Assembly: GCF_007004665.1 (NCBI RefSeq)
Contig: NZ_ML660055.1
Span: forward strand, 186,001-250,000
Source: Denitrobaculum tricleocarpae
GTDB taxonomy: Bacteria; Pseudomonadota; Alphaproteobacteria; Kiloniellales; Kiloniellaceae
DNA length: 64,000 nucleotides
Reading direction: 5' to 3'
In this document: piece by piece, positions 1-64,000 of the stretch
Position numbering within the stretch: position 1 is the stretch's first letter
Layout: each line of letters opens with the position of its first letter
Program-made: the position numbers and the translations under genes
The notes under the pieces: model-generated
Seen by the model: only the letters and a program-made list of their open reading frames with translations
Database searches by the model: none
Told to the model about the DNA's origin: nothing

Positions 1-1
1 G

Positions 2-613
2 GCCATTGCCATGGTTCTTGGGTTGGTCACGGCGCTGGCCAAGCTGTCGGGCATGCGCGCCGCCGTTATTGCCGCGACGGTCTACACGACGATCATTCGC
101 GGCGTCCCCGACCTGGTTCTGATGCTGCTGATCTTTTTCGGCGGACAGGTCCTGGTCAACGACCTCGCGCCGATGGTCGGTTACGATGAATACGTCGACA
201 TCAATCCCTTCATCGCCGGCTGTCTCACGATCGGTTTCATCTTCGGTGCCTATATGGGGGAGACCTTCCGGGGCGCGATCCTGGCGGTGCCCGTCGGTCT
301 GCTGGAAGCCGGCGCGGCCTATGGCATGTCCCGCGGCCAGGTCCTGATCCGCATTCTGATCCCGCAGATGATGCGCCATGCCCTGCCCGGCTTCGGCAAT
401 AACTGGCTGGTGCTGATGAAAACCACGGCCCTGGTTTCGGTCATCGGACTGGAGGATATGGTCCGCAAAGCCGGTCTCGCGGCCGGCGCCACCCGTGAGC
501 CCTTCCCGTTCTATTTCGCGGTGGGCGTCCTGTTTCTGGCCTTCACGACGGTGTCGGTTCTGGCGCTGCGCTGGGCGGAGAAGCATTACAGCGCCGGCGT
601 GCGGCAAGTATAG
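2..613 (+). CDS. Polar amino-acid ABC transporter permease (HisQ-like), 5' end cut off
   Basis: Inner-membrane permease of a polar amino-acid ABC importer (His/Arg/Orn/octopine class), working with the permease encoded just downstream. The visible part has several hydrophobic segments and the cytoplasmic EAA loop (EAGAAYGMSRGQ), which contacts the ATPase. The reading frame is open to the window edge and the first ATG (base 11) falls inside what should be the first membrane helix, so the true start lies outside the window. It ends 14 bases before the next permease start, which fits an operon whose binding-protein and ATPase genes are presumably upstream. The substrate cannot be told from the permease alone. 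Confidence 0.9.
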   Translation, partial: AIAMVLGLVTALAKLSGMRAAVIAATVYTTIIRGVPDLVLMLLIFFGGQVLVNDLAPMVGYDEYVDINPFIAGCLTIGFIFGAYMGETFRGAILAVPVGLLEAGAAYGMSRGQVLIRILIPQMMRHALPGFGNNWLVLMKTTALVSVIGLEDMVRKAGLAAGATREPFPFYFAVGVLFLAFTTVSVLALRWAEKHYSAGVRQV

Positions 614-627
614 GGGAGATATTGGTC

Positions 628-1326
628 ATGGATTTCTCGATCATCACCGAAAATATCTCCGAGTACATCAACGGCCTGTGGCTGACGGTCCAACTGGTCA
701 GCCTGTCGCTCGTTATCGGCCTGGTTCTCTCCGTGCCCTTCGCGGTCATGCGCTCCACCAACCGGATTTTTATCTCCGGGCCGGTCTGGCTCTTCACCTA
801 CTGCTTTCGGGGGACGCCTCTGCTGGTGCAGATGTTCCTTTTTTACTATGGCCTCGGCCAGCTGGAATTCGTGAAGGAACTGAGCCAAAGCTGGACCTTC
901 ATGCAGGACGCCTACTGGTACGCCCTGCTCGCCTTTACGCTGAACACAGCGGCTTACACCACCGAAATCATCCGTGGCGCCATCGTAGCAACCCCTTACG
1001 GCGAAATTGAAGCGGCCCGGGCCTGCGGAATGTCGCGTTCGCTGGTCCTGCGCCGTGTGGTGCTGCCCAGCGCCTTTCGGCGCGCCCTGCCGGCCTATTC
1101 GAACGAAGTGATTTTCATGCTTCACGGCAGCGCCCTGGCCAGCCTGATCACGCTCGTCGATATCACCGGCGCGGCCCGGATCATCAATTCGCGTTACTAC
1201 AGCCCCTACGAAGCTTTCCTCACCGCCGCCGCCTTTTACATGGCGCTGACCTTCCTGATCGTCTGGGGCTTCCGTCAGCTCGAAAAACGCTGGCACGCGC
1301 ATCTCAAGCCGCGCGAAACGAATTAA
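628..1326 (+). CDS. Polar amino-acid ABC transporter permease (HisM-like)
   Basis: Second integral-membrane subunit of the same amino-acid importer. Its 232 residues are usual for HisM/ArtM. The EAA loop is clear (EIEAARACGMSRSLVLRRV), followed by the conserved LPSAFRRALPAYSNE stretch. I chose ATG 628 because GGGGAG (613-618) sits 9 bases upstream; a TTG at 622 is in frame but too close to that site. The neighbour upstream is the HisQ-like partner, and a PAS histidine kinase follows after about 175 bases without a clear terminator. Histidine, arginine or opine uptake is family knowledge, not shown here. Confidence 0.9.
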   Translation: MDFSIITENISEYINGLWLTVQLVSLSLVIGLVLSVPFAVMRSTNRIFISGPVWLFTYCFRGTPLLVQMFLFYYGLGQLEFVKELSQSWTFMQDAYWYALLAFTLNTAAYTTEIIRGAIVATPYGEIEAARACGMSRSLVLRRVVLPSAFRRALPAYSNEVIFMLHGSALASLITLVDITGAARIINSRYYSPYEAFLTAAAFYMALTFLIVWGFRQLEKRWHAHLKPRETN

Positions 1327-1501
1327 CCCCCGGCGTTTCTCGCTAATCAGGCGAAGTCGTAAAACACCTCAGGTTGATTTCGAACCGGGCGAGATGCACT
1401 GGACAGAAGGTCTGAGACGCTTTAATCCTCGTAAGATTCGTTAACTTTGCACTATTGTTATAGACTTTCTCGAACACTTCGGCGTGCATGAGGGAGACTT
1501 T

Positions 1502-2815
1502 ATGTCCGACGTCCGGACAAAGTATTCTGGATTGAGTCAAGACGAGCTGCTTCAGGAAGTCGAGCGGCTGGAAGAACGCCTGCGCAAGTTTCAGGAAAAG
1601 ACCAGGGACGGCCTGGAGGCGGAAGAAGCGCTATGGCAAAGCCAGCAGCGGTTCCAGGACATTGCGGAGATCGCCTCTGACTGGTTCTGGGAGATGGATG
1701 CGGATCTGCGCTTCAGTTATTTTTCCGAGCGTTACGAAGCGGTCACGGGCATTCACCCGGAAAAATCGCTGGGCAAGACCCGCAAGGAACTCTGGGAGCG
1801 CCTGCCGCCCCCCTCGCCCATGCTGAAGTTCGAATGGGATCAGCATTGGGAACTGCTGATGAACCGGCAGGCCTTCAGCAATCTGCGAACCCAGTGGGTG
1901 CACGCGGACGGGCAGTTGCACAGCTATGTCATCAGCGGCAAACCCCTGTTCGACAGCGCGGGAAACTTCGCCGGCTATCGCGGTATCGGCACGGATATCA
2001 CCAAGGAAGTCCGGGCCCAGGAAGAATTCATTGCCGCGAAGGAAGAGGCGGAACGCGCCAATCGCGGCAAGTCCGAGTTTTTGGCAAACATGAGCCACGA
2101 ACTCCGCACGCCCCTGAACGCGGTGATCGGCTTTTCCGAAGTGATGGAACACGAACTTTTTGGAGAGTTGGGCGACCGCCGTTACCGGGAATACGTGGGC
2201 TATATGAAAAACAGCGGGCTGCACCTGCTGGGGATCATCAATTCCATCCTCGATCTCTCGAAGATCGAAGCCGGAAAGCTGACGCTCTACGAAGAAGAAA
2301 TCAATCTGGCCGAGGTCATCAGCTACTGCTTTCAGCTTGTTGTCGCAAAGCAGGAAGAAAAGCGGATCGAGCTCGATCTACAGCTCTCCGATGATCTTCC
2401 CAACCTATGGGCCGACGAACGCCTTGTGCGTCAAATTCTGCTGAACATCGGCTCCAACGCCCGCAAATTCACTGGTAACGGCGGCAAGGTCACCGTGACA
2501 ACCCGCATGGGTGATCATGCTGGACACGAGATTACGATCTCGGACAACGGGATCGGCATGAGCAACGCGGATCTCCAGGCGGCCCTGACACCCTTTGGTC
2601 AGGTCGACAGCTCCCTCAGCCGCCGCTACGAGGGGACGGGCCTTGGCCTGCCGCTCTCAAACTCCTTCATCAAGCTGCATGGCGGACAACTGGAGATCGA
2701 GAGCGCCCCGGACAGCGGCACGAACGTGACCGTCAAGTTTCCTGCCGAACGGGTCCTTAAACCGCAGGATCCGCGGCTCGGCATGCGGCTGGGCGAGAAA
2801 AGGGAAGGCGTCTAG
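1502..2815 (+). CDS. PAS-domain sensor histidine kinase (cytoplasmic)
   Basis: Hybrid-less sensor kinase of 437 residues with no membrane segment, so it probably senses a cytoplasmic signal. A short N-terminal coiled coil (ELLQEVERLEERL) is followed by a PAS domain (about 45-165), then HisKA with the phospho-acceptor in MSHELRTPLNAVIGFSE (about 195-260) and a HATPase_c domain with N box (NIGSNARKF), G1 (DNGIGM) and G2 (GTGLGLPLS). ATG 1502 is preceded by GAGGGAG at 1490-1496; an in-frame GTG at 1484 would overlap that site. No response regulator gene is adjacent, so its partner is unknown. Confidence 0.9.
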   Translation: MSDVRTKYSGLSQDELLQEVERLEERLRKFQEKTRDGLEAEEALWQSQQRFQDIAEIASDWFWEMDADLRFSYFSERYEAVTGIHPEKSLGKTRKELWERLPPPSPMLKFEWDQHWELLMNRQAFSNLRTQWVHADGQLHSYVISGKPLFDSAGNFAGYRGIGTDITKEVRAQEEFIAAKEEAERANRGKSEFLANMSHELRTPLNAVIGFSEVMEHELFGELGDRRYREYVGYMKNSGLHLLGIINSILDLSKIEAGKLTLYEEEINLAEVISYCFQLVVAKQEEKRIELDLQLSDDLPNLWADERLVRQILLNIGSNARKFTGNGGKVTVTTRMGDHAGHEITISDNGIGMSNADLQAALTPFGQVDSSLSRRYEGTGLGLPLSNSFIKLHGGQLEIESAPDSGTNVTVKFPAERVLKPQDPRLGMRLGEKREGV

Positions 2816-2818
2816 ATC

Positions 2819-2909
2819 AGATCAGGTTTGGATGGAATCGCCGAAGGCGATGCATCGTGCTTGTGAGTCTGATCTAACACGCAGACTTAGAACGGATTCA
2901 CGGGTTTCG
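2819..2909. repeat. Intergenic repeat family A, copy 1
   Basis: About 90 bases that align without gaps to 45423-45513. The shared core has a perfect hairpin, ATCGCC-GAA-GGCGAT at 2837-2851, then a TCTGATCTAACAC-like box and an ACGGATTCAC-like box. It lies between the kinase stop and the convergent chemoreceptor gene. A partial relative lies at 16511-16575 and a weak one near 7655-7712. Confidence 0.6.
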
Positions 2910-2969
2910 GATGAGAATCCATAGTTATGAATGAATTCTCAACCGAAACACGATCCGGTTTAGAGGCGA

Positions 2970-4649
2970 TCAGGCCGCGCGCACTTTGCGCAGGAAGTCG
3001 TCCACCTCGCGACGCAGTGTTTCCGAATGATTTGCCAGGTCACCGGCCGCCGACAAAACACCGCTCGAGGAAGTGCCGGTCGCATCGGCAGACTTTGTGA
3101 CTTCGGCAATCGTCACTGAAACTTCGCTGGTTCCGGTCGCGGCCTCCTGGACGTTGCGCGAGATTTCCTGCGTCGCAGCACCCTGTTGCTCTACGGCAGC
3201 GGCGATCGATCCCGCCACCTCGTCGACCTTCGCGATGGTTCCGCCGATGTTCTTGATGGCGTCCACGGCGCCGGTCGTCGCGGTCTGCATGGCGGCGATC
3301 TGCGCGCTGATCTCGTCCGTCGCCTTGGCCGTCTGAGACGCCAGGTTCTTGACCTCACCGGCAACCACAGCAAAGCCTTTACCAGCTTCACCCGCGCGGG
3401 CGGCCTCGATTGTCGCATTCAGCGCCAGAAGATTGGTCTGCTCGGCGATATCTGAGATCAGACTGATGACATCGCCGATCTTGCGGGCGGCGGCGGAAAG
3501 CCCCTCGACATCTTCGTTGGTCTGTCCAACCTGCGTGACGGCCTCGCTGGCGATCTGAGAGGATTCCGAGACACGGCGGCTGATTTCGGTAATCGAGCTG
3601 GAGAGCTCCTCCGACGCTGAGGCCACGGCCTGGACATTTGCGGTCGTGACTTCGGAGGCCGCGGAGACGCTGTTGGCCTGTTCCGTGGTCGACTGCGCGG
3701 CCGAGGACATCTCCTGGGCTGCGGTCTGCATGGAGGTCGCGCCGTCGGCGACCTGATCGACGACAGCCATTACGGAGGCCTCGAAGGCATCAGCCATGGC
3801 ATTCATCGCAGCCTGTTTGTCGGCTTCGGCTTTCGCCTTGCTCGCCGCCTGCTCGTCTTCGAGGCGGCGCATCTCAATCGCATTTTGTTTGAAGACCTCG
3901 ACCGCCTGCGCCATCGCGCCGATATCGTCGCGCTTGTCGCGCGCCGGAACATCGGTTTCGAGCTGGCCGTCGGCCAGGTCGCGCATCGCCGCGGTCATCT
4001 GGGCCAGTGGGCGTCCAACCATGCGGGTGGTCACAAAGGCCAGCAGACCGGCAAGCAGGACAACGGCCACGATGGCACCAATGACTTGGGTCTTCAAGGC
4101 ATCAGCCACCACGGCGTTTAGACCCTCCAGGCTCCAGGCCACCGCCAGAATGCCCACCGGATCCTTTTTGATGTTCAAAGGCTGCACCGCGATAATGACG
4201 TGGTCGCCCGTCGATTCAAAATAGACCCCGCCGTTTTCAACAGCGGCCTTCGCCCAATCATCGACGTTGGGAAGTTCATGGGATGGCAGCTTGTCGGACT
4301 TGAAACGAGTCACCTCCTGGCCATCACGATTGTAAGTCACGATATTTGAGATGGCTGAGTCCTCGGCGGTGACAAAAGCGTCGTAACCATCAGTAATGGA
4401 CTTCGCCTTATTCCACTGCAAACCACCGGCTACCGTGGTCGCCAACAGGCTTGTGATAGTGGTGAACGAGCGCTCACCCTGAGAGACCAGAGCCGCGCGT
4501 TCATTGATCACGTTGGTCGTCACCATGACCACCAGCCCTAACGCGATCGACAGCGCAGCGACAAGGGAGACCTTTCGCGCAACCGTCAGCGCGCTCTGTG
4601 AAGGCTGCTGACCTGAACTTGCAGGTAGACCGAACTGTTGCTCAGACAT
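2970..4649 (-). CDS. Methyl-accepting chemotaxis protein
   Basis: Transmembrane chemoreceptor of 559 residues that signals to CheA/CheW. It has a first membrane helix (about 25-45), a periplasmic sensor region of about 140 residues, a second helix (about 188-210, [18 protein letters not shown]), a HAMP domain and a long cytoplasmic MCP signalling domain with the hairpin tip [21 protein letters not shown] chose ATG 4649, which has GGGGAAA just upstream and places the first helix normally; an open frame extends to 4811 but adds no domain. A secreted Cache-like protein is encoded 274 bases upstream on the same strand and could be its partner. No CheW-binding pentapeptide is seen at the C terminus. 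Confidence 0.93.
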
Positions 4650-4790
4650 AGATTTCCCCAATTGAAACACGTCTCGAGTACGTTCCCCTCCCGCCTTTGC
4701 GAGAATGAGATACGGGTCTCTCTTCGTTTGACTTAAGAACGGTGCACACTCTTGATTGCCGGAACCGCAAGCGACCGTGCTTTTGAAACT

Positions 4791-4823
4791 GACCGTCTGC
4801 CTTTGAGTCAAAGACAGACGGTC
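4791..4823. other. Strong hairpin between Cache-like gene and chemoreceptor
   Basis: Inverted repeat GACCGTCTG (4791-4799) and CAGACGGTC (4815-4823) with inner arms CTTT/AAAG around GAGTC. No U-run follows on either strand, so it is not a classic terminator. Its place between two minus-strand genes suggests a transcript-processing or attenuation element (inference). Confidence 0.45.
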
Positions 4824-4923
4824 AGACTCTCTAGCGCATATTTGAAAGGGCGGATTATGCTCTCGACGTTTTATGCCGAGACCGATCCTCCCGTTTCACA
4901 TATAGCGTTTCGCGTGTCGGCTC

Positions 4924-5511
4924 TTACAGGAAGGCCTCGACGTTCATGCCAACCGTGATCGCGCCGATCACTTCGCCGCTGGCGGGGTCGACAATGGACA
5001 TGCTCATCTGCGACTGGAAGGTCTGGGTCGACTCGTCTTCCTCGACCTCGTCGATAAACATGGCATCGGGACCGGCAAGGAAAGTTTTCTGCCACTTTCC
5101 TTCGTCACCCTGCCAGTAGTCGGAGGTCACGTCGCTCTGCGCGACGTTCAGGCCCTTGGAGTCCATGACGAAGACTTCCGTGACCAGCCCGCCGGACTCG
5201 TCCTTCTTCTTCTTGAGGTACTGGGAAACAGCGTGGCCCAGGACCTCGTTGATCATCGGCTGGCTGGACGCACTGGTTTCTGCGCGCCATTTCTGGTCCA
5301 TCGCATCGATGTCGGCCTGGGAAAGGCCTGCGTGCTTTTCGTTCTGAGCCTTGATTGCAGCAACCAGGTCCGCATCTGCAACCCAGGTCTTCACGGTCGA
5401 GTTCGCAAAATCCTGCATGGGCGCAACATGTGCGTCGGTCGCCATTGCAGCAGAAGCAGCTAACATTCCGACGAGGCCCGTGGCCGCCGCCAAAGATGCT
5501 TTAAAATTCAT
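4924..5511 (-). CDS. Secreted Cache/PDC-like sensor-domain protein
   Basis: A 195-residue protein with a clear signal peptide (LVGMLAASAAMA, cleavage near residue 24) and no later membrane helix. The mature part looks like a single Cache/PDC sensor fold of the kind normally found inside chemoreceptors: a helical stretch (AAIKAQNEKHAGLSQADI), then VFVMDSKGLNVAQSDVTSDYWQGDE and a final VDPASGEVIGAITVGMNVE strand pattern. It is encoded directly before the chemoreceptor on the same strand. I infer a periplasmic ligand-binding partner for that receptor; direct homology to a named family was not checked. Upstream are inverted repeats TTAGG/CCTAA (5558-5575) and TTAATCGA/TCGATTAA (5527-5586), possible operators. 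Confidence 0.75.
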   Translation of the reverse strand: MNFKASLAAATGLVGMLAASAAMATDAHVAPMQDFANSTVKTWVADADLVAAIKAQNEKHAGLSQADIDAMDQKWRAETSASSQPMINEVLGHAVSQYLKKKKDESGGLVTEVFVMDSKGLNVAQSDVTSDYWQGDEGKWQKTFLAGPDAMFIDEVEEDESTQTFQSQMSMSIVDPASGEVIGAITVGMNVEAFL

Positions 5512-5821
5512 GACACCACCTATGAGTTAATCGAAGTTCTTGTGACTGCCCGGAACATTAGGTGATTTATCCTAACCATCGATTAATAAGAGCAAATTCG
5601 CAGGGAGGAGCGCTACAACCCGGAATTATGCTTGTGCGCCAATTATTTTCGTATCAGCAGGCATCTACAGAAGACGGGCCTCTTGATTCGGACAACCGAT
5701 GACGGGGCAATGATGCGTGCAATTGCACGGATGTCAGGCAGCCGGAGAAGCCTAAAGGACAGCGCTCACACTCAGGTATCGGAGATACCGTTAGGTTTTA
5801 CGGGCAGGTTTTACGGGAAAA
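5512..5821. other. Intergenic region, promoter side of Cache-like gene and tRNA tail
   Basis: I see no convincing gene in these 310 bases. The left third holds the inverted repeats noted for the Cache-like gene and is AT-richer, consistent with a promoter. Near 5793-5817 an 11-base unit (GGTTTTACGGG) is present twice in tandem, just beyond the 3' end of the tRNA. Confidence 0.5.
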
Positions 5822-5897
<76 letters not shown>

Positions 5898-6176
5898 ACA
5901 ACAACCGCGACGGCGGTTTCGCTCCCGCGACCATGAGGAACGGTACGTAGAGATAATGAGAATTCGGGCAAAGGCTGTCAAGGCACCGCTTTTCCTCAGA
6001 AAACAAGGAAAATACCGGACAGCAGACAACGGAATTGGGAGAGCACTGGGTTCCACTTCACAGGACATTTCGCTGCCATTCAGCTAGCGGCTTGCTGAAA
6101 TAAGCCGTGATGACATAGTGTGGCGGTCGTTCCTGATCGGCTGAGCAGGAATATCGGCCACCCCGCTAACGAAATA

Positions 6177-6497
6177 ATGAAGAGTCTGATGATTGTTCTG
6201 GATCCCGTGCTTGCCGTTATAAGTGTCGCCCTCAACCTGTACTGGTTCGTGGTGATTATCTCCGTGGTCCTCTCCTGGCTGGTCCAATTCAACGTCGTCA
6301 ACACGAGCAATCAGTTTGTCAGCATGATTGGCGAGTTTACCTGGCGGGCGACCGAACCGGCTTTGCGTCCGATCCGGCGCTTCGTGCCAAACCTGGGCGG
6401 GATCGATATTTCTCCCGTAGTGCTTCTGCTCGCCATCTTCTTCCTCCAGCAGGTCATCACGAACATTCGCGTTTCACTCCGTGTCGGAGCTTTCTGA
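6177..6497 (+). CDS. YggT family membrane protein
   Basis: Small two-helix inner-membrane protein, about 106 residues, of the YggT family, linked in other bacteria to membrane/osmotic homeostasis and often encoded near proC or cell-division genes. Hydrophobic blocks [19 protein letters not shown] and [14 protein letters not shown] flank the conserved [22 protein letters not shown] loop, which is diagnostic. Start choice is uncertain: ATG 6177 lacks a good ribosome site, while ATG 6189 has AAGAG 4 bases upstream. It precedes folD by about 200 bases. Confidence 0.85.
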
Positions 6498-6701
6498 TTA
6501 CAGCCCCTTCAAACGCAGGGACAAGGGCGTATCTGTGGCGGCGCGTCTACAGCCGGCGGCGCGCCGAGACTGAGGCCATCAGAAGCCGGCGAGTCGGCGT
6601 CGGTCATGAACCTGCCGTTTTCAGGCATGGCCAAGAACGTCAGATTGTTAAAAAGCTCAAACGTGACGGCACAGCGGAAACAACAGCGGGGAGACCTTCG
6701 A

Positions 6702-7601
6702 ATGGCAGGCGCGGTAACACTTGACGGGAAGGCCTTTGCAGCCGGCTTGCGCGAGCGGGTCTCGGCGGAAGTCGCAAGCCTGAAATCGGAACACGGCCTG
6801 ACCCCCGGGCTCGCCGTGGTGCTGGTCGGTGAAGATCCCGCGAGCCAGGTCTACGTCCGCAGCAAAGGAAAACAGACTGTCGAATGCGGGATGAATTCCT
6901 TTGAGCACAAGATGGACGCCAGCGTCAGCCAGGAGGAGCTGCTGGCCAAGGTCGCGGAGCTGAATGCCGATCCGGCCGTCCACGGTATCCTGGTTCAGCT
7001 GCCTCTGCCCAAGCACATGGACGACCTCGCCGTCATCGATGCCATCGACCCGGCCAAGGATGTCGATGGATTTCACGCCATCAACGCAGGCCGCCTCATG
7101 ACCGGCGGCAAGGGTGCCGCGGCACCGATGGTGCCCTGCACGCCCCTGGGGTGTCTGCTCCTGCTGCGGGATCATCTCGGCGATATGTCCGGCCTGACCG
7201 CCGTTGTCGTCGGCCGCTCCAATATCGTGGGCAAGCCCATGGGACAGCTCCTGCTTCAGGAAAGCTGCACCGTCACTATCGCCCACAGCCGGACCAAAGA
7301 CCTGCCGTCAGTCTGCCGTGAAGCGGATATTCTGGTCGCTGCCGTGGGACGGCCCGAGATGGTCAAGGGTGACTGGATCAAGCCGGGCGCGACCGTGATC
7401 GATGTGGGCATCAACCGTATCGACGTGGAAGGCGGCAAGACCCGTCTGGTCGGTGACGTGGCGACAGCCGAGGCCAGGGAGGTCGCGGGCGCCATCACCC
7501 CGGTTCCCGGCGGCATCGGCCCCATGACCATCGCTTGCCTTCTGGCCAACACGGTCACGGCAACCTGCCGTCAGGCCGGTATCGACGCGCCGGATTTTTA
7601 G
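6702..7601 (+). CDS. folD: Bifunctional methylenetetrahydrofolate dehydrogenase/cyclohydrolase FolD
   Basis: Cytosolic enzyme of one-carbon metabolism: NADP-dependent oxidation of 5,10-methylene-THF and hydrolysis to 10-formyl-THF. The 299 residues contain the substrate motif YVRSKGK with the catalytic lysine (about 55), the dinucleotide motif [16 protein letters not shown] (about 165-180) and the signature [12 protein letters not shown] near the C terminus. ATG 6702 has GGGGAGA upstream; an open frame from 6606 adds a non-conserved leader. A perfect 16-base tandem duplication starts in the last codons (7587-7618), so the stop codon is present twice. Confidence 0.95.
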
Positions 7602-7618
7602 AGCGCCGGATTTTTAGA
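7587..7618. repeat. Perfect 16-base tandem duplication at the folD stop
   Basis: The unit GCGCCGGATTTTTAGA occurs at 7587-7602 and again at 7603-7618. The first copy encodes the last residues and stop of FolD, the second lies in the 3' untranslated part. Confidence 0.8.
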
Positions 7619-7663
7619 GCACTGGACTTCCAACGCACCTCACATCCAGTGTGGCGGAACGAG

Positions 7664-7712
7664 ACATCTGACCTGCACCGAACACGCAGAGTAGTGCCGG
7701 TCAGATGTTTTA
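7664..7712 (+). terminator. Hairpin downstream of folD
   Basis: Perfect 10-base arms ACATCTGACC (7664-7673) and GGTCAGATGT (7699-7708) with a 25-base loop, then TTTT on the plus strand. It could terminate folD. The loop and right arm resemble intergenic repeat family A (AACACGCAGA, ATGTTTTAG), so this may be a diverged copy rather than a dedicated terminator. Confidence 0.4.
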
Positions 7713-8039
7713 GGAGGCGCCGTCCTCCGCCGCTCCGGGCAGCGCGAGGCGGATCAGGCCCTTGATCGGGGCATGCGGGTCCGCGACTTTCCCTTTCCGC
7801 AGGATGGTCAAACGCCCTTGCCGCGCCAGATGCAGTGCCTGCTGGCGGACAGCGGGCAGGTACTTGCGCCAGAGATCGGGTGGATCGTTCCGCTTGGCGC
7901 GTCCCGCCGCGAAACTGCGGGCCACAGCGTTGGGGTCGAGGTTCCGGGCGGCTCCACCTTCTTCAAGCATCTGCAGGATCATCCTGGCGATGGGATCATC
8001 CTTTTGTGCATCCGGTGTCTCGCTTGTCTCTTCTGTCAT
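7710..8039 (-). CDS. DUF3253 domain-containing protein
   Basis: A 109-residue soluble protein. After an acidic N terminus comes the DUF3253 region: IARMILQMLEEGGAARNLDPNAVARS, then WRKYLPAVRQQALHLARQGRLTILRKGK, which reads like a small winged-helix fold with a final basic strand (KGKVADP). Function is unknown in the family. The ATG at 8039 has AAAAGAG just upstream. It is convergent with folD, separated by the hairpin at 7664-7708. Confidence 0.8.
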   Translation of the reverse strand: MTEETSETPDAQKDDPIARMILQMLEEGGAARNLDPNAVARSFAAGRAKRNDPPDLWRKYLPAVRQQALHLARQGRLTILRKGKVADPHAPIKGLIRLALPGAAEDGAS

Positions 8040-8240
8040 CTCTTTTCGGCTTTCAAATTCTGTGGCTCTGTCACTTCAGATCGAACTCGCCTGTCCAATC
8101 GCTCCGTGACGGGGTCCCGGCTCAAGATGATCCGGTCTAGACAGGGGGCAATCTTGTTCCCATATTGCCACCAGTGGTTTTTGCAGAGTTGCGGGGTTTT
8201 TCCTTCATCAGGGGAAACCCCGAAACTCTAAAACAATGCG

Positions 8241-8939
8241 GTGCCTTCAGTGAACGAACTTCTGGCAGCTACAATTCTCTTTGCTGGCGGGCACTTTCTG
8301 CTCTCCAGCGCGTCGTTACGCAAGCCCCTGAGCCGCAAACTCGGCAACAACGGCTTCCAAATAGTCTATTCGCTCTGCGTCCTGGCGGCTTTCGTCTGGA
8401 TGCTGTTTGCTTACGCCAGCGCGCCCTTTGTAAACCTATGGTTTCCCGCGCCGGCCCTGGCCTGGGCCCCTCAGGTGCTGATGCCGATCGCTTTCTTCGC
8501 CGTGGTCGCCGGCCTCACAACTCCCAGCGCAACGGCGGTGGGCGGCCAAAAGCTCCTGGAGGACACGCCCCAAAGCGCCACACGCGGCATCTTTACTATT
8601 ACCCGCCACCCTTTTTTATGGGGCACAACGCTCTGGGCCTTCAGCCACCTGCTGGCCAACGGCGACGCCGCATCCATTATCCTGATGGTGGGTATCGCCG
8701 TCCTCAGCCTGGGCGGGATGCACCATATTGACCAGCGCCGAGAGGCGGCCCTCGGCGCCGCGTGGGGCCCCTACGCCATGACCACCAGCCTGGTGCCTTT
8801 CGCGGCCATCGCGTCGGGCCGCACAAAACTCGATTGGCGGGGCATCGGATGGTGGCGCCCTCTGGTCGCACTGGTTATCCACGTGGTGGCCATGGCCCTC
8901 CACCCGGCCGTGATCGGTGTCAGCCCCTTCCCGGGTTAA
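8241..8939 (+). CDS. NnrU family membrane protein
   Basis: Polytopic inner-membrane protein of 232 residues related to NnrU, a family named from denitrification clusters and related to isoprenylcysteine methyltransferase-like (MAPEG/ICMT) membrane enzymes. About six hydrophobic segments are visible and the family block TRHPFLWGTTLWAFSHLLANG (about 122-142) with the later HHIDQRREAALG is clear. The only possible starts are GTG codons at 8241 or 8250; neither has a strong ribosome site. No denitrification genes are nearby, so a role in nitrogen oxide metabolism is not supported by context. Confidence 0.85.
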   Translation: MPSVNELLAATILFAGGHFLLSSASLRKPLSRKLGNNGFQIVYSLCVLAAFVWMLFAYASAPFVNLWFPAPALAWAPQVLMPIAFFAVVAGLTTPSATAVGGQKLLEDTPQSATRGIFTITRHPFLWGTTLWAFSHLLANGDAASIILMVGIAVLSLGGMHHIDQRREAALGAAWGPYAMTTSLVPFAAIASGRTKLDWRGIGWWRPLVALVIHVVAMALHPAVIGVSPFPG

Positions 8940-8954
8940 AGCGGCCCGTGCCGC

Positions 8955-10166
8955 CTACGCCTGACCCTTTTGGCGGTTGAGCAGACGCAGGCGCAGGGCA
9001 TTGAGCTTGATGAAGCCCTCGGCATCACGCTGATCGTAGACGGAATCCTCTTCGAAGGTGACGTGCTCCATGCTGTAGAGCGAGTCCGGTGACTTGCGGC
9101 CACACACGATCACGTTGCCTTTGTAGAGCTTGAGCCGGACCGTGCCGTTGACCTTTTCCTGGCTCTTGTCGATCAGCGCCTGCAGCATCTCGCGCTCCGG
9201 ACTGAACCAGAAGCCGTTGTAGAGCAGCTCGGCGTAGCGCGGCATAAGCTCGTCTTTCAGATGTGCCGCGCCGCGGTCCAGGGTGATGGATTCCATCGCC
9301 CGGTGGGCGGCGATCAGGATCGTCCCGCCCGGTGTCTCATAGATCCCCCGGCTTTTCATACCAACGAAGCGGTTCTCGACCAGATCCAGACGGCCGATGC
9401 CGTTCGCGCCGCCCAGCTCGTTCAGACGGGTCAAGAGGCTCGCCGGGCTGAGGGCTTCACCGTCGATGGCAACGGGATCGCCCTGCTTGAACTCAACCTC
9501 GATGAAGGTGGGCTCGTCCGGCGCCGCTTCCGGGGACACACTGCGGGAGAAGACATGTTCGCCCGGCGAGACCCAGGGATCCTCCATCTCCTTGCCTTCC
9601 GCGGAGATATGCAGAAGGTTTGCATCGACAGAGAACGGCGCTTCGCCGCGCTTGTCCTTTGCGATCGGGATCTGATGGCTTTCCGCGAATTCGATCAGAC
9701 GGGTACGGGACGTCAGGTCCCACTCGCGCCAGGGGGAAATCACGTGAATGTCCGGCTGGAGCGCATAGTAGCCGAGCTCAAAGCGCACCTGATCGTTGCC
9801 CTTGCCCGTCGCGCCGTGACAGACGGCGTCGGCGCCGGTTTCCCGGGCGATCTCGATCTGCCGCTTGGCGATCAGAGGGCGGGCGATCGAGGTGCCGAGC
9901 AGATAGACACCTTCGTAGAGTGCGTTGGCGCGGAACATCGGGAAGACGTAATCGCGCACGAAGGTCTCGCGCAGGTCCTCGATGTAGATTTCCTTCACGC
10001 CGAGCATCTCGGCCTTCTTGCGTGCGGGCTCCAACTCCTCACCCTGCCCCAGGTCGGCGGTAAAGGTCACGACCTCGCAGTTATAGGTCGTTTGCAGCCA
10101 CTTTAGAATTACCGAGGTGTCGAGACCGCCGGAATAGGCGAGCACGACTTTCTTGATGTCGCTCAT
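8955..10166 (-). CDS. argG: Argininosuccinate synthase
   Basis: Arginine biosynthesis enzyme joining citrulline and aspartate with ATP. The 403-residue protein starts with the PP-loop motif [13 protein letters not shown], continues with [15 protein letters not shown] and [13 protein letters not shown], and has the C-terminal [15 protein letters not shown] region. ATG 10166 matches the family start; the open frame to 10220 adds 18 non-conserved residues. A copy of intergenic repeat family B lies at 10184-10234, that is in the 5' leader, 18 bases upstream of the start codon. The gene is convergent with the NnrU gene. Confidence 0.96.
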
Positions 10167-10183
10167 GAGGTCCACGCGTCGTT

Positions 10184-10234
10184 CTAGAGCGATTTGCGCA
10201 TAAACGGACCCAGAATGCATTGCCTCTCAATCGG
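10184..10234 (-). repeat. Intergenic repeat family B, copy 1 (argG leader)
   Basis: A 51-base stretch that aligns without gaps to 54817-54867, with shared blocks CTARAGCRATTTGCG, GAATKC-like centre and TGCCTCTCRATC. Both copies sit just upstream of a minus-strand gene start (argG and an SDR), in the same orientation. Confidence 0.55.
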
Positions 10235-10417
10235 CACACAGCCGATCCCGGACACACACTTTGAGATCCCGTAATTCCAGAAACGCAATCCGCTACAATA
10301 TGTAAGAAGGTCTGAAACCGCGCGGAGTATAGGCAAAAGCGGACAGGGAGCAAGACTTGCACGCGACGGCAAAGCAGGAGTTGCCGGACCCCGCCCGGCA
10401 GCGGCATGAGCCGTGGA

Positions 10418-11203
10418 TCAATTGGCCCGGCTGATCCCGTTGATCAGGCGGCTGTTCCTGACCGCGCTGCGGATCGATTGCTGGAAACTGCCGAAGTTCT
10501 GGACCGTGACGTCGATATTCAGTTCCTGGCGCAGCGAACGTCCGTCGGCGGTGTTCACGATCACGCCGAGAATCTGATTTTGGGTGATCCGGTGCAGCGC
10601 CGCGCTGAAGCCGTTGCTGTCGTTGATCGCCACGCCGCTGTCGCCGGCCAAGGCTCCGAGATCCACATTGGTGGGAGCGACCGTCTGAAGGGGCACATCC
10701 GTTTCCCGGCCGAAATTAAAGGTTACGCCGCCACCCGGCGGACTTGCCGTGGAGGAGACCATTTCGGAGACCAGTCCTGACGGACTTACCTGCGCGACGG
10801 ATTCCAACACAAGGGCGCCATCCACGAAGGTCCGGATATTCGCCCCGATCGCCATTTCAAGGCCACCGACATTGAATGTGCCGCGCAGCTGCGAGAGTTC
10901 GGCAAGATCGACCGTCTCAAGTCCGTAAAAATCGTCCCTTGAGCTTTGGCCGGCACCGAAGTTGGCGGCTTTGAGCGAGGCGCGCCCCGCGGCATCCGCC
11001 GCGACCTGCGGTGCGGGCAGGGCCAGCGCCACGAGAAAACCCGCAAGCGCCAAGCCACTGCCCCAGGCCATCACCCCCCGTGGAAAGACTGCCCGCGTAG
11101 ACGGACCCCACGCAAACCGGCCATCAGCGGACGAGCTGCGATCTCCGCAGCGGACGGGCTTCAGGATGGCGAAAAACCGGGAGCGAGATATTCTTCTGGT
11201 CAC
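10418..11203 (-). CDS. Secreted protein of the Fap-like locus (LRG-motif protein)
   Basis: A 261-residue protein of unknown function. A basic N terminus of about 35 residues is followed by a hydrophobic export segment (GLALAGFLVALALPAPQVAADA). The mature part begins with DLAELSQLRGTFNVGG, then alternating hydrophobic strands (GLEMAIGANIRTFVDGALV), a middle Gly/Ser part and a C-terminal NIDVTVQNFGSFQQSIRSAVRN helix. It shares the LRG motif with the small protein at 12145. Start is GTG 11203, 4 bases after the C39 peptidase stop, with GGAGGTGAT 6 bases upstream, so it is translationally tied to the peptidase. I infer a substrate or accessory of the peptidase/export system. Confidence 0.75.
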   Translation of the reverse strand: MTRRISRSRFFAILKPVRCGDRSSSADGRFAWGPSTRAVFPRGVMAWGSGLALAGFLVALALPAPQVAADAAGRASLKAANFGAGQSSRDDFYGLETVDLAELSQLRGTFNVGGLEMAIGANIRTFVDGALVLESVAQVSPSGLVSEMVSSTASPPGGGVTFNFGRETDVPLQTVAPTNVDLGALAGDSGVAINDSNGFSAALHRITQNQILGVIVNTADGRSLRQELNIDVTVQNFGSFQQSIRSAVRNSRLINGISRAN

Positions 11204-11207
11204 GGCA

Positions 11208-12032
11208 TCACCTCCCCAACTCGTTGCGGCCGGGAAGATGCAGGGTGAAGGAGCTGATACCGGCGCGGTCCAGACCTTCGCCAATCGGTGATTTTGGCCG
11301 GACCCGCCAATCGACGGCCTTGTTGAAGTGCGCCCGGGCCGTCTCGATCTCATTGCGCGCGGCCAGGACGATGCCCCCGCCCCAGACCTTTTCGAAGTTG
11401 TCGCGGTCCCAGACCGTGGTTCCCAGGGCGGGATCCGCGACCACGACCCGGTTTTCCTCAATCCCCTTGACCACGACGAAGTGCCGGTACCCGCGGGTGT
11501 TGATCAGAACGATCCCGGGCACCCCGATCCGGGCCAGTTTCTCGAGCGACATCCTGAAGCCGTCGGACTTGAGACCGCGCTTATCCAGGAAGCGTTTCAT
11601 GTCCAGCATGGAGAAGCCGTCGGTCTGAATCTTGGCCTGATCCCCGGTCAGAAACATCTCTTCGAAGACCTCGGCCTCGCTGACCGGTGCATTGTAGTGA
11701 TGGGAGAGAAGGGTCGCGACCGCCGCCGAGCCGCAGCTGAAGTCATACTGTTGGCGGATCACGCGCTTCCAGCGCGCTTCCTTGAGGCTGGTCAGCTTGA
11801 GCGAGAAAGCACCGCCGGCACCCCAAACCCGGGTCTCACCCGCCTGTAGGTCCCCGGGCGACGAGGTGGCGGTCATAAAGCAAAACGCGAGCGGCAGGAG
11901 CGCAAGTTTCCAGGCGGCGCTTTTCCTGACCTGTCGCCCTGCCAGGCCGGCACTGTTCAGGCCAGAATCGGGCCAAGCTCGATTAGGCCGAATCCTGTCG
12001 GCCCGAATCCTGTCGGATCGAAACCTCTGCAT
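11208..12032 (-). CDS. Periplasmic C39-family peptidase (FapD-like)
   Basis: A 274-residue papain-like cysteine peptidase. An Arg-rich leader is followed by a hydrophobic segment (LALLPLAFCFMTATSS, about 43-58) that should anchor or export it. The C39 core has the oxyanion Gln and catalytic Cys in QQYDFSCGSAA (Cys100), His184 in GYRHFVVVKG and Asp200 in VVVADPALG. It lacks the ABC transporter domains of bacteriocin exporters, as does FapD of the Pseudomonas Fap amyloid system. Context (FapF-like barrel, Gly-rich secreted proteins) supports a FapD-type role, cleaving exported subunits or accessory proteins. The leader contains a 15-base tandem repeat encoding DRIRA/DRIRP. Confidence 0.85.
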   Translation of the reverse strand: MQRFRSDRIRADRIRPNRAWPDSGLNSAGLAGRQVRKSAAWKLALLPLAFCFMTATSSPGDLQAGETRVWGAGGAFSLKLTSLKEARWKRVIRQQYDFSCGSAAVATLLSHHYNAPVSEAEVFEEMFLTGDQAKIQTDGFSMLDMKRFLDKRGLKSDGFRMSLEKLARIGVPGIVLINTRGYRHFVVVKGIEENRVVVADPALGTTVWDRDNFEKVWGGGIVLAARNEIETARAHFNKAVDWRVRPKSPIGEGLDRAGISSFTLHLPGRNELGR

Positions 12033-12144
12033 GATCGAAATCCCTTAAAAGAATAGGCCTGCACACCTGCGTAAAGGCTCAACAGATGCCACCTTCAATC
12101 GCCCCCAGGCCGCCAATCCAAGAGGCCGTTAATCTAAGAGCCCA

Positions 12145-12570
12145 TTAATCCAAGAGATTGAACGTCACACCGATCGCGGCTTCGACTGCGTTGTTGTTCC
12201 CGGTCACGACATTCACAAGGCCCACACCGCCGAAGTTGTCGAAGGCGTTGTCCCCGAAACTGACTCCGCCGGTGGCGAAGGTATCGGCTGTGATGGCGCC
12301 ACCAACCACGCTCGCATTGAGATCCTGATCCGTCGCGACGGTGATCGAGGTACCGCCTTCGCGGCCACGCAATTCGCCCATCTGCGCAGCGTCGACAACC
12401 CCGACGTCTCCGAAGGCATTGGTTTCCGGAGAGGACACGTCCATGGAAGGCATGGCGTTGGACTTAAAGGGGTCCAGGCCCTGGCGATCTGCAAGCACAT
12501 CGCCTGCGTGGCTCTCGCTGCCGGCGATTAATGCGCCGACCGTCAGCAATAAAATAAGTTTCCGTCTCAT
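12145..12570 (-). CDS. Small secreted protein of the Fap-like locus
   Basis: A 141-residue protein with a signal peptide (MRRKLILLLTVGALIAGSESHA, cleavage near 22). The mature part has a QMGELRGREGG motif at about 64-74, then short strand repeats rich in Val, Gly, Asn and Phe, ending ITVNV-like in LVNVVTGNNNAVEAAIGVTFN. The NN/VEAAIG ending recalls amyloid-prone or beta-solenoid segments. ATG 12570 has GGGAG 7 bases upstream. It lies downstream of the Gly-rich genes, behind a terminator hairpin, and 112 bases before the peptidase gene. Minor subunit or nucleator is an inference from context. Confidence 0.7.
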   Translation of the reverse strand: MRRKLILLLTVGALIAGSESHAGDVLADRQGLDPFKSNAMPSMDVSSPETNAFGDVGVVDAAQMGELRGREGGTSITVATDQDLNASVVGGAITADTFATGGVSFGDNAFDNFGGVGLVNVVTGNNNAVEAAIGVTFNLLD

Positions 12571-12644
12571 GACACAGCTCCCGGTATCCACAGCTCACCC
12601 TTCACCTTGATCGCTCGGAGGGTGATTCCGCGTCTTTGACAGAT

Positions 12645-12685
12645 AAAAAATGTGAGGGGGATGGCGGAGTGTGCTCCGCCATCCC
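12645..12685 (-). terminator. Intra-operon terminator after the Gly-rich genes
   Basis: A 12-base perfect stem, GGGATGGCGGAG (12658-12669) with CTCCGCCATCCC (12674-12685) and a TGTG loop, followed on the minus strand after about 7 bases by a run of six T (12650-12645). It sits 20 bases beyond the stop of the second Gly-rich gene, so it should lower transcription of the small protein, peptidase and LRG-protein genes relative to the Gly-rich genes. Confidence 0.75.
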
Positions 12686-12705
12686 GGTCTCATATGCGCG
12701 TCTCG

Positions 12706-13830
12706 TCAGTTCCCGATACTGACCCCGGAGTGCGCCGCAACCGACACACCGCCCAAAGTCGCATTGTAGAAACCGGACGACACATTGATGTTGGCGATGC
12801 CGCCGAAGGTTCCGGCACCGACATCGATCGTGACCGGACCGGTGGTCAGCATGCCACCCTGGCCTGCGCCACCGTTTCCGCCGTTACCACCGGCACCACC
12901 GGCGCCACCCATGGCCGTCGCGACATCCGAAGTGGCATCGCCACCGTTGCCGCCCGTACCACCTGCACCGCCTGCGCCACCGGCACCGCCGGTTCCGGAT
13001 GCATCGGCAGAGGTCGCGCTTCCACCAGCACCACCGTTACCGCCCGTACCGCCGGTCCCACCGGTCCCGCCAGCTCCGCCGGTTGCGTTCGCACCGCCGT
13101 CTGCCGCAGGTCCGCCGTTGGCAATGTTGGTTCCGGCATCGGCGTTGCCGCCTGTACCGCCCTGACCGCCATTGCCTTCGCCGTTTCCATTGGCATTGGC
13201 GTTGCCGCCGTTTGCGCTGTTGTTACCCGAGTCGGTATCGCCCGAGCTTCCGGAAGCGCTGGCGGTTGCATCACCGCCGTGACCACCGCGTGCGGCGTCA
13301 CCACCGTTACCGCCATCGGCGCCGGATTCGGCATCGGCGTTGGATTCGGCATAGCCGTAAGCGCCATCGCCACCGTCACCGCCGCGTGCCCCACGGCCTG
13401 CGTTCCCGCCATCGGCATCGGAATAGGCTTCGGCATAGTCGCCGTTGCCACCGGCAGCGCCGTTCCCGCCGTTGCCGCCATTGCCACCCATCACACGGAT
13501 CGCCGAACCGGTCACGGTCGCGGTCATGTCCTGAAAGGAAATGACATCGAGGTCGGAGTTAAAAGACTCCGAATAGGCCGTCGCGGTTCCGCCGGCACCA
13601 CCGGCGCCACCGGCACCGGCCGCTCCAGCCGTAGCACCCGGACCCGCGTTGTTGGCATTGGCGTTGCCGCCATCACCGCCGGCACCGCCGTTAGCGTTGG
13701 CGTCTGCGTTTGCAATCGCCGAAGCTTCGTTGTCGTTGCCGAATTTGTTTTTCGGGTTTGCGGAGGCACCCGTTGCGAATGCCAGAACGAGAGCGATGGC
13801 CGACGTTCCCGCCAAAAGACTCTTTAACAT
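12706..13830 (-). CDS. PGRS-like glycine-rich secreted repeat protein B
   Basis: A 374-residue protein made mostly of GGX triplets (GGNGGxGGxGG, with Ala, Asn, Thr). A signal peptide ends at ASA near residue 25, followed by NPKNKFGND. Two non-repeat islands stand out: AYSESFNSDLDVISFQDM with TATVTGSAIRVMGG at about 85-120, and a C-terminal block of about 45 residues, GAGTFGGIANINVSSGFY and NATLGGVSVAAHSG. Both islands and the start are shared with protein A, so the pair arose by duplication. ATG 13830 has GGAGGAAAG upstream and is 25 bases after the stop of A. GGX runs of this kind form polyglycine-II bundles in some other proteins; that, and a fibre/matrix role, are inference. Confidence 0.85.
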   Translation of the reverse strand: MLKSLLAGTSAIALVLAFATGASANPKNKFGNDNEASAIANADANANGGAGGDGGNANANNAGPGATAGAAGAGGAGGAGGTATAYSESFNSDLDVISFQDMTATVTGSAIRVMGGNGGNGGNGAAGGNGDYAEAYSDADGGNAGRGARGGDGGDGAYGYAESNADAESGADGGNGGDAARGGHGGDATASASGSSGDTDSGNNSANGGNANANGNGEGNGGQGGTGGNADAGTNIANGGPAADGGANATGGAGGTGGTGGTGGNGGAGGSATSADASGTGGAGGAGGAGGTGGNGGDATSDVATAMGGAGGAGGNGGNGGAGQGGMLTTGPVTIDVGAGTFGGIANINVSSGFYNATLGGVSVAAHSGVSIGN

Positions 13831-13855
13831 AGTTCTTTCCTCCATCTCTCTTCGT

Positions 13856-15010
13856 TTACTGGGTTCCACCAGCAGCAGCTACATTGCCGATGTTCACGCC
13901 CGAATGGGCTGCTACAGACACGCCACCAAGGGTCGCGTTGTAGAAGCCCGAGGAGACATTGATATTGGCGATACCGCCAAAGGTTCCGGCACCGACGTTA
14001 ACCGCAACCGCACCTGTCGACAGCGTGCCACCGGCACCATTGCCGCCGACACCACCGTTACCGCCGTTGCCGCCGTTACCGCCGGTCGCGTTCGCTGCAC
14101 CGGCCGTTGCCGTGCCGCCGTTACCACCGGCACCGCCACCGGCGCCATCGCCGCCGGCACCACCAGATGCCGTGGCAGGTCCGGAGTTCGCGTTGCCACC
14201 GGTCCCGCCTGCGCCACCGGCACCACCGCTACCGCCGGCGCCACCAGCACCGCCGGTTCCGGTTGCTGCGCCGGCCGTTGCCGAGCCTCCCGTGGCCGAG
14301 TTCCCGCCGGCGCTGCCCGCACCGCCGGCACCACCGGCGCCACCGGCACCGGAATCGCCACCGTTGGCATTTGCGTTGCCGCCATTGCCGTCGTTGCCGC
14401 CGGAATCGGTGTTACCGCTGTTGCCCGCGGTATTCGCATCGCCGTTGCCGCCTTCACCACCACGACGTCCGTCACCGCCGTTGCCACCGTCAGCGGCAGA
14501 GCCGGCATTCGCGTTCGAATAGGCTTCGCCGTATTCGCCGTTACCGCCGTCGCCACCATTGCCGCCGCGCCGGCCATTGCCGCCGTTCGCTTCGGAATAG
14601 GCATCCGCGTAAGAGCCGTCCCCACCAATGGCACCATCGCCGCCGTTACCGCCGTTACCGCCAAGAATGCGGATCGGTGCGCCGGTGACGGCCGCAGTCA
14701 TGTATTGATAGGAAATCACTTCGACGTCTTCGTTGAAGGATTCGGCATAGGCCGAGGCCGTTCCGCCTGCTCCGCCCGCACCGCCGGCGCCCGCGGTCCC
14801 GGCTGTTCCGCCCGGACCTTCATCACTGCCGTTTGCATTGGCGTTCCCGCCGTTGCCGCCCGCGCCGCCATTGGCATTGGCGTTGGCCATTGCGTCTGCG
14901 GTTGCGGTGTTCCCGTCACCAAATTTATTCTTGGGGTTCGCAGACGCGTCGAGCGCGAAAGTCATAACGAGAGCAAGCGCCGAACTCCCTATCAAAAATC
15001 TTTTAAACAT
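13856..15010 (-). CDS. PGRS-like glycine-rich secreted repeat protein A
   Basis: First gene of the minus-strand operon; 384 residues. Signal peptide MFKRFLIGSSALALVMTF to ASA, then NPKNKFGDGN. Long GGX tracts (GGAGGAGGTGG, GGNGGDG) surround an island AYAESFNEDVEVISYQYM plus TAAVTGAPIRILGG, with a tail GAGTFGGIANINVSSGFY-NATLGGVSVAAHSGVNIGN (split here) nearly identical to protein B, then VAAAGGTQ. ATG 15010 has GGAGGGAG upstream. No cysteine is seen in the mature part, and no membrane anchor or LPXTG-like signal. Comparable low-complexity proteins are known as PE_PGRS in mycobacteria, but there is no PE domain here. I infer the main exported subunit of the FapF-like barrel. Confidence 0.85.
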   Translation of the reverse strand: MFKRFLIGSSALALVMTFALDASANPKNKFGDGNTATADAMANANANGGAGGNGGNANANGSDEGPGGTAGTAGAGGAGGAGGTASAYAESFNEDVEVISYQYMTAAVTGAPIRILGGNGGNGGDGAIGGDGSYADAYSEANGGNGRRGGNGGDGGNGEYGEAYSNANAGSAADGGNGGDGRRGGEGGNGDANTAGNSGNTDSGGNDGNGGNANANGGDSGAGGAGGAGGAGSAGGNSATGGSATAGAATGTGGAGGAGGSGGAGGAGGTGGNANSGPATASGGAGGDGAGGGAGGNGGTATAGAANATGGNGGNGGNGGVGGNGAGGTLSTGAVAVNVGAGTFGGIANINVSSGFYNATLGGVSVAAHSGVNIGNVAAAGGTQ

Positions 15011-15233
15011 AAGGCTCCCTCCTAAGGTCTAGATGATGCCTGCTGACTACCTGAAGATCTTGAGACGCCGGACCGATGGTGAGCTGAACATAGTGTCCCC
15101 ATAGTCCGAGGTTCCTGGCGCCCGGATGAGTTGAAGCCCTAGAATGGAAGGAGTATCGGCCGCTGTCGTGCCCCATTTGGGTCAGATTTGGTGTGAAGAG
15201 CGCCTTTTAATACAACTTTCACAGGATTTCTGA

Positions 15234-16454
15234 TCAGGCCTCTCCATGGGGGCGGCTGCGTACCACTCCGCGCTCGTCGAAATGCAGGTCGAAGCAACCT
15301 TCACGCCTCGCTTCAGGCAGGCGAAACGAGGCCGGTCCGGTCAGGATCAGGCGAACAAGTTCCGATTGACGGTCGATACCGGTCTTCGAAAAAATCCGTT
15401 TCAGATGGGTGCGCACGGTCTGATATTTGATACCCATGCTCTCCGCCGCCTCATCGAGCCGGTAACCGTTGGAGAGGAGCCTGGCCAGCTTGGCTTCGGT
15501 GGGCGTGAACTCGTAGAATTTGACCAGCTGGTCCTCGCGGATCCGGCAGCGGTACTCGGGATCGCTGATGATCAGGATCGACCCGGCGCCGTTTTCCTCG
15601 TCAATCACGCTCTCCCTGCATAAGGGGATCAGAATCAGGGTCACCGGCTCCGGCCCCTCAGACCTCATGACCGACATTTTGCGGCCCTCGGCGCCATTTC
15701 CCGCCGATTTCAGGAAAGCCTGGAGGCTTGGTTTGAATCTGTCCAGCGTAACGGCTGAACCGTTTTTCCGGTGGCTGTCGTTCTGTTCTTTCGACAGCCA
15801 ACTGACCGCCATCGCATTGGCTTCCATCACCCGGCCATGCCCATCCAGCAAAGCCACGCCGACGGAGAGGGCGCCGAGCATTTCCATCAGGATCTGTTGA
15901 GAGAAGTTCGATGTGCCCAAGAGTTCGTGCACCTGTATGATCCGCCGGAAGTGCGGCATCACCTGCTCAATCAGGGCCAGGTCGCCGGCCTCGAATGGCC
16001 CTTCGGCCTGAGGCCGGCCGAACCCCGCGCAGATCAGGCGCTTGTCCTTGCGCGCCAAAACACCCCAGGCGCAATGATGGACTCCCGCCGGCTGCAACCA
16101 GTCCCGATAGAACCTGCTGTCGCGCAACTGCTCGAAGGGAAGGATCTCCTCACCCGACACCACGGTGTCGGTGTTCCGGAAAAAGCGCTCGTCACGGAAC
16201 CAGGCATTCGCAGGCGCACCCGGCTCTGAATACTGCCGCACCAAAAGTTCGGAGAGATTCTCGGCGTGTTCGATCCGGCCAGCTCCGCTGTCGAAGTCGT
16301 GCGATACGATAAGCCCGACGCTGGCCCGGCAGGTCGACATGACCGACTTTACGGCGGGTGACCAGGTCGAAGGTGTTTCAACAGCCTTATAAAAAGCCGA
16401 CAGCAAAGCCGCCAGTGTGCCATCTGATGTTTCGCGCAGTAGGGAGTTCAGCAT
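15234..16454 (-). CDS. LuxR-type transcriptional regulator of the Fap-like locus
   Basis: A 406-residue regulator with a C-terminal LuxR/GerE helix-turn-helix (FTPTEAKLARLLSNGYRLDEAAESM, then YQTVRTHLKRIFSKTG, about 315-365). The N-terminal 300 residues have PAS-like features (LGALSVGVALLDGHGRVMEAN at about 205-225) and no autoinducer-binding or receiver signature that I recognise. It is encoded immediately upstream of the Gly-rich operon on the same strand (224-base gap) and divergently, across a 990-base AT-rich region, from the FapF-like gene, so it is the natural candidate to control both. ATG 16454 has GGGGCGGA upstream. Confidence 0.85.
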   Translation of the reverse strand: MLNSLLRETSDGTLAALLSAFYKAVETPSTWSPAVKSVMSTCRASVGLIVSHDFDSGAGRIEHAENLSELLVRQYSEPGAPANAWFRDERFFRNTDTVVSGEEILPFEQLRDSRFYRDWLQPAGVHHCAWGVLARKDKRLICAGFGRPQAEGPFEAGDLALIEQVMPHFRRIIQVHELLGTSNFSQQILMEMLGALSVGVALLDGHGRVMEANAMAVSWLSKEQNDSHRKNGSAVTLDRFKPSLQAFLKSAGNGAEGRKMSVMRSEGPEPVTLILIPLCRESVIDEENGAGSILIISDPEYRCRIREDQLVKFYEFTPTEAKLARLLSNGYRLDEAAESMGIKYQTVRTHLKRIFSKTGIDRQSELVRLILTGPASFRLPEARREGCFDLHFDERGVVRSRPHGEA

Positions 16455-17445
16455 AGTTCCGCCCCGAATCATTTCCGGAGCAGGCCCACACTCCAGGTGA
16501 ACCTGCTCGCATTATCTGAGTTGGATCGGGTTCACATATGTTGGCGAAACCACAAGGCGCTTCCGACAAAACAGAATCCGATCTGGGCTTCTCCTCCGGT
16601 CCGGCCGGCACCTTGGACGCTCTTGATTGCATGCTCTGAAGTGCGGTCTGTCTTAAATTCACCCGCACTCAGCTAATAGTTGTCTTTCAGTGCGCCCGTG
16701 AAGGTGGGTGCACCGACGCAATGAGCATGCCGGACAGCCGGACGAGAAGCAGAACAAATTTTCACTTCATCGCACAGACAGCACCGACGCTTTCGCGCAG
16801 TGAGGTGGGAACGAACAGCAATATCAGTGCACGCCGAGGCACATCAAACCTATCTGCATGAGCAGAGATAGGGCTATGACCCCCTTGCACGATCGGCACT
16901 ACGTAAATTTTCTTATTTTCCTATAATACTCGTTGTTTAGGAATTTTTACGTAGAAATCGAATGCTTAATATATGTGGTATACATCATAGCAATTATTAT
17001 GCCAAATGTAATTTTATTTACATAACAAAGCGCTAGTCTTAAGACTTGATTTTCGTTAACCATAATTGTAAAGATTTCATACAGCCATGCGCTGCATTTT
17101 CGGCAGGATGTGTAGACAATCGGCTCATTAATGTGTGTTTTTTTAATTACTTAGACTATAAAAACCAAAAGTTTCAGGTTGTAAAATTTTTCGACTCATC
17201 TGTTTTTCTGCGATAATTTTTTCCGAACGCACCCGCATCAAGGCAGAGGCAGAAAGTCGTTTCCGTGAAGGAAGACGCATGAGGACACAACGGCAGAGTT
17301 ATTTACAAACTGTCGTAAATGAAAAATCTGAATAGTAGAAATTTCTATCTATAAGAGTATACTCCAGAAAAGCGTTTGTTTCATTCACGACAACTCATCG
17401 GCGGGAGATTTTAAAACCAGATAATTGAATTTGAGGGGGTATCAA
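16455..17445. promoter_or_regulatory. Long AT-rich regulatory region with several palindromes
   Basis: No gene is visible in this 990-base gap, whose part from about 16900 is strikingly AT-rich compared with the rest of the window. It contains CTACGTAAA (16899-16907) paired with TTTACGTAG (16946-16954), a perfect ATGTAA-N6-TTACAT palindrome (17006-17023), TTTAC-N8-GTAAA (17302-17319) and TAGAAATTTCTA (17336-17347). GTAAA/TTTAC recurs in three of the four. These are candidate operators for the LuxR regulator or a global regulator. The left end (16511-16575) holds a partial repeat of family A. Confidence 0.5.
16511..16575. repeat. Intergenic repeat family A, partial copy
   Basis: Resembles the second half of the copy at 45423-45555: a GGGTTCACATATGTTGGCG box followed by AAACCACA and CGCTTCCG, matching GGGTTCACATGTTTTAGCG, AAAACACA and GTTTCCG there. 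The first half with the ATCGCC hairpin is absent. Confidence 0.45.
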
Positions 17446-18822
17446 ATGAAATGGCAATCTGCCGCTGCAATTACGATTTCCGTGCTCTCCTATCCGGCTG
17501 GCCCTCTGGCAGCTCAGACGCTGCCATCAGCAACCGTTCAGCCAAGTGATAAATCACTCACCACTGCCCAGGCGGCAAACCTATCGCTCGAGGCCAAACT
17601 GGCCCGTCTCGAACGCGCGTTACAGCAACAGCGCGAAGAGATCGACTATCTTAAAAATCAATTGCTCTCCCAAAGCAGGGGCGGCCGGTCACCAGCCTCG
17701 GACGTCCGACTCAATTACGGAACGACCGGCCTGACGGATTATGCGTTCGAGCCGCCCACCGACGCCCAAGGCAGTCAGCAAGACTGGCTCAGCGCCAAGA
17801 CCCGGGCATCGAATCCGCAACAGCAGCGACCGGTTCAAACCGCTCAACAAGACCAGCAGCAGCCCGTCGGGAAACCGCCCGAAACGCCCGAGCGAAAGGT
17901 TCCCGAGGTTCAGGCCATTCCGGAACTGGGGGGTGTCCTCACACCGGCAGGCAAGCTTATCGTCGAACCCTCGCTCCAGTATTCCCATTCGCAGGTCAAC
18001 CGCTTCACCTTTCTGGGCATCGAAATTCTGGACACCTTCCTGATCGGACTTCTGGAAGCCGAGGACACCGACCGGGATCTCTTCACCCCGGCGCTGACCG
18101 GGCGGCTGGGGATCACCGATCGTTTCGAGCTCGAACTGAAGGTCCCCTATGTGATCCGGAACGACCGCGTCAGCTTCGTCATCCCGCAGGTCGACCCCAA
18201 CGCGACCATCACACAGGAGCTGGACGGCAACGGGCTCGGCGACATCGAGGTGGCAGCTCATTACCAGATCAACAACGGCCTGAACGACTGGCCGATCTTC
18301 ATCGGCAACCTGCGCTACAAGTCGACCACCGGAACCGGACCCTTCGACGTCAGCCGCGATGCAAACGGCCTGGAGACCGAACTGCCGACCGGCTCGGGAT
18401 TTCATTCGGTGGAACCCAGTATTACAGCGCTCTATCCTTCTGATCCTGCTGTGTTTTTCGCAAACCTGGGATATCTTTACACGGTCGAGGACGATGTGGG
18501 CGAGAACTTCAACGATCAGAACATCGGCAACGTCGATCCCGGTGACGCCTACCGGGTCAGTTTCGGGATGGCTTATTCAATCAACGAACGCACCTCCTTC
18601 ACCCTGGGCTACAAGCACGACTTCATCGGGGAGACGGATACCGAGGTCAACGGCGTGACGCTCTCGAGCAATACCCTGGATGTCGGGTCGCTTCTTCTGG
18701 GCTACAGCTTCCAGTTCGACGAGAACCTGGCCGCAAATTTCAATCTGGAACTGGGCGTGACCGCGGACGCACCGGACGTGCTCATGACCTTCCGGATGCC
18801 ATTCCTGATCGACGTGTTTTAA
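17446..18822 (+). CDS. FapF-like outer-membrane transporter
   Basis: A 458-residue outer-membrane protein. Signal peptide to about 24 (PAGPLAAQ), a coiled coil at about 46-76 (LEAKLARLERALQQQREEI), a Gln/Pro-rich linker, then a beta-barrel from about 165 that starts PELGGVLTPAGKLIVEPSLQ and continues with SVNRFTF-like, TGRLGITDRFELELKVPYV, LPTGSGFHSVEPSITALYPS, ending in aromatic FLIDVF. Coiled coil plus trimer-type barrel is the architecture of FapF, the secretion channel for Fap amyloid subunits in Pseudomonas. ATG 17446 has GAGGGGGT just upstream. It is divergent from the regulator and Gly-rich operon, so I infer it exports those proteins. Confidence 0.82.
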   Translation: MKWQSAAAITISVLSYPAGPLAAQTLPSATVQPSDKSLTTAQAANLSLEAKLARLERALQQQREEIDYLKNQLLSQSRGGRSPASDVRLNYGTTGLTDYAFEPPTDAQGSQQDWLSAKTRASNPQQQRPVQTAQQDQQQPVGKPPETPERKVPEVQAIPELGGVLTPAGKLIVEPSLQYSHSQVNRFTFLGIEILDTFLIGLLEAEDTDRDLFTPALTGRLGITDRFELELKVPYVIRNDRVSFVIPQVDPNATITQELDGNGLGDIEVAAHYQINNGLNDWPIFIGNLRYKSTTGTGPFDVSRDANGLETELPTGSGFHSVEPSITALYPSDPAVFFANLGYLYTVEDDVGENFNDQNIGNVDPGDAYRVSFGMAYSINERTSFTLGYKHDFIGETDTEVNGVTLSSNTLDVGSLLLGYSFQFDENLAANFNLELGVTADAPDVLMTFRMPFLIDVF

Positions 18823-18867
18823 AGTTGAAGTGGCGACCGAGCGGCGGATCTCTCCGGGCTAAGCCTC

Positions 18868-19989
18868 TTAAGTCCGCTCGCTCTTGCGCTTGCGTTCGGA
18901 TTCGGACTTGAGCTGGCCGCAGGCCGCCAGAATGTCCTCGCCGCGCGTCGCCCGGACGGGTGCGGAGAGCTGCCCGTCGTTCAGGATCTTCGCGAAGCGG
19001 TGGATCGCATTGTTCGAGGAACACTCGAAGAAGGAGCCCGGCCAGGGATTGAAGGGAATCAAATTCACCTTTGCCGGAATGTCCTTCAGCAGTTTGATCA
19101 GCGCCCGTGCGTCCTCGGGCGAGTCGTTCACGCCCTTGAGCATCACGTATTCGAAGGTGATCCGCCGCGCGTTGTTGGTGCCGGGATAATCGCGGCAGGT
19201 CTGCAGCAACTCCTTGAGCGGATACTTCTTGTTGATCGGCATGATCTTGTCGCGGGTCTCGTCATCGACCGCATGCAGCGAAACCGCGAGATTGACCCCC
19301 AGCTCCCGCCCGCAGCGTTCCATCTCTGGAACCACACCGGAGGTCGAGAGCGTGATCTTGCGCTTCGATATGGCGACGCCCTCGCCATCCATGGCGATCT
19401 TAAGAGCGGTCGCGACATTGTCGTAGTTATAAAGCGGCTCGCCCATGCCCATCATCACCACATTGGTGATTTTGCGGTCCAAGCGGGTGCTCGGCCACTC
19501 GTCCAAGGCGTCACGCGCCAGCATGATCTGACTGATGATTTCCGCCGGGGAGAGGTTACGGACCAGCCGCTGCGTGCCCGTGTGGCAGAATTTACAGGTC
19601 AGGGTACAGCCGACCTGGCTGGAAACGCAGAGCGTGCCGCGGTCTTCCTCGGGGATGTAGACCGTCTCGACTTCCTGACCGTCGGCGAAGCGCAGCAGCC
19701 ATTTCCGGGTCCCGTCCGCGGAGGTCAGGTCCTGAACCACGTCGGGCCGGCGAACCACAAAGCTCTCTGCAAGCCGGGCACGGAAAGCCTTGCTCAACGA
19801 GCTCATCTCGGCGAAGTCGGTGATGCCTTTGCTGTAGATCCAGTGCCAGAGCTGGCGGGCGCGAAAGGCCGGCTCGCCAAGGGCCGTGATCTCAGCCTCA
19901 AGCGCCTCGCGGGAGAGCCCCACAAGGTTCTTGAACTCCGCCGAATCGCTCGGCGGCGCAAACAGCTCAGCGTGCGCGGTTCCAGCCAT
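18868..19989 (-). CDS. rlmN: Dual-specificity 23S rRNA/tRNA adenine-C2 methyltransferase RlmN
   Basis: Radical-SAM enzyme methylating A2503 of 23S rRNA and A37 of some tRNAs. The 373 residues include the [4Fe-4S] motif CTLTCKFC (Cys128, 132, 135), the GEPL motif in [13 protein letters not shown], and the family ending [10 protein letters not shown] with a downstream Cys (FFECSSN) that can serve as the methylated cysteine. Length is usual. It is convergent with the FapF-like gene (45-base gap) and is followed upstream on the same strand by an IalB-family gene. Confidence 0.95.
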
Positions 19990-20070
19990 AGCCGTTAGAT
20001 ACGCGCGCGGACCGTCAAACGCAAGCCATCCCGGTAGCCTTTCACGCGATGGGGCCCGCCGGGAAGATGG

Positions 20071-20604
20071 TTAATTGACACCGCAGCTTGCGGAGATTGC
20101 GCGGTAGGCAGCCGTAAAGCCCTTGAGTGAATAGGTATCGGTCGTGAGCGTTCCGCGGGAAGACGTGCCTTTGACCAGCATGGTCGAGCCACGGATCATC
20201 GCCTGGACCATTGTCTTGTCCAGATTGTGGTCCGGTGCCCAGGCACCGTCATTCTGGGTGAAGAACTCCTCGGTCCGGTCCCCGATCGTCACCGTCGCCG
20301 GGCTGCCTTTTTTGAATTGATAGCCTGCAACGAAACTGACCTCGTCACGCCGGGACTCGGCAGGCCGGTGGGTCACGAGGGCATAGATGTCGCCCCGTTT
20401 CGAGTAATCGCCGGCCGACTTGCTCGGCACGGACGCCATGTAACATGCCGGTTTACCGTCTTCCATGAAGCGGTAGGCGCTCCAGGACCCGAAATCTCCC
20501 AGGCGTTCGATTCCCTGGGCCGATGCAGAAGTGCCCAGTGTGAAAAAGAGCGGCAACGCCAGAACCCCGGCCATTGTCGCCCGCATCAATGCAAATGAAG
20601 TCAT
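20071..20604 (-). CDS. Invasion-associated locus B (IalB) family protein
   Basis: Secreted protein of 177 residues with a signal peptide (MAGVLALPLFFTLGTSASAQ). The mature part has the IalB layout: FGSWSAYRFMEDGKPACYM, then DEVSFVAGYQFKKGSPATVTIGD, MIRGSTMLVKGTSSRGTLTTDTYSLKGFTAAY and a final CGVN, the two cysteines likely forming a disulphide. Despite the name, the family is common in free-living alphaproteobacteria and its biochemical role is unclear. ATG 20604 has AAGGGT upstream. It is divergent from the RpoE-like sigma gene. Confidence 0.85.
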   Translation of the reverse strand: MTSFALMRATMAGVLALPLFFTLGTSASAQGIERLGDFGSWSAYRFMEDGKPACYMASVPSKSAGDYSKRGDIYALVTHRPAESRRDEVSFVAGYQFKKGSPATVTIGDRTEEFFTQNDGAWAPDHNLDKTMVQAMIRGSTMLVKGTSSRGTLTTDTYSLKGFTAAYRAISASCGVN

Positions 20605-20722
20605 ACCCTTATTATAGAGAGCACTTTTCCGTTCGCTACCCCCTGATAACAGGATTTTTTGCTTCCCAAGGGCATATCTGGGATTACATGCCAAAAAAAA
20701 CCGTGGCGAGGACCGTCAAACC

Positions 20723-20750
20723 TGATCCAAGCCTCCCGGCGCGCCGTATA
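20723..20750 (+). promoter_or_regulatory. RpoE-type (ECF11) promoter for the sigma/anti-sigma operon
   Basis: TGATCC at 20723-20728, then exactly 18 bases, then TATA at 20747-20750. This matches the promoter pattern reported for the singlet-oxygen RpoE of Rhodobacter (TGATCC with an 18-19 base spacer and a TA-rich -10). It lies directly upstream of the sigma gene, so autoregulation is expected. Confidence 0.65.
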
Positions 20751-20872
20751 GCCTCCTGTAGTGCAGCAATGAAGTGGAAATCTGTGTGGATAATGCTGTC
20801 GCGCAACAGGATGTAAACGCAGAGGTGGCAAGATCTCTTGCCGCCATCGCGTTTATCGCGTCTGATAACGCA

Positions 20873-21469
20873 ATGACGCAGGAACCGGTAGCAAGAGAAC
20901 CGAAGCGGCAGGACCCGCTAACACCGCCTGAGCTGGTGGCGCTGGTCCATGAAATCGCAGAGCGGCGCTGCAAAGAGTCGTTCCAGGAGCTGTTTGGCTT
21001 TTTTGCACCCCGCGTGAAGGCTTATCTGATGCGGCTTGGCTCGGACATGCATCAGGCGGAAGAACTGGTTCAAGAGGCCATGATCATGGTCTGGCGCAAA
21101 GCCGCCAGTTTCGACCCGGCGCAGGCAGCCGTAAGCACATGGGTGTTTACGATTGCGCGAAATAAACGAATCGATGCAATCCGGCGCGAGAAGCGCCCGG
21201 AGATCGATCTGGAAGACCCGGCGCTCGTTCCGCAGCCAGAAGCACTCGCGGACGGGATCGTAGAACAACAGCAGCACGCGAGACGGCTGAAGGACGCAAT
21301 CAGCCGCCTCTCTGCGGAGCAGGCAGAGTTGATCAAGATGGCATATTTTGCTGATAAGGCGCATGGCGCCATTGCTGAAGAAACCGGCCTGCCGCTTGGG
21401 ACTGTCAAATCCCGGTTGCGCCTGGCGCTCGGACACCTTCGCAAAGAACTCAAGGAGGAGTCCCTATGA
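20873..21469 (+). CDS. rpoE: ECF sigma factor, RpoE/ECF11 type
   Basis: Extracytoplasmic-function sigma factor, about 198 residues from ATG 20873, with region 2 (SFQELFGFFAPRVKAYLMRLG, then EELVQEAMIMVWRKAASFDP and STWVFTIARNKRIDAIRR) and region 4 (EQAELIKMAYFADKAHGAIAEE, TGLPLGTVKSRLRLALGHLR). Regions match the ChrR-partnered group that answers singlet oxygen and organic peroxides. An in-frame GTG at 20774 would add 33 residues; the shorter form fits family length better, but neither start has a strong ribosome site. It overlaps the ChrR gene by 4 bases (ATGA) and has its own consensus promoter. Confidence 0.88.
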   Translation: MTQEPVAREPKRQDPLTPPELVALVHEIAERRCKESFQELFGFFAPRVKAYLMRLGSDMHQAEELVQEAMIMVWRKAASFDPAQAAVSTWVFTIARNKRIDAIRREKRPEIDLEDPALVPQPEALADGIVEQQQHARRLKDAISRLSAEQAELIKMAYFADKAHGAIAEETGLPLGTVKSRLRLALGHLRKELKEESL

Positions 21470-22188
21470 CTTCGGCCTCACCTCATGGTCACGGCGGCGC
21501 CATGCGTTCGCTGCCGGCCAATCACGTAACCGACGAGCTGCTCGCGGCCTACGCGGCAGGCACGTTGTCGGAAGCGGAGTCGCTGATTGTGGCGACCCAT
21601 TCGGCCTTTTGTCCTATCTGCAGAGACGCGATTGCCGCGTTCGAAGCGGTTGGCGCAAGCCTTCTCGATGAGATAGAGCCCGAAGCGTTGAGCGCGGGGT
21701 CCCTGGAGTCCGTGATGGCGAAACTCGACGACTTGGAGGATCTGCCCGACAACGTGGTGCGGCACCCAAGCGCAAAAACTGCGGCAGCCGGTTCGGACCA
21801 GGGTTTTGTGCTGCCTGAGCCGCTGCGCAGTTACGTTGGCGGAGACCTCAATGACGTGGTATGGCGCCCCGTGATACGCGGTCTCGAGGAGGCTGAACTC
21901 TCTGTCTCCGGGCCTGAGTTCAACGTCCGGCTGATCCGGGTCGCCGCTGGCGCCGCCATGCCGCAGCACAGCCACCACGGCTCGGAGTACACTTTGCTCC
22001 TGACCGGTGCCTACCGGGATAGCTCCGGCCGCTACGCGCGCGGTGATTTTCAGATGGCCGACGGCGATGTTGATCACCAACCGACCGCGGAACCCGGCGA
22101 GCCCTGCGTCTGCCTGATTGTGACCGATGCGCCGATAAAGCTGACCGGACCGGTTGGGCGCCTGCTGAACCCTTTCATCCGCTATTGA
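21466..22188 (+). CDS. chrR: ChrR-type zinc-binding anti-sigma factor
   Basis: A 240-residue anti-sigma factor. The N-terminal anti-sigma domain has the zinc motif H-x3-C-x2-C (HSAFCPIC at about 45-52) plus an upstream His (NHVTDELLAAYAAG). A C-terminal cupin domain (about 120-230) has the metal-type motif PQHSHHGSEYTLLLTGAYRD and a later DHQPTAEPGEPCVC. In Rhodobacter ChrR the zinc domain binds RpoE and the cupin senses singlet oxygen. Start ATG 21466 with AGGAGGAG upstream, overlapping the sigma stop, so the pair is co-translated. Confidence 0.92.
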   Translation: MTSASPHGHGGAMRSLPANHVTDELLAAYAAGTLSEAESLIVATHSAFCPICRDAIAAFEAVGASLLDEIEPEALSAGSLESVMAKLDDLEDLPDNVVRHPSAKTAAAGSDQGFVLPEPLRSYVGGDLNDVVWRPVIRGLEEAELSVSGPEFNVRLIRVAAGAAMPQHSHHGSEYTLLLTGAYRDSSGRYARGDFQMADGDVDHQPTAEPGEPCVCLIVTDAPIKLTGPVGRLLNPFIRY

Positions 22189-22239
22189 TTTGAGGCCGGT
22201 TCAACCGGCGGATCAGGTGCGATCCTTGCAGCGGCGACG

Positions 22240-22854
22240 TCAGTCGTCGCTGCATTCGGTGTCACTGCGTTCGGCTTGCCCACTCCCGCCGCTTTGCGCT
22301 TGCTGAGCTTGTTCCGCAGCCTCGCGCCGCTTCTTGCGCAGCACCTGCCCTCCCTGAACATGTTCCGGCAAGGGTTCCGGTGCCGCGCGTGAATGGACCG
22401 GGCGGGCCGGGAAACGGCCGTAGCTGATCAGGCGGTCATACATCAGGATCGCCCCGGCGGTTCCGACGTTGACGCAAAACTTCATGGGGATCTTGACGAT
22501 GTGGTCGCAGGCTTCCTGAAGCTCAGGCGACAGACTGCCGCGTTCCGGACCCAGGACATAAGCCGCGGCTGCCGGATGCCGGAAGCTCGGCAAAGCAATG
22601 GCCTCGTCGGTCAGCTCCACACCCACCAGCGAACACCCGCGCGGCAGCATCAATTCATCAACAGAATCATAAGTGTAGAGCGGCATGGTCTTGGCCGCGT
22701 CCGAGGTGTCGGCGTTCTTCACCTGCCGGGCATTGAAGACCGGGGCGATGGTGAAAAAGAAGCTTCCGCCAAACGAATGCGTCGAGCGGATCAGATTGCC
22801 GAGGTTCATCGGCTTGCTGATTCCTTCGACGCCTATTCCAAAATATCCGCGCAT
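22240..22854 (-). CDS. TrmH/SpoU family RNA methyltransferase
   Basis: SAM-dependent RNA methyltransferase of the knotted SPOUT class, 204 residues. Motif 1 appears as EGISKPMNLGNLIRSTHSFGG, motif 2 as AYVLGPERGSLSPE and motif 3 as IPMKFCVNVGTAGAILMYDRL, with the catalytic-type Arg and Asn in place. The C-terminal 45 residues are a low-complexity Gln/Ser/Arg-rich tail. I chose ATG 22854 (MRGYFGIG); the frame is open to 22902 without added homology. The exact RNA target is not clear. Convergent with chrR. Confidence 0.85.
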   Translation of the reverse strand: MRGYFGIGVEGISKPMNLGNLIRSTHSFGGSFFFTIAPVFNARQVKNADTSDAAKTMPLYTYDSVDELMLPRGCSLVGVELTDEAIALPSFRHPAAAAYVLGPERGSLSPELQEACDHIVKIPMKFCVNVGTAGAILMYDRLISYGRFPARPVHSRAAPEPLPEHVQGGQVLRKKRREAAEQAQQAQSGGSGQAERSDTECSDD

Positions 22855-22995
22855 AATGCGAAAACTTGCATGCCCGGCGGCTGCAAGGCAAGTTGCTTTC
22901 ATCCGGAACCGGAGAGAGACGGCAGCTTTCGACTGCGCCCCTGGTTCAGGGTTCCCAACTGTAAGCGCGGCAAAGAGTAAATTAAGAATATTCCT

Positions 22996-24069
22996 ATGAC
23001 AGAAAGTGCTGAATTGACGCTCTCAAGCCTGAGCAGCGCGCAAAAAGAAGCCGCACAGAACGTGGTGAGTCCCATCACGGTCGAGGTGACCCGCGGGTCC
23101 ATGGTCGAGAGCCTGCACCGTGTCTCCCTGGCCGTGGTGGATGCGGGGGGCCGTGTGGTTCTCTCCTCCGGCGCTTTCGAGCGCGTGGTTTACGGCCGCT
23201 CCGCAATCAAGCCCCTGCAGGCCATTCCGCTGGTGGAGTCAGGAGCCGCGGAAGCGCATGGTTTGAGCGCCGCCGAGATTGCGATCGCCTGCGCCAGCCA
23301 CGACGGCGAAGCGCGGCACGTGGAGACGGTTCTGGCCTGGCTGCCGCGCATCGGCTGTGACGTCTCAGACCTGGAGTGCGGCGCACACCTGCCCTACCAC
23401 GAAGCCTCGATGATTGCCCTGCTGCGCAGTGGCGCCGAGCCGACCGCCGCACACAACAACTGTTCAGGCAAGCATTCGGGTTTTCTGACCCTCGCCAAAC
23501 ATATGGGTGTCGAGACCAAGGGCTACATCAAGTATGAGCATCCGGTCCAACAGCGGATCCTGGGCGTTCTGGAGAGCATGTGCGGTCTTGATCTCGGTGA
23601 CGCACCCCGGGGGATCGACGGCTGCGGCATTCCGGTGATCGGTATTCCCCTGGGGAACATCGCCCTGGGCATGGCCCGCATGGCCGACCCCTCCGACCAG
23701 CCGGAAGCAAGGCAGGTCGCCAGCAAGACCATCCTGGATGCCATGGCTGCGGAACCTTTCATGGTTGCCGGCAGCACGCGTTTCTGTACCCGCATCATGG
23801 AAGCAACCGGCGGGCGGGCGCTGGTCAAGACCGGCGCCGAGGGTGTTTACTGCGGTGCGATCCCTGAGCTTGGACTGGGTTTCGCGTTGAAGGTCGACGA
23901 CGGGGCCTCCCGCGCCGCTGAGGTGGCCACCGGGCAGGTCCTCTGTAAACTGGGCATCATCAGCGACACCCATGCAAAAAGCCTGGCCGATCTGATCGAA
24001 CCGCCCCTGTTCAACCGTGCGGGCACGAGAACCGGCCAGGTCCGGCCCGCGAAGGAACTGCCTTTCTGA
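22996..24069 (+). CDS. L-asparaginase, Rhizobium etli (AnsA/ReAII) type
   Basis: Deamidates asparagine to aspartate and ammonia. The 357-residue protein belongs to the asparaginase II family unrelated to E. coli AnsA/B. Visible signatures are YGRSAIKPLQAIPL with the Ser-x-x-Lys pair, CASHDGEARHVETVLAWL, and NNCSGKHSGFL, then DGCGIPV and ALVKTGAEGVY. The zinc-binding Cys/Lys region (about 135-190) looks intact. Only 70 bases separate it from the downstream quinone-reductase gene, so they may be co-transcribed. Confidence 0.9.
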   Translation: MTESAELTLSSLSSAQKEAAQNVVSPITVEVTRGSMVESLHRVSLAVVDAGGRVVLSSGAFERVVYGRSAIKPLQAIPLVESGAAEAHGLSAAEIAIACASHDGEARHVETVLAWLPRIGCDVSDLECGAHLPYHEASMIALLRSGAEPTAAHNNCSGKHSGFLTLAKHMGVETKGYIKYEHPVQQRILGVLESMCGLDLGDAPRGIDGCGIPVIGIPLGNIALGMARMADPSDQPEARQVASKTILDAMAAEPFMVAGSTRFCTRIMEATGGRALVKTGAEGVYCGAIPELGLGFALKVDDGASRAAEVATGQVLCKLGIISDTHAKSLADLIEPPLFNRAGTRTGQVRPAKELPF

Positions 24070-24139
24070 TCATTCCGTTCCACATATACTTGCGCCTGCG
24101 GCGTCAGGCCGAATTCTGATTTCCGGAGACCTTCAAACC

Positions 24140-25138
24140 ATGCGTGCTGTCCTCTGTCATCAATACGGCCCCGCCGAGGATCTTGTGATAGGCGAGGCAG
24201 ATTTGCCCGAGCTCGGCCCCGATGAAGTCCGGGTCGCCCTGCATGCCGCGGGCGTGAATTTCGCCGACACGCTGATGATCGTCGGCAAGTATCAGGAAAA
24301 ACGCCCCTTCCCCTTCAGCCCGGGCCTCGAGGGCGCCGGTGTCGTGGAAGCGGTCGGTTCGGACGTTGCCGGACCGGAAGCCGGTGGGGTCGCGGTGGGC
24401 CAGCGGGTTCTTTGCCTGAGCGATCACGGCGCCTTCGCGGACACCGCCATCGTGAAGGCGAGCGACGTTCATCCCATCCCCGATTCCATGGACTTCATCA
24501 CGGCCGCCGGGTTTCCGATCACCTACGGCACGGCGCACGGCGCGCTGACCTGGCAGGCCCGTATGCGCAAAGGCGAGACCCTGCTGGTGCATGGTGCCGC
24601 AGGTGGCGTTGGATTGGCCACGGTCGAAGTCGGCAAGGCGCTGGGCGCGACCGTCATTGCGACAGCCGGTGGCGCGGAGAAGCTGGAAGTGGCGCGCAAA
24701 CACGGCGCCGATCATCTGATCGACTACCGAAAGGAAGACATCCGCGAGCGGGTCAAGGAGATCACCGGAGGCCGCGGTGCCGACGTGGTCTTCGACCCTG
24801 TGGGCGGCGATGTTTTCGATGCCACCCTGCGCTGCACCGCCTGGTCCGGCCGTATCGTGGTGATCGGTTTCGCCGGCGGACGGGTTCCGCAGATTCCCGC
24901 CAACCTGCTGCTGGTGAAGAACATCGCGGCCCTAGGCTTCTACTGGGGCTCCTACCGTAAGCACGCGCCTGCCCTGGTGCGGGAAGAGTTTAACGAACTG
25001 ATGCACTGGTACGAAACCGGCAAGCTCTCGCCGCTGGTCTCTCATCACTACGACCTGGCGGAGACGGCGACTGCCCTGGAGCTTCTGACCAGCCGCAAGT
25101 CGACCGGCAAGGTCGTTCTGACCACTGGCCGGAGCTGA
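24140..25138 (+). CDS. NADPH:quinone oxidoreductase family protein
   Basis: Zinc-independent MDR-superfamily reductase, 332 residues. N-terminal GroES-like domain (MRAVLCHQYGPAEDLVIGEA to about 125), then a Rossmann domain with VHGAAGGVGLATVEVGKALGA (about 148-170) and FDPVGGDVFDATLRC. The residues that bind zinc in alcohol dehydrogenases are absent. Likely reduces quinones or enones with NADPH. ATG 24140 was preferred to upstream in-frame starts inside the preceding gene; GGAGA lies about 11 bases upstream. Confidence 0.9.
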   Translation: MRAVLCHQYGPAEDLVIGEADLPELGPDEVRVALHAAGVNFADTLMIVGKYQEKRPFPFSPGLEGAGVVEAVGSDVAGPEAGGVAVGQRVLCLSDHGAFADTAIVKASDVHPIPDSMDFITAAGFPITYGTAHGALTWQARMRKGETLLVHGAAGGVGLATVEVGKALGATVIATAGGAEKLEVARKHGADHLIDYRKEDIRERVKEITGGRGADVVFDPVGGDVFDATLRCTAWSGRIVVIGFAGGRVPQIPANLLLVKNIAALGFYWGSYRKHAPALVREEFNELMHWYETGKLSPLVSHHYDLAETATALELLTSRKSTGKVVLTTGRS

Positions 25139-25161
25139 ACGACGCAACCTGAAAGACGATC

Positions 25162-26385
25162 ATGTCCGACTCCGTTCAGGATCAATATGAGGCCTATCCC
25201 TACCCGAGCCGGGATCCGCGCGACGAACACAAGCGCCTGATCACCGGCTCGCCGAGCAATCTGGACGAACTGAATCATTACCTCTTCGCCGGACGGCGCG
25301 ACTTTGCCAAACCTTTCAGGGCGCTGGTCGCTGGCGGCGGTACCGGCGACGCGACGATCATGCTGGCACAACAGCTCGCTGACCGTTGCCCGGAAGGCGA
25401 GGTCGTGTACCTCGACCTCTCAACGGCATCACGGGCGGTTGCCGAGGCGCGGGCCGCAGAGCGCGGCCTGAGCAACATCACTTTCCACAGCGGCTCGTTG
25501 CTCGATCTGCCGGAGATGGGGCTGGAGGCCTTCGACTACATCGACTGCTGCGGCGTGCTGCACCACCTGAAGCAGCCGGAAGACGGCCTGGACGCCTTGA
25601 AAACGGTCCTCAAGCAAGACGGGGGCATGGGCTTGATGGTCTACGCCACTCACGGACGCACGGGTCTCTATCCCACCCAGGATATGCTGAGAGCGCTGGG
25701 GAACGACTTGCCCCTGGAGACACGTATTGAACAGGTGCGGCGCCTGTTGGAGGCCCTACCACCGACCAACTGGCTGCGCCGCAATCCCTTCCTGGGCGAT
25801 CACAAACGCAGCGACGCCGAGTTGGTCGATCTGCTGCTGCACAGTCAGGACCGGGCTTACAGCGTTGAGGAGGTGGGCGAATTCGTCGCTTCGGCAGGTC
25901 TCAATCTCGTGAGCTTTATCGAACCCGCGCGCTATCGCCCGGAGAGCTATCTGAAAGATCCGAAACTTCTCACCCAGCTCCGGGACAAGAGCGATCTGGG
26001 ACGCGCCGGTTTCGCGGAAAAACTGGCCGGCAACATCAAGACCCATGTCTTTTACGTCAGCCGCAAAGATGACTGCCAGGCACAACCCGAACCCCACGGC
26101 GCGGCAATACCCTTCCTCTGCCGTCTCGAGAACCATGTCCTTGCGGCGTCTCTGCGCAAGAACCCGGTTTTGAGCGTCACCTTCGATGGCCTGCCGTTGC
26201 GCTTCAACCTGCCCCGGCTTGCCGCCGCCATGGTCGAGCGGATCGACGGCAAGACCACAGTCGCGGAGATTTACGCCAGTCTCGCGGAACTCGATCCCCA
26301 CCTCGAGCGCGCCACCTTCGACCAGCAGTTTGCCCAGACCTACGAAGTCCTGAACGGGGTCAACCATCTACTGCTCAGGGCATAA
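25162..26385 (+). CDS. Class I SAM-dependent methyltransferase with extra C-terminal domain
   Basis: A 407-residue protein. It begins with a QYEAYPYPSRDPR motif typical of one methyltransferase subfamily, followed by the SAM-binding fold: ALVAGGGTGDATIMLAQQL (about 55-72), VVYLDLSTASRAVAEARA and FDYIDCCGVLHHLKQPEDGL. Residues from about 330 form a separate region, SVTFDGLPLRFNLPRLAAAM and TTVAEIYASL, which looks like a winged-helix or PqqD-like domain. The substrate is unknown. It starts 23 bases after the quinone-reductase gene and is followed at once by a phosphatase-like gene. Confidence 0.82.
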   Translation: MSDSVQDQYEAYPYPSRDPRDEHKRLITGSPSNLDELNHYLFAGRRDFAKPFRALVAGGGTGDATIMLAQQLADRCPEGEVVYLDLSTASRAVAEARAAERGLSNITFHSGSLLDLPEMGLEAFDYIDCCGVLHHLKQPEDGLDALKTVLKQDGGMGLMVYATHGRTGLYPTQDMLRALGNDLPLETRIEQVRRLLEALPPTNWLRRNPFLGDHKRSDAELVDLLLHSQDRAYSVEEVGEFVASAGLNLVSFIEPARYRPESYLKDPKLLTQLRDKSDLGRAGFAEKLAGNIKTHVFYVSRKDDCQAQPEPHGAAIPFLCRLENHVLAASLRKNPVLSVTFDGLPLRFNLPRLAAAMVERIDGKTTVAEIYASLAELDPHLERATFDQQFAQTYEVLNGVNHLLLRA

Positions 26386-26412
26386 ACCTGGTCAGCACCC
26401 ATGGAGTGCCGC

Positions 26413-26913
26413 ATGCGAGACCGTCCCACCGTCCTCTTCATCTGCAGCGGAAACATTTTTCGCAGCATGACCGCCGACTTCAGCCTCAGAGCACACCTCC
26501 GCGCCAGCGATGAAATCACCATCCGTTCCGCCGGCCTCGGGCCACCGCCTCACGGCGTCGTGGACTTTGTCCGCGATCACCTGGCGGGTAAAGGGATCGA
26601 CATCTCGGAGCACAAGCCGACCCAGCTCACCCCCGCCATGCTTGAAGACACCGCGCTGCCCGTGGCCATGGGACTGGAACACCGGGAAATTATCGAACGG
26701 GACTTCGAGCATCGCCTGCCGCTGTTCAGCGAGGTCGCCTACGGCACGGTGGAGGCCCTGCGGGATGTCTGGGAAGTGGTGCCCGATTGGCAGAACAACC
26801 TGGACGCCTCAGCCGAATACGGCTGTTCGGTCATCGACTATATTCATAACGGGATGCCCGGCTTTCTGGAGCGCATGGATGACTTCATAGCGCGGGGCAG
26901 CGGGAAAGCCTGA
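26413..26913 (+). CDS. Low-molecular-weight protein-tyrosine-phosphatase-like protein
   Basis: About 166 residues with the LMW-PTP/arsenate reductase fold. The P-loop near the start reads FICSGNIFRSMTAD, keeping the catalytic Cys and Arg of the C-x5-R-S motif but with Phe where most family members have Cys (compare the canonical copy at 44005). The usual Asp-Pro general-acid motif is not obvious; a VVPDWQNN stretch near residue 125 may replace it. ATG 26401 is an alternative start. Function may differ from classical tyrosine phosphatases. It ends 27 bases from a convergent CGNR gene. Confidence 0.75.
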   Translation: MRDRPTVLFICSGNIFRSMTADFSLRAHLRASDEITIRSAGLGPPPHGVVDFVRDHLAGKGIDISEHKPTQLTPAMLEDTALPVAMGLEHREIIERDFEHRLPLFSEVAYGTVEALRDVWEVVPDWQNNLDASAEYGCSVIDYIHNGMPGFLERMDDFIARGSGKA

Positions 26914-26940
26914 TCGCATTCCCCTGAGCAGGGACGCCTT

Positions 26941-27534
26941 TCACTCCCTTTTGTGGCGCTGCCGGAAAGCCTGCTTTTTCATCCGGTTGCCGCAGCGGTT
27001 CATGGAGCACCAGCGGCGCTTGCCGGGCCGTGATGCGTCGATGAACAGCACCGAGCAGTCATCGGCCGCGCATTCACGGATCTTGTCCAGAACCTCGCTG
27101 GTCAGTAGCTCCACAGCATCCCGGGCCACGGACGCCAAAACCGCCTCCAGGGGCGCATCGGCCTGCCAGATCAGCTCTTCGCCTCTGCCGCGCAATCTGG
27201 GGATCAGCGCCGGACGCGCCGCCCAGTCGTTCAAAAGGGCCACATCCTCAGGGGCGAACTCTCCCTGTGCGCGTGCCACCTGGACCAGCCGGTAAATCGC
27301 CGCCCTGAGCGCGCGGGCCGCGGCAAGGTCTTCGTCGGTGACCTGCGGGGCGTCCGGAAGCAACCCGGAGTCCACACACCAGCGGCCCAGGTCTTCCGCA
27401 CCCGGCCAGCGCTCGATTTGATCACCCGACCAGTCGCCGAAGCTCGCAACCGCATTCAGGCAGAGCCGGCCGGTGTTGAGATGAAAGGCCATATCGGCGG
27501 AGGAGATATCGCCATGGAGAGATTGCTGCTTCAT
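26941..27534 (-). CDS. CGNR zinc-finger (ABATE domain) protein, putative regulator
   Basis: A 197-residue protein with an N-terminal ABATE domain (LCLNAVASFGDW, then ALRAAIYRLVQVARAQ) and a C-terminal CGNR zinc finger (CAADDCSVLFIDASRPGKRRW followed by CSMNRCGNRMKKQAFRQR; four cysteines). The family is predicted to bind nucleic acid and stress-related ligands, and many members are thought to regulate a neighbouring enzyme gene. It is divergent from a dehalogenase-like hydrolase, with two near-identical 21-base palindromes in the gap; the first touches its ATG. No ribosome site is visible before ATG 27534, so translation may be leaderless or start later. Confidence 0.85.
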   Translation of the reverse strand: MKQQSLHGDISSADMAFHLNTGRLCLNAVASFGDWSGDQIERWPGAEDLGRWCVDSGLLPDAPQVTDEDLAAARALRAAIYRLVQVARAQGEFAPEDVALLNDWAARPALIPRLRGRGEELIWQADAPLEAVLASVARDAVELLTSEVLDKIRECAADDCSVLFIDASRPGKRRWCSMNRCGNRMKKQAFRQRHKRE

Positions 27535-27555
27535 GGAACTTGTATAACCGGTTCC
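27535..27555. promoter_or_regulatory. 21-base palindrome, operator copy 1
   Basis: GGAAC (27535-27539) and GGTTCC (27550-27555) arms flank TTGTATAACC. It abuts the CGNR start codon, and matches the second copy 36 bases away in both arms and in the central TATAAC. Confidence 0.65.
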
Positions 27556-27570
27556 TCCATGCTAAGCAAT

Positions 27571-27591
27571 GGAACCATTATAACTGGTTCC
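27571..27591. promoter_or_regulatory. 21-base palindrome, operator copy 2
   Basis: Perfect 7-base arms GGAACCA (27571-27577) and TGGTTCC (27585-27591) flank TTATAAC. Same consensus as copy 1 (GGAACY ... TATAAC ... GGTTCC), in the gap between the divergent CGNR and hydrolase genes. TATAAC could also serve as a -10 element. Confidence 0.65.
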
Positions 27592-27614
27592 ACAAATTCT
27601 CGTTGGATGGTGAG

Positions 27615-28493
27615 ATGTTCGAGGGCTTCCAAAACCAAAAGATCCCGGTCGGAGATTCGGTGATCAACCTCATGACCGGGGGTGAGGGCCCGCCGCTGCT
27701 GCTGTTGCACGGCTATCCGCAAACCCACGTGGCCTGGCATGCGGTCGCCCCGGCGCTGGCCAGGGACTTCACCCTGGTCATTCCCGACCTGCCGGGTTAC
27801 GGCGACAGCCTGGGACCGGAACCCGATCCGGCGCACCTGAACTACGCCAAACGCACCATCGCCCGGACGCTGGTCGGGCTGATGGAGAAGCTGGGCTTCG
27901 ATCGCTTTGCACTCGCCGGGCACGACCGCGGCGGGCGCGTGGCCTATCGCATGGCGCTCGATCACCCGGAGCGGGTTTCACGCCTGGCGGTTCTCGACAT
28001 CATCCCGACACTGGAGGTCTGGGAGGCCATGGACTGGCAGCAGGCCCTCGACGGCTACCACTGGCCTTTTCTTGCCCAACCGGCGCCCCTCCCTGAACGT
28101 ATGGTCGGTCAGGATCCGGACTTTTACATCCGGCATCTGCTGGACCGTTGGATACAGGACGGCAATAGCCTGGCACCCGAAGCGCTCAGCCAGTACCTCC
28201 GTCAATTCCATAAAGCATCCGTCGTCGCGGCCACCTGCGCCGATTACCGTGCCGGGGCAAGCCAGGACCTTGCGCACGATAGAGCGGACCGTGCGGCGGG
28301 CAAGCGCGTGACCTGTCCTCTGCTGGTGGTTTGGGGACGGGGTTATTTCCTGACCGAAGAGAGCAGCCCGGCGGAGATCTGGCGGGCCTGGGCGGAGGAG
28401 GTCTCCGAGGTGGCGCTGGACTGTGGCCACTTCGTCGCGGAAGAACAGCCCGAAGCCTGCGCGGCAGCGCTCAGGGAATTCTTCGCCGATTAA
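27615..28493 (+). CDS. Alpha/beta hydrolase, haloacetate-dehalogenase-like
   Basis: About 292 residues with the alpha/beta-hydrolase fold: LLLLHGYPQTHVAWHAVAP (oxyanion), nucleophile motif AGHDRGGRVAYRM with Asp, a DWQQALDGYHWPFLAQ lid with the His-Trp pair and a final LDCGHFVAEEQPE with the catalytic His. Asp nucleophile, Arg in DRGGR and the lid HW pair match fluoroacetate dehalogenase-type enzymes; epoxide hydrolase is the main alternative. I chose ATG 27615 because the two palindromes lie upstream of it; a longer frame from 27540 would run through them. A terminator hairpin follows. Confidence 0.85.
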   Translation: MFEGFQNQKIPVGDSVINLMTGGEGPPLLLLHGYPQTHVAWHAVAPALARDFTLVIPDLPGYGDSLGPEPDPAHLNYAKRTIARTLVGLMEKLGFDRFALAGHDRGGRVAYRMALDHPERVSRLAVLDIIPTLEVWEAMDWQQALDGYHWPFLAQPAPLPERMVGQDPDFYIRHLLDRWIQDGNSLAPEALSQYLRQFHKASVVAATCADYRAGASQDLAHDRADRAAGKRVTCPLLVVWGRGYFLTEESSPAEIWRAWAEEVSEVALDCGHFVAEEQPEACAAALREFFAD

Positions 28494-28510
28494 CCATGTT
28501 TCCGGCAGTC

Positions 28511-28546
28511 AAAAAGGGGCTGCCTTCAGGCAACCCCCGTTTTTTA
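28511..28546 (+). terminator. Terminator after the hydrolase gene
   Basis: Stem GGGG-c-TGCC (28516-28524) with GGCA-a-CCCC (28529-28537), TTCA loop and six T at 28540-28545. Five A at 28511-28515 mean it could also act on minus-strand transcripts. Confidence 0.75.
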
Positions 28547-28584
28547 ACAAAAAATATGAACCTGTTGCCGGACGAAAATCCGGT

Positions 28585-28776
28585 TCAGCAGGCGTTCCTG
28601 TCCAGACCGAGGTCCTTCAGAATGCGAAGGTCGGTGATCTTGGACCATCGTGACTTCCGCGCGGTCGGAACCGCGCTGGAATAAGACGCTTCCATGGCCT
28701 GACCGCTGCGGCGGGTCAGATCGCTTGCGCACAAACCTGGCATCGTGCTGTCGACAACAAAATTGAAGTCCGCCAT
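28585..28776 (-). CDS. Small hypothetical protein
   Basis: A 63-residue open frame with a good ribosome site (GAAGGATC, 5 bases before ATG 28776). The sequence MADFNFVVDSTMPGLCAS, then RKSRWSKITDLRILKDLG, is not low-complexity and shows no export signal. It faces the terminator of the hydrolase gene. I do not recognise a family. Support is the ribosome site and the isolated position, so it may or may not be expressed. Confidence 0.4.
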   Translation of the reverse strand: MADFNFVVDSTMPGLCASDLTRRSGQAMEASYSSAVPTARKSRWSKITDLRILKDLGLDRNAC

Positions 28777-29018
28777 TGCGCTGATCCTTCTAGAGGGCTC
28801 CGAAACCTAAATATTGGTGAATACTTCAGAGCCAAAGTTAAAAACTCTTTCTAATCTCCAATTAAGCCCAGTTGCGACGCGGCACCAATGCCGAATCAAC
28901 GGACACGCCATGCCGATTCTGCATAGCGAAAATCCACGAAATCTTAAAGATTTTCAGATAGCTAGCCGTTAGTCTTCAAAGCGACCACTAGTGGTGTCAA
29001 AGCGACAGGCTCCGGCTG

Positions 29019-30191
29019 CTACAAGTCTTCGCCGAGTATTGGGATGAGACGGTCCATAGCTTCCGAGAGCCGGTCCAGTGTGCCGGCATAGCAGAGCCGG
29101 AAATTGCCTTCCCCACCCTTCCCGAACGCCGACCCGGGTGCCAGACCGACGCCGGTTTCGTGCAGGATTTTCTTGGCGGCGTTCAGGCTGTCGGTCATGC
29201 CTTCCACCGCGAAGAAGAAATAGAAGGCGCCCTTGGGACTCGTTGCCCGGACCCGAGGCACGGCCGACAAACGCTGAAAAACCAGATCCCGTCCCTGGCG
29301 GCAGCGCTCTACCGTCTGTTTCACGAAAGGCTCGCCGCCCCGCAAAGCCGCGATACAGCCATGCTGCAGAAAACCCTGGGTGCCCGAGGTGTTGAACTCA
29401 ATCAGATTGTCCAACACCGGCCCCAGGCTCGCGGGATGAGTCAGCCATCCCATACGCCAGCCGGTCATGGCCCAGGCCTTGGAAAAGCTGTTCACGACGA
29501 CCAAAGCATCCTCGGGATCGGCGATCTGCAGGAAAGAGTTCCCCACCTCCTGCTCGTAGACGAAACGGTGATAGACCTCGTCGGCGATCAGCCAGATGCC
29601 GCGCTTGCGGCAAAACGCGAGGACCTCGCGCTGCTCTTCCTCGGTGATCATCCAGCCGGTCGGGTTGCTGGGCGAGACGATAAAGAGTGCCTTTGTGTGT
29701 TCGTCGCAGTTGGCGAACAAGCGTTCCAGATCCAGGGTAAAGCCGCCGTCGTCGCGTTGATCCAGACTGACCTGTCGCGCTTCGGCTCCCATGATTTCGA
29801 TCGCACCCATCACGTTGGGCCAGCCCGGCGTCACACATACCACATTATCGCCCGGGCCCGCGACCGTCTGCGCCATCAGCATAATGCCGTTCATCCCCGC
29901 CGTAGTGACGGTGACGCGCTCTTGATCGAGCGGGATGTCGAAGGTCCGCGCCATGTAGCCGGCCAGTTCCTGCCGCAGTTCCGGCAGGCCGCGCTTTTGG
30001 CTGTAAAAGCAGATCCCGCTTTTCAAAGCGTCATTGGCCGCATCGCAAATGAACTCCGGGGTGGGTTCGTTGCCTTCGCCGACCCAGAGCGGGATCAGGT
30101 TCTCAACGCCGAAGCCCATCTGCCAGAGTTCAACGATCTTCGAGCTTTCGAGTCCCGCAATCTGCGGTTGGATCGGCGCGGGAAAAGGCAT
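29019..30191 (-). CDS. PLP-dependent class I/II aminotransferase
   Basis: Aspartate-aminotransferase-fold enzyme of 390 residues. Visible are the substrate-side LWVGEGNEPTPEFI, the PLP-stacking TVTTAGMNGIMLMAQTVAGPGD, SPSNPTGWMITEEE, DEVYHRFVYEQ and the Schiff-base lysine region VVNSFSKAWAMTGWRMGW. C-terminal RLCYAGTLDRL carries the carboxylate-binding Arg equivalent. Substrate is not certain; such proteins near CoA-transferases can act on aromatic or branched-chain amino acids. ATG 30191 has AAGGTGG upstream; the frame to 30410 adds a non-conserved leader. Divergent from the CoA-transferase operon. Confidence 0.9.
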   Translation of the reverse strand: MPFPAPIQPQIAGLESSKIVELWQMGFGVENLIPLWVGEGNEPTPEFICDAANDALKSGICFYSQKRGLPELRQELAGYMARTFDIPLDQERVTVTTAGMNGIMLMAQTVAGPGDNVVCVTPGWPNVMGAIEIMGAEARQVSLDQRDDGGFTLDLERLFANCDEHTKALFIVSPSNPTGWMITEEEQREVLAFCRKRGIWLIADEVYHRFVYEQEVGNSFLQIADPEDALVVVNSFSKAWAMTGWRMGWLTHPASLGPVLDNLIEFNTSGTQGFLQHGCIAALRGGEPFVKQTVERCRQGRDLVFQRLSAVPRVRATSPKGAFYFFFAVEGMTDSLNAAKKILHETGVGLAPGSAFGKGGEGNFRLCYAGTLDRLSEAMDRLIPILGEDL

Positions 30192-30465
30192 CTGGAAAAC
30201 CACCTTGAAATTGAACCCCAAAACTCGAAAATTAACCCGGAAAGAGGTGCCATGGCCCGGAGAGCTTGGCAAGCGTGATCGGGGACGGGGCGCGCGAACC
30301 CGGCTCAAGAGATCGGCTTGAGCCGGGGCAAACGCTTGAGTATGATGCCGCGTTTTTTGCACTGCGGCGATAATACAAACGCAGCCGTGCGGATCGCGAC
30401 AAAGATACAAGACCGGGCGGCCTCAATGCTCACGGCGAAACCATTGTGACAAGGGTAGACACAGC

Positions 30466-31167
30466 ATGAACAAGGTATTTCCCGACGCGGCCAGCGCCCT
30501 CGATGGCCTGCTGTTCGACGGCATGACGCTGATGGCGGGCGGCTTCGGGCTCTGCGGGGTTCCCGAGCATCTGATCGAGGCCCTCAAGGCCTCGGGCACG
30601 AAGAACCTGACCATCATCTCCAATAACGCCGGCGTCGACGGCGACGGCCTGGGCGTTCTGCTCGAAACCCGCCAGATCGCGAAGATGGTCTCCTCCTATG
30701 TCGGCGAGAACAAGCTCTTCGAAAAGCAGTACCTGGACGGCGATCTGGAGCTCGAATTCAACCCCCAGGGCACCCTGGCCGAGCGCATCCGCGCGGGCGG
30801 TGCCGGGATCCCCGCCTTCTTCACCAAGACCGGTGTCGGTACCCTGGTTGCCGAAGGCAAGGAGATCCGAGACTTCGACGGCGAAGACTACGTCATGGAA
30901 AGCTGGTTGAGGTCCGACGTTTCGATCGTCAAGGCCTGGAAAGGCGACACGGAGGGCAATCTGATCTTCCGCAAGACCGCCCGCAACTTCAACGCGCCCA
31001 TGGCGACCGCGGGCAAAATCACCGTGGCAGAGGTCGAGGAGCTGGTCGAACCGGGCGAGTTACAGGCCGACGAGATTCACTGCGCCGGTATTTTCGTGCA
31101 GCGCATCATCGACGGCGGAAGCTATCGCAAGGTCATCGAAAAACGCACGACGCGGCCCCGGAGTTGA
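30466..31167 (+). CDS. scoA: 3-oxoacid (succinyl-CoA:acetoacetate) CoA-transferase subunit A
   Basis: Alpha subunit of the CoA-transferase that activates acetoacetate for ketone-body or polyhydroxybutyrate use. The 233 residues contain GGFGLCGVPEHLIEAL (glycine loop near the start), ISNNAGVDGDGLGVLL, GTLAERIRAGGAGIPAFFT and NFNAPMATAGKITVAEVEE, all standard. It lies 85 bases upstream of subunit B, in the usual order. A divergent aminotransferase gene shares the promoter region. Confidence 0.94.
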   Translation: MNKVFPDAASALDGLLFDGMTLMAGGFGLCGVPEHLIEALKASGTKNLTIISNNAGVDGDGLGVLLETRQIAKMVSSYVGENKLFEKQYLDGDLELEFNPQGTLAERIRAGGAGIPAFFTKTGVGTLVAEGKEIRDFDGEDYVMESWLRSDVSIVKAWKGDTEGNLIFRKTARNFNAPMATAGKITVAEVEELVEPGELQADEIHCAGIFVQRIIDGGSYRKVIEKRTTRPRS

Positions 31168-31252
31168 TCTCCGTGGGCTGATCTGCGCGCGCGGCCGAAC
31201 GGCGGCCTGATGACCTGACAACCAGACAGATACTGAGATAGGAAACAACAGC

Positions 31253-31903
31253 ATGGCTTGGACGCGGGATGAAATGGCGGCACGCGCCGCAAAAGAACTC
31301 AGCGACGGCTTCTATGTAAACCTGGGGATCGGCATCCCCACCCTGGTGGCCAACTATATCCCCGAGGGGATGCACGTCACCCTGCACAGCGAAAACGGCA
31401 TGCTCGGCATCGGCCCCTTCCCCTACGAAGGCGAAGAAGACCCGGACCTGATCAATGCGGGTAAGCAGACCGTGACCGAGCTGCCGCACAGCTCTTACTT
31501 CGACAGCGCGGCAAGCTTCGGCATGATCCGCGGCGGACACATCAACCTGGCCATCCTGGGCGCCATGCAGGTTGCCGAGAACGGAGACCTGGCCAACTGG
31601 ATGATCCCGGGCAAGCTGGTCAAGGGCATGGGCGGCGCCATGGACCTGGTGGCCGGCGTGCAGCGCGTCGTCGTGGTGATGGACCACAACTCCAAAGCCG
31701 GTGATGTGAAGTTCCTGAAGGCCTGCGACCTGCCGCTGACCGGCACCCACGTGGTCGACCTGCTGATCACCGACATCGGAGTCTTCGACATCGATAAGAA
31801 AAACGGCGGGGTCACCCTTATCGAGATCGCGCCGGGCGTTACCGTCGATGAAATTCGCGAACGCACGGAAGCAAGCTTCGAGGTCGCACCGGGCCTCGCC
31901 TGA
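31253..31903 (+). CDS. scoB: 3-oxoacid CoA-transferase subunit B
   Basis: Beta subunit, 216 residues, carrying the catalytic glutamate in SENGMLGIGPFP. Other family blocks are NLGIGIPTLVANYIPEG, GGHINLAILGAMQVAENGD and MVVMDH-like VVVVMDHNSKAGDVKF. Together with ScoA it transfers CoA from succinyl-CoA to acetoacetate. The ATG at 31253 is preceded by GATAGGAAAC. It is followed by two DMT permease genes on the same strand after 159 bases, which may be independent. Confidence 0.94.
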   Translation: MAWTRDEMAARAAKELSDGFYVNLGIGIPTLVANYIPEGMHVTLHSENGMLGIGPFPYEGEEDPDLINAGKQTVTELPHSSYFDSAASFGMIRGGHINLAILGAMQVAENGDLANWMIPGKLVKGMGGAMDLVAGVQRVVVVMDHNSKAGDVKFLKACDLPLTGTHVVDLLITDIGVFDIDKKNGGVTLIEIAPGVTVDEIRERTEASFEVAPGLA

Positions 31904-32062
31904 TCAACGCGTTCAATGGATCCGGCGCAACCGGACCCTGTTTAAACCGGGCAGACTGCTTGAGGCACGGGCGGCGAAGGACAAGCCGCCCACCTCGCGC
32001 AGGGCAGGGCTGCGTCTGCCCTCCTAGCTGAACGGGCTGCAAATCTGTACCCTTTGCAGGGT

Positions 32063-32992
32063 ATGTCTCCGCCAAAACTATCTTTCAACCGCATCGATGC
32101 GATCTCCGCGCCGGTGCAGGGTGCTCTTTTGATGACCCTGGCCGCGCTCGGGTTTTCGATCATGAACATCCTGATCCGCTATGCCGCGGATGAACTTCAC
32201 CCGATCCAGATCGCCTTCTTCCGGAACTTCTTCGCCCTGGCCTTCGTGCTGCCCTGGCTGTTCCGCCACGGCCTGGCCGGACTCCGGACCGAACGTCCGG
32301 GAATGCACCTGGCGCGTTCCGTGGTCGGCCTCTCGGCCATGTTCTGCTGGTTTACCTCGATTACCATCCTGCCACTCGCCGAGGCCGTAGCCCTGAACTT
32401 CACCGTTCCGCTCTTTGCCACGGCAGGCGCTTACTTCATCCTGCGGGAAGCCGTGGGTGTGCGCCGCTGGTCAGCGACCCTGGCCGGCTTTCTCGGGGTG
32501 ATTGTCATCCTGCGGCCCGGCTTTGTCGAGATCACCCCTGCCATGGCGATGCCGGTCATCGCCGCCGGCTTCATGGCAGGATCGGTGCTCTTAGTCAAAA
32601 CCCTCTCGCGGACCGAAGACACCGTGGCGATGGTGCTGATCATGAACCTGATCATGACGCCCTTGTCCCTGATTCCGGCGCTCTTTGTCTGGGAGTGGCC
32701 GAGCTGGACCGTGCTGGGTTACCTGACCCTGATCGGGCTGGTGGCGACGATCGCCCATCTGGCCCTGACCAAATCCTATCGGCTGGCCGACGCGTCGGCT
32801 GTGATCCCCTTCGACTACGCCCGCCTGCCCTTCGTGGCCTTCTTGGCCTACTTCGCGTTCGGTGAGGTGCCCGACGAATGGACCTGGATCGGGGCCGGCA
32901 TCATCGCGGCGTCGGCCATCTATATTGCGCAGCGGGAGGCCAAGGTTGCGCGTGAACGTACCGCTGCCGAGGCACCGCGGGCGCAAATCTGA
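32063..32992 (+). CDS. EamA/DMT family permease
   Basis: Ten-helix drug/metabolite transporter of about 309 residues, formed of two EamA repeats (LLMTLAALGFSIMNILIRYAA in the first; PALFVWEWPSW onwards in the second). Conserved AEAVALNFTVPLFATAGAYF and GFLGVIVILRPGFVEI are the family motifs at the end of the first repeat. Substrate is unknown. ATG 32063 was taken; a TTG at 32054 is in frame. The stop overlaps the start of the next, homologous permease by one base (TGATG), so they are a translationally coupled pair. Confidence 0.88.
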   Translation: MSPPKLSFNRIDAISAPVQGALLMTLAALGFSIMNILIRYAADELHPIQIAFFRNFFALAFVLPWLFRHGLAGLRTERPGMHLARSVVGLSAMFCWFTSITILPLAEAVALNFTVPLFATAGAYFILREAVGVRRWSATLAGFLGVIVILRPGFVEITPAMAMPVIAAGFMAGSVLLVKTLSRTEDTVAMVLIMNLIMTPLSLIPALFVWEWPSWTVLGYLTLIGLVATIAHLALTKSYRLADASAVIPFDYARLPFVAFLAYFAFGEVPDEWTWIGAGIIAASAIYIAQREAKVARERTAAEAPRAQI

Positions 32993-33924
32993 TGGCATCG
33001 ACGCACAGCGAAGCCCGAAAGAGGGCCTGGCGCCTGCTCTCACCGAACCATCGTGGCGCCATATGGATGATGGGCGCGACGGCGGGTTTCACGCTCAACG
33101 GCGCGCTGGTGAAAAGCCTCTCGCAGCTCGATATGGACGCTTTTCAGATCAGCTTCGCCCGCGCCTTGTTTGCGCTTCTGGCGATCCTGCCTTTCGTCTG
33201 GCGCGAACGGCGGACGGTCTTAATCAGCAAGCACTGGGGCATCCATATGGTGCGCGCCCTCTCCGGCGCGATTGCCATGATCTGCGGTTACTATGCGGTC
33301 TCGAAGATGCCGCTCGCCGATGTGACGGCATTGGGATTCACCCAACCGCTTTTTACCACCCTGCTGGCCTTTCTGCTCCTGGCGGAGGTCGTGCGTTGGC
33401 GGCGCTGGACCGCGACCCTTGTCGGATTCCTGGGGGTTCTGGTGATTGTACGGCCCGGCGCCGACAGCTTCGAGCCCACCGCCTTCGCCGCACTCGCAAT
33501 GGCCTTCGGTATCGCCCTGGCGGTCACCCTGGTCAAACGCTTCCCGGATGGCGAGAGCAGCGTGACCATGCTGCTGATTTTCTGCATCACCTCCATCGTC
33601 CTCACCGCACCGCCGGCGCTTTACCTCTGGCGGGAACCCAGTCTCTATGAGTTCGGATTGCTCTGCGGGGTTGGCGTGGTCGGTATCGGATCGCAGGCGA
33701 TGATCATTCAGGCCTACCGCAATGGGGAAGCTTCCTTCGTGGCCCCCTTCGACTACACGAAACTCCTGCTGGCCGGTGTCATAGGTTACCTGCTGTTCGA
33801 TGAGCTGCCCGACGGCTGGACCTGGACCGGCGCGGCCATCATTGTTGCCTCGACGCTTTACATCGTACGGCGCGAGTCGCAACAGGGCCGTGATCGCAGC
33901 ACGCCGCCGCAATCCCGCCTTTAG
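32992..33924 (+). CDS. EamA/DMT family permease (paralogue of the upstream gene)
   Basis: A 310-residue DMT permease with the same layout as its upstream neighbour: GATAGFTLNGALVKSLSQL, LADVTALGFTQPLFTTLLAFL and LVGFLGVLVIVRPG in repeat one, GIGSQAMIIQAYRNGEASFVAPFDY in repeat two. The coupled pair could form a heterodimer or be a recent tandem duplication (inference). A third related gene lies at 44493. Convergent with the DUF1232 gene, with only 9 bases between. Confidence 0.88.
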   Translation: MASTHSEARKRAWRLLSPNHRGAIWMMGATAGFTLNGALVKSLSQLDMDAFQISFARALFALLAILPFVWRERRTVLISKHWGIHMVRALSGAIAMICGYYAVSKMPLADVTALGFTQPLFTTLLAFLLLAEVVRWRRWTATLVGFLGVLVIVRPGADSFEPTAFAALAMAFGIALAVTLVKRFPDGESSVTMLLIFCITSIVLTAPPALYLWREPSLYEFGLLCGVGVVGIGSQAMIIQAYRNGEASFVAPFDYTKLLLAGVIGYLLFDELPDGWTWTGAAIIVASTLYIVRRESQQGRDRSTPPQSRL

Positions 33925-33933
33925 GGTCTGGAG

Positions 33934-34470
33934 TTATTCGCTGGAGAGGGGCTCGCGCTCGGCAGACTCCCATTCATCGGAATCCGACAAGGTATCTTTC
34001 GCCCGCGCGCGGTGCTCCTCGTTCATATGTCCCGAGATCGCTCGAATAGCGGCAAGAATGACCGTCGCATCGTCGGTAAAACCGAGCCCGGCGACAAAGT
34101 CGGGGATCATATCGGCGGGCACCACAAAGTATGCCAGAGCGCCCATCAATGTGGCCCGCACCCAGACCGGTGTCTTGCGATCCGTCGCACAGAAGTAGCC
34201 CGCCACGGCGTCTTCCATGAAGGGAACCTTGCCGATGGTGGAACGGACCTTCGGCCAGAAGCCGCGCTTGACCTTCTTTTCGTCGCGTTTCATCCGCGCC
34301 GGAGAGACCGGCACAAGAGCCCGCCCGGCAAGGGCTTCCTGGTAGAGTGCGGCTTCGTCCTCGGAGGCCTGCGGTTCGGGGGCCTCGGAGTTTGAAGCCG
34401 GGGAGTTTGAGGCCGGGGAGTTTGAGGCCGGGGAGTTTGAGGCCGGGGTTTTTGGCTGATCTGTCGACAT
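33934..34470 (-). CDS. YkvA family (DUF1232) membrane-associated protein
   Basis: A 178-residue protein. The DUF1232 core is WPKVRSTIGKVPFMEDAVAGYF, then ATLMGALAYFVVPADMIPDFVAGLGFTDDATVI (written here in parts), with one or two short hydrophobic helices. The N terminus holds a low-complexity tract with PASNS four times in a row, from a 15-base tandem repeat (about 34385-34445). The function of the family is unknown; it is often linked to membrane stress. The repeat tract probably varies in copy number. Confidence 0.85.
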   Translation of the reverse strand: MSTDQPKTPASNSPASNSPASNSPASNSEAPEPQASEDEAALYQEALAGRALVPVSPARMKRDEKKVKRGFWPKVRSTIGKVPFMEDAVAGYFCATDRKTPVWVRATLMGALAYFVVPADMIPDFVAGLGFTDDATVILAAIRAISGHMNEEHRARAKDTLSDSDEWESAEREPLSSE

Positions 34471-34793
34471 GGCCTAGATATGGGAGTTTCGGGCAAAAGT
34501 CGCAATATTTCTATCGGCAAGCGGCCCGCAGCGACAGGACCGCCGGCAGCTTCGAGAGGTTTCGAACAAACGCGGATTTGCACAAGGCTTCCTGGCAGCG
34601 CGCCGGGTTCAGCGTACCAATAGTAACGGGCGCGAAACACCGCCTGAGGCGTTCGAGCCGAAGTCAGCACCCGTTCGGCCACAAGCTATCGCCTTCGCTT
34701 GCGGCTTCTGCTATAGACCCGCGCGAGGTTAATCACCGACGGAACAACAAACGAAATAAAGGCTCACGGCCTGTCGACAAAGGAGCAAGAGGA
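34471..34793. other. Divergent intergenic region
   Basis: A 323-base gap between the YkvA-family gene and a short-chain dehydrogenase, both reading away from it. I see no gene, repeat or strong palindrome; it presumably holds the two promoters. An open frame continues upstream from the dehydrogenase through it, but without conserved content. Confidence 0.5.
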
Positions 34794-35549
34794 ATGGACG
34801 TTAAGGGACTAGCGGCAATCATCACCGGCGGCGGATCGGGCCTGGGCGCCGAAACGGCGCGTTATCTCGCGAAGGCCGGTGCCAAGGTCACCGTGCTCGA
34901 TCTGAACCCCGAAACCGTCGAGGCGGTCGCGGCGGAGACCGGCGGACTTGGGATTTCCTGTGACGTGGGATCGGCCGAAGAGCTGGAAGCCGCGGTCGCC
35001 AAAGCGCGGGAGGCGCATGGCCCCTGCCGCATTGCCGTGAACTGCGCCGGCATTGCGCCCGCCAAGCGGATTGTCGGCCGCGGTGGCGCCATGCCCCTGG
35101 AAGACTTCGAAAAAGTCATCAAGGTCAACCTGATCGGCAGCTTTAACCTGATGCGCCTGGCAGCGGCCGAGATGCTTGCGGAAGAGCCGCTGGATGACGG
35201 CGAACGGGGCGTTATCATCTCGACCTCTTCGATCGCTGGCGAAGAAGGCCAGCTGGGCCAGGTTGCCTACGCTGCCTCCAAGGCCGGCATCACCGGGATG
35301 ATGCTTCCCGCGGCGCGTGAGTTTGCGAAGAACGGCGTGCGGGTTCTGACCATCGCGCCCGGCCTGATCGGTACGCCGCTGTTGCTGAATATGCCGCAGG
35401 ACGTGCAAGACAATCTGGCCGGCCAGGTGCCCTTTCCCCACCGCTTCGGCCGCCCGGACGAATTCGCCCGGCTGGTCCTGCATATCTGCGAAAATGTTAT
35501 GCTGAACGCCGCGTCCTTTCGCCTGGACGGCGCCATGCGCATGCAGTAA
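34794..35549 (+). CDS. Short-chain dehydrogenase, 3-hydroxyacyl-CoA dehydrogenase type II-like
   Basis: A 251-residue NAD(P)-dependent SDR. The cofactor motif IITGGGSGLGAETARYL starts at residue 9, NAG-like VNCAGIAPAKRI follows, and the active site has Ser (SSIAGEEGQLGQ), Tyr and Lys (VAYAASKAGI). The sequence pattern, with GVRVLTIAPGLIGTPLLLNMPQ and QVPFPHRFGRPDEFA, matches 17-beta-HSD10/3-hydroxyacyl-CoA dehydrogenase type II, suggesting fatty-acid or branched-chain degradation. AGGAG-type site upstream of ATG 34794. A bidirectional terminator follows. Confidence 0.9.
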   Translation: MDVKGLAAIITGGGSGLGAETARYLAKAGAKVTVLDLNPETVEAVAAETGGLGISCDVGSAEELEAAVAKAREAHGPCRIAVNCAGIAPAKRIVGRGGAMPLEDFEKVIKVNLIGSFNLMRLAAAEMLAEEPLDDGERGVIISTSSIAGEEGQLGQVAYAASKAGITGMMLPAAREFAKNGVRVLTIAPGLIGTPLLLNMPQDVQDNLAGQVPFPHRFGRPDEFARLVLHICENVMLNAASFRLDGAMRMQ

Positions 35550-35578
35550 CGCGATTTCATCACGCGCCAAAAGTAAAA

Positions 35579-35608
35579 AAAGGGACCGGCATTGCCGGTC
35601 CCTTTGTC
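35579..35608. terminator. Bidirectional terminator
   Basis: Perfect 10-base stem AGGGACCGGC (35581-35590) and GCCGGTCCCT (35594-35603) with an ATT loop. On the minus strand it is followed by TTTTTTACTTTT, a good tail for the pterin dehydratase gene; on the plus strand the tail (TTGTCG) is weaker. Confidence 0.8.
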
Positions 35609-35631
35609 GTTGCGGCCTTAAGACCGGGACG

Positions 35632-35925
35632 TCATGAACCGGCGAAACCATCCATACGCTTGGCCAGTTTTACGTCAAGTTCGGAAAGTCCGTCACAATC
35701 ATGCGTGGTCAGGACAACCTCGACCCGGTTGTAGACATTGAACCACTCCGGATGATGATTCATCTTCTCGGCAACCAGAGCGGCCCGGTTCATGAAACCC
35801 CAGGCTTCGATAAAGTCTTTGAATTTAAACGACTTTTGAATCGCATCGCGGCCCTCGACCTCTTGCCAGTCCGGCAACTCGGCCAAAGCCTCGGCGCGCG
35901 CAGCCGTGCTAAGCTTCTCGGCCAT
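35632..35925 (-). CDS. phhB: 4a-hydroxytetrahydrobiopterin dehydratase (PCD/DCoH)
   Basis: A 97-residue enzyme that recycles the pterin cofactor of aromatic amino-acid hydroxylases, or acts in molybdopterin metabolism. The family motif is plain: [20 protein letters not shown] followed by [22 protein letters not shown] with the catalytic His pair. Length is normal. No phenylalanine hydroxylase gene is visible in the window, so the pathway partner is unknown. Confidence 0.93.
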
Positions 35926-36180
35926 AAGATTTCCTCTTTAGCAGTGGGGGTGCATAGGGTATCTGGGGGCGCCGCATGCGACAACAAGCAAGCGGCGAAA
36001 AGGCGGAGACGGGAACGGTCGGCCTGACACATGATCATCGCTGCACGGCGGCAAAGCTGGTATCGAGGAAAAGTGTCAAGCCCCAGCGCCTTTCTCTTCC
36101 TATATGCTAAGGAGGCTGGCAGATGACATCTCCAGCTTTCGGCCAAACGACGACGGTCAGACGCCAGGGTCAGGGAAAGT

Positions 36181-36603
36181 ATGGCACATCTACACGACAT
36201 CGGGCGCTACACCACGCCGCCGGAACTGTCCGATCTTGAAGCACAGGCGCGGGAAGCCTACGCAACGATCCCGGCGGAACTGCGGAATTATGTCGGAAGT
36301 GTCGTCATCCAGGTGACGGACTTCCCGGACGACGAGACCCTGGAACTTATGGAGTGTGAATCTCCATTCGACCTGCTGGGCCTTTATAAGGGTATCGACC
36401 TGACCCAAAAGAGTGTGTTGGACAGCCCCGAAGATCTCGATATGATCTTTTTGTACCGGCGCCCAATCCTGGACTATTGGTGTGAAACCGGCGAAGATCT
36501 GGTTCACATAGTCAGGCATGTCCTCATTCATGAAATCGGCCATCACTTTGGCCTTTCAGACGACGACATGGAAAGAATTGAACAAAACGAGGCTTTTCGT
36601 TAA
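36181..36603 (+). CDS. Metallopeptidase family protein (zincin, DUF1025)
   Basis: A 140-residue protein with the zinc motif HEIGHHFGLSDDDME at about 120-134 (H-E-x-x-H plus a third acidic/His ligand further on). Upstream blocks VVIQVTDFPDDETLELM, LLGLYKGIDLTQKSV and MIFLYRRPILDYWCETGEDL are typical for this minimal, cytosolic zincin family. Substrate is unknown. ATG 36181 is the start; a preceding GGGAAAGT is a weak ribosome site. Confidence 0.9.
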   Translation: MAHLHDIGRYTTPPELSDLEAQAREAYATIPAELRNYVGSVVIQVTDFPDDETLELMECESPFDLLGLYKGIDLTQKSVLDSPEDLDMIFLYRRPILDYWCETGEDLVHIVRHVLIHEIGHHFGLSDDDMERIEQNEAFR

Positions 36604-36721
36604 GTTAAGAGTAAACTAAGAGTTGAATTTAGTCTTTAATTGATTCGCGACTAAAGTTTTTATTAAATATTCCTTGCTATAGTGTTTAAACTCAAGTGCT
36701 CCTGTAGGGATTGAACGAGAG

Positions 36722-37390
36722 ATGACTATAGGTACTCCAGGGATCGTGAGTTTGGTTGGCGCCTTGACGCTGATTCCGAATCTCGCCTGGAGCATGGATC
36801 TCGAAGAGTTGGTCCCCGGAAGCTTTTTCGCCGAAAACCGAGCCTGGAACGGCAGCACCGCAAACGACGGTCCCGCGGACGCAATCGCGTTCGATCTTCA
36901 GGTCAATCGCCAGATGCTCTCCGAGAGCCAGACCTACGGGCTTTCACCCAACGGCAGTGAGAACGGCGTCGCCTTCTTCACTCCCCGGTTTGCCGGCCTG
37001 CAAGGCAGCGTGGGCTACCGCCCGGACGATCTGGGGTCGGACAGCGCGCCGCAACTCGGGGTGAACTGGACGATTGATGTGGCGCCAGATGCGCAGATCG
37101 CGGCCGCGACCAGCTACGAGCTGAACAAGAATGGATTCGATATCGGCGCCAGATATGCGCAAGGTCCCTGGGAACTGCAGCTGATGTACGGCAGCAGCGA
37201 AGGCGAGACCGAGTTGGAGGAAATCGAGTCCCTGGCCCTGTCAGCGGGCTACGCGGTCGGTCCGGGAATCAGCTTTACGGGTGTCCTCGGCGCTGCGGAC
37301 CGCAATAGTTCCGCCGAGGAAAGCAAGAGCGCCGATGACCGGAACAACGAGGATTTCTGGGTCGTCACGGGTGTCAAAATCAGATTTTAA
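36722..37390 (+). CDS. Predicted outer-membrane porin-like protein
   Basis: A 222-residue protein with a signal-like start (GIVSLVGALTLIPNLAWS, cleavage near 24) and a mature part made of alternating beta strands: GVAFFTPRFAGLQGSVGYRP, APQLGVNWTIDVAP, AAATSYELNKNGFDIGARYA, WELQLMYGSSEGE, then SLALSAGYAVGPGISFTGVL and a last strand ending KIRF. The final aromatic residue and strand pattern fit a small general-porin-like barrel of about 8-10 strands. I do not recognise a specific family. An AT-rich promoter lies just upstream. Confidence 0.7.
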   Translation: MTIGTPGIVSLVGALTLIPNLAWSMDLEELVPGSFFAENRAWNGSTANDGPADAIAFDLQVNRQMLSESQTYGLSPNGSENGVAFFTPRFAGLQGSVGYRPDDLGSDSAPQLGVNWTIDVAPDAQIAAATSYELNKNGFDIGARYAQGPWELQLMYGSSEGETELEEIESLALSAGYAVGPGISFTGVLGAADRNSSAEESKSADDRNNEDFWVVTGVKIRF

Positions 37391-37517
37391 GTCAATAGCC
37401 TGATAAGGCGCGCGCGACGTTTAATTCCAGTCTCTGGTTTATCTGCACCCCTGCCGCTCTGCGAACTCCACTTCACATCCTGTCTGAAATTGTCGGTTCG
37501 ATCGAACCAAAAACGCG

Positions 37518-38132
37518 CTATATCAGCGCCTTAACTCTGGCCTGCAATTCAGGCAGAACGTCTTCCTCGAACCAGGGGTTCTTCCGTAACCACAGGGTTG
37601 AACGCCAGCTCGGATGCGGTGTGGGTAAAAACGCCGGCTGGTAGTCCCGCCAATGCCTGACCGTCTCGGTCAGGGTCTTTTTCTTACGCTTGCCCAGATA
37701 GAACGCCTGGGCGTACTGTCCGACCAGAAGGGTCAGCGCGATGTCGGGCAGACCGGCCCGCAGCGGCCCATGCCACAGGGGTGCGCACTCCGGGCGGGGC
37801 GGATTATCGCCGCCCTTCGGATTGCGGCCGGGGTAGCAAAAACCCATTGGAATTATGGCGATACGGCTCTCATCGTAAAAAGTCTCACTGTCCAGGTCGA
37901 GCCATTCGCGCAGACGATTGCCGGACGCGTCGTTCCAGGGAATGCCGCTTTCGTGGACTTTGGTCCCGGGCGCCTGCCCCACGATCATGACGCGTGCACT
38001 GGCCTGCGCCCGCATGACGGGCCTCGGGCCGAGCGGGAGCTGCTCTTCACAGATCCGGCAGGCCCTTGCCTGCCGCAGGGTTTCGGCCAGTTCGGGTGGC
38101 GGGCCGGCGTGTTCGCTGGGCGTCTCGGTCAC
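37518..38132 (-). CDS. Uracil-DNA glycosylase family protein
   Basis: A 204-residue UDG-superfamily protein. N-terminal Cys pair (ARACRICEEQLPLGPRP) resembles Fe-S containing families, followed by the catalytic-loop motif VGQAPGTKVHESGIPWNDASG, FCYPGRNPKGGDNPPRPEC and the base-binding TPHPSWRSTLWLRKNPWFEE. Predicted to remove deaminated bases or act in related base repair. Members of this subgroup are often annotated without a tested activity. Convergent with the porin-like gene. Confidence 0.85.
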   Translation of the reverse strand: MTETPSEHAGPPPELAETLRQARACRICEEQLPLGPRPVMRAQASARVMIVGQAPGTKVHESGIPWNDASGNRLREWLDLDSETFYDESRIAIIPMGFCYPGRNPKGGDNPPRPECAPLWHGPLRAGLPDIALTLLVGQYAQAFYLGKRKKKTLTETVRHWRDYQPAFLPTPHPSWRSTLWLRKNPWFEEDVLPELQARVKALI

Positions 38133-38286
38133 AGGTAAAATCAGATCTCAAGTGAAGGCTCCAGGCAGTTTAACGCCAAGACGGCCGCTAAACACGCGCA
38201 ATGCGGTGCCCTTCGCGCGAACGTGATCGCCACTTCAAATCCTGGCCTAACACCCCCGCCTCGTTGAGTGATCCATCCCCACCCCA

Positions 38287-39876
38287 CTACTCGATCGCAA
38301 CAAATGCCATGGCCTGGCGCGCCGTGCGCAGGCTGTGGCGGCGTTTCAGGGGCGAATTGAGGAAGCGGTTCAAACCGGCCGCGAGCGTTTGAGCGGTTTC
38401 GGCTGCAGGACCGGCGGCCAGTTCATCCGCGACGGCCATGGTCAGCTTCACCTGATGGCAGGAAACGATGTACTCGAACTGACCATGATCGAGCAAATTC
38501 CCGACGTTATGACATACAAATGCCACAGGATCGGTCACCCGCCAGGGGCTCATGTCGAAATGGCGGTCGATGTAGCGCGCATTGCGTCCGGCAAAGCAGG
38601 CCATCTGTAAAAGTCCCTGGGGCCAGAGTTCCGGACTGCGCCCACAGAGATGCCGGACCGCGTTCGAGAAAGTCACGCCGTGGGTGAAATCAAGCCAGGA
38701 GACGTTGTTTGAGATCGAACCCGTGGTCCGTCCCTGGAGCGGGAGATCGAAGCTCACAAGGTTATGGGCATTCGCGCCCAGCAGGGCCGCATAAAGCGGC
38801 TCGACCGCGCCCCCGGACTCCAGGGCCCGCTCGAGGGCCTGCTCGACGCTCAGGCCGACGAAGTCCGTAGGCGCGACGCCGCGCGTTCCCGCATCGGCCC
38901 AGCGGCCCAGCACATCGGCGTAGTGGCGGAATTCAGGCAGCAGATCCTCGCGGCTGGCGTAGATCAGCGAGCGGGTCAGCGCCAGCGACAACGGCTCGGC
39001 CACCTCCGGTCCCAATGCGTCAATCAGCTCTCCGGTCTTTAGGACATAGATCGCGGAGTGGCCGAAATCGGCATAGTGCGCGAGCGCCGCGCGGGCAAAG
39101 GCGGGTTCCAGATCGGCAAAGGTCAGACCCGCCTCGAGCGCCCCACGCAGGAGGCGCACCGCCTGATCCTCATCCTCGGCCTCCATGGCCGCGACAAAAG
39201 CCCCGGCATCGTAGGGCGCCGTTCCCCCGGCAAAGGGGAAATGAGGTTCGCGCAGGGCATCCCAGGCAAAGTGGCCAATGCTCTCGACCAGCGGCACCAG
39301 AGCGGCGGCAGCATCGTCCCGCCCGTCCACGCCCTGGTCCAGCAGCCGCTGCCGGATTGCCAGCCAGTCGGGCGCGGCGGCAATGGCGTGGGTCGTTCCG
39401 AACTCGAAACGATCATGCTGCCAGGCAATGACCTTCCGCAGGGCCTCCAGCGGGTCGGCCCCGGCCAGGCTGAGGCGCGAGAGCTCGCGGGCAATACGGT
39501 CGTATTCGTGTTTGTCGACGGCCTCGCGCAGATTGGCCTCCGCCGCCGCGACCTTTTCTTCCAGCGGCGGCTCGGTCAGATCCAGCCAGATTTCGTCACC
39601 GTCGATGCGGACCGGATAACGCCGCAGCGTATCGCCGCCGACCAGAGTGTCGCCGCTTTCAAGGTCGAATTTCCAGTTGTGCCAGTTACAGGTCAGGATG
39701 CAGCCATCGGTCAGACTCCCCTCCTTGAGGGGATAGCCCTCGTGCGGACAGCGGTTGTTGCAGGCGAAAACGCCCTTCGGACCGTCGAAGAGGACAATCT
39801 GTTTGCCCTCCAGCCGGACCAGATCCGATCCCTTTTTTGAAAGTTCGCTGTAGCTGCCTGCGCGCACAAATGCCAT
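38287..39876 (-). CDS. Rieske [2Fe-2S] protein with large helical C-terminal domain
   Basis: A 529-residue protein. The N-terminal 105 residues are a Rieske ferredoxin domain with both ligand motifs, CPHEGYPLKEG (C-x-H) and CNWHNWKFDL (C-x2-H). The remaining 400 residues are helical and His-rich (GHFAWDALREPHFPF, ALAHYADFGHSAIYVLKTGEL, HNLVSFDLPLQGRT, NVGNLLDHGQFEYIVSCHQVK), and could hold a second metal or cofactor site; the domain is not a standard ring-hydroxylating oxygenase alpha subunit. It is divergent from a regulator with a cysteine cluster, 121 bases away, and an inverted repeat sits close to its start. Confidence 0.85.
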   Translation of the reverse strand: MAFVRAGSYSELSKKGSDLVRLEGKQIVLFDGPKGVFACNNRCPHEGYPLKEGSLTDGCILTCNWHNWKFDLESGDTLVGGDTLRRYPVRIDGDEIWLDLTEPPLEEKVAAAEANLREAVDKHEYDRIARELSRLSLAGADPLEALRKVIAWQHDRFEFGTTHAIAAAPDWLAIRQRLLDQGVDGRDDAAAALVPLVESIGHFAWDALREPHFPFAGGTAPYDAGAFVAAMEAEDEDQAVRLLRGALEAGLTFADLEPAFARAALAHYADFGHSAIYVLKTGELIDALGPEVAEPLSLALTRSLIYASREDLLPEFRHYADVLGRWADAGTRGVAPTDFVGLSVEQALERALESGGAVEPLYAALLGANAHNLVSFDLPLQGRTTGSISNNVSWLDFTHGVTFSNAVRHLCGRSPELWPQGLLQMACFAGRNARYIDRHFDMSPWRVTDPVAFVCHNVGNLLDHGQFEYIVSCHQVKLTMAVADELAAGPAAETAQTLAAGLNRFLNSPLKRRHSLRTARQAMAFVAIE

Positions 39877-39896
39877 GGATCCGCCCTTTCAGCTCT

Positions 39897-39920
39897 TTAA
39901 GAAAGTTTTTTCTTTCTAAA
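39897..39920. promoter_or_regulatory. Inverted repeat upstream of the Rieske gene
   Basis: TTAAGAAAG (39897-39905) and CTTTCTAAA (39912-39920) around TTTTTT, 8 of 9 positions paired, 20 bases from the Rieske start codon and in the gap shared with the divergent regulator. A candidate operator for that regulator. Confidence 0.45.
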
Positions 39921-39997
39921 TTTAATCTGATCCTGCCGGCAAGTTTTTGCAAGAATTTTCTTTTGGAATAGCCGCCGAGATTCTATAGGTGAAGTCT

Positions 39998-40756
39998 ATG
40001 GCGGAGAAATCGACCAAGACGATCAAAACGCGGCAGGCGATCCTGGACTTGCTCAAGCGCGAGGGCCCTCAGAGCGCCCAGGCCCTGGCGAAAGCCTTCT
40101 CGATCACCCCGATGGCGGTGCGCCAGCATCTCTATGATCTCTATGACCAGAAACTGGTTTCCCAGGATGATACCGCCCGGCCGGCGAAAGATGTAGGGCC
40201 GAAAGATGCGGGGCCGAAAGATGCGGGGCCGAGAGATGCGGGGGAGGAAGACGGCACGGCGAAGGCCCCAAAAACCGGCCCTAAACCGCAGGCCAGTGCC
40301 GGCAGGCCGGTCAAACGCTGGCGCCTGACCCCCGCCGCCGACAGCCTCTTTCCGGACCGCCACGCGGACCTCGCCGTCGAACTGATCGCATCGATTCGCG
40401 AGACCTTCGGGCAGGATGCAATGGAGCGGCTGATCGCCAGCCGCTCGCAAAGCCAGCTCGTCAGCTATCGTGCCGCGCTCGACGGGGCGGACAGCCTGGA
40501 AGAAAAGCTTACTGCCCTGGCCAAGGCCCGCAGCGACGAAGGCTACATGGCCGAGGTGCTAAAAGACGAAAACGGCGAGTATCTCCTTGTCGAGAATCAC
40601 TGCCCGATCTGCGCGGCGGCCAAGGCCTGCACGGGGATCTGTGCCGCGGAACTCTCGGTATTCCAGGACACTCTGGGCCCGGAAATCCGCCTCGAACGCG
40701 TCGAACACCTGCTCCAGGGCGCACGGCGCTGCGCGTATCGTGTCTCGAGCACCTGA
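39998..40756 (+). CDS. HTH transcriptional regulator with C-terminal cysteine cluster (SufR-like)
   Basis: A 252-residue regulator. A winged-helix at about 7-60 (QAILDLLKREGPQSAQALAK, AFSITPMAVRQHLYDLYDQKL) is followed by a low-complexity linker with a GPKDA repeat (15-base unit) and a C-terminal sensor domain ending with cysteines CPICAAAKACTGIC plus a later Cys (GARRCAYRV). The DeoR/ArsR-type head and four-Cys tail match SufR-like iron-sulphur sensing repressors. Start ATG 39998 has AGGTGAA upstream. The divergent Rieske gene is the likely target, linking it to Fe-S status (inference). Confidence 0.85.
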   Translation: MAEKSTKTIKTRQAILDLLKREGPQSAQALAKAFSITPMAVRQHLYDLYDQKLVSQDDTARPAKDVGPKDAGPKDAGPRDAGEEDGTAKAPKTGPKPQASAGRPVKRWRLTPAADSLFPDRHADLAVELIASIRETFGQDAMERLIASRSQSQLVSYRAALDGADSLEEKLTALAKARSDEGYMAEVLKDENGEYLLVENHCPICAAAKACTGICAAELSVFQDTLGPEIRLERVEHLLQGARRCAYRVSST

Positions 40757-41029
40757 CTGTTTCATTTCGTAAAATCCGGCCCAAGTACCGAATGGCAAGA
40801 ACCCCTGGTGCGCCAAAAATAGAAAGAGCGCAATGCGCCGCCTCTTGGCTCTTCACACAAAATACTGGCAGGGATCAAGTACACAGCAGCAGCAACTACA
40901 AATCTGCCAATAGGTTGTTTTTTCGGCAATCTATTTTACAATTACCAGTTGGCTCAAGGATTTATACAGCTTTCTATTTGATAATTCTCAACTGAGAATC
41001 CCCGTACTCTCCGGAAATGGTAAGCGGCA

Positions 41030-43006
41030 ATGTCTTTGGCCCAACAGGGAGCGTTTGAGCCTTCACCTCGTGAAGCGCGTCCTCTGAAGATTTTGATTAT
41101 CGATGACGACGAGGTCGACTATCGTGCGACCCGCCGGATGCTGATCGAGATTTTCGGGGCCGACATTTCGCTCGACTGGATTCCGGACTGGAATACCGCG
41201 ACCAGGGCCTTTGGTCAGACGAACTACGACGTCTATCTGATCGATTACTTTCTGGGCGGCAGAACCGGCCTCGAGTTGATCGAAAGCTGTGATCCCTCGG
41301 ACAAACCCAGCGTCTTCATATTTCTGACCGGACATGACGACCGGCAAATCGATGTCGCCGCGACCAATGCGGGCGCTTCGGGATACCTGGTTAAAAGCGA
41401 TATCAACGCCTCCACTCTGGAACGCTCGATCCGCTACGCGCTCTATATGGCCGGTAAAAAGGAGGCCTTGCAGAGAGAAACCCTCGCCGTCAAAGCCGCG
41501 AAGGACGTCGTCGAACGTCAGTCGAAAATGCACGCGAAGCTGGCCGGTGATCTCTCCGCCACTCAGGAAAAGCTGAGGGCGGCACTGAAAAGCGCCGAGG
41601 AGAGTGAGCAGAAGTATCGCAACCTTGCGCAATACGACCTTCTGACCGAATTGCCCAATCGCGTGCTCTTCATGTCGCAACTTGAGAACATGATCGAGCA
41701 TTCGCACCGCAGTGAAAAGAGCATGGCGCTGTTGCTGCTGGATCTCGACCGCTTCAAGTCCATCAACGACTCGCTTGGCCATCCCATCGGTGACCGCTTG
41801 CTCATGCAGGTGGCGAAACGCCTGACCGGCTGCATCCGCAAGACCGATACTGCCGCGCGTCTGGGTGGCGATGAGTTTGCCGTCATCGCAACCAACCTGC
41901 AAAGTCATAAAGACACCGCCATCGTGGCGCAGCATATTATCGAGGCACTCGCGGCACCGTTCGAGATCGAGGGACATGAAGTTAATACCAGTGCGTCCGT
42001 CGGTATCGCAATTCTTAACGAAGACAGCGACACGGTCGAAACCCTGCTCAAAAATGCCGATGCGGCCCTCTATAAAGCGAAGGATGCCGGCCGCGGTGTG
42101 TACCACTTCTTTGATGCTGCGCTGAACAAGCAGGTCCGCACGCTCTCACTGCTTAAAAGAGAGCTCTGCGACGCCCTGCTGCAAGACCAGTTCTTTCTGG
42201 AGTACCAGCCGCAAATCGAGACTTCGACCGGCAGGGTCACGGGCGTCGAAGCACTGGTGCGCTGGCAACACCCGACGCGCGGCAGAGTGCCGCCCTGCGA
42301 TTTCATTCCGACCGCCGAGTCCACGGGCCAGATCGCCGCAATGTCGGAATGGATTCTTCGGGAAGCCTGCAAGCAGTCGGTGCAGTGGGCGGCGATGTTC
42401 GGGCGCAGTATCCCCGTTGCCGTCAACCTCTCGGCTATTCAGTTCAAGCGCGGACGCCTCGTTGAAACGATCTCCACCATCCTCAGTGGGACAGGGCTGC
42501 CGCCGGCATCGCTTACGCTTGAAATTACCGAAACGGTAATGATTCATGACGTTGATGAAGTGGAGATGCAACTGCGCAAACTTGTGACTCTGGGTGCGAA
42601 GATCGCCATTGATGATTTCGGGACAGGATACTCATCTCTCGCGCATGTACGACAACTGCCGATCGACCAGATCAAGGTCGACCGCTCCTTCGTTACCGAT
42701 ATGCTCGTCAATCACCGGGACGCGGCTGTGGTGGAAGCTGTCATCGCGCTGGGCCGAAACCTTGGCGTGACCGTTGTCGCGGAAGGTGTCGAGACTCGCG
42801 AGCAGATGGAATACCTGCGCGCAATGCCCTCCATCGACGCTCAGGGTTACTTCATCGCCAAGCCCATGCGGCCCCCGCAGTGTCAGACTTGGCTGAGCAA
42901 AAACCTGCGGCCTGACTTCACTTTACCTGCACCCGTTATTGCCGATCCGTCGGCCGGCGGCCAAGTGTCTTCTCAACCTCAACAGAGATTCTTGGCACAT
43001 AGGTAG
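41030..43006 (+). CDS. Response regulator with GGDEF and EAL domains
   Basis: A 658-residue cyclic-di-GMP protein. Receiver domain at about 20-140 (ILIIDDDEVDYRAT, acceptor Asp in DVYLIDYFLGG, Lys in GYLVKSD), a coiled-coil linker, a GGDEF domain with intact RLGGDEFAVIA (about 280-290) and LTELPNRVLF, and an EAL domain with EALVRWQHPTRG, NLSAIQFKRG, DFGTGYSSLAHVRQLPIDQI and the C-terminal KPM. Both enzymatic motifs look intact, so either synthesis or breakdown is possible. No kinase gene is beside it; ends before a convergent sirtuin gene. Confidence 0.93.
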   Translation: MSLAQQGAFEPSPREARPLKILIIDDDEVDYRATRRMLIEIFGADISLDWIPDWNTATRAFGQTNYDVYLIDYFLGGRTGLELIESCDPSDKPSVFIFLTGHDDRQIDVAATNAGASGYLVKSDINASTLERSIRYALYMAGKKEALQRETLAVKAAKDVVERQSKMHAKLAGDLSATQEKLRAALKSAEESEQKYRNLAQYDLLTELPNRVLFMSQLENMIEHSHRSEKSMALLLLDLDRFKSINDSLGHPIGDRLLMQVAKRLTGCIRKTDTAARLGGDEFAVIATNLQSHKDTAIVAQHIIEALAAPFEIEGHEVNTSASVGIAILNEDSDTVETLLKNADAALYKAKDAGRGVYHFFDAALNKQVRTLSLLKRELCDALLQDQFFLEYQPQIETSTGRVTGVEALVRWQHPTRGRVPPCDFIPTAESTGQIAAMSEWILREACKQSVQWAAMFGRSIPVAVNLSAIQFKRGRLVETISTILSGTGLPPASLTLEITETVMIHDVDEVEMQLRKLVTLGAKIAIDDFGTGYSSLAHVRQLPIDQIKVDRSFVTDMLVNHRDAAVVEAVIALGRNLGVTVVAEGVETREQMEYLRAMPSIDAQGYFIAKPMRPPQCQTWLSKNLRPDFTLPAPVIADPSAGGQVSSQPQQRFLAHR

Positions 43007-43131
43007 CATCGGCAACACGAACGCGTTGCTGTGCCATGCTGGCATCTATAATAATTATTATGTCGCTGTTTTTTAATTAGCGAGAAGTCAGTCGGGTCCG
43101 GGAAGGTAAATCGATGAAAGTGGCGCGCGGA

Positions 43132-43863
43132 TCATGTGCCATCGAGCAGGCTTTCGACATAGGCCGGGACGACCTCGCTTGCTGGGCCGTGGAGACAATG
43201 ATGAAAGAGGCTGGCGCCCTCGGAGGGTTCGAGGTTGAGTTCAATCGTTTGCGCCGTAGGGCGGCCATGGCGCCGGACCTGTTCGACGAAGCCGGCGGCG
43301 GGATAGACGTTGCCGGACGTGCCGATCGACAGGAAGTAATCACAATCTCCCAGCGCCGCATAGATCCGCTCCATGTGATAGGGCATTTCCCCGAACCACA
43401 CCACATCGACCCGAAGACCGCCCGCATCGCCGCAGGCGGGACAGATGCTTTGCCGGGACATATCCGAACGCCAATCCGAGACCGCGTTGCAGGACAGACA
43501 GCGGGCCTTTAAGAGTTCACCGTGCATATGCAGCAGGTTTGACGACCCGGCCCGCTCGTGCAGATCGTCGATGTTCTGAGTTACCAGCAAGACCTGGTTC
43601 TCCGGCCCAGCGTCACGCCAGCGCATCTCGAGGCGTGCCAGAGCCTCGTGCGCCGGGTTGGGCTGAACACTTGCTTCCAGCAGACCGGCGCGGCGATGAT
43701 TGTAGAAGGCATGAACCCGATCGGGATCACGTTCGAAAGCTTCCGGCGTCGCCACGTCCTCCAGACGCACCTTGGCCCAGATGCCGTCCGCGTCACGAAA
43801 GGTGTCCAGACCCGATTCCTTTGAAATGCCTGCGCCGGTGAGAATCACCACTGACTTGCTCAT
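43132..43863 (-). CDS. cobB: NAD-dependent protein deacylase (sirtuin)
   Basis: SIR2-family deacylase of 243 residues that removes acetyl or acyl groups from lysines, using NAD. Motifs: LTGAGISKESGLDTFRD, TQNIDDLHERAGS, catalytic HMHGELLKA and two zinc Cys pairs (CLSC and CPAC). HAFYNHRRAGLLEA contains a Tyr-x-x-Arg arrangement characteristic of class III (desuccinylase-type) sirtuins such as E. coli CobB. Divergent from a tyrosine-phosphatase gene. Confidence 0.94.
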   Translation of the reverse strand: MSKSVVILTGAGISKESGLDTFRDADGIWAKVRLEDVATPEAFERDPDRVHAFYNHRRAGLLEASVQPNPAHEALARLEMRWRDAGPENQVLLVTQNIDDLHERAGSSNLLHMHGELLKARCLSCNAVSDWRSDMSRQSICPACGDAGGLRVDVVWFGEMPYHMERIYAALGDCDYFLSIGTSGNVYPAAGFVEQVRRHGRPTAQTIELNLEPSEGASLFHHCLHGPASEVVPAYVESLLDGT

Positions 43864-44004
43864 GGTCTTGTTTTCCTACAGAGTTGCGGCCTTCGTTTCT
43901 GCCCCTGATAATCGATCGGCATGACGTTTTCCAGCTAAGACGCCGATGTCGCTCAGGCGCTTATCGAGCGTCCCAAAAAAACACACTGACAACCGACATC
44001 AAGT

Positions 44005-44496
44005 ATGAGGTTTCCTGTGGCCGCACTCCAGGTTCTCTTTGTCTGTACCGGAAATATCTGCCGTTCGCCATCCGCCGAAAGCGTGCTGCGCCGGGGGCTT
44101 GAGGCTGCAGGCCTGAGCGAGCAAATTCTGGTCGATTCCGCTGGGACGCACGCCTATCACACGGGCGATTCGCCCAGCAAAATGGCGCAGCGCAGCGGGG
44201 CCAAACGCGGCTACGACCTGTCCGGACTGCGGGCGCGGGAAGTGACCGCGGAAGACTTCGAAAATTTCGATGTGATTTCGGCCATGGACCGGGGTCACGT
44301 GGAATTCCTGCGGCAGCTCTGTCCCCCCGCCCGGACCCAACGCATTCAGCTTTTTCTGAATCATGCGCCCCAGCCGCTTCAAGGTCAGGATGTGCCAGAC
44401 CCTTACGGTGGCGGTGCCGAGGATTACGAACGCACCCTGGATCTGATCGAGGAGGGCATGAAGGGATTGATCGAACACCTGCAAAGCCGGCTGTGA
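44005..44496 (+). CDS. Low-molecular-weight protein-tyrosine phosphatase
   Basis: A 163-residue LMW-PTP. The P-loop VCTGNICRSPSAESVL carries the catalytic Cys and Arg, SAGTHAYHTGD follows and the general-acid motif is DVPDPYGGG near residue 132, all canonical. Dephosphorylates protein tyrosines or related esters; in bacteria often linked to exopolysaccharide control, though no capsule genes are nearby. Overlaps the next permease start by 4 bases (GTGA), so they are coupled. Confidence 0.92.
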   Translation: MRFPVAALQVLFVCTGNICRSPSAESVLRRGLEAAGLSEQILVDSAGTHAYHTGDSPSKMAQRSGAKRGYDLSGLRAREVTAEDFENFDVISAMDRGHVEFLRQLCPPARTQRIQLFLNHAPQPLQGQDVPDPYGGGAEDYERTLDLIEEGMKGLIEHLQSRL

Positions 44497-45377
44497 GCCC
44501 GGTACAGGCAACCGGCGACCGGGTCGGTCTGGGACTCGCCTATGCAGCCACCGGCATGCTGCTGATGGCCATCATGGATACCATCGTGAAGTGGCTGAGC
44601 GGCGGCTATCCGGTCAGTGAAATCCTGGTCTTCCGCAATCTCTTCGGACTTCTGCCCCTGCTCGTGGTGATGGCCTTTACCGGCGGGCCGAGAAGCCTGC
44701 GCAGCCCGCAACCGCTTCTGATGTGTCTGCGGGCACTCTTTGCGCTCGGCGCCGGTTTTATGTTTTTCGCGGCTCTGCGCAGCATTCCCCTGGCGGATGC
44801 CTTTGCTCTCGCTTTCACAAGTCCCTTGTTCATCACGGCGCTCTCGGTCCCCCTGCTCGGAGAAAAGGTCGGCATCCATCGCTGGTCGGCGGTCATCATC
44901 GGTTTTCTCGGCACCATGATTATCCTGCGCCCGACCGGGCAGAGTTTCGATCCGGCGGCCCTGCTGGTGATCGGGGCCGCCCTCTGCTACGCCATGGTTA
45001 TGCTGTTGACCCGGAAGCTCGCACCCCGGAACTCGACCCTCTCGATGATGATTTGGACCGCGCTCATTTCCCTCGCGATCTCGGGCGCCATCGCCCCCTT
45101 CGAGTGGGTCGCGCCATCGGCTCCGGACTTTTTCCTGCTGGCGGTCATGGGCCTGATCGGCAGCGCCGGCATGTTTATGATCGGACAGGGATACCGCTAC
45201 GCGCCCGCCGCCGTGGTCGCACCGCTGGACTACAGCGTGTTGCTGTGGGGCGTGCTCTTCGGCTGGATCCTCTGGCAGGAACTGCCGGATCAGTACGTCT
45301 GGCTGGGTGCGGCGGTGGTGGCGGTCAGCGGGATCTACATCGTTCAGCGGGAAACCCGGCGAAGTCAGACGGTGTAA
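44493..45377 (+). CDS. EamA/DMT family permease
   Basis: A 294-residue ten-helix DMT permease with two EamA repeats: LAYAATGMLLMAIMDTIVKWL, LADAFALAFTSPLFITALSVP, GFLGTMIILRPTGQSFDP in the first; GLIGSAGMFMIGQGYRYAPA, APLDYSVLLWGVLFGW in the second. Starts with GTG 44493 overlapping the phosphatase stop. The pattern is closest to bacterial RhaT/EamA-type exporters; substrate unknown. Confidence 0.87.
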   Translation: MSPVQATGDRVGLGLAYAATGMLLMAIMDTIVKWLSGGYPVSEILVFRNLFGLLPLLVVMAFTGGPRSLRSPQPLLMCLRALFALGAGFMFFAALRSIPLADAFALAFTSPLFITALSVPLLGEKVGIHRWSAVIIGFLGTMIILRPTGQSFDPAALLVIGAALCYAMVMLLTRKLAPRNSTLSMMIWTALISLAISGAIAPFEWVAPSAPDFFLLAVMGLIGSAGMFMIGQGYRYAPAAVVAPLDYSVLLWGVLFGWILWQELPDQYVWLGAAVVAVSGIYIVQRETRRSQTV

Positions 45378-45422
45378 CCCGCCCTCACTCCTCCGGGGCC
45401 GGATCAAAAGCATAAGACAAGC

Positions 45423-45555
45423 AGATCTGGTCTAGATGGAATCGCCCTCGGCGATCCGTCGTACCGGTGAATCTGCTCTAACACTATGATGTAGAGCGGG
45501 TTCACATGTTTTAGCGAAAACACAGAGTGTTTCCGCTAAAACATGACGCGCTCTA
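45423..45555. repeat. Intergenic repeat family A, longest copy
   Basis: About 133 bases. The left part aligns with 2819-2909 and has ATCGCC-CTC-GGCGAT (45441-45455). The right part forms a long, almost perfect hairpin: CATGTTTTAGCG (45505-45516) with CGCTAAAACATG (45534-45545), plus inner arms AAACAC/GTGTTT. It runs up to the stop codon of the convergent ThpR gene and may end transcription of both neighbours. Confidence 0.6.
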
Positions 45556-46098
45556 GGCCTCAAGCGACTCCAGGGGATAAGTCGCCTCGCGCCGGTACAT
45601 CGGCGGGCCCTTGCCCAGTTCGCTCGAGTAAAGATGAAACTCGGTCACGCGAAACGGCAGGGTCCGGAAAAGCGCGTGCTGGGCAAAGTAGGTCCGCAGT
45701 TTGCCCCCCGGACTGGACCCGAAGCGCGCGAGGGTTACATGCGGGTGAAATTTTCTGGACTCGGGTTCGAAACCGGCTGTCTGAACCACACGTTCGACCC
45801 GACTCTGCAGGGCGGACAGTTCATCGGAGGGCTGAGTTCCCGCCCAGACCGACCGGGTCCGCCGGCCCTCGCCGAACTGCCCCAAACCGGTGAGCGAGAG
45901 GTCGAAGGGGGCAGCCTTGACCGTGGAGAGCGCCGCGTCGAGATCGCCTGCCTCATGTCCGTCGCACGCGCCGATAAAGCGCAAGGTCAGGTGAAAATTC
46001 TCCGGCGGAACCCAATTCGCGCCGGGTAAACCTGAACACATCCTCTCAAGCTGTTCCGCTAGATTTTCCGGTAATGCCAATGCAACAAACAGCCGCAT
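45553..46098 (-). CDS. thpR: RNA 2',3'-cyclic phosphodiesterase ThpR
   Basis: A 181-residue 2H-phosphoesterase that opens 2',3'-cyclic phosphates on RNA (formerly 2'-5' RNA ligase). The two H-x-T-x motifs are HLTLRFIG (about 41) and HVTLARFG (about 124), and the N terminus MRLFVALALPE is typical. Length matches the family. Convergent with the DMT permease gene, with a family A repeat between. Confidence 0.93.
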   Translation of the reverse strand: MRLFVALALPENLAEQLERMCSGLPGANWVPPENFHLTLRFIGACDGHEAGDLDAALSTVKAAPFDLSLTGLGQFGEGRRTRSVWAGTQPSDELSALQSRVERVVQTAGFEPESRKFHPHVTLARFGSSPGGKLRTYFAQHALFRTLPFRVTEFHLYSSELGKGPPMYRREATYPLESLEA

Positions 46099-46225
46099 AT
46101 CATGACGCCCCTACGTGAGTTAACTAACTGAATATTCTATCTGAATACGTTATCTTAAATAGCTGCTCCGAAAATGCAGTCCCCCGGAGTCTGGTCTCTT
46201 TGCCGCCGTCATTCCTCCTTCTTCG

Positions 46226-47266
46226 TCAGGGACAGGGATAGGTGTAGGTCTTGTGAATCTTCTCGATCGCGTCGAGTACCTCGTCGCCGAGCGTGATGTC
46301 GCTGGCGGCGATATCCGGCTTCAACTGCTCCAACGAGGTCGAGCCGATGATCGTCGAGGTCATAAAGGGCCGGGTATTTACATAGGCCAATGCCATTTGA
46401 GCCGGTTCGAGATCATGGGCCCGCGCCAGATCCACATAGGCCCGTACTGCCGCATCGGCGTGATCGCCGCGATAGCGCCGGTTCTCGGGGAAGAGCGTGA
46501 AGCGGGCACCCTCCGGGCTCTGGCCATCGAGGTATTTACCGCTCAGGGTTCCCGCACCCAGAGGCGCGTAGGCCAGAAGGCCGCACTTTTCCCGAATGGC
46601 GATCTCTGCAAGACCTGCCTCGAAACTGCGATTGAGCAGGCTGTAGGGATTTTGGATCGAGACCACCCGCGGCCCGAGCCCCAGCTTGGCCATCTGCAGA
46701 AAGGTCATGACACCCCAGGGCGTTTCGTTCGATACGCCGATCTGGCGGATCTTGCCGGCCGTTTCGACCTCGGCCAGTGCATCCAGGGTTTCCTCGATCG
46801 GCGTCATGTCTTCCTCGGCGTCATGGGTAAAACCCAGCTTGCCGAAAAAATTGGTCGAGCGGTCGGGCCAATGCAGCTGATAAAGATCAATGTAGTCGGT
46901 CTGCAGGCGCTTCAGGCTGTCGTCGACCGCCTGCACGATATGCTCGCGCGTCAGCCGGGGCTTGCCGTCACGCAGAAAAGGAAAGCGGCTGCCGGGCCCG
47001 GTGACCTTGGTGGCGATGACGACCTTATCGCGCGAACCGCGGCTGGCCAGCCAGTTGCCGATGATCTCTTCGGTCCTGTTGAAGGTCTCCTCGCGGGGCG
47101 GCGCGGGATACATCTCCGCCGTATCGAAGAAGTTCACGCCTTCGCCGAGCGCGTAATCCATCTGTGCGAAGGCTTCTTCTTCCGTGTTCTGAGACCCCCA
47201 GGTCATGGTCCCCAGGCAGATCGAGCTGACCTTAATGTCACTGCGCCCGAGGCGGCGGTATTCCAT
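46226..47266 (-). CDS. Aldo/keto reductase (Tas-like)
   Basis: NADPH-dependent aldo-keto reductase of 346 residues. N-terminal MEYRRLGRSDIKVSSICLGT, catalytic Asp/Tyr in FFDTAEMYPAPPREET, Lys in VVIATKVTGPG, His in YQLHWPDRSTNFFG, then IRQIGVSNETPWGV and a C-terminal cofactor-binding STIIGSTSLEQL. The inserted FFGKLGFTHDAEED segment is typical of the Tas subgroup. The physiological carbonyl substrate is unknown. Confidence 0.93.
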   Translation of the reverse strand: MEYRRLGRSDIKVSSICLGTMTWGSQNTEEEAFAQMDYALGEGVNFFDTAEMYPAPPREETFNRTEEIIGNWLASRGSRDKVVIATKVTGPGSRFPFLRDGKPRLTREHIVQAVDDSLKRLQTDYIDLYQLHWPDRSTNFFGKLGFTHDAEEDMTPIEETLDALAEVETAGKIRQIGVSNETPWGVMTFLQMAKLGLGPRVVSIQNPYSLLNRSFEAGLAEIAIREKCGLLAYAPLGAGTLSGKYLDGQSPEGARFTLFPENRRYRGDHADAAVRAYVDLARAHDLEPAQMALAYVNTRPFMTSTIIGSTSLEQLKPDIAASDITLGDEVLDAIEKIHKTYTYPCP

Positions 47267-47399
47267 ACGTCTTCCTTTTACTTTTTTTACGACGCGCCGT
47301 CCGGTGCCTTCACCGTTACGTCCCGTCGGCTTTCAGTATCCCGTCAGAGCCAGAGGCAGAGCAGCCCCGCATAGAATGAGTTTGTCCAAAATCAGCAGG

Positions 47400-48605
47400 T
47401 CAGCGGAACAGCGTCAGAACGCCGGTGTAACCATATACACGATCCCGCGAAATCTCGCCATTCGCGAAAAAGCCGGCGACTGGGATGTCGCCCAATTCTT
47501 CCTGGATCAACTTCATCTCCTGAGAATCGGATCCAAAAAGGTTCTGGCCACGGCCGACGCAGCTGTAGTAGAGCCCGGCGCGGGCCGTCCCGCCACAACG
47601 CGCCTTCACGTCCTTGAGCATCCGGCGCATATCCTGCTCCGCGGCGGCATGATCGCGCCGGCAGAACATGACTTTCCGGCCCGGTTCGACAGTCTCGCCG
47701 ACGCTGACCCAGCCGCGCTCGGTGTCCAGCGCCATCAGGTTGCGGACCAGATAGTCGCCCATGTCGCTGTTGTGCATGGGAAAGGCAGCGAAGATGTAAC
47801 CTGCGACCCGGCGCAGATCCCGTGACAAAAGCTCGCCGATATCCTCCTTGAAAACCTCGAAGGCCGGACGGCCGTCGATCTCCTTGATGACGTTGTCGCT
47901 GCCCTGAGTGACTTCGCGCAGCGGACCGATCGGCGAACAGCCCTGGGTCAGACCGGTCACCACCTCGATCTCGGATTTCAGCAGGACGCCCGATACGCCG
48001 CCGTCGATCACCCGGTCGGCAATCTGCGGGAATTCGCCGATCCGGCTGGCGGCCAGGCCGCCGACCAGGAAGGGCGCCGTGGATTCAGCGAGTTCTTCGA
48101 CGATCTCGGTCAGGCGGACGTTCCGCGGGTCCCCATGGACGATCGCCAGGCCGGGCCGCTCTTCGCCGAGCCATTGCTTCTGATCGGTCAGCAGTTTCGC
48201 AAGGCCTTCTTCAACCCGCTCATCCTCGATCGCATCGAAGACCCGAAAACTCTCCGGCGGCAGAGCCGCAACCAGAACCGAGAGGGCGCCCCGGTCGTGA
48301 TACTCGACGCGGTTTCCCAGCACACCCAGTCCAACGGTCCCGACCCAGTTCTGAATACCGGTCGTCTCGCGCAGGAACGTCAGGACGCTGGGCATGTCCT
48401 TGGTAAAGGCGTCGGTCACATAGAGAAAGCCGAAGTTTGCGCCTTCGGGCAGCTCCGTCAGTTCGCTTGCGCAGGCCTTGACCGTGGGGCCCCACTCGCC
48501 GCCCCGCGCCCAGGCCGCCCTGAAGCCATCAGATGCCAGCGAGCCCGATTTTTCGTCGGCGTCGGAACCACTGAAGGCTTTGCCGCCAAACCCGTCATCC
48601 GCCAT
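47400..48605 (-). CDS. FIST N- and C-domain protein
   Basis: A 401-residue protein. FIST N region (ANFGFLYVTDAFTKDMPSVL, WVGTVGLGVLGNRVEYHDRGA, about 55-215) and FIST C region (GFFANGEISRDRVYGYTGVLTLF at the end). FIST domains are predicted small-ligand sensors, seen alone or joined to signalling domains; this one is stand-alone. ATG 48605 has GGGGGCG upstream and overlaps the esterase gene end by 11 bases, so the two are co-transcribed and translated in coupling. The ligand is unknown. Confidence 0.85.
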   Translation of the reverse strand: MADDGFGGKAFSGSDADEKSGSLASDGFRAAWARGGEWGPTVKACASELTELPEGANFGFLYVTDAFTKDMPSVLTFLRETTGIQNWVGTVGLGVLGNRVEYHDRGALSVLVAALPPESFRVFDAIEDERVEEGLAKLLTDQKQWLGEERPGLAIVHGDPRNVRLTEIVEELAESTAPFLVGGLAASRIGEFPQIADRVIDGGVSGVLLKSEIEVVTGLTQGCSPIGPLREVTQGSDNVIKEIDGRPAFEVFKEDIGELLSRDLRRVAGYIFAAFPMHNSDMGDYLVRNLMALDTERGWVSVGETVEPGRKVMFCRRDHAAAEQDMRRMLKDVKARCGGTARAGLYYSCVGRGQNLFGSDSQEMKLIQEELGDIPVAGFFANGEISRDRVYGYTGVLTLFR

Positions 48606-49344
48606 GGCGCGCCCCCGTCTCGCGGGCCGCCGCCAGCAACTCTTCGACCTTGGGCAGTATTTTCGAGACGATGACGGCCACACCCTCTTTATTGGGATGG
48701 GTGCCGTCGGCCTGGTTCAGATCCGGATTGAGCGCAACGCCCTCGAGAAAAAAGGGATAAAGCGGCACATCATGCTTCGCCGCCAGACGCGGAAAGACCG
48801 AGTCGAATTCCTCGACATACTCGGGACCCAGGTTGCGCGGTGCGAGCATACCCGCCAGCAATACAGGAATTCCCTCGGCTTTGAAGCGTTTCACGATCGC
48901 GTCCAGATTTTCATAGGTCTGGGCCGGGTCGAGCCCGCGCAGGCCGTCGTTCGCGCCCAATTCGACGATCACCGCATCGGGCCTGTCGGCCAGCGCCCAT
49001 TCAACCCGCGCGCGGCCCGAAGCCGTCGTATCGCCTGAATTGCCGCTGTTGATCACTGTCACCTTTTGCTCGCGCGCCCGAAGCGCTACCTCCAGTTGGT
49101 CCGGGAAGGGCTCGCCGGCGCTCAATCCATAGCCATGGGTTAGACTGTCGCCAAACACCATCAAACGCAACGCTTCTTGCGCGAAAGCCCCGGAAGACGC
49201 CGGAAAAGCCGCAAATACAGGTAAAAGCAGGGCCGCGGCGAGCGCAGCCGGTGGCGAAAGCCGAAAAAGTCCCGAAAAACAGCGCGAAATCCGCTGTAAA
49301 GGAGATGGGCGGAGCGAAGAGGTTGTAATGGAGGTCACAGGCAA
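48595..49344 (-). CDS. tesA: TesA-like arylesterase/lysophospholipase (SGNH/GDSL hydrolase)
   Basis: Periplasmic esterase of about 249 residues. Export segment (PPAALAAALLLPVFAAFPASS), then block I VFGDSLTHGYGL with the nucleophile Ser, block II Gly in NSGNSGDTTASG, block III ELGANDGLRG and block V DGTHPNKEGV with the catalytic Asp/His. The start is uncertain: TTG 49344 or GTG 49338. It is divergent from a YbbA-YbbP type transporter, the same arrangement as tesA-ybbAP in E. coli, which supports a shared lipid-related role. Confidence 0.9.
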   Translation of the reverse strand: MPVTSITTSSLRPSPLQRISRCFSGLFRLSPPAALAAALLLPVFAAFPASSGAFAQEALRLMVFGDSLTHGYGLSAGEPFPDQLEVALRAREQKVTVINSGNSGDTTASGRARVEWALADRPDAVIVELGANDGLRGLDPAQTYENLDAIVKRFKAEGIPVLLAGMLAPRNLGPEYVEEFDSVFPRLAAKHDVPLYPFFLEGVALNPDLNQADGTHPNKEGVAVIVSKILPKVEELLAAARETGARHGG

Positions 49345-49609
49345 AGCTTCTATGCAATTCGTTGAAAAATATAGGGCGCCGCCCGCAGGCGATCAACTCG
49401 GCAGAAAAACACCCGGAATAACATCCGGAAAAACGCGCGACAAAACACACCGAGAGCCTTGGCGTTGAAAAGCAATTCTTCCAGACCATATCGGAAGGGC
49501 TTTGTTTTACACAATTTTCGGCTTTTACCAGGAACATTGAACCTTGCCCGACGCCGACAAGATGCTTCAATCAAGCCCTGAGATTCAACAAACCAATTCG
49601 GAGACCCCC

Positions 49610-50398
49610 ATGATGCACGCGCCGCTGGACCGCGCAACGGCAGGCGATCAGGCCTCCAAGCCGGACTCGAGAGGGGACTCCATCATCCGTCTCGATGCCG
49701 TGGAACTGACCCTGCCTTCGACCGCCGGGCCGGTTCATATCCTGCGCGGTCTGGACCTGGACATCCGGCGCGGCGAGACCGTCAGCGTGGTCGGTCCTTC
49801 CGGATCGGGCAAGTCCTCGATGATGATGATCATGGCCGGTCTGGAACGGGCCAGCGAGGGGCGGGTCGTGATCGGCGATACCGATTTCACCGCCCTGGAC
49901 GAAGACGGGCTCGCCCGCTTCCGCAGGGACGCCGTGGGCATCGTGTTCCAGGACTTTCACCTGGTCCCGACCATGACCGCCCTGGAAAACGTGGCCATTC
50001 CGCTGGAACTGGCGGGCCGGGGCGACGCCTTCGACCGCGCCGCGGCCTGTCTGGAAGCCGTCGGCCTGGGTCACCGCCTGACCCACTACCCCGGTCAGCT
50101 CTCCGGCGGCGAGCAGCAACGCACGGCCCTGGCCCGCGCCTTCGCACCCGAGCCGGACCTTCTGCTGGCCGACGAGCCGACCGGAAACCTGGACGGCGCG
50201 ACCGGCGACACGGTGATCCAGCTCCTGTTCGATCTGCAGGCACAGCACGGCACGACCCTGGTGCTGATCACCCATGATCCGCAACTGGCGGAACGCTGCG
50301 ACCGGACGGTCAAACTGCTCGACGGCCTGATCGTGGACCACGGCCTGGCAGGAGCCAACAGCGCGTCGGCCCCCGGTCACGAGGGCGCAGGCGGGTGA
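49610..50398 (+). CDS. ABC transporter ATP-binding protein (YbbA-like)
   Basis: Cytoplasmic ATPase of about 262 residues, MacB/LolD class. Walker A GPSGSGKSSMMM, Q-loop VFQDFHLVPTMTALENV, signature LSGGEQQRTALARAF, Walker B LLLADEPTGNLDG, switch His in LVLITHDPQLAE. ATG 49610 has GGAGA 5 bases upstream; earlier in-frame starts (49544, 49562) lack one. Overlaps the FtsX-like permease start by 4 bases. Confidence 0.93.
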   Translation: MMHAPLDRATAGDQASKPDSRGDSIIRLDAVELTLPSTAGPVHILRGLDLDIRRGETVSVVGPSGSGKSSMMMIMAGLERASEGRVVIGDTDFTALDEDGLARFRRDAVGIVFQDFHLVPTMTALENVAIPLELAGRGDAFDRAAACLEAVGLGHRLTHYPGQLSGGEQQRTALARAFAPEPDLLLADEPTGNLDGATGDTVIQLLFDLQAQHGTTLVLITHDPQLAERCDRTVKLLDGLIVDHGLAGANSASAPGHEGAGG

Positions 50399-53082
50399 GT
50401 AGCCTCGACAACGGACAGGCCCCCGACACTGGCCAAACTTCAGACCCTGGCCAGACTTCAGACACTGGGCAGACTTACGACAACGGGCAGACTTCCCACA
50501 ACAGTGGGGACCGGGACATCAAGGGCTCAACCCGGATCGCCTTCGGCTTCGCCCGGCGCGAGTTGCGGGCGGGGCTGCACGGCTTCCGGATCTTTCTGGC
50601 CTGCCTGATTCTGGGGGTCGCCGCCATCTCGGGTGTCGGATCGGTCTCCCAGTCCATGGTCGAGGGCCTGCGCAACGATGGCCGGGCATTGTTGGGCGGC
50701 GACATGTCCTTGAACCTGATCCATCGCCCGGCGGAAGAAGACCAGCGCGCCTGGCTCTCCGAGCGCGCGACCATTTCCAAGGTCGTCGAGATGCGCGCGA
50801 TGGCCCGCGGGATCGGCGCGGACTCAAAGCGCGTGCTGGTGGAACTGCGGGCGGTTGACGATCTCTATCCGCTTTACGGCGAGGTCAGACTCGGAACGGG
50901 AAATCCCGATGAGGATGCCGCTTCGGATGCGGCGCCCGGAAGCCTGGAAGCCGCCCTGGCCTTTGCCGACGGCAGTTGGGGCGCGGCCATCGATCCGCGC
51001 GCCCTGCGCCGCCTGGAGCTCAAGATCGGCGACAGGGTCAACCTGGGCGAAGGCAGCTTTGTCATCCGCGCCACCCTGCTGAAGGAGCCGGACCACACGA
51101 CCCGGGCCTTCACGGTCGGGCCGAGCTTCATGATTTCCGCCGACGCCCTGCCTGCTACCGGTTTGATTCAGCCCGGCAGCATGACCCGCTACGATTACCG
51201 GCTGGCGCTGCCCGAGACCCAGACCGCTTTGGCATTCCGGGCCGACCTGGAGGAGACCTTCCCGGAAGCCGGCTGGCGTATCCGCGATTCCTCCTCCGCG
51301 GCCCCGAGGGTCAGCCAGTTCATCGACCGCCTGACGCTGTTTCTGACCCTGGTCGGCCTGACCGCCCTGCTGGTCGGCGGCGTGGGCGTCGGCAACGCGA
51401 CCCGCAGCTACCTGGAAGGCAAGACCGCGACCATCGCCACTCTGAAGTGCCTGGGCGCGCCCGGGGAGCTGATCTTCAAGGTCTATCTGATCCAGATCCT
51501 CCTGCTGGCGGCGCTGGGCACGGTGATCGGTCTGGTGATCGGCGCCTTCGCGCCCATGGTCGTCGCAAACCTGATCGGCGATGCATTGGGCTGGCGCGCG
51601 GTGGTCGGGCTCTATCCGCTGCCCCTGATCACAGCGGCCGTTTTCGGCCTGCTGACCGCCCTGACCTTCTCGCTCTGGTCCCTCGGCCGGGCCCGCGACG
51701 TGGCGCCGGCCAGCCTTTTCCGCAGCGCGATCGCGCCGGCCAAAGGACATCTGAGTGCCGGGATGAGCCTGAGCATCCTGGTCTCCGGCGGAATCCTGGC
51801 GGCTCTGGCGGTCCTGACGGCGGTCGACCAGAAAATCGCCGGCTTTTTCGTTGCCGCCGCTTTGATCGCCTTTCTGGTCTTCTACGTGACCGCGCGCGCG
51901 GTCATGGCGCTGGCCCGCAAGGCGCCGCGCTCGAAATTGCCGAGCCTGCGCCTGGCCATCGCCAATCTCTACCGGCCGGGCGCGCCGACCCCGAGCGTGG
52001 TGCTGTCCCTGGGCCTGGGCCTGACGGTGCTGGTCACGATCGCGCAGATCGAGGGCAACCTGACCCAGCAGGTCGAACAGAACCTTCCCGAGGAAGCCCC
52101 GGGCTTCTACTTCATCGATATCCAGCCGGATCAGGTCGAGGCCTTTGACGAGGTGGTCGAGAGCATTCCCGGCATCACGGAACTGCGGCGCGTGCCCATG
52201 CTGCGCGGCCGGATTACCGGCGTGAACGGCCTGGCCCCCTCGGAGATCGAGGTCCCCTCGGATATCAAATGGATCTTCCGGGGCGACCGAGGCCTGACCT
52301 GGTCCCGTACGCCGCCGCCCAATTCCGAGCTGACCCGGGGCGACTGGTGGCCCGAGGATTACGAAGGCAAACCCCTGGTCTCCCTGGATCAGCAGATCTC
52401 GGACGGTCTGGGCCTGGAACTCGGCGACAGCCTGACCATTAACATCCTGGGCCGGGATGTCGATGTGGAGATCGCCAACCTGCGCGCGATCGACTGGTCC
52501 CAGCTGCAGCTCAACTTCGTCATGGTCTTTTCGCCGGGCCTGCTGTCTCAAGCGCCACAGACCCAGATCGCGACCGTACGGGCGGCACCTGAAATCGAAG
52601 ACCGCATAGAGCGCGCCGTCACCGACCGCTTCGTCAACGTCTCCTCGATCCGGGTCAAGGAAGCGCTGAACGCCGTCACCGAACTGCTCGAGCAGGTTTC
52701 CACCGCGGTGCGGGCAACCGCCTCGATCGCCCTGGTGGCTGGGGTGCTGGTGCTGGCGGGCGCCGTCGCGGCCGGACACCACAGGCGGGTCTATGATGCG
52801 GTGATCCTCAAGGTGCTCGGCGCCACCCGCGCCACCATCGGGCGGGCCTTTTTGCTCGAATACGGGCTCCTGGGTGCCCTGACGGCCGCGATTGCCGCGG
52901 TGCTGGGAACAACGGCGGCCTTCCTGGTGATCACCGAGATCATGCGCCTGGATTTCGTTTTCCAGCCCTGGGCCGTGGTTTCGACCGCCCTGATCGCGAC
53001 CGCCATCACGCTGCTGTTCGGCTTCGCGGGCACCTGGCGGGCGCTGGGACAAAAGGCGGCGCCGCTGCTGCGCAACGAGTAA
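50395..53082 (+). CDS. FtsX-like ABC permease (YbbP-like)
   Basis: An 895-residue permease with two FtsX core units: a first helix near 55-80 (GFRIFLACLILGVAAISGVG), a periplasmic MacB_PCD region, three helices at about 310-430, a second set including SIALVAGVLVLAGAVAAG and ending at LRNE. In E. coli the ybbAP pair is linked to lysophospholipid or hydrophobic-compound handling. The N terminus is a low-complexity TGQTSD-type repeat (18-base units) not found in usual homologues. Starts with GTG 50395 inside the ATPase stop. Confidence 0.92.
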   Translation: MSSLDNGQAPDTGQTSDPGQTSDTGQTYDNGQTSHNSGDRDIKGSTRIAFGFARRELRAGLHGFRIFLACLILGVAAISGVGSVSQSMVEGLRNDGRALLGGDMSLNLIHRPAEEDQRAWLSERATISKVVEMRAMARGIGADSKRVLVELRAVDDLYPLYGEVRLGTGNPDEDAASDAAPGSLEAALAFADGSWGAAIDPRALRRLELKIGDRVNLGEGSFVIRATLLKEPDHTTRAFTVGPSFMISADALPATGLIQPGSMTRYDYRLALPETQTALAFRADLEETFPEAGWRIRDSSSAAPRVSQFIDRLTLFLTLVGLTALLVGGVGVGNATRSYLEGKTATIATLKCLGAPGELIFKVYLIQILLLAALGTVIGLVIGAFAPMVVANLIGDALGWRAVVGLYPLPLITAAVFGLLTALTFSLWSLGRARDVAPASLFRSAIAPAKGHLSAGMSLSILVSGGILAALAVLTAVDQKIAGFFVAAALIAFLVFYVTARAVMALARKAPRSKLPSLRLAIANLYRPGAPTPSVVLSLGLGLTVLVTIAQIEGNLTQQVEQNLPEEAPGFYFIDIQPDQVEAFDEVVESIPGITELRRVPMLRGRITGVNGLAPSEIEVPSDIKWIFRGDRGLTWSRTPPPNSELTRGDWWPEDYEGKPLVSLDQQISDGLGLELGDSLTINILGRDVDVEIANLRAIDWSQLQLNFVMVFSPGLLSQAPQTQIATVRAAPEIEDRIERAVTDRFVNVSSIRVKEALNAVTELLEQVSTAVRATASIALVAGVLVLAGAVAAGHHRRVYDAVILKVLGATRATIGRAFLLEYGLLGALTAAIAAVLGTTAAFLVITEIMRLDFVFQPWAVVSTALIATAITLLFGFAGTWRALGQKAAPLLRNE

Positions 53083-53211
53083 TGTGCAGAATCACAACCC
53101 TGGCTCGCCAAATCGAATTGTCGCACGCTTTATGTGGAAATGTGTTGATTCATGTCTGATAAGCCCCAATATTAGGCGCAGATTCAAACTGGATCATTGA
53201 GGATCAAAGCT

Positions 53212-53928
53212 ATGGTTAACGGCCCAGACCGCCGCTATATGTCTACCAATCAGGCTGAACTGTCGCAATACGACGTCGGCCTGCGGAGCTACATGCTCCA
53301 CGTGTATAACTACATGGCCGCTGCAATGGCAGTGACCGGTGCGGTGGCCTACGGCGTTTCCAAAAGCGAGACGCTCATGGCCGCTATCTTCGGGACCCCC
53401 CTGCAGTGGGTCGTGATGCTGGCCCCGCTGGGAATGGTGTTTTTCCTGTCGGCGCGCGTCCACAAAATGAAGGCCATGACGGCCCAGACCCTCTTCTGGG
53501 TCTATGCCGGCCTGATGGGCCTGTCCCTGTCCTTCATCTTCATGGTCTACACAGGCGCCTCGATCACGCGGGTCTTCTTCGTGACGGCCGCGGCCTTCGC
53601 GGGTCTAAGCCTCTACGGCTACACCACGAAGAAGAGCCTCTCGGGGATGGGCTCCTTCCTGATGATGGGCCTGATCGGTATCATCGTCGCGATGGTGGTG
53701 AACATCTTCCTGGCCTCACCGATGATCCAGTTCGTGATCTCGGTCGTGGGTGTGCTGATTTTCGCAGGTCTGACGGCCTACGACACCCAGCAGATCAAGA
53801 ACATGTATGCGGAATCCGATGGCGGCGAAGTCATGGAGAAGAAGGCGATCATGGGTGCCCTGCGGCTCTATCTCGACTTCATCAACATGTTCCTGTTCCT
53901 GCTGCAGCTCTTCGGGAACCGCGAATAA
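53212..53928 (+). CDS. Bax inhibitor-1/YccA family membrane protein
   Basis: Seven-helix inner-membrane protein of 238 residues. Segments YMAAAMAVTGAVAYGV, WVVMLAPLGMVFFLSA, LFWVYAGLMGLSLSFIFMVY, and the family end GLTAYDTQQIKNMYAESDGG, with the conserved Asp and LYLDFINMFLFLLQL. Family members modulate FtsH-dependent proteolysis or leak calcium. ATG 53212 with GAGGATC upstream was chosen over a TTG at 53197. A strong terminator follows. Confidence 0.92.
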   Translation: MVNGPDRRYMSTNQAELSQYDVGLRSYMLHVYNYMAAAMAVTGAVAYGVSKSETLMAAIFGTPLQWVVMLAPLGMVFFLSARVHKMKAMTAQTLFWVYAGLMGLSLSFIFMVYTGASITRVFFVTAAAFAGLSLYGYTTKKSLSGMGSFLMMGLIGIIVAMVVNIFLASPMIQFVISVVGVLIFAGLTAYDTQQIKNMYAESDGGEVMEKKAIMGALRLYLDFINMFLFLLQLFGNRE

Positions 53929-53956
53929 GCAACTTCGGATCGTCCGATCCAAAGGA

Positions 53957-53990
53957 GAAAGGCCCGGCTTACGCCGGGCCTTTTGCTTTT
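53957..53990 (+). terminator. Rho-independent terminator after the Bax inhibitor-1 gene
   Basis: Perfect 10-base stem AAGGCCCGGC (53959-53968) with GCCGGGCCTT (53973-53982), TTAC loop, then TTGCTTTT. Confidence 0.85.
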
Positions 53991-54023
53991 GCGGTCATCG
54001 AAGCAGTACCGGTCAAAAAGGCC

Positions 54024-54782
54024 TTAGATACAGCGCCCGCCGTCGACCTCCATGCAGACACCGGTGATGAAGGCGGCTTCGTCGGCGGCGAAGTAAAGCG
54101 CGGCCTGGGCGATGTCGGCGGGGGTCGAGAAGCGGCCGAGCGGGATGGTGGCCTCGAACTTTTTGCGGTTTTCCGGCGTATCGGGCACGCCCATGAAGGT
54201 CTCCAGCAACCCGGTTTCACCGATCACGGGACAGATGGCATTGACCCGGATCTTGTCCGGCGCCAACTCCACGGCCATGGATTTGGTCATGACATTGGCC
54301 GCGCCCTTGGAACCGTTGTAGACGGTCAGTCCGGGCCGTGGGCGAAGGGCCGCGGTGGAGCTGGTGTTGATGATACAGCCGCCGCCTTGTTTGCGGAACA
54401 GAGGCACCGCTTCCAACGCCGCCAGATAGATCGCCTTTACATTGACGTCGTAGATGCGGTCGAATTCCTCTTCCGTGACCTCGAGCATCGACTTGTTGCG
54501 ATGGGCCGCGCCGGCATTGTTCACGAGAATGTCGAGCCCGCCGAAGCTGTCTGACGCAGAGGCGACCATGGCCGCGGCGCCTGCGCGTTTGGTTACGTCC
54601 GCCTCAACAGCGCTGGCCCGGCCACCGGACGCCGCAATACCGTCGGCCACATCCCTGGCCGCTGCGCCATTGATATCCGCCACGACCACAGCCGCACCCT
54701 CGGCGGCGAAAAGCTCCGCAATTCCCTGGCCGAACCCGGACCCGCCACCGGTGATGATCGCAACCTTGTTCTCAAGACGCAT
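54024..54782 (-). CDS. SDR family oxidoreductase
   Basis: A 252-residue classical short-chain dehydrogenase. Cofactor motif IITGGGSGFGQGIAELF, Asp after strand two (VVVADINGAAARDVA) suggesting NAD(H), NNAGAAHRNKSMLE, active site Ser (IINTSSTAA), Tyr (LTVYNGSKGAANVM) and Lys, and the substrate loop PVIGETGLLETFMGVPDTPE. A C-terminal GGRCI end is typical of the group annotated as glucose-1- or 3-oxoacyl-type dehydrogenases; substrate is unknown. A copy of repeat family B lies at 54817-54867, 35 bases before the ATG. Confidence 0.9.
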   Translation of the reverse strand: MRLENKVAIITGGGSGFGQGIAELFAAEGAAVVVADINGAAARDVADGIAASGGRASAVEADVTKRAGAAAMVASASDSFGGLDILVNNAGAAHRNKSMLEVTEEEFDRIYDVNVKAIYLAALEAVPLFRKQGGGCIINTSSTAALRPRPGLTVYNGSKGAANVMTKSMAVELAPDKIRVNAICPVIGETGLLETFMGVPDTPENRKKFEATIPLGRFSTPADIAQAALYFAADEAAFITGVCMEVDGGRCI

Positions 54783-54816
54783 TGAGCGCTCTCCCTTCAG
54801 ATGATTTGGAGAGAGG

Positions 54817-54867
54817 CTAAAGCAATTTGCGGTTAAGCAGATACAAAATTCGCTGCCTCTCGATCAG
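54817..54867 (-). repeat. Intergenic repeat family B, copy 2 (SDR leader)
   Basis: Gap-free 51-base match to 10184-10234 upstream of argG, same orientation relative to the gene. Shared blocks include CTAAAGCAATTTGCG and CTGCCTCTCGATC. Confidence 0.55.
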
Positions 54868-54912
54868 TTAATGACTGATCTCGAGCGCACATTTTGAAAC
54901 ACCTGATCTGAC

Positions 54913-55311
54913 CTAAAGCTCCGTGACCAGAGCATCCAGGCGTTCGACATAGCTGCTGCCCAGATCCCCGCCGTCACCCTGGATCGCTTTGTCCATGATG
55001 GCCGTTAAGGCCGCCAGGTGCGCCGAGAGAAGCTCCAGGCCGGGATCGCTCAAGAGACGTTCGTGCTTGAGAAGGGCGGAGAGGGAGTTTCCGATCGCGG
55101 TGACGAGAGGATAGCCGAAACTGCCGCCCTGCCCCTTGATATCGTGCGCAATGCCCCGCATGACGGAAATCGCCTCGGGCCAGGCGACGTTGCCGGCGCG
55201 CGCGGCGGTTGACTGCCGGTGCAATTCGGCAATGCCCTCTTGCGCCCCCTCAATGAACATCGCCTGCAGCTCTTCGGCCGTGGGGATGGCGTCAACGTCG
55301 ATCGTTTTCAT
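54913..55311 (-). CDS. Hpt-domain phosphotransfer protein
   Basis: A 132-residue single-domain histidine phosphotransfer protein. The acceptor His lies in RGIAHDIKGQGGSFGYP (about 61-77), with surrounding helices (MFIEGAQEGIAELHRQSTA, LVTAIGNSLSALLKHERLL). It would relay phosphate between a hybrid kinase and a response regulator; no partner is adjacent. ATG 55311 was chosen because it is followed at once by conserved sequence, although an open frame reaches 55425. Confidence 0.85.
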   Translation of the reverse strand: MKTIDVDAIPTAEELQAMFIEGAQEGIAELHRQSTAARAGNVAWPEAISVMRGIAHDIKGQGGSFGYPLVTAIGNSLSALLKHERLLSDPGLELLSAHLAALTAIMDKAIQGDGGDLGSSYVERLDALVTEL

Positions 55312-55634
55312 CGTCGGCTTTTCGCACTTACCAGCGGGGCAGGACCAGACCTGCCCTTCCGCAACTCCGCTCAACCCGGTCGCCAACGACACTGAAGTCC
55401 GGCCGTAGATAATGCGATATATCAACTAAGATCAGACGCAAAGCCGTTGGTTGTCGGGTCGTACCACTTCTAATTACCATAGAGTGGTTAATGAATATAA
55501 GCTGTAATTCACCTTTGGTTGATGCCGGCGCGTGCTTTTCAATCACGAACACAGAAAGGTTCGGTTGCTTGTGGTCGGCGGGACAGACTACTCTGGATGC
55601 AGATTTCAGTCCTTATCTCTCACCGTCAGGTTCC

Positions 55635-57551
55635 ATGTCAGATCTCCTGGATCATCCCGCCGCGCCCGCTTTTGATCCGGAGTCATCCGGGCTGCCCGCA
55701 AAGCAGACAGAGACGCCTGCGCCCTTTGACCCTCAAGGGGCAAGCCCTGACCGCGAGGTGCTGAGGAGCGTCTTTGGTTTCGAGAGTTACCGGGGCGAAC
55801 AGGGCGATATCATCCGGCATGTGGTCGAGGGCGGCGACGCGCTGGTGCTGATGCCCACGGGAGGCGGTAAATCCCTCTGCTACCAGATCCCGGCCATCGT
55901 GCGTCCGGGCGCCGCCATCGTCGTCTCGCCCTTGATCGCGCTGATGCGCGACCAGGTCGAGAGCCTCAAGCAGCTCGGGGTCAGGGCCGCCGCACTCAAC
56001 TCCTCGCTCTCCTTCGGCGAAGCCACGACGGTCGAGCGCCAACTGCGCGCGGGCCAGCTCGATCTGGTCTATGTCGCGCCGGAACGCCTGCTGACCGATT
56101 CTTTTCTGGCGCTGCTGGAAGACTGCGAACTGGCCCTCTTCGCCATCGACGAGGCGCACTGCGTGTCCCAATGGGGTCACGATTTCCGGCCCGAGTATCT
56201 GCAGCTCGCAATTCTGCACAACCGCTTCCCCTGGGTACCCCGGATCGCCCTGACCGCGACCGCCGACGGACCGACCCGGCGCGATATCCTGGAGCGCCTG
56301 GAGCTGGGGGAAGGCCGTTCCTTCGTCGCCGGGTTCGACCGGCCCAACATCCGCTATTCGGTGCAGCCCAAGACCGCCCCGCGCAACCAGCTTCTGCGGT
56401 TTCTCGCGGACCGCAAGGGCCAGGCGGGGATCGTCTATTGCCTCTCGCGCAACAAGGTGGAAGAGACTGCGGCCAAGCTGGCGGACGAAGGCTACAATGC
56501 CCTGCCCTACCACGCCGGTCTGGACGCGCAGGTGCGCGCCGCCAATCAGGACCGCTTCATCAAGGAAGAGGGCATCGTCGTGGTCGCGACCATCGCCTTC
56601 GGCATGGGGATCGACAAACCGGACGTTCGTTTCGTCGTTCATCTTGATTTGCCGAAAAGCATGGAAGCCTATTATCAGGAAACGGGGCGCGCGGGCCGCG
56701 ACGGCCTGCCCTCCGAGGCTTGGATGATTTACGGCTTGCAGGATGTCGCCAAGCTGCGCCAGATGGCGGAAACCTCCGAAGCCTCGGAAGCACAAAAGCG
56801 AATCGAAAGCCGCAAACTCGATGCACTGCTGGGCTTCTGCGAAACCACCCGCTGCCGCCGCCAGGTGCTGTTGGAGTATTTTGGCGAGAGCGATATGGCG
56901 GCCTGCGGCAACTGCGACACCTGTCTGGAACCGGTCAGCAGCTTCGACGGTACGGAGATCGCGCAAAAAGCCCTCTCCTGCGTTTACCGTACCGGCCAGT
57001 TGTTCGGCGCGGCCCACATCATCGACGTGCTGCTGGGCGGCGACACGGAACGCATCCGCAAGTTCCGCCATGACGAGCTGAGCACCTACGGCATCGGCAA
57101 GGAGGTCTCGCGGGACGAATGGCGCTCCGTCATTCGCCAACTGGTCTCCCTGGGCCTGCTGGTGGTCGACATGGAGGGCTACGGCGGGCTCCGTCTGGGC
57201 AATGACTGCCGCGAGGTCCTGCGCGGCGAACGGCGCATCGAGCTGCGTCGGGATCCGGCGGCCAAGCGCGGCGCGGGCAGTACCGGACGCAGCGGCAAAA
57301 GCAAGGGTCCGGTCGACTTCGGCGATCCGGAACAGGACGCCCTGTTCCAGGCCCTGCGCGCCAAACGCATGGAGCTGGCCAAGGCCCAGGGCGTGCCGCC
57401 TTACGTCATCTTTCAGGACAAACAGCTGGTCGCCATGGTGCTGCAGCAACCGGCCAACCTGTCGGAGTTCGCGGGACTCTCAGGGGTCGGACAGGCGAAG
57501 CTGGAACGCTACGGCAGCGCCTTCCTTGAGGTCATCACGTCGCGGGCGTGA
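55635..57551 (+). CDS. recQ: ATP-dependent DNA helicase RecQ
   Basis: A 638-residue 3'-5' helicase of the RecF pathway. Helicase motifs: [15 protein letters not shown] (I), [11 protein letters not shown] (III region), [20 protein letters not shown] (II, DEAH), [31 protein letters not shown] (V) and [14 protein letters not shown] (VI). Then the RecQ zinc region with [12 protein letters not shown] and CGNCDTC, a winged-helix (RQC) and a C-terminal HRDC domain ([21 protein letters not shown]). ATG 55635 was preferred over upstream in-frame starts that add about 48 non-conserved residues. Confidence 0.94.
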
Positions 57552-57731
57552 GAGGCGGTTGCGACCGGCTTCCAGCTGTCGAAACCCGGTCTGCCTCAGA
57601 TCGAGAAGCCACAAGCTTTCAAGAGGCCGAATGGCCGGGATGTGGACAAAGCGAGCGGTCATCTGAGTGAGAATGTCAGATGTCCGCAAACGCGCGCAGT
57701 CGAACTTCGCTTCTTCAGCGGAGGAGCAGAT

Positions 57732-57816
57732 ATGGATAGCCAGTCTGGACACGAGACAGCGTCATATCGGGCCGGAAAGAAATCGAAATTAATTCTTGGC
57801 GGCATAACGGTTGCCT
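57732..57816 (+). pseudogene. Truncated 5' end of an unknown gene next to the RND cassette
   Basis: ATG 57732 has a strong ribosome site (GCGGAGGAG, 5 bases upstream). The first 28 residues start MDSQSGHETASYRAGKKSK and turn hydrophobic (LILGGITVA), as in a protein with a membrane helix after a basic stretch. The hydrophobic run breaks off just where the 3' end of the outer-membrane protein gene of the opposite-strand cassette begins (stop codon at 57817-57819); beyond it the frame continues only as antisense. I read this as a gene cut by insertion of the cassette. The original function is not recognisable. Confidence 0.4.
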
Positions 57817-59019
57817 CTAGAAGAAATACGTCAACCGGAGCAGCAGATGGTCATCGTCCTGGAAGGGTTCGACCAGCGGATCGTCTGAGCCGATGAATAA
57901 GCGCGCCTCTGCCTCCAGCAGGAAGCGATCTCCGAGCCTTGTCTGCGCCTCGACTGATGCGACTGTGCCGCTTGTCTCGGTGTCCACGATAGCGCCCGCC
58001 AGGATCTCTGTATCTTGCGTGTCATTGAGCGCGATGCGTGTCCCTACAAACATGTCGTTCTCGAACAGGGTGACCGGCGCGCGTGCCTGATCCCGACTGT
58101 CGTGGAGATACTCACCGATCAGGCCGACATCGACGCCGGACCGCCGGATATCGAAGAACGTGTATTCGAAGCCAGCTACGGTGGAGGCAAAGGTGTCGTT
58201 CGCAGTGTCGGCCCCGACCGCCTCGAGCTTCAATAGCCAGGGGCCACTGGTGTATTGAAGATCCACGCCGCCTTGTACGAGCCTCGGGTAGAAGGGTGCA
58301 AGCTCGGTGCCTGCCGCGTCAGGGGTCAGCACCGGATTGCGGCTTGTCCCGTAAAAGGCGTGGAGACCGAGGTCAAAGGCGTCGAAGCGGTTTGAGTATC
58401 GCAGCGCGAAGTCGCCTGCGAATACCTCACCCTCTCGCTCGAAGGTCGCGGCGTCCTCATCGACCGGGAGGGCGGTCCGCAACCGACCGTTCACGCCCGC
58501 GAACTCGCGCTCCCGGAAGAACGGAAGATAGTAGGCCTCGAAGGTCCCATAATCAGTCGCGCGCCCGACACGCAGCATGGGTTGGCCCAGCTTCTCGCCT
58601 TCGTCGAAGTCCTCGACGGTGTCGAATTGGTTGATGATGTCGACCACATTGCGGGACTCAGCCACGCCCCAGAAGACCTGTGATACGCCGGCCAGAAAGT
58701 CCCAGTCTCCCGCGCGATAGAAGACGCTGCCCTCTCTCAGATCGAAGTAGGTGCGCGCGTCGTCTTGGCTATCGAGCCGCAGATAGGGCTCGATAAGAAC
58801 GCGGACGTTCCGATCATCGTTCGTCCAACGTAGGTCGCCCGAAAGGATCAGGCCTCCCTGAACACGATCGAACTGCCCTTCGAAGAGGGGATCTTCCCCG
58901 AAGAAACGGCCCTCGAAGGCGACCTCGGGGGATATCCGGAATGTGCCGCCCGCTAAGGCGGCGGTCCCGTGGCTCAAGACCGCCGCCAGCACAGTAGTAA
59001 GGTGAACGAACCGATGCAC
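57817..59019 (-). CDS. Predicted outer-membrane barrel protein of the RND cassette
   Basis: About 400 residues with a signal peptide (VHLTTVLAAVLSHGTAALAG) and a mature part made of barrel strands: FRISPEVAFEGRFFGED, GGLILSGDLRWTNDDRNVRV, FLAGVSQVFWGVAESRNVVD, VDVGLIGEYLHDSRDQA and a final LLLRLTYFF with the typical terminal Phe. It resembles the DUF1302-like proteins that accompany RND and LolA-like proteins. GTG 59019 with GGGGAT just upstream is the best start; TTG 59031 is the alternative. It starts 16 bases after the LolA-like stop, so it is co-transcribed. Confidence 0.82.
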   Translation of the reverse strand: MHRFVHLTTVLAAVLSHGTAALAGGTFRISPEVAFEGRFFGEDPLFEGQFDRVQGGLILSGDLRWTNDDRNVRVLIEPYLRLDSQDDARTYFDLREGSVFYRAGDWDFLAGVSQVFWGVAESRNVVDIINQFDTVEDFDEGEKLGQPMLRVGRATDYGTFEAYYLPFFREREFAGVNGRLRTALPVDEDAATFEREGEVFAGDFALRYSNRFDAFDLGLHAFYGTSRNPVLTPDAAGTELAPFYPRLVQGGVDLQYTSGPWLLKLEAVGADTANDTFASTVAGFEYTFFDIRRSGVDVGLIGEYLHDSRDQARAPVTLFENDMFVGTRIALNDTQDTEILAGAIVDTETSGTVASVEAQTRLGDRFLLEAEARLFIGSDDPLVEPFQDDDHLLLRLTYFF

Positions 59020-59034
59020 GTGGATCCCCAAGCG

Positions 59035-59850
59035 TCAGAGCCGGTCGAGGATCGAGGGCTCGAAGTCGCGCTGGTTGAGCGAGATGCCGAACTCGAACTC
59101 ACCAAATCGCAGCGTCGTCGCCTTACCTGTCAAGTGATTGGTCATAACCTGCTCATGGGCGCGCCAGAAGCCGTCCGTCGACTGGCGGTAGTCCAGGAGT
59201 TCCAGTGTCTTGAAGAGACGCCCGCCCCGGTCGAAGAACTCCACGCGGCGCGACTGGTGGATCTCGGCGTCTACATAGCAGTGGAGCTTTGAATATCCGG
59301 AACGCTCATAAAGCGGTTTGCATTCGACGACATCGAGCTCCAGCCCGGTCGCTGCATCTTGCACGGTCTCCAGGTAGCGGTAAGCGTATTTGCCAAGCTC
59401 GTTGGCGGTCAGGTCTTCAAATGCGAACTCGGACCCCACAAAGGGCCCCGACTTGTTGGACGAGGAGATGCGCTTCACGCGGCGCAGCCCCGGCAAATAG
59501 AGCCATTGATCGTCCGGATCCAGGATGCGGGCATGGCTCAAGAGCGCCGTACCCTCGACGTCAGGCGGCGAGAAGAAGCGGGTGAGCGACTTGTCCCCGT
59601 TGCCGTTTCCTCTCTTCTCCAGCGTGTCGATTTGCATGTTCCGAACCGTCGACCGGCCCGATCCATCTGTCAGTGTCATGGTCAGATCGACGGTGCTTGA
59701 CCCGAACCCCGCATCGCTCAGATCCGAACGTTCCATGATCCGGTAGCCGCGCTCTTCTGGCGGCAGACCGGCGAGGTCCTCGGCAAAGGCGCCGAGCGGC
59801 AAGGCCAGGGCAGAGGCCATGGAAAGAGCAGTAACAACACGAGAGATCAT
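59035..59850 (-). CDS. Periplasmic LolA-like outer-membrane lipoprotein-sorting protein
   Basis: A 271-residue exported protein (signal MISRVVTALSMASALALPLG, cleavage near AFA). The mature part contains the LolA-like half-barrel signs: NMQIDTLEKRGNGNGDKSL, LTRFFSPPDVEGTALL, DQWLYLPGLRRVKRISS, FEDLTANELGKYAYRYL and EFFDRGGRLFKTLELLDYRQ. Such proteins, encoded beside MMPL-type RND permeases, are thought to carry a hydrophobic ligand across the periplasm. AAGGAGAAG upstream of the ATG. Confidence 0.88.
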   Translation of the reverse strand: MISRVVTALSMASALALPLGAFAEDLAGLPPEERGYRIMERSDLSDAGFGSSTVDLTMTLTDGSGRSTVRNMQIDTLEKRGNGNGDKSLTRFFSPPDVEGTALLSHARILDPDDQWLYLPGLRRVKRISSSNKSGPFVGSEFAFEDLTANELGKYAYRYLETVQDAATGLELDVVECKPLYERSGYSKLHCYVDAEIHQSRRVEFFDRGGRLFKTLELLDYRQSTDGFWRAHEQVMTNHLTGKATTLRFGEFEFGISLNQRDFEPSILDRL

Positions 59851-59873
59851 AGTCTTCTCCTTGGATTGAGATG

Positions 59874-62216
59874 TCAGGAAGCGGTGGTGTGGCTCTCAAC
59901 TGATTGGATCCGCTGCCCGGCGATGAGCAGGATGGCTGGCACAAGCAGAAGGTTGACCAGCATTGCGAGCACGATGCTGATCGCCGTCAGAAGGCCCATG
60001 TCCGCGTTCAGCTTGAAAGTCGATGTGGCGAGGATCGCAAAGCCGGAGGCGAGGATCACCGTGGTCAGAACGATGGCTTGCCCGGCCGTGTCGAAGGCAT
60101 AGCGTACGGCGTCGACGACGCTGCCGCCCTCTGCGTGGCGCCGGTGGTCGTACTTCGACAGGAAGTGCACGGTGAAATCGACAACCAGGCCGACAGCCAC
60201 CGCGCCAACGGCTGCTATTGAGAACCCGACGACACCGACCAGGAGCGCCCATATGCCAAAGGCTGTCAGGATCGGGAGCACGTTGGCGATCACGCTGAGC
60301 AGCCCTACCGACAGGGATCGGAAGGCGACGGTGAGAATCACCAGGATCGCAATGATCAGATAAATTGCCCCGTCCGCGGCGGCTTGGATGTTGCGATCCG
60401 CGACGAAGGCGAAGAGCACTTTCGGCCCGGTCACTTCCAAACCATAGCCGCGCCCGTTCGCGGCGAACCATGCCTCGGCCTTGCTGACGAAGTCCCGGGT
60501 TTCGCCCGTGGAGATATCTCTCATCGACGCGGTGACGCGCGTCGATTGGCGGTCGATATCGACGCGGTCGTTGAGGCCGAGGCCGTAAGGGAGGCTGAGT
60601 TCGTAGACCAAGAGATATTGGCTGGCGAGCGCCTGATCCTCCGGCAGCCGGTAGAACGCGGGATCGTCACCGTTCAGATTGCGGTTGAGCCGCTTCATGA
60701 TGTCCGAGAGCGCGAAGACGTGGGCGACATCGCTGGGCTGTTCCCGCAGCCACGCGGCGAACGCGTCAACCACGGCCAGGAATTCAGGATCGACGACTTC
60801 GCCCGGCGCGCCAGGGTCCAAGATGAACTCGACCGTGTCCGATCCGAAGTAAGGATCACTCGCGTCGATCGCTTGACGGAACTCCAGGCTTTGGTCGAAA
60901 TACTTTGACCACTGGTCGTTGATCTCGATCGTTGGGGTGTAGGCAATCGCCGCCGCCGACCCGACCGCCAGCGCGCCAAGAAACGCTCGCGGCGCGGAGA
61001 TGACGCCGGAGGCCACTCTGGTCATGGTCCCGGTTCGGCCGTCCGACCCGGTCGCTTGCCGGAACGACATCGGCAGAACCGACAGGAGAGCCGGCAGGAA
61101 GGTGATCGACAGCAGCCAGGCGGCGGCGATCCCGGCGGCGGTCATGTTGCCGAGATGATGGAATGGCGGGCTGTCCGAAAAGTTGAGTGTCAGGAAGCCA
61201 ATGACTGTCGTGAGCGAGGTGATCCCGATGGGGAGAAAGTTAAGCCCCAGCGACTGGATGATGGCGTCGCGGCGGGAGGCCTTTCGTCGCATCTCGCCTC
61301 TCACCCCCGCAATGACGTGGATCGCGTCGGCAACCGCAATGGTCAGGATGATTGTCGGTGCCGCGAGAGAGATCGGCGTCAGTTCCACGCCCGCAAGTCC
61401 ACCGACTCCCATGCCGACGAAGGTCGAGAGAAGGATCAGCAGAAGACTAGCCAGGACGGCGCTAAGCGAGCGCAGCGCCACCAGCATCACGACCAGAATG
61501 AGCCCGTAGACCGCAGGGATGAGGGTCGAGCTGTCAGCGACACCCGCTTCCTCGAAGGCAGCGCTCAGCGATGCGACACCTGTGATGTGGATGGTGTGCC
61601 CAGGGAACTCCGCCTCGATCCGGTCGCGAATGTCCCGAGCGACGCTATTGGCTTGCGAGGCCATGTTGGGAATTTCTGAAGGAAGTTGGACGACGGCATT
61701 TACGAGCGTCGCGTCAGCGCCGGGCGAGACGACGAACCCGTTTACAAGCGGCTCTTGCATCGCGGCACGGCGCACTTCCGCGAGCGACGTCTCACTCAGG
61801 GTCGTCGGATCGAACACCAGGTCTTCGACAATCAGATTGTCACCATCCCCTTGAGTATTCTGAAAGTTCGTCAGGCTGTCGACGCGGGAGACGTAAGGAA
61901 TGCCGGTCCAGGCCGCTTCGGTGAGCGCATGCACCGCCCGCAGCGTGTCTGAGGTGAACACCTCCCCATCGTCCGGGATGATGACGAACACGACGTTGTC
62001 GGGTTTGCCGAATGTGGCTTGAGCCCGCTCGTTGGCGACAAAGTCGGGGTTGTCCGGTCCGAAGAAGACCCGGTAGTCGCCGGCAAACTGTAGTGTCGAT
62101 GCCCCATAGCCTATTCCGATTGACAAGGCGACCGACAGGGCAATCACCAGCCAGCGCAATCTGATCGACGCCTCGGCAAAGCTGCGTCCCAGACGCTCCC
62201 AGTGTTGGGGGTTCAT
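59874..62216 (-). CDS. RND superfamily (MMPL/HpnN-type) permease
   Basis: About 780 residues, two RND halves of six helices each: first helix LRWLVIALSVALSIGIGYG, a periplasmic domain of 200 residues, then a block of five (VYGLILVVMLVALRSLSAVL, PTIILTIAVADAIHVIAG); the second half begins FLGALAVGSAAAIAYTP and ends MLVNLLLVPAILLIAG. The GVGGLAG and SKYDHRRHAEGG loop suit the MMPL group, which moves lipids or hydrophobic molecules. ATG 62216 has AGGAG 9 bases upstream; ATG 62225 is too close to it. Together with the LolA-like and outer-membrane proteins it likely forms a trans-envelope route. Confidence 0.92.
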   Translation of the reverse strand: MNPQHWERLGRSFAEASIRLRWLVIALSVALSIGIGYGASTLQFAGDYRVFFGPDNPDFVANERAQATFGKPDNVVFVIIPDDGEVFTSDTLRAVHALTEAAWTGIPYVSRVDSLTNFQNTQGDGDNLIVEDLVFDPTTLSETSLAEVRRAAMQEPLVNGFVVSPGADATLVNAVVQLPSEIPNMASQANSVARDIRDRIEAEFPGHTIHITGVASLSAAFEEAGVADSSTLIPAVYGLILVVMLVALRSLSAVLASLLLILLSTFVGMGVGGLAGVELTPISLAAPTIILTIAVADAIHVIAGVRGEMRRKASRRDAIIQSLGLNFLPIGITSLTTVIGFLTLNFSDSPPFHHLGNMTAAGIAAAWLLSITFLPALLSVLPMSFRQATGSDGRTGTMTRVASGVISAPRAFLGALAVGSAAAIAYTPTIEINDQWSKYFDQSLEFRQAIDASDPYFGSDTVEFILDPGAPGEVVDPEFLAVVDAFAAWLREQPSDVAHVFALSDIMKRLNRNLNGDDPAFYRLPEDQALASQYLLVYELSLPYGLGLNDRVDIDRQSTRVTASMRDISTGETRDFVSKAEAWFAANGRGYGLEVTGPKVLFAFVADRNIQAAADGAIYLIIAILVILTVAFRSLSVGLLSVIANVLPILTAFGIWALLVGVVGFSIAAVGAVAVGLVVDFTVHFLSKYDHRRHAEGGSVVDAVRYAFDTAGQAIVLTTVILASGFAILATSTFKLNADMGLLTAISIVLAMLVNLLLVPAILLIAGQRIQSVESHTTAS

Positions 62217-62240
62217 GTCCGGCATCTCCTAAAATGAACA

Positions 62241-62254
62241 GTACGGTACCGTCC
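62241..62254. promoter_or_regulatory. Palindrome in RND/TetR intergenic region, probable TetR operator
   Basis: Perfect 10-base palindrome ACGGTACCGT (62243-62252), with flanking G/C adding one more pair. It lies 27 bases from the RND start codon and 91 from the tetR start, beside a TATACT sequence (62256-62261) that could be a -10 element. Placement fits repression of both genes by the TetR protein. Confidence 0.6.
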
Positions 62255-62344
62255 ATATACTCGAATACCGCCCCTTGACAAGGGAGGGGTGGAGAAAAAA
62301 GTGGGCAGTGCTGTATCATTGGGTCTTAGGAGGACTGAGCGGCC

Positions 62345-62971
62345 GTGACAGAGAAGCTATTTAAACCAGGAAGCCCGCCTGACAGGATCCTGAAGGCGGC
62401 CCGTCGGCTCTACTTCAGTGAAGGTGTGGACAAGGTCTCGACAGACACGCTTGCGCGTGAGGCATCGGTCTCAAAGACAACGATGTACAAGTACTTCCCG
62501 GATCAATCCGAACTGTTCCGCCTGGTCGTCGAGGCAGAGGGAGACCGGTTCGAAACAGGTGTCCCGACTGACGTTGAAAGCCCCGAGGCGCTTCGCACGA
62601 TTCTCATCCAATACGGCACCCAGCTTCTCAGCTTTCTGAACGAGCGCGACATCATCCAGTTCGGGCAGCTCATACACGAGGAGGCACGGGATCACCCAAC
62701 AGTGGCCAGAACGTTCTACGACGCCGCCTACGGGCGAACGCATGCCCGGCTGACGGATCTGCTCAGACAGGGCCTGGAAGCAGACCACATCCGGTCAACC
62801 CTGACCGCGGAAGAACTGTCAGAACAGTTGATCGGGATGTGGGAGTCGCTCTCCTATGTGCGCGCTCAATTATGCCTTACAAAGAAGCCTTATCCAAAGC
62901 CGAAGGACTGGTCCCGGAAGTGTGTCGACACGCTAATGGGCGCATCAACGACTCTCAGAACCTCGCCCTAG
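62345..62971 (+). CDS. TetR/AcrR family transcriptional regulator
   Basis: A 208-residue repressor. The N-terminal HTH spans RILKAARRLYFSEGVDKVST, DTLARE, ASVSKTTMYKYFPDQSELFR, and the C-terminal domain has TetR_C-type content (RTILIQYGTQLLSFLNERDII, FYDAAYGRTHARLTDLLRQ). Starts with GTG 62345 and AGGAGGA 10 bases upstream. Divergent from the RND cassette with a palindrome between, so it most likely represses the cassette in response to a hydrophobic ligand. Confidence 0.92.
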   Translation: MTEKLFKPGSPPDRILKAARRLYFSEGVDKVSTDTLAREASVSKTTMYKYFPDQSELFRLVVEAEGDRFETGVPTDVESPEALRTILIQYGTQLLSFLNERDIIQFGQLIHEEARDHPTVARTFYDAAYGRTHARLTDLLRQGLEADHIRSTLTAEELSEQLIGMWESLSYVRAQLCLTKKPYPKPKDWSRKCVDTLMGASTTLRTSP

Positions 62972-63272
62972 TATCCCGAATCTGAAATTCATTTCATTGA
63001 ATTTTAGATTCAATGGGACACTAACTCATTGAATCTAGTGTGATTCAGTCTCTCAAATTCGCCGCATATTGTGCGGCGAACTTCAGAAACATCACACTAG
63101 CAGGTCACCAGATGATCAAGAGATGTTGAGTTTCAGACTATCACGGGATCTGGGAGAAATCGGTCCGTGGCGCTCACGCTGACATGCAAGCGGTCTGCAG
63201 TATCAGTCTGTTCGGGCTCAAACCGGACACTGGCGCTTCGCGGATGAATAGCTCCTGACCCTGGAATCCGTG
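62972..63272. other. Intergenic region with nested inverted repeats at the cassette border
   Basis: No gene is visible. The AT-rich part 62990-63110 has CATTGAAT-TTTAG-ATTCAATG (62995-63015), a third CATTGAAT at 63027-63034, a 10-base pair CTAGTGTGAT (63035-63044) and ATCACACTAG (63091-63100), and inside it CGCCGCA-TATTG-TGCGGCG (63060-63078). This nested arrangement looks like the joined ends or remnant of a small mobile element. The rest is featureless. Confidence 0.5.
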
Positions 63273-64000
63273 TCAACTTCCCGCATTCGCAGGGGCTTCG
63301 GCTTCCTCTTCTCCGGTTTCCTCTTCTCCGGCAGCGGCCTCTTCATCGTCCTCGACCCACTCGGCCTCGGGGTTGAGCGCGGCGGCCGCCGGGGTCGCCC
63401 GCAGTGGCATCGCGACGTAGGCGACCTGTTCGTCGACCGGTACCGCCGAACGCATGGACATGCGATAGAGCGCAAAGACGCCGATTAGGACGTGAATGGC
63501 GCAGAGGCAGATGAAATACCCCTCAGACCCGAAAAGGTTCATTGAGGTGGCGGCGGCAAAAGGCCCGATGATTGCGCCGATGCCGATCACCAGCATCAGG
63601 CCGGAGCTGGCCGCGACCCGCTGGTCCGGTTCCAGGAAATCGTTGGTGTGGGCGATGAAGAGCGAATAGAGCGGATAGTTCAGACCGCCAAAAAGCGCAA
63701 TCATGACCAGCAGTATCGAAAAGTCCTGCATCGGCATCCAGATAAGGGCCGCCGCGACGAGGGCCGCCAGAAAGGTCACGACGGTCAAGACCGTCCGGCG
63801 GTCGTAGCGGTCCGAAATACGGCCGATCGGCCATTGGAGGAGCATGCCGCCGATGGCGCTGGCGCCCATGAAATAGGAAATCTCGGCAAAGGACATCCCC
63901 ACGCTGCCGGCATAGACCGCCCCCATGCCGAAGAGTGCGCCGTTCGCGGTTCCGGTGATCAGCGAGCCTACGACACCCAGGGGCGAAAGCCTGTAGAGCT
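63273..64000 (-). CDS. MFS transporter, 5' end outside the window
   Basis: C-terminal part of a major facilitator permease; the frame is open to the window edge. Visible helices include LITGTANGALFGMGAVYAG, the motif-A-like GRISDRYDRRTVLTVV loop, FSILLVMIALFGGLNYPLYS, LMLVIGIGAIIGPFAAA and ICLCAIHVLIGVFALY, about six in all. The C-terminal cytoplasmic tail (about 45 residues) is acidic, with Glu/Ala-rich runs. The group resembles YcaD-type transporters of unknown substrate. Confidence 0.88.
   Translation of the reverse strand, partial: LYRLSPLGVVGSLITGTANGALFGMGAVYAGSVGMSFAEISYFMGASAIGGMLLQWPIGRISDRYDRRTVLTVVTFLAALVAAALIWMPMQDFSILLVMIALFGGLNYPLYSLFIAHTNDFLEPDQRVAASSGLMLVIGIGAIIGPFAAATSMNLFGSEGYFICLCAIHVLIGVFALYRMSMRSAVPVDEQVAYVAMPLRATPAAAALNPEAEWVEDDEEAAAGEEETGEEEAEAPANAGS

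Follow-up and report, generated by a model that had tools for sequence, protein, structure and literature searches.

A FapD/FapF-type locus with glycine-rich repeat cargo, probably acquired horizontally, in Denitrobaculum tricleocarpae

Unfolded fibre subunits are, to our knowledge, known to cross the outer membrane by only a few routes. The described system that the locus considered here most resembles is Fap, the functional-amyloid system of Pseudomonas (fapABCDEF), whose subunits, including the repeat proteins FapB and FapC, are encoded in one gene series within a single co-directional operon ending in fapF. According to a 2013 survey, Fap is confined to beta-, gamma- and deltaproteobacteria, fapA is often lost, and FapD and FapF belong to two larger families (PMC3792158). 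In the founding paper, an active-site mutant of FapD abolished secretion of FapC, Fap secretion is said to be lost when either FapD or FapE is mutated, and the target of FapD is called unclear (PMC5557850).

Within the window, i.e. the whole analysed stretch of 64,000 nt from D. tricleocarpae, we identified an insert of roughly 8.5 kb, flanked by argG and rlmN and coding for FapF-type, FapD-type, FapE-like and small proteins together with two glycine-rich repeat proteins, GGX1 and GGX2. Its features are as follows:

10366..18868, no strand: the whole insert with argG and rlmN on either side (limits approximate), missing from the same-genus genome G003
10418..11203, minus strand: FapE-like secreted protein, a predicted peptidase substrate based on its position and leader-type motif ELSQLRGTF
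11208..12032, minus strand: FapD-type C39 peptidase with an export segment (by eye), without ABC domains
12145..12570, minus strand: small secreted subunit with leader-type motif MGELRGREGG and a single C-terminal beta-unit-like segment
12650..12693, minus strand: hairpin (inverted repeat I6) in the gap separating GGX1 from the small gene, followed at a short distance by a U6 run
12706..13830, minus strand: GGX1, secreted glycine-rich repeat protein with a conserved C-terminal unit ending in AAHSGVSIGN
13856..15010, minus strand: GGX2, second tandem glycine-rich repeat protein, C-terminal unit as in GGX1
15234..16472, minus strand: LuxR-type regulator (GerE, E 1.6e-06), between the cargo and barrel genes
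16500..17445, no strand: AT-rich intergenic region preceding the barrel gene, with a GC content of 43% (whole window 60.7%)
17446..18822, plus strand: FapF-type outer-membrane channel with signal peptide, coiled-coil-like segment, linker and barrel

Visual inspection, without a predictor, was the basis for calling signal peptides and the coiled coil. The likeliest start of the FapE-like gene is a GTG at 11203, preceded by a GGAGG site and lying 4 bp past the stop of the C39 gene, which yields the coordinates given above; the ATG starts of the small gene (12570) and GGX1 (13830) are our choice. Gene calls and profiles bear out the gene content given in a preliminary description of this DNA, namely a FapF-like barrel, a C39 peptidase, tandem GGX proteins, two small secreted proteins and a LuxR regulator. 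Its picture of genes arranged around one regulatory region fits only in part: the barrel gene does diverge, with the AT-rich region ahead of it, but the GGX2, GGX1, small, C39 and FapE-like genes form one minus-strand series, as the Fap subunits do, and luxR is also on the minus strand. The lone opposite-strand barrel gene differs from the terminal fapF of the Fap operon.

The channel product matches the PDB FapF structures 5o65-5o68 (best E 1.4e-27), the NCBIfam FapF model (E 2.1e-40; 138.8 bits, under the equivalog cut-off of 700), FilC (E 1.6e-16; 60.6 bits) and Pfam Phenol_MetA_deg (E 1.4e-07). The peptidase product matches Pfam Peptidase_C39 (E 5.8e-23), FapD (E 5.2e-44; 150.2 bits, cut-off 330) and FilB (E 8.4e-35; 120.5 bits). 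Hence both are homologues of the Fap proteins at levels well over those of general barrels and C39 peptidases, as had been surmised. As in Fap, the peptidase retains the conserved Cys/His/Asp/Gln residues (Q94, C100, H184 and D200, invariant in 12/12 rows), and no ABC domain was matched in it by Pfam or NCBIfam profiles. The FilB and FilC matches might instead point to a Fil-type pilus locus as in Acinetobacter, which likewise combines a C39 peptidase with a FapF-like channel and whose FilA is called a Fil pilus subunit among the Tol 5 surface fibre proteins in one report (PMC11784438). However, we consider this very improbable, as both proteins score lower to Fil than to Fap and neither FilA nor any other Fil match was found in the remaining locus proteins by the NCBIfam search, although the presence of Fil subunit models, including FilA, in the library was unchecked. 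Even less credence can be given to a role in the maturation of bacteriocin-like peptides, in which a C39 peptidase acts on double-glycine leader peptides. The peptidase profile (A2) does match the double-glycine proteases 6mpz (E 1.6e-15) and 4ry2 (E 3.4e-10), the NHLM transporter peptidase model matches the locus peptidase (E 9.4e-15), and both this profile and the leader-type motif resemble those of the C39 peptidases LahT, ComA and PCAT1. Yet, unlike in these systems, there is no ABC transporter part and the putative substrates bear Sec-type signals (by eye), which would make cleavage periplasmic; the synteny with a FapF-type channel and long repeat cargo also speaks against such a role.

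Phylogenetic trees of FapF (44 rows) and FapD (43 rows), with rows picked by hand, place the D. tricleocarpae locus outside the canonical Fap clade and in a separate branch. The FapF tree supports the canonical Fap clade and the other branch at 100/100 each and a GGX clade within the latter at 100/99, with the corresponding FapD values being 100/100 for Fap and 94/82 for GGX. This large branch had no description that we could find among open-access titles and the beginnings of abstracts, preprints excluded. The GGX clade comprises the Kiloniellaceae genus of D. tricleocarpae, Halomonadaceae, Nitrococcus, Motiliproteus and Thiohalobacter, and is mostly gammaproteobacterial; accordingly, the earlier suggestion of an undescribed alphaproteobacterial Fap branch stands as regards a separate branch but not as regards specificity to alphaproteobacteria. 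In a quick FapF tree (35/122 rows, chiefly near-copies, dropped by hand) the wider branch also includes Sphaerotilaceae, Zoogloeaceae and one Cytophagales-labelled MAG, and a locus with FapC-like subunits (L033, not in the 44-row tree) forms a long branch outside both main groups. Alongside a GGX locus, Aidingimonas lacisalsi carries a fap-type operon whose FapF groups with the canonical clade. Another alphaproteobacterium of the same family as D. tricleocarpae (L034) has matches to FapB, FapC and FapE, under curated cut-offs; alphaproteobacteria are outside the range given in the 2013 survey (PMC3792158). As for the origin of the D. tricleocarpae copy, G003 represents an empty site: its sequence aligns to 10315-10365 and resumes at 18869, with its argG and rlmN matches about 170 bp apart. 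Judging from these alignments, the copy was probably acquired horizontally.

We then examined the linkage of channel and cargo in 80 named loci, the best 80 of 456 FapF relatives found. A GGX C-terminal signature occurs nearby in 38/41 of these with FapF identity of at least 52% and in 0/39 below it; the cut was set after seeing the data, with one locus lacking the signature at 51% (L163), and the identities were copied by hand. The D. tricleocarpae locus itself meets the definition of the GGX clade, having an AAHSxVxIGN-type C-terminus near FapF, FapD, FapE-like and small genes. The signature was recovered in 3/398 genomes of the phylum and 3/58 relatives, each with a strong FapF match, so the conserved co-occurrence expected of a dedicated system is indeed seen, and the recurrence of the gene set in other genomes indicates that the grouping is not due to chance. 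Gene calling gave no barrel in 3 and no peptidase in 17 of the best 80 loci; tblastn on these 20 recovered the barrel in 20/20 and the peptidase in three (L127, L167, L198). In eight loci (L161, L175, L176, L180, L185, L187, L188, L192), which have about 10 kb of sequence to either side of the barrel, tblastn found no near peptidase, whereas the other nine had shorter flanks. Outside the GGX clade, the link between barrel and peptidase is therefore not universal. One GGX-clade member of the quick FapF tree (L157) shows neither peptidase nor signature in the 2.2 kb available beyond its barrel gene.

The FapE-like proteins share an R-G pair in 13/13 aligned rows, D. tricleocarpae included. In a wider set of 87 rows, R is present in 87 and G in 86, with L/I/V at -12 in 84, E at -8 in 39, L/M at -7 in 87, L/M/V at -4 in 69 and G at -2 in 86; position -1 is R or K in 13. 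These rows were chosen by a profile from 13 loci, and hence lean towards the motif; repeats of fetched genomes (L121, L122, L156, L162, L164, L173), identical sequences and rows better matching the small protein were left out, and the D. tricleocarpae row is absent because the gene caller missed its gene. At -1 this protein has T (LRGTF) and the small protein R. The motif fits the C39 double-glycine leader as given in two papers, with L(-12), E(-8), L(-7), a hydrophobic residue at -4 and GG/GA/GS (PMC6363468, PMC7018657). Based on this fit, and despite the T, R or K at -1 in some of these proteins, we infer that the FapE-like and small proteins are likely substrates of the FapD-type peptidase. 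The FapE model has no match in the D. tricleocarpae genome, and its FapE-like protein shares with Fap an RGx[FY]-type motif. Among 22 loci matching the FapE model this was found in 17 when both strands were read, and in L076 and L083 by a separate reading that had the right strand in 10 loci, but not in L084, L086 and L088 (partial match). Where it could be read, Fap-type FapE has R or K after R-G, as opposed to G in 74/87 of the FapE-like set. A structure prediction for the FapE-like protein reached pLDDT 59, and its fold search of the PDB returned nothing at E <= 0.001.

Turning to the cargo, FapB and FapC models matched nothing in the D. tricleocarpae genome or in any control genome, but do match proteins of L033 and L034, in keeping with the prior claim that such subunits are lacking here; GGX cargo is found instead of them. 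FapA was likewise unmatched in the NCBIfam profile search, though the presence of its model in the library is unconfirmed. Neither GGX protein contains a Pfam family. Mycobacterial PE_PGRS proteins also carry GGX-type repeats; this is all they have in common with GGX1 and GGX2, which lack a PE domain, and we claim no homology. With a pLDDT of 35 in the AlphaFold model of GGX1, no statement can be made on its fold. The C-terminal unit of the small protein is clearly common to other loci (0/2000 shuffles reach its score with each of three models). That of the GGX proteins matches the units of other loci in two profile sets (P 5e-5, prob 67.5; P 1e-4, prob 56) and less well in a third (P 0.0034, prob 9.4), with reversed controls at 0.026-0.15. 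Single-sequence tests are weaker, the score being reached by 12-152/2000 shuffles with the cargo model, 71-652/2000 with the model of all and 1256-1465/2000 with that of small proteins only; pairwise comparison with the small protein gave 12 to 212/5000. The GGX unit is only moderately tied to the others on sequence grounds. A derivation of GGX from the small protein by a glycine-rich insert between its halves was rejected, the first half being unsupported (315 and 3414/5000 shuffles).

These units bear on whether the product might be an ordinary functional amyloid, with a cross-beta fibre built from the C-terminal units of GGX and small proteins, the glycine part as a passive spacer, and an unchanged export route. 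The shared unit of the small protein, the two profile matches of GGX, and the non-GGX cargo of relatives, in which units of this kind form repeats rich in N or Q/N (with a FapB match at E 0.00042 in L031), would all suit it. Nevertheless, we deem it rather unlikely given the single unit per GGX protein, its weak support in single-sequence tests and the glycine content of 25-36% in the genes as called, with many glycine columns invariant among 16 aligned proteins. It is also conceivable that the channel exports the small and FapE-like proteins alone, with GGX remaining periplasmic or taking another route, as the leader motif was seen by eye in those two and not in the GGX alignment. This strikes us as improbable: the GGX genes head the gene series, their signature tracks one channel clade, and the bulk cargo of Fap, FapC, also showed no processing according to the founding paper (PMC5557850).

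The homology to Fap, the gene set, the placement in a separate branch, the linkage of cargo to channel, the motif and the insertion are all directly observed. Building on these, we propose, with a probability of roughly 0.68, that this is a FapD/FapF-type secretion locus, probably acquired horizontally, whose product is an extracellular fibre or matrix rich in glycine; cleavage, export and fibre are inferred. The dedicated secretion of glycine-rich proteins envisaged in the preliminary description is thereby supported by similarity and co-occurrence, short of export itself. Judging from the signal peptides, subunits would reach the periplasm by Sec, where the C39 peptidase is predicted from the motif to cut the double-glycine-type leader off the FapE-like and small proteins, and its removal may license or start export. 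The channel would then pass unfolded GGX proteins, as suggested by synteny and the known role of FapF. These would assemble outside, with the C-terminal unit, likely related to those repeated in the cargo of relatives, perhaps serving as an assembly or export element.

More tentatively, FapD/FapF-type systems could be general exporters of low-complexity matrix, with a periplasmic C39 peptidase cutting double-glycine leaders of Sec-exported proteins. In one clade a GGX fibre that is not amyloid, and perhaps a polyglycine helix, would have taken the place of the amyloid subunit. Pseudomonas FapE would be a degenerate member of this leader class and the protein on which FapD really acts, with cleavage following the RGR/RGK. 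We hold this doubtful in view of the peptidase-less loci of the wider branch, the FapE rows without motif and the stretch of about 70 residues absent from Pseudomonas FapE in mass spectrometry, as given in the founding paper (PMC5557850), which is longer than a cut at RGR explains (around residue 40 in L109, counted by hand). The last point also counts against the proposal above. More generally, the locus shows FapF relatives to be part of a broader group of loci among which the cargo varies, with glycine-rich repeat proteins as one such cargo in bacteria of marine and halophilic habit. It also offers a conserved candidate cut-site for FapD, through which the question of its target becomes open to testing by point mutation.

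Two regulatory elements deserve mention. The hairpin past GGX1 has a fold z of -3.76; L021 has one in the equivalent place with other stem letters (z -4.15), none was found in L160 (z -0.12), and a terminator scan did not list the D. tricleocarpae hairpin. It is possibly a partial terminator that keeps output of the cargo above that of the minor genes. A scan for sigma-54 sites, which found none in the D. tricleocarpae window, identified them at 15/36 GGX genes against 67/1500 others (14/32 against 61/1427 without twice-fetched loci), and a sigma-54 activator adjoins the barrel gene in L022 and L024, the two relatives tested by Pfam.

We read the locus as a variant form of FapD/FapF-type secretion whose cargo is glycine-rich. 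The genes attributed to it in the preliminary description are all found in the window:

10418-11203, minus strand: FapE-like protein
11208-12032, minus strand: C39 peptidase
12145-12570, minus strand: small secreted protein
12706-13830, minus strand: GGX1, glycine-rich repeat cargo
13856-15010, minus strand: GGX2, its tandem neighbor
15234-16472, minus strand: LuxR regulator
17446-18822, plus strand: barrel protein

The proposed likeness of the barrel protein and the peptidase to FapF and FapD holds, with both matches falling below the respective NCBIfam cut-offs. The barrel protein matches the FapF model with E 2.1e-40 (138.8 bits, cut-off 700), has FilC, the channel of the Acinetobacter Fil pilus, as its second NCBIfam model (1.6e-16), and aligns over residues 167-453 with experimental FapF structures (PDB 5o65 to 5o68; E 1.4e-27 at best). 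The peptidase matches Pfam Peptidase_C39 (5.8e-23), the NCBIfam FapD model (E 5.2e-44, 150.2 bits, cut-off 330) and FilB, the peptidase of the Fil pilus (8.4e-35); it showed no match to an ABC domain in Pfam or NCBIfam, and Q94, C100, H184 and D200, which we take to be its catalytic residues, are unchanged in all 12 aligned relatives. For the four other secreted proteins of the locus, Pfam gave nothing even at E 1, and the single NCBIfam match was at chance level (E 0.048) and not credible. According to the published account, the plug of Pseudomonas FapF is held via E98-K401, and alanine at either position abolishes secretion (PMC5557850). Reading a FapF-type alignment by eye, we found the first latch place acidic in 13/13 rows and the second occupied by R in 11/13, although the equivalence of these places with E98 and K401 is itself an inference.

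A FapF-like protein is encoded by 15 of 58 relatives (the genome under study included) and, at E 0.001, by 38 of 385 alphaproteobacterial genomes, 18 of them with matches stronger than 1e-30. Many of these genes lie, often on the opposite strand, near a recurring set in which long cargo genes (one or two per locus) are joined by a C39 peptidase gene, a FapE-like gene and a gene for a small secreted protein. From the 456 FapF relatives that a scan of named genomes yielded, we studied the best 80 as loci. Our own gene calls placed barrel and peptidase genes within one locus in 60 of these best 80, accompanied by a FapE-like gene in 55 and by the small gene too in 44. Searches with tblastn recovered the pair in three further loci, leaving 17 without a peptidase; eight of these (L161, L175, L176, L180, L185, L187, L188 and L192) retain about 10 kb on both sides of the barrel gene, without a tblastn-detectable peptidase there, and in all eight FapF is below 52% identical to that of the window. 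Hence, in the wider branch the barrel/peptidase link is strong but not universal.

The suggested co-occurrence of a FapF-type gene with GGX cargo is conserved: the AAHSxVxIGN-type C-terminal signature, sought in six frames without reliance on gene calls, was present in 38 of the 41 loci in which FapF shares at least 52% identity with that of the window, and absent from all 39 loci under this value (best 80 of 456). This cut was chosen post hoc, with the data already seen; a locus at 51% (L163) lacks the signature. Two of the three signature-less loci above it (L144, L149) lie on contigs stopping less than 200 bp from the barrel gene, and the third, L157, extends 2.2 kb without peptidase or signature and may be a genuine exception. 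A profile of the GGX C-terminus matched 3 of 398 genomes of the phylum, our own included, and in both others the match and the top FapF hit are separated by about 2 kb. Among the 58 relatives its only matches were in the window's genus, in the three genomes that have FapF; the fourth genome of the genus has neither.

A careful FapF tree, built from 44 rows selected by hand, puts canonical Fap sequences on one side of a branch (support 100/100) and the GGX rows, as a clade, on the opposite side (100/99). A quick tree, for which 87 of 122 rows were used, concurs (SH-aLRT 100 for Fap, 99 for the other branch, 98 for the 19-row GGX clade), with L033 and a few more groups outside both, as does a 43-row FapD tree (Fap 100/100, GGX 94/82). 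Moreover, in Aidingimonas lacisalsi (L123:2327-14158) a fap-type operon, whose FapF is in the canonical clade, adjoins a GGX locus; therefore the two are distinct systems. The gene set, linkage and phylogeny support the glycine-rich secretion system originally envisaged; export and a fibre remain inferences for the window locus. The suggestion that it could be an alphaproteobacterial branch needs amending, as the GGX clade also holds Halomonadaceae, Nitrococcus, Motiliproteus and Thiohalobacter.

G003, from the window's genus, has argG and rlmN matches about 170 bp apart, and its sequence aligns with window 10315-10365 and resumes at 18869 onward. Given this jump, the locus is an insert with clear limits, about 8.5 kb long. 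As its nearest kin belong to a different class, it is most simply explained by horizontal acquisition, although loss in G003 is not excluded. Separately, L169, on a contig labelled Cytophagales, carries such a locus with FapF 42% identical; MAG contamination is not excluded.

The reported absence of FapB/FapC-type subunits stands: neither model matched in our genome or in any control genome, but both give matches in two alphaproteobacterial loci, L033 and L034 (in L034, FapB 4.2e-27, FapC 2.2e-22 and FapE 2.9e-25, all under curated cut-offs). Alphaproteobacterial fap-type gene sets occur in L034, L098, L099 and L100, with an additional gene of about 200 residues, bearing a PDPxT-like C-terminal stretch, between fapE and fapF. 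Distant FapF-like genes at L035:9913-12087 and L036:9369-10838 (the former with a C39 gene) lie near genes resembling, by eye, those for type I secretion and near small proteins whose ends are SESLAA-like; the quick tree places these FapF-like genes in one further group together with L102-L105.

Cargo type varies among loci, from repeat proteins rich in N or in Q/N (370 to 2273 residues) and glycine- and asparagine-rich proteins to the GGX proteins of the window's genus. An Azohydromonas cargo (L197:13216-15000; 26% glycine, 41 GGX triplets, a terminal Q/N unit, no AAHS signature) is possibly an intermediate type. The last 62 residues of the small protein group with the units of other loci (0/2000 shuffles in each of three models). 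The GGX C-terminus profile scored P 5e-5 against GGX-branch small proteins, 1e-4 against non-GGX cargo and 0.0034 against the remaining small proteins, while reversed controls ranged from 0.026 to 0.15 and single-sequence tests lent only weak support; a shared origin of this C-terminus and those units is likely from these comparisons, though not proven.

FapE-like proteins share an R-G motif (13/13 rows). In a wider set of 87, selected with a profile made from those 13, all 87 rows have R, 86 have the first G and 74 have a second G, whose place is taken by R or K in the other 13. Numbering backwards from a cut placed after the residue following R-G, L/I/V occupies -12 in 84/87, E -8 in 39/87, L/M -7 in 87/87 and L/M/V -4 in 69/87. 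Two published accounts give C39 leaders as L(-12), E(-8), L(-7), a hydrophobic -4 and terminal GG, GA or GS (PMC6363468, PMC7018657). Of the small proteins, 64 were compared: the G is kept in 61, the R in 46, and position -7 is L or M in 60; that of L097 reads LSPEDLAALNGG. The same pattern, with R or K following R-G, appears in 19 of 22 FapE-model loci and was not found in L084, L086 and L088 (partial match). Our prediction is that the FapD-type peptidase has the FapE-like and small proteins as its substrates, cleavage being inferred. The T at -1 of the window's FapE-like protein counts against this, and a cut at the L109 site, near residue 40, would leave unexplained part of the roughly 70 residues missing from Pseudomonas FapE peptides in mass spectrometry, as described in PMC5557850.

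Regarding expression, the LuxR gene occupies the place of sigma-54 activators in L022 and L024, the only relatives tested. Sigma-54-type sites precede 14 of 32 GGX genes elsewhere versus 61 of 1427 other genes; the window has none, 16901-17445 included. The region upstream of the barrel gene (16500-17445) is AT-rich (43% GC) and differs in this from the remaining window sequence. GGX1 is followed by a hairpin and a U6 run (z -3.76); it is not listed by a terminator scan and is absent in L160, and L021 has an equivalent with different stem letters (z -4.15). This hairpin may hold cargo output above that of the minor genes.
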